From a virus, in IMG/VR virus record IMGVR_UViG_3300029319_000419, positions 1-26,377 of that record: a stretch of DNA of 26,377 nucleotides. The stretch is one strand, 5' to 3'. Below the pieces are notes generated by a model. The model made no database searches, had not been told where the DNA came from, and saw only the letters and a list, made by a program, of their open reading frames with translations. How positions within the stretch are numbered: position 1 is the stretch's first letter; the number at the start of each line of letters is the position of its first letter. The translations under genes were made by a program, and so were the position numbers. Shown one piece after another: positions 1 through 26,377 of this stretch.

Positions 1-405
1 AAGACAAACACCTTAACAGGTACAACTTCAGCAGGTAGCATTGTTGTTACAGGAGAGGGTGGTTCTACCACAACGAACTTACAACAAGGGTTAGCTAAAG
101 CATGGTGCGTTTTTGATGGTGAAGGAACAGTAGCTATAACGGATAGCAATAATAGTGCATCATTAACAGATGTTGCTGTAGGAGATTACACTTTAGGTTT
201 TACAAATAATATGAATAGTGCAGCTTATGCAGTTAGTGGCTCAAGTGTTGGTAGTGACTCTGGTAGTTATTACAATTTTTTGTGTGGTGATAGTGCAAAT
301 AACACAACTAGCGTATATGAAATTAATTTTGTACATAGAAACGATGGCAGTGCTCAAATAGATAATGACCATAGTGCCACTATAGTGCACGGAGACTTAG
401 CATAA
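1..405 (+). CDS. Small fibre-tip-like paralog 1 (5' end cut by window edge)
   Basis: The reading frame is open from base 1, giving 134 residues with the true start to the left. It is the first of six related short proteins here. Shared features are a GLAKxW segment, an S/N-rich stretch ending in SLTD, a GDYTxxFTNNM segment and a C-terminal HGDLA. I recall the middle block as a repeat-like beta domain common at tips of marine phage tail fibres, so a receptor-contacting or fibre-decorating role is inferred. It is almost a copy of the gene at 3023-3442, differing at scattered positions only. Its stop overlaps the next start (TAATG). An internal ATG at 211 would give only 64 residues and lacks most of the shared domain, so it is not the start. 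Confidence 0.8.
   Translation, partial: KTNTLTGTTSAGSIVVTGEGGSTTTNLQQGLAKAWCVFDGEGTVAITDSNNSASLTDVAVGDYTLGFTNNMNSAAYAVSGSSVGSDSGSYYNFLCGDSANNTTSVYEINFVHRNDGSAQIDNDHSATIVHGDLA
293..347 (+). repeat. 55-base direct repeat, copy 1
   Basis: An exact 55-base match to 3330-3384 within paralogs 1 and 5. A second exact run of 36 bases (194-229 with 3231-3266) lies at the same 3037-base offset, within a longer highly similar segment. Confidence 0.88.
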
Positions 406-407
406 TG
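391..407 (+). promoter_or_regulatory. Ribosome binding site inside paralog 1 C-terminus
   Basis: GGAGA at 391-395 is formed by Gly and Asp codons of the terminal GDLA and stands nine bases before the overlapping ATG at 405. Confidence 0.8.
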
Positions 408-818
408 GCAAACGGAACAATAGCATTTGATACATTAACAACATCTGATTCAGTTAATACGAATACAGAGAAGTCTATTGATACAAGTTACATTTTTAAT
501 GGTGTAGCTAAAGTATTTATGAGAGCACCAAGCAATCACGCATCAATTAGTGAATCTTTTAATGTGAGTTCTCTTGATGATGATGGAACAGGAGATTTTG
601 GTATAAACTATACAAATAACTTTGCAACAAACACTCACTTTCCTATGGTTCATATTCCTAGTGGTGGAACTGCAGGTAACTCTGATGGACATTTTTGCGA
701 ATGTGAAGCAAGTAACACGTCATCAGGTGAATATGAAGCATGGTATGGAGATGCAGGAACAAACTTAACATTTATTGATTGGCCCACTGCACACGCAACT
801 TTTGGAGAACTAGCATGA
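405..818 (+). CDS. Small fibre-tip-like paralog 2
   Basis: This 137-residue protein is the most diverged member of the paralog family. It keeps GVAKVF near residue 33, SFNVSSLDD near 53, DGTGDFGINYTNNF near 60-73 and the C-terminal GELA, where the others have GDLA. The middle third, which in this family varies most, contains a Cys pair (CECE) and aromatic residues (Tyr, Trp). No signal peptide or membrane helix is visible, as expected for a virion part. Start ATG overlaps the preceding TAA and is served by GGAGA inside the preceding gene. Its own stop overlaps the next ATG (ATGA). A fibre-tip or receptor-binding function is inferred from family resemblance and position beside the fibre genes. 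Confidence 0.8.
   Translation: MANGTIAFDTLTTSDSVNTNTEKSIDTSYIFNGVAKVFMRAPSNHASISESFNVSSLDDDGTGDFGINYTNNFATNTHFPMVHIPSGGTAGNSDGHFCECEASNTSSGEYEAWYGDAGTNLTFIDWPTAHATFGELA
804..817 (+). promoter_or_regulatory. Ribosome binding site inside paralog 2 C-terminus
   Basis: GGAGA at 804-808 (Gly-Glu codons of GELA) lies six bases before ATG 815, and decides that start over the upstream ATG at 779. Confidence 0.8.
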
Positions 819-1300
819 CAATAAAAACACCAAAGTTTCAAGGCACACATTTATGGGACAGATTGTGTTGGGCAAAAGAAAACTTAGAAGGTAAACAATC
901 AGACTATCGCATTGTATGGGAAGACCCTGATGCACCTGAAGAGTGTTCTAAAATAACTGTACCTGACCCAAACTGGATGGCTTGTGCATTACAAGGTGGC
1001 ATACTACCACCTGTAGAAGTCTATTGGGCATTAGCAGAAGATGAAGCAAAGCCTGACTTTAAGAAACATACAAGAGGTTATTTGCTACACAATACTAAAC
1101 CTGTTGAAGCAATGACAGAAGAACAAGCAATAGAATATTTAATTATGAAAGACATACCACAAAGAGTGTGGAGAGAATATCAAAAAGCTAATAAACCAAG
1201 ATTAGTGATTTGTAAAAAGAATCAGCTTCCAAGTACAAGAGAGTGGCGAAACGCTTGGAAGATTGATGAGAATATAATAGCCACTGATAAGGCAGCATAA
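815..1300 (+). CDS. Tail-assembly-like protein with REWRNAW motif
   Basis: A 161-residue protein started at ATG 815 (ATGA overlap with the preceding stop). A longer version from 779 would begin well inside the previous gene and ignores the GGAGA at 804-808. Its C-terminal third reads LVICKKNQLPSTREWRNAWKI. The pattern of a small residue, then P-x-x-R-E-x-R-N-A-W, recurs in short proteins beside tail-fibre genes in many phages, often called tail-assembly chaperones. The N-terminal part (LWDRLCWAKENL, WEDPDAPEE) is not recognised. It sits between paralogs, directly before a second protein of the same general kind, which supports a fibre folding or attachment role. That function is an inference, and a structural component is the alternative. 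Confidence 0.72.
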   Translation: MTIKTPKFQGTHLWDRLCWAKENLEGKQSDYRIVWEDPDAPEECSKITVPDPNWMACALQGGILPPVEVYWALAEDEAKPDFKKHTRGYLLHNTKPVEAMTEEQAIEYLIMKDIPQRVWREYQKANKPRLVICKKNQLPSTREWRNAWKIDENIIATDKAA

Positions 1301-1311
1301 AGGAGAACACA

Positions 1312-1689
1312 ATGCCAACAACAAATATCGTAGATAAAAATGGTGTTACTGTAGATGCTTCTACAGTTACCAAACCTTCCGATAGACACTTCAGAGGTGC
1401 TTGGGTCGTAGACTCAGACAAGAAGGTCATATCAGAAGACATGACTGAAGCTAAGAAAATCTTTCAAGATAAGATTAGAGAAGTCAGAAAACCACTACTA
1501 GAAGCAGAAGATGTAGTGTACATGAAAGCATTAGAAGCAGGAGATTCCTCTGCACAATCAGCTAGTGTAACTAAGAAGAAAGCTCTTAGAGATGCACCTG
1601 CAGCAAGTGCAATATCAAGTGCAGATACTATTGCAAAGCTCAAGGCAGCTTGGGATACATCTGTATTAGGTGACAGTCCATACGCATAA
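1312..1689 (+). CDS. Tail-assembly-like protein, XkdW/chaperone type
   Basis: A 125-residue protein with a good ribosome site (AAGGAG, 10 bases before ATG). After a variable head it has HFRGAWVVD (about residues 26-34), then a helical stretch AKKIFQDKIREVRKPLLEAED, an EAGD motif (near 84), ALRDAPA and a C-terminal AKLKAAWD. This order (RxAW, DK(I)R..R.P.L, A-E-x-GD, K..LRD) is one I know from small phage proteins coded near tail fibres, variously called tail-assembly or XkdW-like proteins. It probably helps assemble or join fibres. It follows the REWRNAW protein by 11 bases and precedes a fibre-tip paralog, so the pair interrupts the paralog array. Confidence 0.72.
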   Translation: MPTTNIVDKNGVTVDASTVTKPSDRHFRGAWVVDSDKKVISEDMTEAKKIFQDKIREVRKPLLEAEDVVYMKALEAGDSSAQSASVTKKKALRDAPAASAISSADTIAKLKAAWDTSVLGDSPYA

Positions 1690-1699
1690 GGAGTAAGCT

Positions 1700-2140
1700 A
1701 TGGCTCTAACTAAAGTCAACAGAGGTGGCTTAAATACTGGTATCTCTGATTCTAGTAATGCTACCTTTCTAACTATAGATAGTTCTGAACAGGCAGTAAT
1801 TAAATCTGAAGGTGGTGCAGTAACAACATCTGTGCAACAAGGGTTAGCTAAAGTTTATGTTCATGTTGACCAAAGAAGCACACAAACTATTCAAGGAAGT
1901 TTTAATGTTGGAAGTATAACTGATAATGCCACAGGTGTAACAATTACAAATTATACAAACAATATGAATGATGCTTTATATTCAGTTGTAGGCTCATGTG
2001 ATGGAGCAATAAAAGCGTACTACCAACATCAGTTTTATAGTGAAACAACAAGTTCAGTATATACATACAATTCTCCAGATCAAAGTTTAAGTAATGCAGA
2101 TAATGTTGTTTGTACTGCAATTTTAGGAGATTTAGCGTAA
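1700..2140 (+). CDS. Small fibre-tip-like paralog 3
   Basis: A 146-residue family member beginning MALTKVNRGG, a common kind of N-terminus for short phage fibre proteins. Shared landmarks are VQQGLAKVYVH near residue 45, GSFNVGSITDNATG near 66, NYTNNM near 84 and the C-terminal ILGDLA. The segment between TNNM and the end is Tyr, Ser and Gln rich and unlike the other copies, marking the probable variable face. It has its own upstream GGAG (TAAGGAGTAAGCTATGG), so here translation starts independently of the gene before. At its 3' end GGAGA lies within the Gly-Asp codons and the stop overlaps the next ATG. Confidence 0.82.
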   Translation: MALTKVNRGGLNTGISDSSNATFLTIDSSEQAVIKSEGGAVTTSVQQGLAKVYVHVDQRSTQTIQGSFNVGSITDNATGVTITNYTNNMNDALYSVVGSCDGAIKAYYQHQFYSETTSSVYTYNSPDQSLSNADNVVCTAILGDLA

Positions 2141-2142
2141 TG
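2126..2142 (+). promoter_or_regulatory. Ribosome binding site inside paralog 3 C-terminus
   Basis: GGAGA at 2126-2130 (Gly-Asp codons) lies nine bases before the TAATG-overlapped ATG at 2140, and favours it over the ATG at 2110. Confidence 0.8.
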
Positions 2143-2598
2143 GGATATATAGGTAAATCACCCACCAATGGGGTAAGAAACAGATTTGTATATCAGGCTA
2201 CTGCAGGTCAAACAACTTTCAGTGGTAGTGATGCAAACTCTTTGACACTAACTTACACAGATAGTTTGTACATGGATGTGTATCAGAATGGTGTGTTACT
2301 CAAAGCAGGGACAGACTACACTGCAACAAGTGGTACAAGTGTTGTATTAGTACAAGGTGCAAGTTTAAATGACCATGTAGAGATGATTGTTTACGATGTG
2401 TTCTCCGTAAACGAAACCTACACTAAAACTGAATCAGATGACAGATATCCCTTCTTAGGCAACAATAGTATTATCAGAACAAATGGACAGACTATAAGTG
2501 CAGATATAACAATCAGTTCTAGCACCAACGGATTATCAGCAGGTCCTATAACACAATCAGCGACAGTTACTGTTAATGGTTATTGGAGTATCGTATGA
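2140..2598 (+). CDS. Tail fibre adaptor / N-terminal virion-attachment protein
   Basis: A 152-residue protein started at the ATG that overlaps the preceding TAA. The longer frame from 2110 reads through the earlier gene and is rejected. It opens MGYIGKSPTNGVRNRF, followed by a beta-rich block with GQTTFSG, LTLTYTDSLYMDVYQNG and VEMIVYDVFSV up to about residue 94. This is a module I recognise as the N-terminus of many marine podovirus tail fibres, probably the part bound to the tail. Downstream are a YTKTESDDRYPFLG segment like trimer-shaft linkers and a short beta tail. Here the module stands nearly alone, without the usual long shaft, so tips may be supplied by the small proteins around it. 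That division of labour is inferred. Confidence 0.8.
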   Translation: MGYIGKSPTNGVRNRFVYQATAGQTTFSGSDANSLTLTYTDSLYMDVYQNGVLLKAGTDYTATSGTSVVLVQGASLNDHVEMIVYDVFSVNETYTKTESDDRYPFLGNNSIIRTNGQTISADITISSSTNGLSAGPITQSATVTVNGYWSIV

Positions 2599-3023
2599 CA
2601 AGTCAATTAAATGTAGATACCATTGTAGATAAAGCAGGTAGTGGTGGCACGAATGTTAAAGTTAAAGGTTCTAACTCAACTTATGTAGATGGTACAACCA
2701 CACAGAATTTAATTAAGGGGGTAGCAAAAGCATGGGTAGACCACGAAACTGCTTCAACTTATACTATAGAAAATAGTCTTAATATTGCTTCATTAACAGA
2801 CCTTGGCACAGGTGGAGCAGATGTAAATTTAACAAACAATATGTCTAATGCTCATAATGCTGCTACAGGAGGGGGTGGTAATGGCACTGGTTATTCTGGC
2901 TCTCTTTTGATGTGTACTTGGATGCACACATCAGAAAAATTTAAAGCAGTATCAGTGTGGGTTGATGGTACATATTATGATGGACCTTACAGTCATGGAG
3001 TAGTACACGGAGACTTAGCATAA
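2595..3023 (+). CDS. Small fibre-tip-like paralog 4
   Basis: A 142-residue family member, MTSQLNVDTIVDKAGSGG at the N-terminus. I use the ATG at 2595 (ATGA overlap), which has GGAG six bases upstream (GGAGTATCGTATG). The ATG at 2583 four codons earlier has no such site. Family landmarks are GVAKAWVDH, SLNIASLTDLGTGG, NLTNNM and C-terminal VVHGDLA. Between them is a glycine-rich variable block (GGGGNGTGYSG) with a Cys-Thr-Trp-Met segment. The stop overlaps the next ATG, and GGAGA at 3009-3013 lies in the Gly-Asp codons. A fibre-tip role is inferred from the family. Confidence 0.82.
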   Translation: MTSQLNVDTIVDKAGSGGTNVKVKGSNSTYVDGTTTQNLIKGVAKAWVDHETASTYTIENSLNIASLTDLGTGGADVNLTNNMSNAHNAATGGGGNGTGYSGSLLMCTWMHTSEKFKAVSVWVDGTYYDGPYSHGVVHGDLA

Positions 3024-3025
3024 TG
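3009..3025 (+). promoter_or_regulatory. Ribosome binding site inside paralog 4 C-terminus
   Basis: GGAGA at 3009-3013 with nine bases to ATG 3023. The 17-base string is identical to that at 391-407. Confidence 0.8.
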
Positions 3026-3442
3026 GCAAGTGAACTTAAAGTAGATAAATTTACAGGTGTAACCACAGCAGGTTCTATACTTGTTACAGGTGAAGGCAAT
3101 AGTACAACAACTAATCTGCAACAAGGGTTGTCTAAATCTTGGTGTGTTTTTAATGGTGAAGGAACAGTAGCTATAACCGATAGCCACAATAGTGCATCTT
3201 TGACAGATGTTGCTGCAGGAGATTATACTCTAGGTTTTACAAATAATATGAATAGTGCAGCTTATGTTGTTTCAGGTTCAAGTGTTGGTAGTGACTCTGG
3301 TAGTTATTTCAATTTTTTGTGTGGTGATGGTGCAAATAACACAACTAGCGTATATGAAATTAATTTTGTACATAGAAACGATGGTGGAAGTCAAGTAGAT
3401 AATGACCATAGTGGTGTGGTTATACATGGAGATCTCGCATAA
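3023..3442 (+). CDS. Small fibre-tip-like paralog 5 (near copy of paralog 1)
   Basis: A 139-residue protein, complete, and the best guide to the start of the cut gene at 1-405. It begins MASELKVDKFTG, then GSILVTGEG, NLQQGLSKSWCVF, SHNSASLTD, GDYTLGFTNNM, and ends VVIHGDLA. The two copies align without gaps at a fixed 3037-base offset, with exact runs of 36 and 55 bases. Their differences are scattered, with a cluster just before the C-terminus (GSAQIDNDHSATI against GGSQVDNDHSGVV). This points to a fairly recent duplication or to exchange between copies. TAATG overlaps occur at both ends. Confidence 0.83.
   Translation: MASELKVDKFTGVTTAGSILVTGEGNSTTTNLQQGLSKSWCVFNGEGTVAITDSHNSASLTDVAAGDYTLGFTNNMNSAAYVVSGSSVGSDSGSYFNFLCGDGANNTTSVYEINFVHRNDGGSQVDNDHSGVVIHGDLA
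3330..3384 (+). repeat. 55-base direct repeat, copy 2
   Basis: An exact partner of 293-347, in the same orientation. Recombination between the copies would delete or amplify the 3 kb between them, which holds paralogs 2-4, the assembly-like pair and the fibre adaptor. Confidence 0.88.
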
Positions 3443-3444
3443 TG
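3428..3444 (+). promoter_or_regulatory. Ribosome binding site inside paralog 5 C-terminus
   Basis: GGAGA at 3428-3432 with nine bases to ATG 3442. The Leu codon is CTC here and the Asp codon GAT, yet GGAGA is kept. Confidence 0.8.
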
Positions 3445-3840
3445 GCTAGTATATTAAGAGTAAATACAATAACAGATGCAAGTAGCAATAATTCTACTGC
3501 TGTATCTGTAATTAATCAAGGTACTGCTAAAGTTTGGGTACAATTTGCAGGGTCTTCTTTATCTGGAACAGGCACTACAGGAGTGGATGACTCCTTTAAC
3601 TTAACAAGTATGACAGATGATGATACTGGAAGATACACAGTTAATATTAACAGTGACATGAATAATAATGACTATGCTGTTCATAGCACTATAGGACAGA
3701 GTGCATCAGCAATAGGTGATTACATTACTAATATTGCATCCCTTGCCACAGGCACAGTTCAAGTTGGAAGTTCTACAAGAGGTGGTTCGTATGCAGATTC
3801 AGCAGTACATTCTGTAACGATACACGGAGACTTAGCATGA
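3442..3840 (+). CDS. Small fibre-tip-like paralog 6
   Basis: A 132-residue family member beginning MASILRVNTITDASSNNST. Landmarks are GTAKVWVQF near residue 29, DDSFNLTSMTDDDTGRYTV near 49-67, a degenerate NINSDM where others have FTNNM, and the C-terminal TIHGDLA. Several Ser/Thr-rich strands follow. The start overlaps the preceding TAA and the stop overlaps the ATG of the large fibre gene (ATGA). It is the last of the array, placed directly before the 372-residue fibre, which fits a structural partnership at the tail tip. No enzyme motifs are seen. Confidence 0.82.
   Translation: MASILRVNTITDASSNNSTAVSVINQGTAKVWVQFAGSSLSGTGTTGVDDSFNLTSMTDDDTGRYTVNINSDMNNNDYAVHSTIGQSASAIGDYITNIASLATGTVQVGSSTRGGSYADSAVHSVTIHGDLA
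3826..3839 (+). promoter_or_regulatory. Ribosome binding site inside paralog 6 C-terminus
   Basis: GGAGA at 3826-3830 with six bases to ATG 3837 of the large fibre gene, through an ATGA overlap. Confidence 0.8.
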
Positions 3841-4955
3841 GTAAAGCAGCAGAATTAGCAAAGATGGGTGAAGTCTTAACCAACGGACAGATTGGTGGGC
3901 GAAGGAATATTTTTATTAATGGTGCGATGCAAGTTAGTCAAAGAGCTACCAGTTTTACTTTTGCTCACGATGGAACTACAAACGCATACACTTTAGACAG
4001 ATGGCAGTGGCAGATGCACAATACAGATGAGTTAGATGGAACTATTACACAAGACTCTGATGCTCCAAATGGTTTTAGAAACTCTTTTAAATGGGCAACA
4101 GGCACTGCTGAAAGTGCTATAGCCACTGATGAATTTGTTGCTTTTCGTCAAAATGTAGAAGCACAAGATTTACAACAATTAAAATATGGAACAGCAGATG
4201 CAGAAACACTGACTATTTCTTTCTACGTTAAATCCTCTGTGACAGGAACTTATGGATTAAGTTTATATAAACCTGATCAAACAGCTAGAAGTAACAATAA
4301 AACGTACACAATAGATTCTGCTAACACTTGGGAATTTAAAACAGTTACTTTTCCTGCCGATACAGGTGGAGGAGGAATTGATAACGATACTGGAAATGGC
4401 ATGAGTGTTTATTGGGTATTAGCTTCAGGTGCAACATACGATGGTACTAATTCTAATGGAGCTTGGATAAACAATTCAACAGCAAGTTTTTTTGGTGGTC
4501 ATGCTCAAGATGGAGTAATAACGACTGCTAGTGCAACTTGGCAAATTACTGGAGTACAGATGGAAGTAGGCTCTACTGCTACACCATTTGAGCATAGGTC
4601 ATTTGGGGAAGAATTGCTTTTATGTCAAAGATATTACAGAGAATTTGGTGGTGATTCATCAAGCGATGCCTTATTTGCAGGAATGTGGTTTTCAGCCACT
4701 ACTGTTTATTGCCCTGTTCAACTTTTACCACATATGAGAGCTGCACCGACAGTATCAAGAAAAACTACAAATTCTAGCGATTTTGATATTTTTGGTGCAG
4801 GATTTTCAGACCAAGGTGACCAAGCAGTTGGAAGTAATATAAGGCATAATAATTTTAGATTTTATATAATAGGTGGCGTAAGCAGGACAGCAGGACATGG
4901 TTCATGGACACAGACTAGTGGTGGACAAGCAATAACTTGTGATGCAGAACTTTAG
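3837..4955 (+). CDS. Tail fibre / adhesin with carbohydrate-binding-like domain
   Basis: This 372-residue protein has a short helical head (to about residue 20), then RRNIFINGAMQVSQR (about 22-36) and YTLDRWQW (about 51-58), a pair of motifs typical of a jelly-roll domain near the C-terminus of phage tail fibres. A beta sandwich follows (TISFYVKSSVTGTYGLSL, WEFKTVTFPADT) and closes with ITGVQMEVGSTATPFEHR and a CQRYYREFG motif near residues 238-273. The last 100 or so residues are probably the host-contacting tip. A carbohydrate-binding function is family-based inference. It is translationally coupled to paralog 6 (ATGA overlap, GGAGA in the gene before). Confidence 0.82.
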   Translation: MSKAAELAKMGEVLTNGQIGGRRNIFINGAMQVSQRATSFTFAHDGTTNAYTLDRWQWQMHNTDELDGTITQDSDAPNGFRNSFKWATGTAESAIATDEFVAFRQNVEAQDLQQLKYGTADAETLTISFYVKSSVTGTYGLSLYKPDQTARSNNKTYTIDSANTWEFKTVTFPADTGGGGIDNDTGNGMSVYWVLASGATYDGTNSNGAWINNSTASFFGGHAQDGVITTASATWQITGVQMEVGSTATPFEHRSFGEELLLCQRYYREFGGDSSSDALFAGMWFSATTVYCPVQLLPHMRAAPTVSRKTTNSSDFDIFGAGFSDQGDQAVGSNIRHNNFRFYIIGGVSRTAGHGSWTQTSGGQAITCDAEL

Positions 4956-4963
4956 AGGATATA

Positions 4964-5140
4964 ATGAATATAACATCAGCACAATATATTAAAGATATAA
5001 TTTCAGGAAATATAGATACTGTTAAAATAGTAGTTGATAACAAAGAAATGTATGTACCGATAGATAATCAAAACAAAGACTACGCAGAAATACTAAAACA
5101 AGTCAAAGCAGGAACACTAACCATCAAGGATGCCGAGTAA
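4964..5140 (+). CDS. Small protein of unknown function, 58 residues
   Basis: A short gene in the gap between the fibre and the membrane protein, with an AGAGGAT site upstream of its ATG and a stop two bases before the next start. The protein opens MNITSAQYIKDI and has a middle KEMYVPIDNQNKDYAEIL followed by a Lys/Gly/Asp tail. The pattern V-P-x-D-x-x-N-x-x-Y-x-x-I occurs in small proteins near tail-fibre genes of many phages, where function is unknown. It contains no membrane helix and no cysteine. Confidence 0.68.
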   Translation: MNITSAQYIKDIISGNIDTVKIVVDNKEMYVPIDNQNKDYAEILKQVKAGTLTIKDAE

Positions 5141-5142
5141 AC

Positions 5143-5376
5143 ATGGAAATAGATGCAATGTTATTTTGGAACATCATCCTAACTATGGTCGTTGTGCCAT
5201 TCGGTTGGGCATTCAACAAGATGTTTGGCGAAGTAAAAAGATTACAGATATTATTAAACAAGACTCGTGAAGAGTATGCACGTAAAGATGATGTTAAAGA
5301 AGATATGCATGACATCATGGATGCAATGAAAAGATTAGAAGATAAGTTAGATAAGATATTAATTGGAGCTAAATAG
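5143..5376 (+). CDS. One-helix membrane protein with coiled coil, holin-like
   Basis: A 77-residue protein with one hydrophobic segment (about residues 6-24: MLFWNIILTMVVVPFGWAF) followed by a charged helix with heptad-like spacing (about 30-74). One membrane anchor plus a C-terminal coiled coil resembles XhlA/haemolysin-like accessory lysis proteins and some small phage holins. A lysis or virion membrane role is inferred only. No endolysin is visible nearby. Its TAG overlaps the GTG of the next gene. Confidence 0.7.
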   Translation: MEIDAMLFWNIILTMVVVPFGWAFNKMFGEVKRLQILLNKTREEYARKDDVKEDMHDIMDAMKRLEDKLDKILIGAK

Positions 5377-7310
5377 TGGCAAGATTTGTAGGATTTAAGC
5401 CTGAGGGCATGAGAAAGATCGCCTCTAAGATGGGTTATCAAGGATCAATGGATGACTTTGATAACTACTTACAACAGAACCCTGAAAAGAAAAGACAAAT
5501 GATTGTCTATGAATCTATGGCTAGACAAATGGCTAAAGGAGGAGTTGTTAAGATGCAAGAGGGGGGTGCAACTCAACCTGCTAGTCCTAGACAGTTACCA
5601 CAAGCAGATGTTCCTGTAGGAACTACTTACACACCTACAACAGGCATAGGAGAAGTTTTTACAGACAGAGCACAAACACCTGCTTTACCTGAAGGTGGTA
5701 CAACCATACCTGTTGGCACACAAGTAACACAAGAACAAATTATAGGTGGTGATACAGGTCAGTTAGCAGGTACAGTTGCAGTGCCTACAACAGTAGCACC
5801 CACAACAACTACACAATTACAACAAGCACAAGATGCTAATTTAACTGCAGTGCAAACTGCATCTGACGCAGTAGATACTGCTCTATCTGCAACTCAGGCA
5901 GCACAAACAACATTAGAAGACCCAAGAGCAAAAGTATTAGCGGCACAACAAACAGCAACAAGTGTTGGCAATGTAACTGCTGCTCAAGGTCAATCTACGT
6001 TATTACAAAATCCTGTACAAAGACAAATAGAACAAGGAGAGCTAATATCTCCTTCTGCCAATGCACAGACTGCTTCTAAGTTTACTGAACAAATAGAAGC
6101 GGCAACTGCAACACCTACAAGTCAGGCAACTGTAGCAGGACAACTTGCAATGTTAACATCGAACTTTGATGCTAATGATCCACCTGCATGGGCAGCAGGT
6201 GCTATTAGAGGTGTACAAGCAGTTATGCAACAAAGAGGTTTAGGTGCTTCTAGTATTGCAGGACAAGCACTTGTTCAAGCTGCAATGGAATCAGCGTTAC
6301 CTGTAGCACAAGCTGATGCAAGTGTATTTGCACAGTTCGAAAATCAAAACTTATCTAATAGACAACAAAGAGCAATGTTAGCTGCTCAACAAAGAGCACA
6401 ATTTATTGGAATAGAGTTTGATCAAGACTTTCAAGCTAGAGTGCAAAATGCTGCAAAAGTTAGTGATATTGCAAATCAAAACTTTACTGCAGAACAACAG
6501 ATAGCTTTAGAAAATAGTCGTGTTACAAATACAATGAATTTAAATAATCTGTCTAATAGACAGGCTCTTGTGTTAGCAGAGGCATCTGCTTTAGCTAATA
6601 TGGATTCTTCTAATTTAAATAATAGACAACAGGCTGCAGTTCAGAATGCACAAAATTTCTTACAACAAGATATGGCTAACTTAACTAACTTGCAACAAAC
6701 AGAATTATTTAAAGCACAACAAAGAACACAAGCGTTGTTTACAGACCAAGCCGCCACTAACGCTGCAAATCAATTCAATGCAACATCACAAAATCAAGTT
6801 GATCAGTTCTTCTCTAACTTAGCACAACAAGCATCACAGTTTAATGCAACACAAGCTAATGCACAGGCACAATTTAATGCAGGTCAAGTGAATACAGTAG
6901 AAAGATTTAATGCTGAGATAAACAATCAACGTGATCAGTTTAATGCACAGAATCAATTAGCCATAGCACAGAATAATGCAGTATGGAGAAGAGAGATCGC
7001 TACTGCAGATACTGTTGCAGTAAACAGAGCTAATGAACTTAATGCAAATGCAGTATTAGATATATCAAAAGAAGCCTATGACAATTTGTGGTCACATTAT
7101 AGTGATACAATGGAATGGGCGTGGACAAGTGCTGACAATCAGTTGGATAGAATAAACGCTTTAGCAGTCGCAGAGATAAGTAAAGATGTAAAAATGGAAA
7201 CTGCAAAAATGCAGTCAAGTTCTGCGGCAGGAACTGCAGTAGGTAATTTAATCGGAACATTAGGCTCTGCTGCTATAAGTAAAGGATTATTTGGAGGTTT
7301 ACCTAAATGA
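5376..7310 (+). CDS. Probable internal virion protein with 11-residue helical repeats
   Basis: A 644-residue protein starting at GTG, whose G is the last base of the preceding TAG. Residues 1-60 are a basic folded head (MARFVGFKPEGMRKIASKMG). About 62-250 is Thr/Gln/Ala rich and low complexity. About 255-460 is Gln/Ala helical. In 467-524 the motif F-N-A recurs every 11 residues, and N-L marks at 325, 391, 413 and 435 keep the same register. Around 570-600 there is a Trp-rich helix (AYDNLWSHYSDTMEWAW). The C-terminus is Gly/Ala rich (GTAVGNLIGTLGSAAI). Such long Gln/Ala helical proteins next to very large virion proteins in podovirus-like genomes are usually ejected core proteins. The role is inferred from composition and place. 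Confidence 0.75.
   Translation: MARFVGFKPEGMRKIASKMGYQGSMDDFDNYLQQNPEKKRQMIVYESMARQMAKGGVVKMQEGGATQPASPRQLPQADVPVGTTYTPTTGIGEVFTDRAQTPALPEGGTTIPVGTQVTQEQIIGGDTGQLAGTVAVPTTVAPTTTTQLQQAQDANLTAVQTASDAVDTALSATQAAQTTLEDPRAKVLAAQQTATSVGNVTAAQGQSTLLQNPVQRQIEQGELISPSANAQTASKFTEQIEAATATPTSQATVAGQLAMLTSNFDANDPPAWAAGAIRGVQAVMQQRGLGASSIAGQALVQAAMESALPVAQADASVFAQFENQNLSNRQQRAMLAAQQRAQFIGIEFDQDFQARVQNAAKVSDIANQNFTAEQQIALENSRVTNTMNLNNLSNRQALVLAEASALANMDSSNLNNRQQAAVQNAQNFLQQDMANLTNLQQTELFKAQQRTQALFTDQAATNAANQFNATSQNQVDQFFSNLAQQASQFNATQANAQAQFNAGQVNTVERFNAEINNQRDQFNAQNQLAIAQNNAVWRREIATADTVAVNRANELNANAVLDISKEAYDNLWSHYSDTMEWAWTSADNQLDRINALAVAEISKDVKMETAKMQSSSAAGTAVGNLIGTLGSAAISKGLFGGLPK
6348..6947 (+). repeat. 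Coding region of an 11-residue (hendecad) protein repeat
   Basis: Within the 644-residue virion protein, Phe of F-N-A (or F-F) falls at residues 467, 478, 489, 500, 511 and 522, exactly 11 apart. N-L pairs at 325, 391, 413 and 435 are spaced 66, 22 and 22. At DNA level this is a degenerate 33-base periodicity. An 11-residue period suits long, gently right-handed helical bundles. Confidence 0.8.
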
Positions 7311-7540
7311 TAACAAATCCAACATTACAAATATTAAATTCATTTGAGAAACTAGGAAGTCCTGAAACAAAAGTTGAGCCAAAAGGCATGGGAATGATGT
7401 CTAGATCAAGACCACCTGTTCAACAAATGTCAGATGTAAAAAAGCAACCTGCTATAATAGCAAGAGAAATACAAATGCAAATTAGAAACACAAACAAAGC
7501 ACAAAAGAATGGAGGCACAGACGATGGAACAGTCGTTTGA
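7307..7540 (+). CDS. Small virion-region protein, unknown function
   Basis: A 77-residue protein whose ATG overlaps the preceding TGA, with a strong GGAGG nine bases upstream inside the end of that gene. The sequence is polar and probably disordered at the C-terminus (KAQKNGGTDDGTVV). It has KGMGMMSRSRPPVQQM in the middle, echoing the MGLMSRR end of the next protein. I do not recognise a family. It lies in the run of internal virion genes, so a minor structural role is possible. Confidence 0.68.
   Translation: MITNPTLQILNSFEKLGSPETKVEPKGMGMMSRSRPPVQQMSDVKKQPAIIAREIQMQIRNTNKAQKNGGTDDGTVV
7511..7526 (+). promoter_or_regulatory. Ribosome binding site deciding the start of the Met-rich virion protein
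   Basis: GGAGG at 7511-7515 lies eight bases before ATG 7524, inside the preceding gene. The ATG at 7509 is upstream of it and is therefore unlikely to be used. Confidence 0.7.
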
Positions 7541-8021
7541 TAGACCTATTCCCGGAATGGCAATGACACATGAAGTAGGAGCTAGACCTTGGCAGACTCC
7601 TCCTGCATTAACAACAGTAGAAGAAGCTACAAATTATTATGCAGAGAGAATGGGAACAGATCAATTTAAAGCACAATTATTTGATGTTATGGAAATGGGT
7701 GTGCCATTAACAACATTGGCAAATACGATACAACTTGCTAGTGTCATGGAGGGCATGCACACAGTAGATGTTGGAATGTTAATGTTACCTATTCTTGTTG
7801 AAATGATGATGGCAATAGCAGACTCTGCAGGTGTTAAATATCAAACAGGTATGGAAGGTATGGAAAATGAAAGAGGCACAGTTGCTAACAGAATTATTAG
7901 TGACATGGCAAGAGAAAAAGATATGACTCAAGAAGATATGCCTATGGCAGAAACAGAAGAGATGGTACAAGAAGAGCAACCCCAAGAAGAGCCTATGGGA
8001 TTAATGTCGAGGAGAGCGTAA
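7524..8021 (+). CDS. Conserved marine-phage virion protein, methionine-rich
   Basis: A 165-residue protein. I choose ATG 7524 because GGAGG sits at 7511-7515, whereas the ATG at 7509 lies before that site. It opens MEQSFDRPIPGMAMTHEVG followed by ARPWQTPP and a helical domain (about 30-110) with Met-rich faces (VDVGMLMLPILVEMMMAIAD). The tail is acidic (EEMVQEEQPQEEP) and ends MGLMSRRA. The DRPIPGM, MTHE, GARPW opening is one I recall from conserved structural proteins of marine podovirus-like and uncultured marine phages. Biochemical function is unknown. It overlaps the previous gene by 17 bases and abuts the next. Confidence 0.78.
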   Translation: MEQSFDRPIPGMAMTHEVGARPWQTPPALTTVEEATNYYAERMGTDQFKAQLFDVMEMGVPLTTLANTIQLASVMEGMHTVDVGMLMLPILVEMMMAIADSAGVKYQTGMEGMENERGTVANRIISDMAREKDMTQEDMPMAETEEMVQEEQPQEEPMGLMSRRA

Positions 8022-9389
8022 ATGTCTTTGTTTAGTAATTTATTTGGTGGAGAATTTGCAAAAGGTTTAGTAACAGGAACTGCTAGAGGTCTTGAGAAAG
8101 GTTTTGCTGATGATATCGAAAGAACTAAAAACAATGTGGATAATCTTGTAATAGAATCCTATAAAGGTGCAGTAGAATCTAAAAAAGAATTTGACAGAGT
8201 ATATAAAGAAAACAGAAAGATTGTTGATCAGATTATTGCTAACTTAGGTGGAGAGCAAGGTGCTGATAATCCTGAGGCAATTGTAGCTGCTCAAGGACTA
8301 ATAGCCGATCAAGGTTTAGATCGTGCTTTAAAATACTCTCAAAATTTAGTAAATGCATTTAATTTTGATGGCACACCACCGATAAAAAATTTGCAAATGG
8401 GTAAAAGAACAAATCACTCTACTCCATTAACAGCAGATTTATTAACAAAATCAACTGTTCCTGCTATAACAATTCCTAATTTTAAAGATTTAACAAAAAC
8501 TGCTGATGTAGGTATTATGAGATTTTTTGGAGATGAAGATTATACATCTAATGAAGTAGAGTCAAGAGCTAGTGCATTAATGAGAGCTAGAGGGATTGAT
8601 CCTAATAAAGGTGATTTAAATTTACCTCCTGCTGTTTCAGTTAAAGTAGATCCATTAATTATGGGTATGCAGAGCGATCCAACTAATGAAATTATAAGAC
8701 TTCAAAATTTTATAGAGAAAAATCCAAACATGGATAACGAAACACAAGCAAGAGTTAAAAACATGTTAGCTTCTCAATATAATATACTTAATAGAGTTAG
8801 ATCAATCAAAGAGAAAAGACTCCCCGGACCTTTAACAACTTCTGAAAATAAAGAATATAGAAAATTTATTACTAATGAAATAATAAGTCGATTTAATATA
8901 GATGCTAAATTAAAACCTGATTTTTCTGGAGAATATGTAACTATTGGTACAAAAAATGAAAAAAGAGGTTTGGTCACAGATTACGTAAATAATATAATGG
9001 TAACCTTAAATGATGCTGCTGTGAAAGGCATATTAGGTAAAGAAGTTAATTTTTTTACAACACTATCCAAAGCTATTCGTGCAAATAAAAAAATTGTAGT
9101 TGTAGATAATTTATTAGATACTGTAGATACTGAAGACCTCTTTAAGAAAAAGGATTACGATGCACTAGAGAAAAAAAGAAAACCCTTACCCCCACCCGGA
9201 AGTGGAAATTTATCAACAATGAGTCAATCTCAGTTGGTTTCTAATATTAAAAGTTTACAACCAAATACACCTAAAAGAACAAAAGCTATGGATGCATTAG
9301 TAAAACTTATAATTCAAAATAGAAAAGCTCAAGGAGCACCTATAGGTTATAATGATGCAATGAATATAGCTAAAAATTTAATAAAATAG
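8022..9389 (+). CDS. Probable internal virion protein, unknown fold
   Basis: A 455-residue protein with a good site (GGAGAGCGTAAATG). It opens SLFSNLFGGEFAKGLVTGTARG, a Gly-rich amphipathic segment. A lysine-rich mainly helical body follows and there is a Pro-rich linker near residues 388-396 (RKPLPPPGSGN). Nothing in it matches an enzyme that I recognise. It sits between the Met-rich virion protein and the 1139-residue protein, the position where podovirus-like phages usually code their ejected core proteins. The role is inferred from position. Confidence 0.72.
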   Translation: MSLFSNLFGGEFAKGLVTGTARGLEKGFADDIERTKNNVDNLVIESYKGAVESKKEFDRVYKENRKIVDQIIANLGGEQGADNPEAIVAAQGLIADQGLDRALKYSQNLVNAFNFDGTPPIKNLQMGKRTNHSTPLTADLLTKSTVPAITIPNFKDLTKTADVGIMRFFGDEDYTSNEVESRASALMRARGIDPNKGDLNLPPAVSVKVDPLIMGMQSDPTNEIIRLQNFIEKNPNMDNETQARVKNMLASQYNILNRVRSIKEKRLPGPLTTSENKEYRKFITNEIISRFNIDAKLKPDFSGEYVTIGTKNEKRGLVTDYVNNIMVTLNDAAVKGILGKEVNFFTTLSKAIRANKKIVVVDNLLDTVDTEDLFKKKDYDALEKKRKPLPPPGSGNLSTMSQSQLVSNIKSLQPNTPKRTKAMDALVKLIIQNRKAQGAPIGYNDAMNIAKNLIK

Positions 9390-9398
9390 AGAAATTAA

Positions 9399-12300
9399 AT
9401 GCAGTATGAAATAGATGCTGATTATACTCAGTTTGACCAAGAGGGTTTAACTAGAGAAAATCTAATCCAAAACGTAAATTTTTTATCAGATGCTAGAGCC
9501 TTTTTAGCAGATAGAGAAGATTACTATTCCGATGATCCTGAAGACATATACGACAGATACTTAGAACATTTTCGTTATCAAAACGTTAATGAGGTAACTG
9601 CTGTAAGAGATATGTATCAGGCACAAGATTACAAATCAAAAGGTGATGATGAAGGTCTAGCTAGAATGGGCAGACTCATGGACACTTTTGATAAGCAAGA
9701 TAGCGAGTATACAACGGAAACTTTGACAGATTATTTAGGTGGTGTGTTTACTGCTCCATCTACATATGCAGGAATGTTCTCTTTTGGTGCTGCAAAGAGT
9801 GGTGCTTTAGCTGCTCAACAAGGAATAAAGTTTGGAATAAAAGAAATAATTAAAAATGGTGCTAAAGTTGCAGGTAAAGATTTAACAACAGGAGCATTAA
9901 AAAAAGCAGGTAATTATTCTAGATTAAAAGCATTAAGAGAAGGCTTTGCAAATGGTGGATATAAAACTGCGATAGGTGCAGGTGTTGTAGACGCTTTAGG
10001 TGCGTCAGGAACTGCCGCTGCTCAAGAAGAAACTAGAGTTACAATTGATCCTGAAAGAGAGTTTGACAATAGTAATGTTGCATTAGCAGGTGCGTTAGGA
10101 TTTCTTCCCGGAACTTTATTAGGTGGATTTACAGGTGCAAAGAAAGCAATAGCAGGTAATACTGCAGAAATGTATTTAAAAAATGCATTAAAAGAAAATA
10201 GAAAAGCAGTACATTCATCTTTTAAAAATCACACTTTAAAAAATTTAAAAGACAAAGGAACTATAGGAAAGTTAACTAAAGATTTAAACTCAAAATTAAA
10301 TAAAGTAGCTTTGTCAAAAACTGCAGAAGAGTCACTTGAAAAAGGTAAAAAATTAAAAGAAGATTTAGCTCCTGAAGTTGGAACACTATTTAGCTTAGAT
10401 AGTAAAATTATAGCTAATATATCATCTGCAGGTGCAGAAATAATAGATATGATAGGACCTAGAGCAGGTGTTACTAAAGGCAGTAAAGAAGATTTAGAAG
10501 AGAGAATAACTTCTAGAATAGCAAGAGGTTTTTCTTTACCTAATGAAGAGATGAAGGGTAAGTTAATGGATGCCTTTCAAGGTATTCTTAAAAAACATAA
10601 TCTAACTGCTCAAGAGTTTGGATCATTGTATTTAGCAGAGATATCAGAAGCAGGTAGAACGTTAGGTGTGCAAAGTAGAATATCAAAAGCTCAGACTAAA
10701 CAATTGTTTGAAGAGTTAAATGAAGTAGATAAAAATCTGTATACTTTAGGTAGAACTACAGAACAAGCTAGAGAAGAAATTATTAAAAATGCAGATAGAG
10801 GTAATTTTTTAAATTCTATCAATGATGGATTACGTGCATTAAATAAGACACGTATTGGTTTAATGACAGTGCAACTAGCTACAACTGTAAGAAACACTAC
10901 AAACGGGTATCTTAGAAATTATGTTTATGGTTTTAATAATTTAAACGCGGGTTTACTTAGAACTTTAGTTATAGCACCTCAAAGATATGTGAGAGGTTTT
11001 ATATTTAATGATGATCAATTAAAACAAGCAGGTGCTTTTGCTGTCAAAGAAGGTGTGGCAGATTTAAAAAATGGACTTAGTTCTGCATATTTAAAAGATT
11101 TAGTTCTAGGAATACAAAGTGAAGACACTGCAGTATTAGTTAAAATGTTTAAAGACCCTAAATTAGGTAATTCTGAAAAAGCATCAGAGTTGTTTAGATC
11201 ACTAGGAGATATAGGAAACAGTGTAACATCAAAGATAGGAACACAAAATAGCAGAATGATGAGAGTTGCTTCTTTGCTCAACGGATTTAACACCATGAGT
11301 GACAACATGTTTAAGGCTGCTATATTTTCTAGAGAGATAGACAAATTAATTAAAATAGATGCAGGTGACGTATTTAAGAAAAACGGAATAAATAATTTAA
11401 GTGATTTAGTTTCTAGTGGCAACATGAAGTTAATGGATGACAAAGCCATAGCAAATGCCATGTCAGAAGCAATGGATTTTACCTATCAAACAGGTAGATT
11501 TAGAGGAAGAAAAGGTGGATTTAATCAAGTTGCAGCAGGTTTTATTGATACCTTTAGTACACAATTAGGATCAACATTTGTTCCTTTTCCAAGATATATG
11601 GTAAATGCATTTAGATTTTTTTATGAACATGCTCCTATATTTGGAATGATTGACGCTTTTGGTATATTAAATAAAGCCAGAGGTGCAGATAAATTTGCAA
11701 AACAAATAACAGGCTTTGGAATGATTACTGCTCTCTATGGCATGAGACAACAGTTTGGAGATGAGACCACAGGTGCTTATCAATACAAAAATCCATTCGG
11801 TCATGGTACATTTGATGCTAGAGCAGCCTTAGGTCCTTTCACTGCATTTGCGGCATTAGCAGATTATTTATACAGACTAGGAAAACCTAATGGTTTTTTT
11901 GAAAGAATACTTGGGGTTAGACTACATGATAATGAAAAAGTATCAGATAAGATAAGTATAAGAGATTTAACCACTGCATTAACAGGTGGAGCATTTGGTA
12001 GAGCAGGTGTGAGTTTAGACATGATGGATGGATTAGTGTCTGCTTTAACTAAAGAGTCAAATCTTTCTGATGAAACTAAATTAAATGAAGTGGGAGCTAG
12101 ATTTTTAGGAAATTATTTTAGCACATACACTGTGGGTGCAGGAGTGTTAAAAGATGTATATGCTATGGTTGATCCTGATTACAGGTTATTGACCGACAAT
12201 ACAGATGTTGAGTTTATTCCTTACGTATTGAAACAAGCTACTCGTTCATTTCCAATGGAAGCACACGCAGATGGTGACGGATTCTTTGAAAGACCTGCAC

Positions 12301-12818
12301 AAACATCTCCATACAAATCAGGTGGCATACAAAATCATATGCCTTTTTTCAGACAGATAACAGGATTGACCCCACAAGAGCCAAGAAATACTGCACAAAA
12401 AGAACTAGACAGATTAAAATTAGATTATGTTGAAGTAGCACCAAGAAAACTAAAAGACCCTGAAGCAAATAGAGATGCAAGACTATACACAGGTTATGCA
12501 TTAGAGGGATATTTAACTGATTATATTAATAGTTCTGATTATAATAGTTTAGATAATGATGCACAAAAGAAAAAAGCTCTTAAAATAGAAATGGCTAATA
12601 TCAAAAATGAAGCATTAGCTTATGCTTTAAGTAGTCAGGATTGGGACACAAGCGATGATATAATCAGAAAAAATAGAGCAAGATTTTTTAGATTACGTGG
12701 ATTGGACAGAGAGATAATAGAAAGAGAATGGAGAAAACAAAATCCGGGTCAGGATATAGAAATGGATGATTACGGAGATTTGTTAGATATAGGTGAAGAG
12801 TTTGGAATAATTAAGTAG
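9399..12818 (+). CDS. Very large internal virion (DNA-ejection) protein
   Basis: This 1139-residue protein is the largest gene here. The head reads MQYEIDADYTQFDQEGLTRE, then YLEHFRYQNVNEVTAVRDM (about 55-73) and GRLMDTFDKQD (about 91-101). These segments recall a large conserved protein of pelagiphage and related uncultured marine phages. Gly/Ala-rich hydrophobic stretches occur near 115-150, 195-205 and 227-245, and amphipathic helices fill the rest. A Phe-rich patch (FVPFPRYMVNAFRFFYEHAP) lies near 727. No lysozyme or transglycosylase motif was found. By size and place it corresponds to T7 gp16-type core proteins, though no homology to gp16 is claimed. Its last 8 bases overlap the end of the convergent gene. 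Only a weak GAGA precedes its ATG. Confidence 0.78.
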   Translation: MQYEIDADYTQFDQEGLTRENLIQNVNFLSDARAFLADREDYYSDDPEDIYDRYLEHFRYQNVNEVTAVRDMYQAQDYKSKGDDEGLARMGRLMDTFDKQDSEYTTETLTDYLGGVFTAPSTYAGMFSFGAAKSGALAAQQGIKFGIKEIIKNGAKVAGKDLTTGALKKAGNYSRLKALREGFANGGYKTAIGAGVVDALGASGTAAAQEETRVTIDPEREFDNSNVALAGALGFLPGTLLGGFTGAKKAIAGNTAEMYLKNALKENRKAVHSSFKNHTLKNLKDKGTIGKLTKDLNSKLNKVALSKTAEESLEKGKKLKEDLAPEVGTLFSLDSKIIANISSAGAEIIDMIGPRAGVTKGSKEDLEERITSRIARGFSLPNEEMKGKLMDAFQGILKKHNLTAQEFGSLYLAEISEAGRTLGVQSRISKAQTKQLFEELNEVDKNLYTLGRTTEQAREEIIKNADRGNFLNSINDGLRALNKTRIGLMTVQLATTVRNTTNGYLRNYVYGFNNLNAGLLRTLVIAPQRYVRGFIFNDDQLKQAGAFAVKEGVADLKNGLSSAYLKDLVLGIQSEDTAVLVKMFKDPKLGNSEKASELFRSLGDIGNSVTSKIGTQNSRMMRVASLLNGFNTMSDNMFKAAIFSREIDKLIKIDAGDVFKKNGINNLSDLVSSGNMKLMDDKAIANAMSEAMDFTYQTGRFRGRKGGFNQVAAGFIDTFSTQLGSTFVPFPRYMVNAFRFFYEHAPIFGMIDAFGILNKARGADKFAKQITGFGMITALYGMRQQFGDETTGAYQYKNPFGHGTFDARAALGPFTAFAALADYLYRLGKPNGFFERILGVRLHDNEKVSDKISIRDLTTALTGGAFGRAGVSLDMMDGLVSALTKESNLSDETKLNEVGARFLGNYFSTYTVGAGVLKDVYAMVDPDYRLLTDNTDVEFIPYVLKQATRSFPMEAHADGDGFFERPAQTSPYKSGGIQNHMPFFRQITGLTPQEPRNTAQKELDRLKLDYVEVAPRKLKDPEANRDARLYTGYALEGYLTDYINSSDYNSLDNDAQKKKALKIEMANIKNEALAYALSSQDWDTSDDIIRKNRARFFRLRGLDREIIEREWRKQNPGQDIEMDDYGDLLDIGEEFGIIK

Positions 12819-13059
12819 CAACATATCTTAATATTCCCATCATCAACGCTGCACAAGCAACACCATTAACCATTAATAATGCTCTATCATGCCAAAGATA
12901 AGCCATACCAGTTAAGCAACCTGTGCCTACGCAGGAGGATATCAAATCGTAGAAAGGGAACACACCGACTGCTCGACAGATTATCCCTGACATGATGAAC
13001 ATAGAACCTATCCATTTTAAATACCAAGATAGGTCATGCGTTGGAGTTATTTTTTGCAT
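12811..13059 (-). CDS. DUF6552-like small membrane protein, possible holin
   Basis: An 82-residue protein with GGAG four bases before ATG. After MQKITPTHDLSWYLKW there are about three hydrophobic segments (near 15-28, 36-55 and 60-78) with conserved-looking short loops (LWHDRALLMVNG). This MQKITPTHDLSWYLKW opening and topology match, from memory, the DUF6552 family of small phage and alphaproteobacterial membrane proteins. Function is not established. A holin role is plausible for a small multi-pass phage protein at the end of an operon, but no endolysin lies beside it. It is the last gene of the leftward operon. Confidence 0.75.
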   Translation of the reverse strand: MQKITPTHDLSWYLKWIGSMFIMSGIICRAVGVFPFYDLISSCVGTGCLTGMAYLWHDRALLMVNGVACAALMMGILRYVAT

Positions 13060-13198
13060 TTAACTCCTTTAACTTTTTTAGAATTATATCTGTTAAACCC
13101 TGCACAAGTTTAACATTCTCAAATATCTCTTCTAATTTTTTTGAAGTAGTATTATTTTTCTTTTCCATAAACTCTTTAGCTTCTTTTTCTAGCCTCAT
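13034..13198 (-). CDS. Small helical protein, unknown
   Basis: 54 residues from ATG 13198, nested between two others: its first 23 bases overlap the gene before and its last 26 bases overlap the DUF6552-like gene. The protein is Lys/Glu rich and helical (MRLEKEAKEFMEKK, then LEEIFENVKLVQGLTDIILKK), without Cys or membrane segments. A TTG nine codons upstream could also start it. The GGAGTTAA used by the next gene lies inside its coding end. No family is recognised. The case for it being real rests on tight packing and the otherwise uncovered bases between its neighbours. Confidence 0.5.
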   Translation of the reverse strand: MRLEKEAKEFMEKKNNTTSKKLEEIFENVKLVQGLTDIILKKLKELNAKNNSNA

Positions 13199-13394
13199 TC
13201 TTTTCAACCTGTTTAAAATAAGCAAAGTTATAACCTCTTTGCCACTCCCTATGTTGCATAGTTTTTGCAGGAAAAGGATTCTTTTTATTAAATCTAAAAC
13301 CTGTGATGCCCTGATTATATTGCAACTTCAAAGGTGCATCATATTTACCTAGACCTCTTTCTTGTCTACTTAGATTTTTTTTCTTCTTTATCAC
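13176..13394 (-). CDS. Small basic protein with REWQRGYNxAYF motif
   Basis: A 72-residue basic protein starting at GTG 13394, with no good ATG available. It reads LSRQERGLGKYDAPLKLQYNQGI in pieces, then TMQHREWQRGYNFAYF and a charged C-terminus. The W-x-x-G-Y-x-x-A-Y/F motif near the end resembles that of ribosome modulation factor-like small proteins, which bind ribosomes in stationary cells. The match is short and made from memory, so a ribosome-binding role is only a suggestion. It overlaps both neighbours by 29 and 23 bases. Confidence 0.62.
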   Translation of the reverse strand: MIKKKKNLSRQERGLGKYDAPLKLQYNQGITGFRFNKKNPFPAKTMQHREWQRGYNFAYFKQVEKNEARKRS

Positions 13395-13611
13395 TTTTTT
13401 CTACAGTCTTTCTTTCAAAGTATTTTACAAGCATAGATAATCTAGCATCATATTTGTCTATGGCTTCTAGCTCCTTATCTATTGATCCTTGTATATCAGA
13501 GTGTTCTCCAATACCAACAGATGTTCTTAAATATATTTCTACGTTAGCTATATGTTTATTTATATTACCAACATAATAAGACTTTAAAGCTCCTAGCAAC
13601 ATTTCTCTCAT
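13366..13611 (-). CDS. Conserved small phage protein (MREML...GIGEHSDI type)
   Basis: 81 residues with AGGAAG upstream of the ATG, beginning two bases after the reductase stop. The sequence MREMLLGALKSYYVGNINKH, then ANVEIYL and VGIGEHSDIQGSIDKEL, is a pattern I recall from short proteins in many marine phages, including T4-like and podovirus-like ones. It is predicted helical with a Lys/Glu tail. Function is unknown. Placement straight after the reductase may mean shared expression only. Confidence 0.75.
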   Translation of the reverse strand: MREMLLGALKSYYVGNINKHIANVEIYLRTSVGIGEHSDIQGSIDKELEAIDKYDARLSMLVKYFERKTVEKSDKEEKKSK

Positions 13612-13613
13612 AG

Positions 13614-15575
13614 TTATCTTCCTTCTATATCAACTATCTCACACGATCCAGCAACACATGCCAAATCTTTACTTCCTGTAGTTGTATCTTCTTTTTCAAA
13701 ATCTTTTAACTTACTCCAATCAATTGACTCAGGCATATCATTTAATAAATTATTATATTCTTCTTCATCAATATCTTGATAAGGTGCTTGTTTGTAAGCG
13801 TGTTCACTGAAAGGTAAAAAAGATATTCCTGATACTTCATCAAAGTTATCATACACCCATGCACCAACTTTCATCCATTCATTCTCTTTTACAGATACAG
13901 TGACTGAAGGTTTGTGTTCACACCAATGTCTTTGAAAAGTTAGCCAATAATTAAGTTGTTCTATGGCAGTCATCTCAGTTCTGGTGGTAGCACCTTTTGG
14001 TGATTTCATGGGAAAACTAAAAACAGAAACACTGTCAGGCTTAGTAATATCAGGCTCTATAGGTATACCTGCTTCTTTCATAAACTGTGTTAGTGGGTCT
14101 TTATTATCTCCACGAACAGTTCTAATATAATACGAATTATGTCTAGCATGAATACCACTTGCACTATCGACTAACTGAGAAACAGTTCCTGATGGTTTAA
14201 TGCAAGTGATAGCAGTAGATTGAGGTATACCTAAATCTTTAGCTACCTTTTTATTTGTTTCTATTGCAACTTCTTTTAATTGTTCAAGAGTGTCTTCTAA
14301 ATTTTTATCGTATGGAGATAGAATAGGACAATCAAGAATACCTGTTAGGGAAACTCCTAATAGTCTTTCTTCTTCTGTGTTATCTTTCCACACTTTACGT
14401 AAATATTTAAAATCTGTAAGAGTAGATTGGAATGTTCCTAATATGGTAGCCATTCTAACTTTATCTTTTAATGTTTGTAAATCATCTGTTTGTCTACATA
14501 CGACCTCTGTAAGATTACAAAACTGATAAGGTCTTAATATAATCTCACTACAAGGATTACAACCAAACTGTATGTAGTCTAAAGGTAACACAGGCTTTTC
14601 TACCAAAGCATATTTTCTTCTTTTATTTTTAGCTGCTTGTTTGATGGCTGATTCTCTATTGAAAATGCCACGCTCTCCTGATTTAGATTCATATAAGGCT
14701 GTCCACTCTCTCATGAATGTACCCATCTCAGGTTTACCTTTGAATGCTACAGAGTTATTGGCTAATGCTCTTTGCCCTTCGTTCTCCCACCATTGACCTG
14801 ACTTTGCATGTCTCATTTGATCATCACCTAAATTAGACAAAGATATAAGTGCAGAACGTCTAACACCACCAACAACTACAACTTCTCCTATCTTGCACAT
14901 AATATCGTGACACTCAATAGGATATAATCTTCTCCCTGATGCCTTCTTAAATATGTTTATGCAAAAATGATATAAGTCTACTAAAGGTTGAGGACCTGAC
15001 GCTCTACCACCAAATGTTTTTAATCTTGCACCTGATGGTCTAACTTGTGTTACATCTAAAGATGGAACTTGTCCCACATATAACATAGCAATAAGTTCAC
15101 GTAACGCTCTTGCCCAACCCGGTCTGCTATCTCCAACTGTTATAACTGTAGTGCTATTTTCAAAGTGTTCATTAACTACAGGTAACTTATCAACATTCTC
15201 TCTTTCAACAGAGAATCCAACACCTGTGCCACACATAAGAATATACATACATTCATCAAAACTTCTTGGACTATCTACAGGTATGTAACTACAGTTATAA
15301 CCTGCAACATGACATCTGTCTAAAGCAACACCTGCAGTCATCAACGCTCTCATGCTAGGCATAACACTAAGAGAAACAATAGCATCAGTCATTTTTTCTT
15401 TTAATGCCTTTGTTATTGTATAATCATTTTTAGTTTTAAGATGATTATCCATGTAATCAAAATATCTATCAACAGTTTCAAGCCAAGTTTCTCTTCTTTG
15501 CTCTTCATCATTCCATCTCGCATAACGAGATAAAGCTATAAAATTTTGATAATCTGTTGGTAAATAATTATTCAT
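13614..15575 (-). CDS. nrdJ: Class II (adenosylcobalamin) ribonucleotide reductase, monomeric type
   Basis: A 653-residue enzyme that converts ribonucleoside triphosphates to deoxyribonucleotides using vitamin B12, so phage DNA synthesis gets dNTPs. The RTPR-like catalytic set is present. Cys95 is in NCSYIPV. Asn340, the radical Cys342 and Glu344 are in NPCSE. Cys353 is in FCNLTE. A C-terminal shuttle pair Cys640/Cys645 is spaced C-x4-C as in Lactobacillus RTPR (C731/C736). Also visible are GTGVGFSVE, GGVRRSA and KPSGTVSQLVDSASGIHAR. It is shorter than the 739-residue Lactobacillus enzyme and has no N-terminal ATP-cone. Its GGAG site lies in the end of the 55-residue gene just upstream. No small NrdB-like subunit is present, as expected for class II. 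Confidence 0.95.
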   Translation of the reverse strand: MNNYLPTDYQNFIALSRYARWNDEEQRRETWLETVDRYFDYMDNHLKTKNDYTITKALKEKMTDAIVSLSVMPSMRALMTAGVALDRCHVAGYNCSYIPVDSPRSFDECMYILMCGTGVGFSVERENVDKLPVVNEHFENSTTVITVGDSRPGWARALRELIAMLYVGQVPSLDVTQVRPSGARLKTFGGRASGPQPLVDLYHFCINIFKKASGRRLYPIECHDIMCKIGEVVVVGGVRRSALISLSNLGDDQMRHAKSGQWWENEGQRALANNSVAFKGKPEMGTFMREWTALYESKSGERGIFNRESAIKQAAKNKRRKYALVEKPVLPLDYIQFGCNPCSEIILRPYQFCNLTEVVCRQTDDLQTLKDKVRMATILGTFQSTLTDFKYLRKVWKDNTEEERLLGVSLTGILDCPILSPYDKNLEDTLEQLKEVAIETNKKVAKDLGIPQSTAITCIKPSGTVSQLVDSASGIHARHNSYYIRTVRGDNKDPLTQFMKEAGIPIEPDITKPDSVSVFSFPMKSPKGATTRTEMTAIEQLNYWLTFQRHWCEHKPSVTVSVKENEWMKVGAWVYDNFDEVSGISFLPFSEHAYKQAPYQDIDEEEYNNLLNDMPESIDWSKLKDFEKEDTTTGSKDLACVAGSCEIVDIEGR

Positions 15576-15743
15576 TTATGTCTCCTGTATTCTTACCCTT
15601 ATGCTAGTCACTTTTAGACCATCCACCTCATGTATTATATCTTTTAAATAATCTTCTATTTCCTGTCCTATATTTCCGTCTGAGGGTATCGGATATTCAT
15701 TAGGATCAGCTTTAATATTTAAAATTACGTTAACTCGTATCAT
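15576..15743 (-). CDS. Small protein of unknown function, 55 residues
   Basis: This gene fills the space between the DUF3310 gene and the reductase. It starts at an ATG inside the end of DUF3310 (14-base overlap) and stops immediately before the reductase ATG, carrying the reductase GGAG in its last codons. The protein MIRVNVILNIKADPNEYPIP continues with DGNIGQEIEDYLKDIIHEVDG and ends in a beta strand. A strand-helix-strand pattern is seen, resembling small ferredoxin-like fold proteins. No family is recognised. Confidence 0.68.
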   Translation of the reverse strand: MIRVNVILNIKADPNEYPIPSDGNIGQEIEDYLKDIIHEVDGLKVTSIRVRIQET

Positions 15744-16044
15744 CTTTCTTTACTTTAATTAGTCTCTTCAAATAAAATAATGCTTTTTCTAAATCCTCAA
15801 CACCATTTTTATATCTATATCTCCAAATATATTTTATTATATTGCCCTGCAGATAATACTCACTGCCTTCATTTGTAGCAGCCAAAATTGCATCCAAAGC
15901 CTCTATACCTGCTTGATTGTAATGTGGTGGATGGTTAACCATATCCATAATCTCTTTGTGATCAGATTGTTCTCTTGCTTGTTTTCTAGCCATGTCACCT
16001 ATTTCTTTAAATTTTCTATTTAATTCTTCTCTGTACATTCCCAT
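15730..16044 (-). CDS. DUF3310 protein
   Basis: A 104-residue protein matching the DUF3310 pattern: HPPHYNQAGIEALDAI (about 37-52), then YLQGNIIKYIWRYRYKNG (about 64-81) and VEDLEKALFYLKRLI. The family is common in phages, is often labelled a nucleotide kinase without real proof, and usually sits in replication or nucleotide modules as here. The N-terminal 30 residues are Lys/Arg/Glu rich. Its ATG is one base after the preceding stop region. Confidence 0.88.
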   Translation of the reverse strand: MGMYREELNRKFKEIGDMARKQAREQSDHKEIMDMVNHPPHYNQAGIEALDAILAATNEGSEYYLQGNIIKYIWRYRYKNGVEDLEKALFYLKRLIKVKKDDTS

Positions 16045-16045
16045 A

Positions 16046-16345
16046 TTAATCTTCTCTTTTAAAATCTATATGTATAACATTATCTTTTTCTTTTTTTATG
16101 TCAAATTTTTTCTTAACAAAAGTAGCTAAAAACTGCTCCATTTTTACTGCTACACTTGGTTCTACTTCCATGATGGGAACTGAGCAAGCTATTAACTCTG
16201 CTAAATGATTTAAAGACTTTTGACTCTCTTTATCTAATGTAGAGTTAGGATCACAGATAATATTTAACTCCACCTCTCCAGTCCAATATGTTCCTTCTGC
16301 CTTTGGAACTAACTCTATGTATACTGCATTTGCTTTTCTTCTCAT
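16046..16345 (-). CDS. Conserved hypothetical protein in the replication operon
   Basis: A 99-residue protein with AGGAAATAGTT before its ATG; that site overlaps the stop of the nuclease upstream. It has an Arg/Lys head (MRRKANAVYIELVPKAEG), a beta strand pair (YWTGEVELNIICDP), a helix with SLNHLAELIACSVPIMEVEP, and a charged C-terminus. I do not recognise the family. There is one cysteine in each of the two core segments, too few for a metal site by themselves. Confidence 0.68.
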   Translation of the reverse strand: MRRKANAVYIELVPKAEGTYWTGEVELNIICDPNSTLDKESQKSLNHLAELIACSVPIMEVEPSVAVKMEQFLATFVKKKFDIKKEKDNVIHIDFKRED

Positions 16346-16347
16346 AA

Positions 16348-16695
16348 CTATTTCCTTTCATTTTTGTTATGTAAATTTATAAAATGTTCTGCATCAACTA
16401 ATAACAATGGTTTATGATTGTTACGTTTAATTACAACTATAGGTTCGTGTTCGTTACTATTCTCTTGTGCTTGAAAATAAGACTTCCATATGTTTATCTT
16501 TTCTTGATTTTTACATTCAATAGAGTAAGGGAACTTTTTCCTTGCCGCTCTTGCCATTATCAAATCTTCCCCACCTGCACCCATTGATCTTGATTCAATA
16601 TCGTCAGGATGTATATCTAGTTTATTTATAAGAAGGTCACGAAACCATTGTTGTAATCTTCTGCCTTTTGCTTTCGCACTTTGTGGTTTTACCAA
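16348..16695 (-). CDS. Small PD-(D/E)XK endonuclease, resolvase-like
   Basis: A 115-residue protein with an N-terminal basic helix (SAKAKGRRLQQWFRDLL), SMGAGGEDLIM containing Glu43-Asp44, and YSIECKNQEKINIW with the E60-x-K62 pair. This is the acidic residue plus E-x-K arrangement of small PD-(D/E)XK nucleases. Such phage proteins probably cut branched or otherwise structured DNA, such as Holliday junctions. The start is TTG, which overlaps the end of the preceding exonuclease gene (TTGGTAA). No ATG precedes the conserved core. Activity is inferred from motifs. Confidence 0.8.
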   Translation of the reverse strand: MVKPQSAKAKGRRLQQWFRDLLINKLDIHPDDIESRSMGAGGEDLIMARAARKKFPYSIECKNQEKINIWKSYFQAQENSNEHEPIVVIKRNNHKPLLLVDAEHFINLHNKNERK

Positions 16696-17429
16696 ATCTT
16701 CTCTGCTTCTTTTTTCATCTTATCCGACCACATCCAAGAGTCAGTATTTGGGAACTCATAATGTGCTAAAGTATGCTTGTCCTCACTTAAAGATAAAAAT
16801 CTTTGTATTGTAAAAGCAACTGTTTTTATTTGCTTTTTGTAGGCAGATAAACTTCTTAGTGAAAACTTTTTACTGTCTTTAGAACTAGCAAAAAACAAAT
16901 CTACCTTCTTATCAGGATATGCCATAGAGTACAAAGCCATCTGTCTCTTCTGTGATTCTGTAGGCTTTGATGGTATCCTTGCAGTTGTCTTCAAATCAAC
17001 TATGGTATTATCAAACAAAAAATCAATATAACCAATAATAGGTATGGGTAAATCATCTAACTGTACCTCTACTTTTTCTTGATATCCCTCAAGTTTTTTG
17101 TATTTAAATTTTTCATCTAATACTTTACCATAACCCTCAAGAGACTTTCTCTCTTTCTCTGTTCTAGCTTCGTTTAAATCAATACCTGCTTCACCACACA
17201 AAGCTACAAATTTTTTGTCAAGCATATCAAAGTCATAGAAACCTTTCTCAACTTTCTCTGCTAACACATGCTCAAGTGCAATACCTCTCATAGCACTAGC
17301 ACCACTAAAGGATTTAATGCCAAAGAGGTATCTCATTATCCACTGAGACTTGTCTGTAATATAAGTGTTTATACTACTAGGTGATAAATAATTTATATTA
17401 TGCACCTTAAAAGGATCATTTTTAATCAC
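16689..17429 (-). CDS. RecB/Cas4-like PD-(D/E)XK exonuclease
   Basis: A 246-residue member of the RecB-type nuclease superfamily. Seen are YLSPSSINTYITDKSQW (motif like the Cas4/AddB entry helix), RGIALEH (Gly49, Glu53, His54), IIGYIDF (Asp136), IVDLKT (Asp145, Lys147) and QKRQMALYSMAYP with the Q-x-x-x-Y helix. These give the metal-binding His/Asp/Asp-x-Lys set. It lacks the C-terminal cysteine cluster of iron-sulphur Cas4 and AddB. It probably degrades DNA ends for recombination, concatemer processing or host DNA breakdown. The start is GTG, overlapping the stop of the ssDNA-binding gene as GTGA. Confidence 0.88.
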   Translation of the reverse strand: MIKNDPFKVHNINYLSPSSINTYITDKSQWIMRYLFGIKSFSGASAMRGIALEHVLAEKVEKGFYDFDMLDKKFVALCGEAGIDLNEARTEKERKSLEGYGKVLDEKFKYKKLEGYQEKVEVQLDDLPIPIIGYIDFLFDNTIVDLKTTARIPSKPTESQKRQMALYSMAYPDKKVDLFFASSKDSKKFSLRSLSAYKKQIKTVAFTIQRFLSLSEDKHTLAHYEFPNTDSWMWSDKMKKEAEKIW

Positions 17430-18346
17430 TGAGAATCTTCTATATCAATAAAATCTTCTACAACTTGTATGTCCTCTTTACTAACTTCTCCTTGCCTATT
17501 CTGAACTCTATTGTCCCATTCTTTGCAGATGTAGTCGTTAAAGTTTTTAACAAAGTCATTAAAATCTTTAAACAACTTTTGATCTTCTTCTGTCATATCG
17601 AAACTTGCAGAGAAATCTACTTCAGCAATAGGTGTGTAAAACTTACTACCATTTGGCAGAGGATTAGCATTAGTGCCATTAAAATGTATCGCATGTTGAA
17701 TTGGTAATACAGACTTAGCAGAAAACTCTGCAAACTTATCACCAAATATTTTAAAAGCATCCTTGTTGTCAACTTCCCAGATGAAAGGAAAATCTGTTCC
17801 ATCTTCAACAAGAATACCTTTATCGTCAACAGGACTATCTAAAGTCACTGTGCCAAACACGACCCTTACCCTTTTAATCTGCCTGATTAAATCCTGCATA
17901 TCTTTTGGTAAGGCTTGAAAATCTTGAACATAACCTGATGGCTTACCACAATTAAAACGACCTGTGTTATCCTTCAAATCCATGTTAAGACTATCTGCCA
18001 TGATGGTTCGGTGGAAAGAACCCTTAGATTCACCACCTTTGGCACTAGGATTAGCGACATACCTTTTGAGCATGAATCGCTGCATAAATGGTCTGATCGT
18101 AATATTCTTTGAAAATAAAAAGGTGGAGGAATCCTCTTTTACAATTTCAAGTCTATAACAACCACCCTCAACAACTTCGACATTTGAGAGTTTACCATTT
18201 ATCTCTGCCTTACCCATAATAGGTGAGTGCCAAATTCTTAATCTATTCAATGTATTAGAACGCTTGGCTGGCTTATCTGTTGCCATGCCCATTGCTCTTG
18301 CTAAATTTTCATAGCTATCTGTGTTAATATTAGCTAATTCTGTCAT
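17426..18346 (-). CDS. Probable single-stranded DNA-binding protein
   Basis: A 306-residue protein from ATG 18346, chosen because GGAG lies six bases upstream. A TTG one codon earlier would be only three bases from it. The body is beta rich (RLRIWHSPIMGKAEINGK; CYRLEIVKEDSSTFLFSKNITIRPF), as in OB-fold proteins. The C-terminal end is strongly acidic (DIQVVEDFIDIEDSQ), as in phage and bacterial ssDNA-binding proteins that use the tail to contact polymerase and helicase. It is coded between DNA polymerase and exonuclease, the usual place for such a protein. I recall similar proteins labelled ssDNA-binding in marine phages. The function is inferred. Confidence 0.75.
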   Translation of the reverse strand: MTELANINTDSYENLARAMGMATDKPAKRSNTLNRLRIWHSPIMGKAEINGKLSNVEVVEGGCYRLEIVKEDSSTFLFSKNITIRPFMQRFMLKRYVANPSAKGGESKGSFHRTIMADSLNMDLKDNTGRFNCGKPSGYVQDFQALPKDMQDLIRQIKRVRVVFGTVTLDSPVDDKGILVEDGTDFPFIWEVDNKDAFKIFGDKFAEFSAKSVLPIQHAIHFNGTNANPLPNGSKFYTPIAEVDFSASFDMTEEDQKLFKDFNDFVKNFNDYICKEWDNRVQNRQGEVSKEDIQVVEDFIDIEDSQ

Positions 18347-18356
18347 CAATGACTCC
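18344..18356 (-). promoter_or_regulatory. Ribosome binding site deciding the ssDNA-binding protein start
   Basis: On the - strand GGAG (18356-18353) is six bases before ATG 18346. The adjacent TTG codon would leave three bases. Confidence 0.65.
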
Positions 18357-18379
18357 TTTATAAAGTAGTAATAGTTTTA

Positions 18380-20401
18380 TCACGATACCTCTTTTGTGTC
18401 AAGCCAGTTGTCACCCATCTTCGCTTCAAGTAACAATGGGACATTAAAATTGATACCATAATAATTGTCTATTATTGTTTTCATATCATTATTGATTGAC
18501 TTAATTATAAACAAAACTTGATCTTGTTCCTCAGGATGAACATCAATAACAATTGAGTCATGCACTGTGTTAACAATACAAGATTTACAAGTAGATAATC
18601 TTTCATCAATCTTCATTAAAACAAGAGGAACAATATCTGCAGTAGCAAAACTTTGCACAGGATAGTTTTTTATCTGTGTAAAATGACTCACTGTTCCATT
18701 TACTCTCCTCTCAACATCAGGAAAAGAAAACTCTCTACCTGATGGTATTCTAATCTTCCTTGTATTTATAGCCTCTTTAGCCAATCTGGAATGCCATAAT
18801 GCGATTTCTTTGTATTTCTTCGTGAACTGTTCGTAGTATTTCGCTTCAGCATTTGTTCTTCCAAAACCTGTTGCTCCGTAGAGTGGTGCAAAGGTGTGTG
18901 CTTTCGCTTCTTGCCTACTAATTTTTTGACCTGATTCCGTAATGACGTTAGCAGTGTACGAATGAACATCAAACCCATCTTGTATCTCCTTCATTGCTAC
19001 TTTATCTTGTGATAAGAACGCTGCAGTTCTAAATTCTAATTGTGCAAAATCTGCTTCTAAAATTTTGCCATCCTTCCATCGTGATACAAATACTTTTTTA
19101 ACAGGAAATGTACCACCTCTAGGCATGTTCTGCATGTTAGGATCAGCACCACTAAACCTGCCAGTTGCAGTTCTATGCTGAAGTAATCTTACATGCAACA
19201 TTCCATCTGCCTTAGTGTGTATCTTTATACCATCTACAAAAGAAGACAAATAAGTATCAAGAGATGATAATCTTTGTATGTCTGCTAAAAAGTTATAGGC
19301 TTCCATGCTATTATTTCTTTTTGTAACATGTTGTAAAACCTCTAACATTTTTTTGTTAACACTAAAACCATTTGCACTTACCCATTTTACATTAGGTGGA
19401 TTAAATTTAAATCCTGCAATCTTGCCACTATTTACAAAGACAAATCCTTCACCATTACACTTGGGACATTTAGGTAGCTTGGCATATAAACTGCCATCTT
19501 TTTTATACTTCTTAATTGTTCCTGCACCATAACAGTTCCAACATTTCTCTGCTTTTGTTTTGTAAACAATATCACTATTCTCTTTTACTGTCTGATGAAA
19601 CTTTGTTTTCTCCATTGTATGTCCAAAGTGATTCATCCATAATGATTTATCTTTTGGTTTTCTACTGTAGAGTATCCAAGACATCTGTTCTGGACTATTC
19701 ATATTGATAGGCGTATCACCCATTAACTCTTTTACTTGTCCTTTTAATCTTTTTTCTATATCTAGTTTTTCTTTTTGAAACTCTAACTCTACAGATTTAA
19801 GTGTATCTACATCTACTTTAAATCCTCTGCGATATATCTTAGCTAATGCAACAGACACTTTATTTGTAAACACTACTGTGTTCATCAGACCTGCATCTTC
19901 TTTTGAATTTAATCTTTTATATTGTAGATCAGACAGTTCTTGTGTTGCTTTTAAATCTGCAGATAAATACTGCTTTAATTCATCTCTTGGTATGCCATCC
20001 ACACCTACACCTTGAGCGAAGTAATGCTTGAGCGTGTCCTCTTTCTGTGTGGCAAGCTCATGTCTTTTAGCACACTCCTCAAGAGACAATGGCTCTTTCT
20101 TACCTCTCTGAAGAACATACTCTGCTAACATTGTATCAAAGACAGGACCATCATATTTGTATCCTGTTTCCCACAACCACATAAGATCATAGGCTATGTT
20201 GTGACCGATGATGATAGTAGCTTTGTCTAATAACTCCTGCAGATATATTCCATCAGGTACATCCATATTAAATAAATGCTCTTGTCCATTATCTTCTAAA
20301 CATCCAACTAAAACTAATTTATTGGATGGTTCAAACGGATCAAGGTGCATTTTACCTTCTCTTTTTACAACAGTATTCTCTACATCTATTGTAAGTTTCA
20401 T
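18380..20401 (-). CDS. polA: Family A DNA polymerase with 3'-5' exonuclease and DnaJ-type zinc insert
   Basis: This 673-residue replicative polymerase has an exonuclease domain with Asp6/Glu8, His67-Asn68 to Asp72 (GHNIAYD) and Tyr145/Asp149. Residues 287-315 hold CWNCYGAG and CPKCNGEG, two C-x2-C-x-G-x-G units as in DnaJ zinc fingers, between exonuclease and polymerase. Polymerase motifs are A (DFAQLEFR, Asp451), B (Arg496, Lys500, Phe504, Tyr508) and C (VHDS, Asp615). The residue equivalent to E. coli Phe762 is Phe504. No 5'-3' exonuclease domain is present, as in T7. A partial DnaJ domain at this point in a family A polymerase was, as I recall, reported for SAR116 phage HMO-2011. The ATG overlaps the preceding TGA. 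Confidence 0.96.
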   Translation of the reverse strand: MKLTIDVENTVVKREGKMHLDPFEPSNKLVLVGCLEDNGQEHLFNMDVPDGIYLQELLDKATIIIGHNIAYDLMWLWETGYKYDGPVFDTMLAEYVLQRGKKEPLSLEECAKRHELATQKEDTLKHYFAQGVGVDGIPRDELKQYLSADLKATQELSDLQYKRLNSKEDAGLMNTVVFTNKVSVALAKIYRRGFKVDVDTLKSVELEFQKEKLDIEKRLKGQVKELMGDTPINMNSPEQMSWILYSRKPKDKSLWMNHFGHTMEKTKFHQTVKENSDIVYKTKAEKCWNCYGAGTIKKYKKDGSLYAKLPKCPKCNGEGFVFVNSGKIAGFKFNPPNVKWVSANGFSVNKKMLEVLQHVTKRNNSMEAYNFLADIQRLSSLDTYLSSFVDGIKIHTKADGMLHVRLLQHRTATGRFSGADPNMQNMPRGGTFPVKKVFVSRWKDGKILEADFAQLEFRTAAFLSQDKVAMKEIQDGFDVHSYTANVITESGQKISRQEAKAHTFAPLYGATGFGRTNAEAKYYEQFTKKYKEIALWHSRLAKEAINTRKIRIPSGREFSFPDVERRVNGTVSHFTQIKNYPVQSFATADIVPLVLMKIDERLSTCKSCIVNTVHDSIVIDVHPEEQDQVLFIIKSINNDMKTIIDNYYGINFNVPLLLEAKMGDNWLDTKEVS

Positions 20402-20874
20402 TCTAACTTCTCCTTTAACTTATCTATTGTTAAGTTATAACAAGTTGCTCTAACAGTATAATTGTTAGAAGGATCAACTTCCCCTTTTTTTAAATACTTA
20501 GCTTGTAGAAAGTATTCATTCTTTTTCATAACACCAAGATACCATCCAACACTAAAATCTTTTTTAACTCTAGTGAATGCATAGTAGTCACATTCTTGAT
20601 CTGAATTTACTTCAGTTATGCTACATTCATAATGTGGCAAAGGCTTAACACTTGTCTGCTTTGTTTTAACATCAACTTTGTATCCGTTAATAATTAAATC
20701 ATATTGATATGTATTAATCCATTCTCCACCTAATACTGATAAAACAATCTGTTCACCAATAAAACCTGCTAAATTACCACCACCATTTAATATAGAGTTA
20801 TTTAGCTTTCCAACTTCTACTGCTTTTTCTCTTGCAGTAAGAAACATTTGTTCAGTTACTTTTACTTCAATCAA
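20398..20874 (-). CDS. PD-(D/E)XK-type endonuclease, phage replication module
   Basis: A 158-residue protein read from TTG 20874, which overlaps the helicase stop as TTGA; AGGAAG lies about ten bases upstream. The next ATG (residue 10) would remove the first strand MIEVKVTEQ. Visible nuclease residues are GNLAGFIGEQ (Glu41), YDLIIN (Asp59) and VDVKTK (Asp68, Lys70), giving the E...D...D-x-K set. HYECSI follows, then a Tyr/Lys-rich half. It probably nicks or trims DNA in replication or recombination. It is one of three PD-(D/E)XK proteins within 4.2 kb. The specific substrate is unknown. Confidence 0.8.
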   Translation of the reverse strand: MIEVKVTEQMFLTAREKAVEVGKLNNSILNGGGNLAGFIGEQIVLSVLGGEWINTYQYDLIINGYKVDVKTKQTSVKPLPHYECSITEVNSDQECDYYAFTRVKKDFSVGWYLGVMKKNEYFLQAKYLKKGEVDPSNNYTVRATCYNLTIDKLKEKLE

Positions 20875-22097
20875 GATTCATATCTTCCTAACTTATAATT
20901 CAACTCACAAGTTATAACACCATGCCAACCTGTAAGTTTATTCTTAACAATGTTTAAATGTCTCTGTAAGTCTTCAACATCTCCATCATCTTGTTTGGGT
21001 GGATTCTTTGCGATCAGTATCATGAGATCGGCTTCTGCTGCTTTACCAGTCCTACTGCCTTCCATCATCGATTGATTTAGTAAGACCTTGCCTTCTGCAT
21101 CAGCAGATAATTGTGACATATAAAATACTGCACATTCATATTGTTTTGCAATCTGTCTTGCATGGATTGCATTTGCTTTTAATGCTTCGTCAGGTCTTGC
21201 AAACCCTTGCGATCTTGCAAATTTATCTCCCATGTCTAAAAGTAGTACATCAGGTTTATATGATTTGCAAACACTTTCTACCCAAGACATATCACGACCA
21301 GTCGCATCTTTTACTTTTATTTTTGATTTTACAGGCTCATACAAATCTCTAGCTTTTGCAGGATTCTTTCTAATTTCTTTCATCTCCATACCCGTTGCGG
21401 CAGTTAAATATCTTGCACCAACTCTATGATAACCTTCTTCGTTACAAAGTATAACACAGTTAGCTCCTTGTGAAGCTAAACCATTGGGTGAAGCAATCAT
21501 ACTTGCATGGAAACTTGTCTTACCTGTGTTTGGTCTTGCACCTATTTCGATCAAGTGTCCTGCATTGACACCATTAATCATCCTTGTGAGTGCAGGTATG
21601 TTAAAGTTCCAACGTGCCTCAAGATCATTTTTAGCAAGCAATGTTTCAATCTCTATATCATCCCAATCAACATTTAGATCAGGTGTAAAGTCATCGTTGT
21701 ATTGCTCTAATAATAATCGTAATGGTTCTAAACTATTCTGTGTACCATTTACATAATCGAATCCAAGATTAGCCACATCTTCTCCAATCACTTGTTGAAA
21801 TAATTTTGACAACACTTCTTGTGCTACATCACTTCCAAGTGGATGTTCTTTCTTTATTTGTTTAAATAATATTGAGTAGGCTTGTTTTTGAGCAGTAGTC
21901 ATGGATGGATTACCTGATATAAATAATGCTTCTATTTCATCAGGTGTGACAGTTCTATTGTATCTGTCCATCGCATGATCTATTGATTGTTTAATCTTTC
22001 TCGCATCTTTACTAAACAATCTATCAGGGCATCTTGCTCCACGATGCTCTTCGTAAAATGGTTTGTCCATTAAACTTCTTAATAATGCTAATTCCAT
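20871..22097 (-). CDS. DnaB/gp4-like replicative DNA helicase
   Basis: A 408-residue protein with a RecA-type ATPase domain in its C-terminal two thirds. Walker A is GARPNTGKTS (186-195, Lys193). The acidic catalytic position lies in CNEEG (Glu220-Glu221), Walker B is VLLLDMGD (Asp288), and the Q motif MSQLSADAEGK is at 327-337. The N-terminal 150 residues are helical, like a DnaB N-domain. The C-terminus ends in a KNKLTGWHG motif, typical of DnaB-type arginine-finger loops. It unwinds DNA ahead of the polymerase. The primase is a separate gene just upstream in the operon (three-base gap), unlike T7 gp4. GGAG lies six bases before the ATG. Confidence 0.92.
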   Translation of the reverse strand: MELALLRSLMDKPFYEEHRGARCPDRLFSKDARKIKQSIDHAMDRYNRTVTPDEIEALFISGNPSMTTAQKQAYSILFKQIKKEHPLGSDVAQEVLSKLFQQVIGEDVANLGFDYVNGTQNSLEPLRLLLEQYNDDFTPDLNVDWDDIEIETLLAKNDLEARWNFNIPALTRMINGVNAGHLIEIGARPNTGKTSFHASMIASPNGLASQGANCVILCNEEGYHRVGARYLTAATGMEMKEIRKNPAKARDLYEPVKSKIKVKDATGRDMSWVESVCKSYKPDVLLLDMGDKFARSQGFARPDEALKANAIHARQIAKQYECAVFYMSQLSADAEGKVLLNQSMMEGSRTGKAAEADLMILIAKNPPKQDDGDVEDLQRHLNIVKNKLTGWHGVITCELNYKLGRYES

Positions 22098-22100
22098 ATT

Positions 22101-22883
22101 TTACTCCTTCGGGGTTAGGTTATATAAATTAGTTATATCTTTTTTGTTTTTGTATTTTAAGTCATCCGTTAATCTTAATACTTTTATATCGTTAACATAT
22201 CCTCTTAATTCTTTTGCAAATGCAAAAATCTTTGGCATAGCATCGGGGTCAAGTGCTATTATTGTCGTAGAGAATTGTGAAAGAAAATTCTTGTGTTCTT
22301 CAGAAAGTGAAGTTCCAAGAATCGCAACCCCGACAAATGTGTTGCCACCAATAGTAGCAGCACTAACACAATCCTCTACAACAACAGAAGTTTTACCATT
22401 ACCATAAAAATAAGGCAAGTTATTATTTCCATATCGTTTCCATTTAGGCAATCTAGATGTTAAAGCTCTGCCAGTCGCATCTACAATTTCCCCTTTGTCT
22501 TTGATGGGAAACACAACACGATCTTCTTTTACATCGTAATGTAAATCAAGAGCGTCTGCGTCAAGTTGCCATGTATCACAGAACTCGATTAGTTTTTTTC
22601 TGTTGTTATGAGGAACAATGTATTGTGGTAACACAAAAGCTATAGGAGAAAATAGAGGATTAACTTTTGTCTGTTTGATATCTTCGACAGACAGATTTAC
22701 TCTTGTGTTACCACTTATGTTACAAGAAGCCTTGTAACAATTCCAAACTACTACACCCATATTGTTTGTTACAGTAAAAGTTTTATAACCTTTGCAACAT
22801 GGGCAATGTAATCTTTTAGTATGTCCTATAGGTATGTCTAACTCTAACACATACCCCCGGACAGAGTTAATGTCTTTTAGCAT
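22101..22883 (-). CDS. DNA primase with zinc ribbon and TOPRIM domain
   Basis: A 260-residue protein that makes RNA primers. The N-terminal zinc ribbon has Cys27, Cys30 (HCPCCKG) and Cys49, Cys54 (WNCYKASC), the second pair spaced by four. A linker with VVFPI leads to the TOPRIM domain with VVVEDCVSA (Glu170-Asp171) and ALDPDA (Asp212, Asp214), the metal-binding E and D-x-D. It is about the size of the T7 gp4 primase half and works with the separate helicase next in the operon. No clear Shine-Dalgarno sequence precedes its ATG; the start lies seven bases from the integrase stop. Confidence 0.88.
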   Translation of the reverse strand: MLKDINSVRGYVLELDIPIGHTKRLHCPCCKGYKTFTVTNNMGVVVWNCYKASCNISGNTRVNLSVEDIKQTKVNPLFSPIAFVLPQYIVPHNNRKKLIEFCDTWQLDADALDLHYDVKEDRVVFPIKDKGEIVDATGRALTSRLPKWKRYGNNNLPYFYGNGKTSVVVEDCVSAATIGGNTFVGVAILGTSLSEEHKNFLSQFSTTIIALDPDAMPKIFAFAKELRGYVNDIKVLRLTDDLKYKNKKDITNLYNLTPKE

Positions 22884-22890
22884 ATTAATT

Positions 22891-23781
22891 TTAATCCGTC
22901 AAATTTTTTCTTAAATTAAGTGCAACATTAGCAGATTGAAAGGTATTCTTCATGTATGGTTTAACACTCTGAGGGTTAGCATGACCTGTTACAGACATGA
23001 TGTTTCCCATCGAAACTCCTGCGTCCACCATCTCAGTTGTACCTGTTCTTCTTAGATCAGATAATCTAAGTTCTTCTGATAATCCTGCCATGTTCATTAG
23101 TTGTCTGCCAATAAAAGGTAGTTTAGTGAGCGAATAAGGCTCATACAAGCCTCTTCTCGGCTTTGGTCTAGGTGCTACATACTTTTGGAATCCAAAGTCT
23201 TCCTGCTGCGATTTTAGCATACTATTAAGATCATCAGATATAGGAAGAAAAACCTCTGCTCTTCGTTTAGATTGTGTGATATGTGCTTTTTGTTTATCTA
23301 AATCTAAACAATCCCAAGTTAATGTTCTCATGTCTCCTAATCTTTGACACCATTCGTATGCCATTTGTACAATCAATCCAATGTTTCTATATTTAAAATC
23401 AGAATAAGCTAAATCTAAAAACTTCTTGACATCTTGTTTTGTCCACACAACTTTTCTTGGTTGAGGTGTTCTTCTTTTTATATTTGAAAAAGGATTAACC
23501 TCAGTATACTCCATATGTATGGCATAATTAAAAATAATTCTTGTAACAGACATCACATGGTTTGCCATATGAATGCCTTTTTCACACCATTTTTCGTAAC
23601 ACAACTTAGCAATCTTTGTAGTGATATCAGAAAAGTTGATACTGCCTAAAGTTTTAGCAGTACCAACCTCTGTGTTTATCGCTACATCAAGAAAGTATTT
23701 ATATTGTACTTTAGTTTCATCACGTAAGTTGTTGAAATCATACGACAAATAGTATTCTTGTAGTAACTTATTTAGTTTCAT
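22891..23781 (-). CDS. int: Tyrosine recombinase / phage integrase
   Basis: A 296-residue site-specific recombinase from ATG 23781, which follows the preceding TAA by one base. A GTG at 23790 is the alternative start. An N-terminal SAM-like core-binding domain (to about residue 105) precedes the catalytic domain. Catalytic residues are Arg147 (WCQRLGDMRTL), Lys172 (SKRR), Arg244 in LSDLRRTG, His267 in VTGH and the nucleophile Tyr276 in KPYMK. The usual first His of box II (HxLRHT) is Ser241 here. It would insert the phage at a host attachment site or resolve phage DNA. Several pelagiphages of otherwise lytic type carry integrases. No repressor or attachment site is seen in this window. Confidence 0.93.
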   Translation of the reverse strand: MKLNKLLQEYYLSYDFNNLRDETKVQYKYFLDVAINTEVGTAKTLGSINFSDITTKIAKLCYEKWCEKGIHMANHVMSVTRIIFNYAIHMEYTEVNPFSNIKRRTPQPRKVVWTKQDVKKFLDLAYSDFKYRNIGLIVQMAYEWCQRLGDMRTLTWDCLDLDKQKAHITQSKRRAEVFLPISDDLNSMLKSQQEDFGFQKYVAPRPKPRRGLYEPYSLTKLPFIGRQLMNMAGLSEELRLSDLRRTGTTEMVDAGVSMGNIMSVTGHANPQSVKPYMKNTFQSANVALNLRKNLTD

Positions 23782-23782
23782 T

Positions 23783-23935
23783 TTATCCACTCTTCAATCC
23801 AAAGTTTTGTAACGTATCTCCTCTAGCATGGTGAAAGCCTCTCTTCAGAGACTTTCTTTGCTTAGATTGAGATAAGTGCATATGCTTTTTCTTGTGTCTA
23901 TTGATAGCATATTTTCTTTTGAATATCTTCTTCAT
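23783..23935 (-). CDS. Small very basic protein between DUF932 and integrase
   Basis: 50 residues from an ATG that overlaps the DUF932 stop (TAATG). The longer frame from 23977 starts inside the DUF932 gene. The sequence MKKIFKRKYAINRHKKKHMH, then SQSKQRKSLKRGFHHARG, is dominated by Lys, Arg and His, so nucleic acid binding is likely. Its last codons overlap or touch the integrase start. Small basic proteins next to integrases can be excisionase-like directionality factors, but no family is recognised here and the idea is a guess from place and charge. Confidence 0.62.
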   Translation of the reverse strand: MKKIFKRKYAINRHKKKHMHLSQSKQRKSLKRGFHHARGDTLQNFGLKSG

Positions 23936-24789
23936 TAGGCTGCCAACAATGATTGAAACTGAGGTGTGGATATCCACTTAGCAACTTGTTGCTCTCTCTT
24001 CCACATAGTCTCAGCTTGAGTATCAAAACCAGTTTCTCTGATCTTGAAACCATTTCTTTCATCAGCATACGATGCATAGTTAGTAAATGCAGAGTAAAGA
24101 GCAAACACATTCTTGCCACGCTTGGATATCTCTTCACAAGCTAGAGCATACATCTTCTTAGCCAATGTCTCTGACTTGATGATACTCGCTAGGAATGTCT
24201 TGCCATCTACATTGAGTGGTGTATCTGCCCACTTCTGCAGTCTGTTACAACTTTCATCAAAGGTAAGTCTAGCTTGTTTTACTTCATTGATATAAGCTGC
24301 TAGTACAAATCCACTCGTATTCTTACGTTTGATAGATTCATATGAACCTGTAATCAATCCGTTAGTACAGTAGAAATCAATACCACCTGTGTATACTTGA
24401 TTAGAACAAGAACCATCTACACCATGAAGAGCGACAAGACGCTCATTGATCTTGGTCTGATGTTTGCTAGTCGTTATCGTAAACTCAACATTAGGCAACT
24501 TGATATCCAAGAGAGCAAAGGCTTTGTTTCTAGCAGTTTGTATCTTAACTACTGCACCCTCTAACTCGTGAGGAAGTCTGTTGTCTTGTGTTGCTTTTTT
24601 GATCCCATTGAAAAAGTCAATGTGATTGGCTGCCTTAAACTTGCTACCTACGATGCCTATGACATCTCCAGTAACAGAGTTGTGGACATATTTTTTGCCT
24701 TGCATTTTAGTTGGTGAATACTCAATCTTAAAGTCAAGGTCTGTTCCCTCTAAATCAAATAGAGGATTTGTTACAAAGTCTAATGGCAT
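23935..24789 (-). CDS. DUF932 phage/plasmid-like protein
   Basis: A 284-residue protein from ATG 24789, set by GGAG eight bases upstream. The ATG at 24810, seven codons earlier, would place that GGAG inside the gene. Family marks include VGSKFKAANHIDFF (about 48-61), an N-F-A-L-L-D strand, VYTGGIDFYCTNGL (about 132-145) and SGFVLAAYI. This is the DUF932 family (TIGR03299-like), widespread in phages, plasmids and islands, without established function. It leads the recombination and replication genes. The end overlaps the next start (TAATG). Confidence 0.85.
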   Translation of the reverse strand: MPLDFVTNPLFDLEGTDLDFKIEYSPTKMQGKKYVHNSVTGDVIGIVGSKFKAANHIDFFNGIKKATQDNRLPHELEGAVVKIQTARNKAFALLDIKLPNVEFTITTSKHQTKINERLVALHGVDGSCSNQVYTGGIDFYCTNGLITGSYESIKRKNTSGFVLAAYINEVKQARLTFDESCNRLQKWADTPLNVDGKTFLASIIKSETLAKKMYALACEEISKRGKNVFALYSAFTNYASYADERNGFKIRETGFDTQAETMWKREQQVAKWISTPQFQSLLAA

Positions 24790-24801
24790 AATAATATCTC
24801 C
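24787..24801 (-). promoter_or_regulatory. Ribosome binding site deciding the DUF932 start
   Basis: On the - strand GGAG (24801-24798) lies eight bases before ATG 24789, favouring it over the ATG seven codons upstream. Confidence 0.7.
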
Positions 24802-24822
24802 TTTCTCCATTGTTGTTTGTAA

Positions 24823-24909
24823 TTACGTTATTATTCCGAAGTACCCCATGATAAATGATAATGCTGATACTCCAAGTATAACCCATATTATATCTTCGTT
24901 ATTAAACAT
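24823..24909 (-). CDS. Tiny single-helix membrane protein, 28 residues
   Basis: A short frame whose ATG lies one base after the preceding stop (TAATATG). The peptide MFNNEDIIWVILGVSALSFI continues MGYFGIIT, one hydrophobic helix with an acidic N-terminus. AGGAAAGAAT lies upstream of the ATG within the end of the previous gene. It fills the otherwise empty stretch before DUF932. With only 28 codons the coding case is weak. Similar tiny membrane peptides are common in phage early regions. Confidence 0.42.
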   Translation of the reverse strand: MFNNEDIIWVILGVSALSFIMGYFGIIT

Positions 24910-24910
24910 A

Positions 24911-25069
24911 TTATTCTTTCCTATACTCTATAATAATCCACGCTATTAGCATGGGTATAAACAATATAACATATAGTATATAAGCAAGCCAAGAATAAAC
25001 ATTATTTTGTTTAGAATATTCTTCCCAATCTAATATGTATTCTTGCTTTTCTTTTTTATTCTTTTTCAT
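24911..25069 (-). CDS. Small single-helix membrane protein, 52 residues
   Basis: The ATG overlaps the end of the preceding gene by 14 bases. The protein has a charged cytoplasmic-type head (MKKNKKEKQEYILDWEEYSK), then one hydrophobic helix at about residues 26-47 (WLAYILYVILFIPMLIAWII) and a short EYRKE tail. No family is recognised. It belongs to a run of small, translationally linked genes. A role at the host membrane is inferred from the helix alone. Confidence 0.58.
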   Translation of the reverse strand: MKKNKKEKQEYILDWEEYSKQNNVYSWLAYILYVILFIPMLIAWIIIEYRKE

Positions 25070-25298
25070 TTACATCCATTCTAACTAATTTGTCTATATT
25101 TTTATTATATAAAACAATACCGAAGTCATAGCCTTGTTTGTAGTAATAGCTTTCTTGTTTTTCGTCTCTTTCTCCATAAAAAAAACCATCTACTACACCA
25201 TCTTTGAATGCTTTTAGCACACCATTTGATTCTATCTTCTTATCTAAATGATGTGCCTCTATTAACTTATCTGCTAATTGATCTCGTTTTACGCTCAT
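25056..25298 (-). CDS. Small protein of unknown function, 80 residues
   Basis: Begins at an ATG overlapping the preceding stop (ATGA), with GGAGAATGTATC upstream. The protein MSVKRDQLADKLIEAHHLDK has a following segment with DGVVDGFFYGERDEKQ and a Tyr-rich part (SYYYKQGYDFGI). It is charged and soluble. No family is recognised. Its placement early in the leftward operon suggests an early host-interaction gene, which is inference. Confidence 0.66.
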   Translation of the reverse strand: MSVKRDQLADKLIEAHHLDKKIESNGVLKAFKDGVVDGFFYGERDEKQESYYYKQGYDFGIVLYNKNIDKLVRMDVNEKE

Positions 25299-25486
25299 GA
25301 TACATTCTCCTTTCCATAAATAACTTCTTCAAAGTGTCTGATAAGCATATCTAAACTTTCACAAGCACCTTTATACTCTGCACGAGAGTGGCTATCATTA
25401 CCCTCGTAAAAATTATCTTTAATATCTGTAGCTACATTTTTAATTTTTTTTAATGTAATTACATTTTGAATATATTTATCACTCAT
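25295..25486 (-). CDS. Small protein of unknown function, 63 residues
   Basis: The ATG overlaps the preceding gene's TGA and has AAAGGAG upstream inside that gene. The protein MSDKYIQNVITLKKIKNVAT is followed by a helical part with EYKGACESLDMLIRHFEEVI. It is soluble and mainly helical, with one Cys. No family is recognised. It is coupled on both sides by ATGA overlaps. Confidence 0.65.
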   Translation of the reverse strand: MSDKYIQNVITLKKIKNVATDIKDNFYEGNDSHSRAEYKGACESLDMLIRHFEEVIYGKENVS

Positions 25487-25611
25487 AATAATAACTCCTT
25501 TGCCACTTCAAATACTGCATAGGCATACAGTATTATAATAATTAATTTTAATGTCTTGTTAAATGAATCGTCAGACGCTTTTACCCAATGTGGATAGTTT
25601 TTCTTAGGCAT
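25483..25611 (-). CDS. Small single-helix membrane protein, 42 residues
   Basis: The ATG lies in the last codons of the methyltransferase (ATGCCTAA, eight-base overlap) and the stop overlaps the next ATG. The protein MPKKNYPHWVKASDDSFNKT is followed by a hydrophobic helix (LKLIIIILYAYAVF) and VAKELLL. Its final codons carry the AAAGGAG used by the following gene, a further sign of coupling. No family is recognised. Confidence 0.58.
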   Translation of the reverse strand: MPKKNYPHWVKASDDSFNKTLKLIIIILYAYAVFEVAKELLL

Positions 25612-26377
25612 GTACAAAATATCCTTTCTCATAATTGTCAGACTTTATTTTTTTCGGGAGCAGTATCTCACCTAGTATGTGAGCAACTACATCAACTGTC
25701 CAACCATTACCAATCATCTTGTATCGTTGTGTCTTTGATACACCTTCTGTGTAATTGTCAGGCAGAGTCTGTAATCTCTCGCACTCGATAGGTGTTAACT
25801 TTCTCCATGTCATACCTTCTACCACGATATTATCTTTTTGTACAGTTGTTAAACAGTTTGTCTTGTCATCACCTCGTACTTCTATCTGTGGTGTGAGAGG
25901 TAAGTTCATCTGATAATCTTTGCGAACACCTTTCTCGTCAAGCCTACGATTAACAATGCGACCACCTTTAGCTGAATACGTGGCAACTTTAGGCTCTCTG
26001 TTACCACCTTGCATGGTGAGTAACGTAGGTGCTTTGCCATCCATGTGATACACTCGCTTGGCTTGTTCGTGTTTGTAGTGTGCATACTTATCAGCATAGC
26101 CTACTTCTAGTGATCTATCGACAATCGTCATGCCATTGTTACCTGCACCTTTGTGCATGGTAGCAGTAGTACATAAGGCTTTCTGATCTACTGACCGATG
26201 ATGCCTAGCATTCCGTTCATTGATAGGAACAGGTGGCTCATCATGATCCTCTTGCAGTATATCTTTTAACACTAAGCCTTTGTCTTCCATAGGTGGTATG
26301 ATTATCTGTTCATACTTGCCATTGATTAGCATACCAAACCAATAGTTTCTCCATCTGTTTTGTGGAGATAGACTGCT
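25604..26377 (-). CDS. DNA cytosine-5 methyltransferase, C-terminal part (5' end beyond window)
   Basis: The frame stays open to the right edge, so the internal ATG at 26332 is not the real start; 257 residues are visible. The first ones read SPQNRWRNYWFG, matching motif VIII (QxRxR) of C5 methyltransferases. A target-recognition-like middle follows (MDGKAPTLLTMQGGNREPKV), then RKLTPIECERLQTLPDNYTE (motif IX) and YKMIGNGWTVDVVAHIL (motif X). The SAM-binding and Pro-Cys motifs must lie upstream outside the window. It would methylate cytosines, probably shielding phage DNA from host restriction. No paired restriction enzyme gene is evident. Confidence 0.9.
   Translation of the reverse strand, partial: SSLSPQNRWRNYWFGMLINGKYEQIIIPPMEDKGLVLKDILQEDHDEPPVPINERNARHHRSVDQKALCTTATMHKGAGNNGMTIVDRSLEVGYADKYAHYKHEQAKRVYHMDGKAPTLLTMQGGNREPKVATYSAKGGRIVNRRLDEKGVRKDYQMNLPLTPQIEVRGDDKTNCLTTVQKDNIVVEGMTWRKLTPIECERLQTLPDNYTEGVSKTQRYKMIGNGWTVDVVAHILGEILLPKKIKSDNYEKGYFVHA

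Follow-up and report, generated by a model that had tools for sequence, protein, structure and literature searches.

A C-terminal Gly-Asp-Leu-Ala tag in phage fibre-tip-like proteins probably doubles as the Shine-Dalgarno sequence of the overlapping next gene

We propose that the tetrapeptide GDLA, which ends a multi-copy family of fibre-tip-like proteins in HMO-2011-type phages, is a dual-coded connector: its Gly and Asp codons would carry the Shine-Dalgarno (SD) sequence of the next gene, the two genes would be translationally coupled, and the partners would be exchangeable (probability about 0.86). In the proposed mechanism, GGA-GAY (Gly-Asp) contains a 4-nt SD core that would recruit or retain a ribosome for the gene behind it, the ATG of which overlaps the stop codon as TAATG or GCATGA; the upstream and downstream genes would then be translated in a coupled manner, either by termination-reinitiation or by SD-assisted re-initiation. 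The tag would be constrained twice, as GG(A/G)G for the RNA and as Leu-Ala and Asp over Glu for the protein. Since the same tag lies ahead of every partner, members of the family could be exchanged, duplicated or set before unrelated tail genes while the ribosome binding site of the next gene is kept. As judged from comparisons among relatives, the two constraints, their link to gene overlap and the rearrangements at the tag are shown.

We rechecked the claims of an earlier sequence-only reading on the window, a contig of 26,377 nt from an uncultured virus. It has the gene order of an HMO-2011-type tail module, with homologous neighbours (counterparts of gp36, gp35, gp33 and gp28); 24% of window positions 1-6000 aligns with Puniceispirillum phage HMO-2011, at 69.5% identity. 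The phrog_11355 tail fiber profile matches the paralog domain in all six paralogs, with E values from 2e-8 to 5e-15. The features are as follows.

1..405, + strand: paralog 1, fibre-tip-like, ends HGDLA; phrog_11355 tail fiber, E=5e-15; 5' end cut by the window edge
391..407, + strand: hinge 1, GGAGACTTAGCATAATG (tag codons, SD, stop, next start)
405..818, + strand: paralog 2, ends FGELA; phrog_11355, E=2e-8
804..817, + strand: hinge 2, GGAGAACTAGCATG
815..1300, + strand: conserved uncharacterised protein, coupled (by overlap) behind paralog 2; 75% identity to HMO-2011 gp36
1312..1689, + strand: tail-fibre-assembly-like protein, counterpart of HMO-2011 gp35; phrog_20196, E=2e-32; tail fiber assembly matches weak
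1700..2140, + strand: paralog 3, ends LGDLA; phrog_11355, E=4e-13
2126..2142, + strand: hinge 3, GGAGATTTAGCGTAATG
2140..2598, + strand: adaptor-like protein, ends WSIV; TGG-AGT contains an out-of-frame GGAG for the ATG at 2595
2595..3023, + strand: paralog 4, ends HGDLA; phrog_11355, E=3e-11
3009..3025, + strand: hinge 4, GGAGACTTAGCATAATG, the same string as hinge 1
3023..3442, + strand: paralog 5, ends HGDLA; phrog_11355, E=5e-15
3428..3444, + strand: hinge 5, GGAGATCTCGCATAATG
3442..3840, + strand: paralog 6, ends HGDLA; phrog_11355 profile match; AlphaFold2 model
3826..3839, + strand: hinge 6, GGAGACTTAGCATG
3837..4955, + strand: large fibre protein, coupled (by overlap) behind paralog 6; phrog_4492 tail fiber, E=1e-53

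The sequence-only reading described six paralogs ending in Gly-(Asp/Glu)-Leu-Ala, and this is what the window holds: five end GDLA and one, at 405-818, ends GELA. Its further statement that GGAGA lies 6 or 9 nt ahead of an overlapping start proved correct at every position, with a spacing of 9 nt in the TAATG overlaps (391 to 405, 2126 to 2140, 3009 to 3023 and 3428 to 3442) and 6 nt in the ATGA overlaps (804 to 815 and 3826 to 3837). Stop and start overlap by 1 or 4 nt in all six. Also as described, Asp is encoded by GAC or GAT or replaced by Glu (GAA), Leu is encoded by TTA, CTA or CTC, and the downstream genes are unrelated, being other paralogs, the uncharacterised protein at 815-1300, the adaptor-like protein at 2140-2598 and the large fibre at 3837-4955. 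Paralogs 1 and 5 are 83% identical. The gene that follows 815..1300 is uncoupled and has an intergenic SD, AGGAGAACACAATG; relatives of 815..1300 show no overlap at the gene end in 120 of 123 cases. Because Asp and Glu codons both start with GA, GGAGA arises automatically from GGA followed by either, and the informative base is the third of the Gly codon. GGA accounts for 31 of the 92 Gly codons (34%) pooled from the six paralogs, and its presence at all six tags inside the window alone is suggestive, not conclusive.

A scan of IMG/VR with the window proteins yielded about 280 loci. To keep the tag from influencing detection, the profile was built from the paralogs truncated by six residues at the C terminus; it gave 639 distinct closed copies from 181 HMO-2011-type loci, which fell into 531 clusters when grouped at 85% identity of their sequence ahead of the tag. 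The copies are related by descent and exchange, and these counts therefore overstate independence. GDLA ends 578 of the 639 copies and GELA another 16, and 618 overlap the next start (341 as TAATG, 277 as ATGA). Some metagenomic contigs, such as L155, may contain sequencing errors; a frameshifted gene there (L155:1178) has its untranslated tag DNA intact, which is suggestive, but a sequencing error is possible.

Codon choice at the terminal Gly is the principal evidence for a constraint on the RNA. Over 526 clusters this codon is GGA in 509 (97%), GGG in 17 (3%) and never GGT or GGC, versus 30% GGA among the other Gly codons of the same genes, where GGT (47%) and GGC (15%) together reach 62%. 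With one copy per locus the terminal counts are 173 GGA, 3 GGG and no GGT or GGC. An internal column with 96% Gly, which is the fairest control, has 48% GGT, 38% GGA, 10% GGC and 5% GGG. Predicted duplex energies with the anti-SD are -6.9 kcal/mol for GGA, -6.0 for GGG, -3.3 for GGT and -2.4 for GGC, and GGG is the alternative to be expected if this pairing matters, since the change from A to G leaves a G-U pair. Over the 526 clusters of relatives the bias is decisive, and the comparison of terminal with other Gly codons that had been suggested for the claim leaves it standing.

Among overlapping copies, GGAG or GGGG is kept in 617 of 618, and all 618 have a duplex energy below -3.5 kcal/mol; the lone exception, in L182, reads GGA-AGT and lacks the GGAG core. 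The earlier statement that GGAGA is always kept thus holds for the six window copies and needs correction for the family, in which the conserved core is GGAG or its wobble form GGGG, not GGAGA as such. Substitutes of the tag Asp are Glu, Ala, Gly and Val, all with G-initial codons, and Ser, encoded by AGT and preceded by GGG in five of six cases, an arrangement that keeps GGAG one base later. The distant phage Nsp-JY18 has the same pattern of Ser after GGG (GGG-AGC); a viral-contig scan with its copy as query found no relatives. One further exception at the Asp position reads GGG-CAA. Replacement of Asp by Asn, common at other conserved Asp columns, was never seen at the tag in the family sample. 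We conclude that GG(A/G)G is an RNA-level constraint, presumably one that serves translational coupling. An extended SD (AGGAG) was rejected as the general motif, the base ahead of GGA being free (T, C, A or G), and a linkage between GAC and CTN codons, considered as a signal of RNA structure, is better explained by avoidance of GATC in these phages (0.30 of expectation).

The protein is constrained as well. All six Leu codons are used at the tag Leu and the Phe codons TTT and TTC are absent from the family sample, which is the pattern of the genetic code and not of an RNA motif. The residue before it is Asp in 97% of copies, although Glu codons would equally give GGAGA, and Ala is kept in the TAATG class, in which its third base is free. 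In an AlphaFold2 model of paralog 6 (mean pLDDT 89.9), the tag lies directly behind the last beta-strand, at a pLDDT of about 92. These observations show protein-level constraint on Leu-Ala and on Asp over Glu; the sequence-only reading had wondered whether the tag is conserved for RNA, for protein or for both, and the Gly codons together with the use of all six Leu codons without Phe answer both. The best PDB match is the receptor-binding domain of the cyanophage Pam1 tailspike, a weak one (E=0.024, TM 0.39), and H-type lectins match more weakly still. Among viral structures, domains of marine phage tail fibres and small uncharacterised phage proteins match best. The paralogs are likely to be receptor-binding fibre tips.

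If the tag serves the next gene, its fate in copies without an overlapping neighbour is informative. Our outgroup comprised the same domain beyond the HMO-2011 group, in other viral contigs, bacterial genomes (prophages) and phages. The domain is C-terminal in 177 of these copies, 162 of which do not overlap the next start. The tag occurs in none of the 162, which end in VAIFR, VAVFGD and the like, so that the claim also withstands this check, although the contrast is in part one between phage lineages and within-genome contrasts are few (L290). Of 136 spaced outgroup copies, 103 have a purine-rich SD-like motif in the interval from stop to start, and anti-SD affinity below -3.5 kcal/mol at the gene end is found in 0 of 105 spaced outgroup copies versus 100% of overlapping family copies. 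The outer set also includes tagged overlapping copies, in L317, Mel-JY33 (L288) and Nsp-JY18 (L290), the last of which has an untagged spaced copy adjoining a tagged overlapping one. Where an outgroup copy ends in Gly-Asp and the next start lies 0-3 nt past the stop, the codons are GGA-GAT, in six of six cases. This suggests that an SD arose from an ancestral strand end, ...FGD, and that the addition of Leu-Ala brought the stop onto the start.

Departures inside the HMO-2011 group point the same way. Three related loci (L047, L071 and L276) end in SDLA, with AGT in place of GGA, so that Gly is lost while DLA stays; their ends, AGT-GAT-TTG-GCA-TAG-GAGATATGATG, read TAGGAGA(T/C)ATGATG, the SD having moved to the stop and beyond. 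In L035 and L041, GGAGAGACTTAA or GGGGAGACTTAA stands between the tag and GATAATG, which again provides an SD, now at the new distance. The upstream gene of L098, 90% identical to the L035/L041 type, ends in an ordinary GGAGACTTAGCATGA.

BLAST separates the genes beginning within the tag into over a dozen unrelated groups. Other paralogs lead with 361, then come the 815-1300 type with 95, large fibres with 65 and the adaptor type with 35, and several kinds are rarer. Of 103 between-locus pairs of upstream genes sharing at least 90% identity, 28 differ in the kind of gene that comes next. In L034 and L031, for example, the upstream genes are 95% identical, and one continues with GGAGATTTAGCATAATGG and a paralog, the other with GGAGATTTAGCATGACAA and a gene of the 815-1300 type. 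In rearranged pairs the tag stays the same while the overlap type behind it switches from TAATG to ATGA or the reverse. Across copies the 30 nt upstream of the tag are nearly random and the tag is almost invariant, which makes it a fixed hinge between variable modules. Near-identical genes thus precede unrelated ones behind the same tag, in agreement with the suggestion that each gene carries a portable translation start. That the tag eases gene shuffling is a reasonable inference; selection for ease of shuffling goes beyond the sequence data. Coupling itself, and shuffling ease as a selected benefit and not a by-product, would be the further steps of our proposal.

A purely protein-level explanation, in which GDLA is the structural or trimerisation end of a fibre tip and GGAGA is incidental, would account well for the Leu codons, the preference for Asp and the confidently modelled position of the tag, and DLA does outlive the loss of GGAG in the SDLA lineage. 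It leaves unexplained why GGT and GGC are absent and GGG is the sole alternative, why GGG-AGT variants are compensated, and why the 162 non-overlapping copies lack the tag; as the sole cause it is contradicted by the codon data, and we regard it as very improbable. Hardly more credible is homogenisation of the DNA, by which the tag would be a short recombination or gene-conversion site copied among paralogs and codon uniformity a by-product. The invariance of the tag beside near-random upstream sequence, the change of neighbour at the tag in rearranged pairs and the identical hinge strings within loci would fit. However, Leu and Asp codons vary freely within the same 14 nt, so that homogenisation leaves the unique fixation of the third Gly base unexplained, and gene conversion was rejected as its cause; no overlapping copy has a GGT or GGC hinge though other codons diverge, and the likeness of these Leu and Asp codons is only mildly higher within than between loci (0.46 versus 0.36 and 0.68 versus 0.59). 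Microhomology at the tag may nevertheless help recombination.

Ordinary operon packing is the strongest competitor, though we consider it unlikely to be the whole account. Here the overlap simply forces the SD into the upstream gene, and the tag has no further role in module exchange. In the same contigs, SD-like 4-mers do occur in 61% of unrelated overlapping pairs, and in all three frames, compared with 22% of gene ends that have no start downstream. Packing explains the RNA constraint. It does not explain an identical tag ahead of considerably more than ten kinds of next gene, or its retention through switches of overlap type, or the protein constraint on Leu-Ala. The dual-coded connector that we favour has a more ambitious form, in which GDLA is a selected modular connector: a hinge of 14-17 nt would supply protein end, SD, stop, start and exchange microhomology to any partner, receptor-binding tip genes would be ready-to-translate cassettes, and the evolvability of the array would be part of why the tag is kept. 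We hold this form to be conceivable, at somewhat less than even odds.

The adaptor family (2140-2598 type) is a second, independent case of the same logic in another frame: its WSIV end is written TGG-AGY in 93 of 93 relatives, versus AGY in 53% of its other Ser codons. SDs inside upstream genes are of a known kind, so the earlier suggestion of an undescribed arrangement stands only for the family-wide dual-coded hinge. In termination-reinitiation at overlapping pairs (Huber et al. 2019, PMC6728339), coupling was measured, each pair has its own solution, and published mutations show that the share of the SD in coupling varies widely between gene pairs; here one tetrapeptide tag, known from sequence alone, serves a multi-copy family and many kinds of next gene. 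In Palleja et al. 2009 (PMC2784483, citing Eyre-Walker 1996), the constraint of downstream SDs on gene ends appears as genome-wide statistical biases, whereas here it is nearly absolute at a single codon and shows in compensated amino-acid variants. In the tail-fibre array of HMO-2011 itself (NC_021864, gp28-gp41), gp40, gp37, gp34, gp32 and gp29 end in GDLA with GGAGAC and overlap the next gene; the genes of this array are annotated only as tail fiber or hypothetical. We found no mention of the tag in a literature search with thin coverage of subscription journals.

The tag is a clean natural example of amino acids dictated by an RNA signal, with the amino acids in turn limiting which RNA solutions are used, and the compensated variants allow the two constraints to be separated. 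GDLA with GGAGAY is also a simple marker for finding such arrays in metagenomes. For the phages, it offers a concrete explanation of how abundant ocean viruses may shuffle many small fibre-tip genes without breaking their expression.

Tandem arrays of the tip domain carried by the small fibre-tip-like paralogs also occur in other phage groups (L316, L301, L313, and other loci from beyond the HMO-2011 group). In these outgroup arrays, the genes are spaced, the Shine-Dalgarno (SD) sequence is intergenic, and the copies share a conserved end, VAIFR, including the Arg, whereas HMO-2011-type arrays overlap and carry the GDLA tag. The adaptor-like gene between paralogs 3 and 4 differs from the GDLA paralogs in having a separate conserved end of its own, WSIV, which is also SD-bearing. 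It is encoded with TGG-AGY codons and an ATGA overlap with the next gene, and its GGAG lies in a reading frame unlike that of the tag's GGAG. One paralog in the related locus L155 is frameshifted, and its protein stops ahead of the tag, ending SVVR-stop; despite the frameshift, the tag DNA (GGAGACTTAGCATGA) is intact. Either the RNA and protein functions have come apart naturally in this copy, or the frameshift stems from a sequencing error.

Window 2140-2598, adaptor-like gene with WSIV end (junction 2585-2597)
L155:1440-1640, frameshifted paralog

GATC is strongly depleted in related loci L209-L287 (1,019 seen versus 3,431 expected) and in the window (60 versus 106). Because these phages avoid GATC, the tag's Asp codon is nearly always GAC ahead of CTN-Leu. 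The depletion itself suggests restriction or methylation pressure targeting GATC.

Other genes in the window:

13614-15575 (-), B12-dependent (class II) ribonucleotide reductase
18380-20401 (-), Family A DNA polymerase
22891-23790 (-), phage integrase, adjoining replication genes
25604-26377 (-), C-5 cytosine DNA methylase, C-terminal part, truncated by the window edge

The polymerase contains an inserted CxxCxGxG-type zinc-finger stretch resembling the DnaJ central domain, with a weak anti-TRAP match at residues 285 to 327. No tRNA gene was found within the 26,377-nt window. Given the integrase beside the replication genes, the phage may be temperate.
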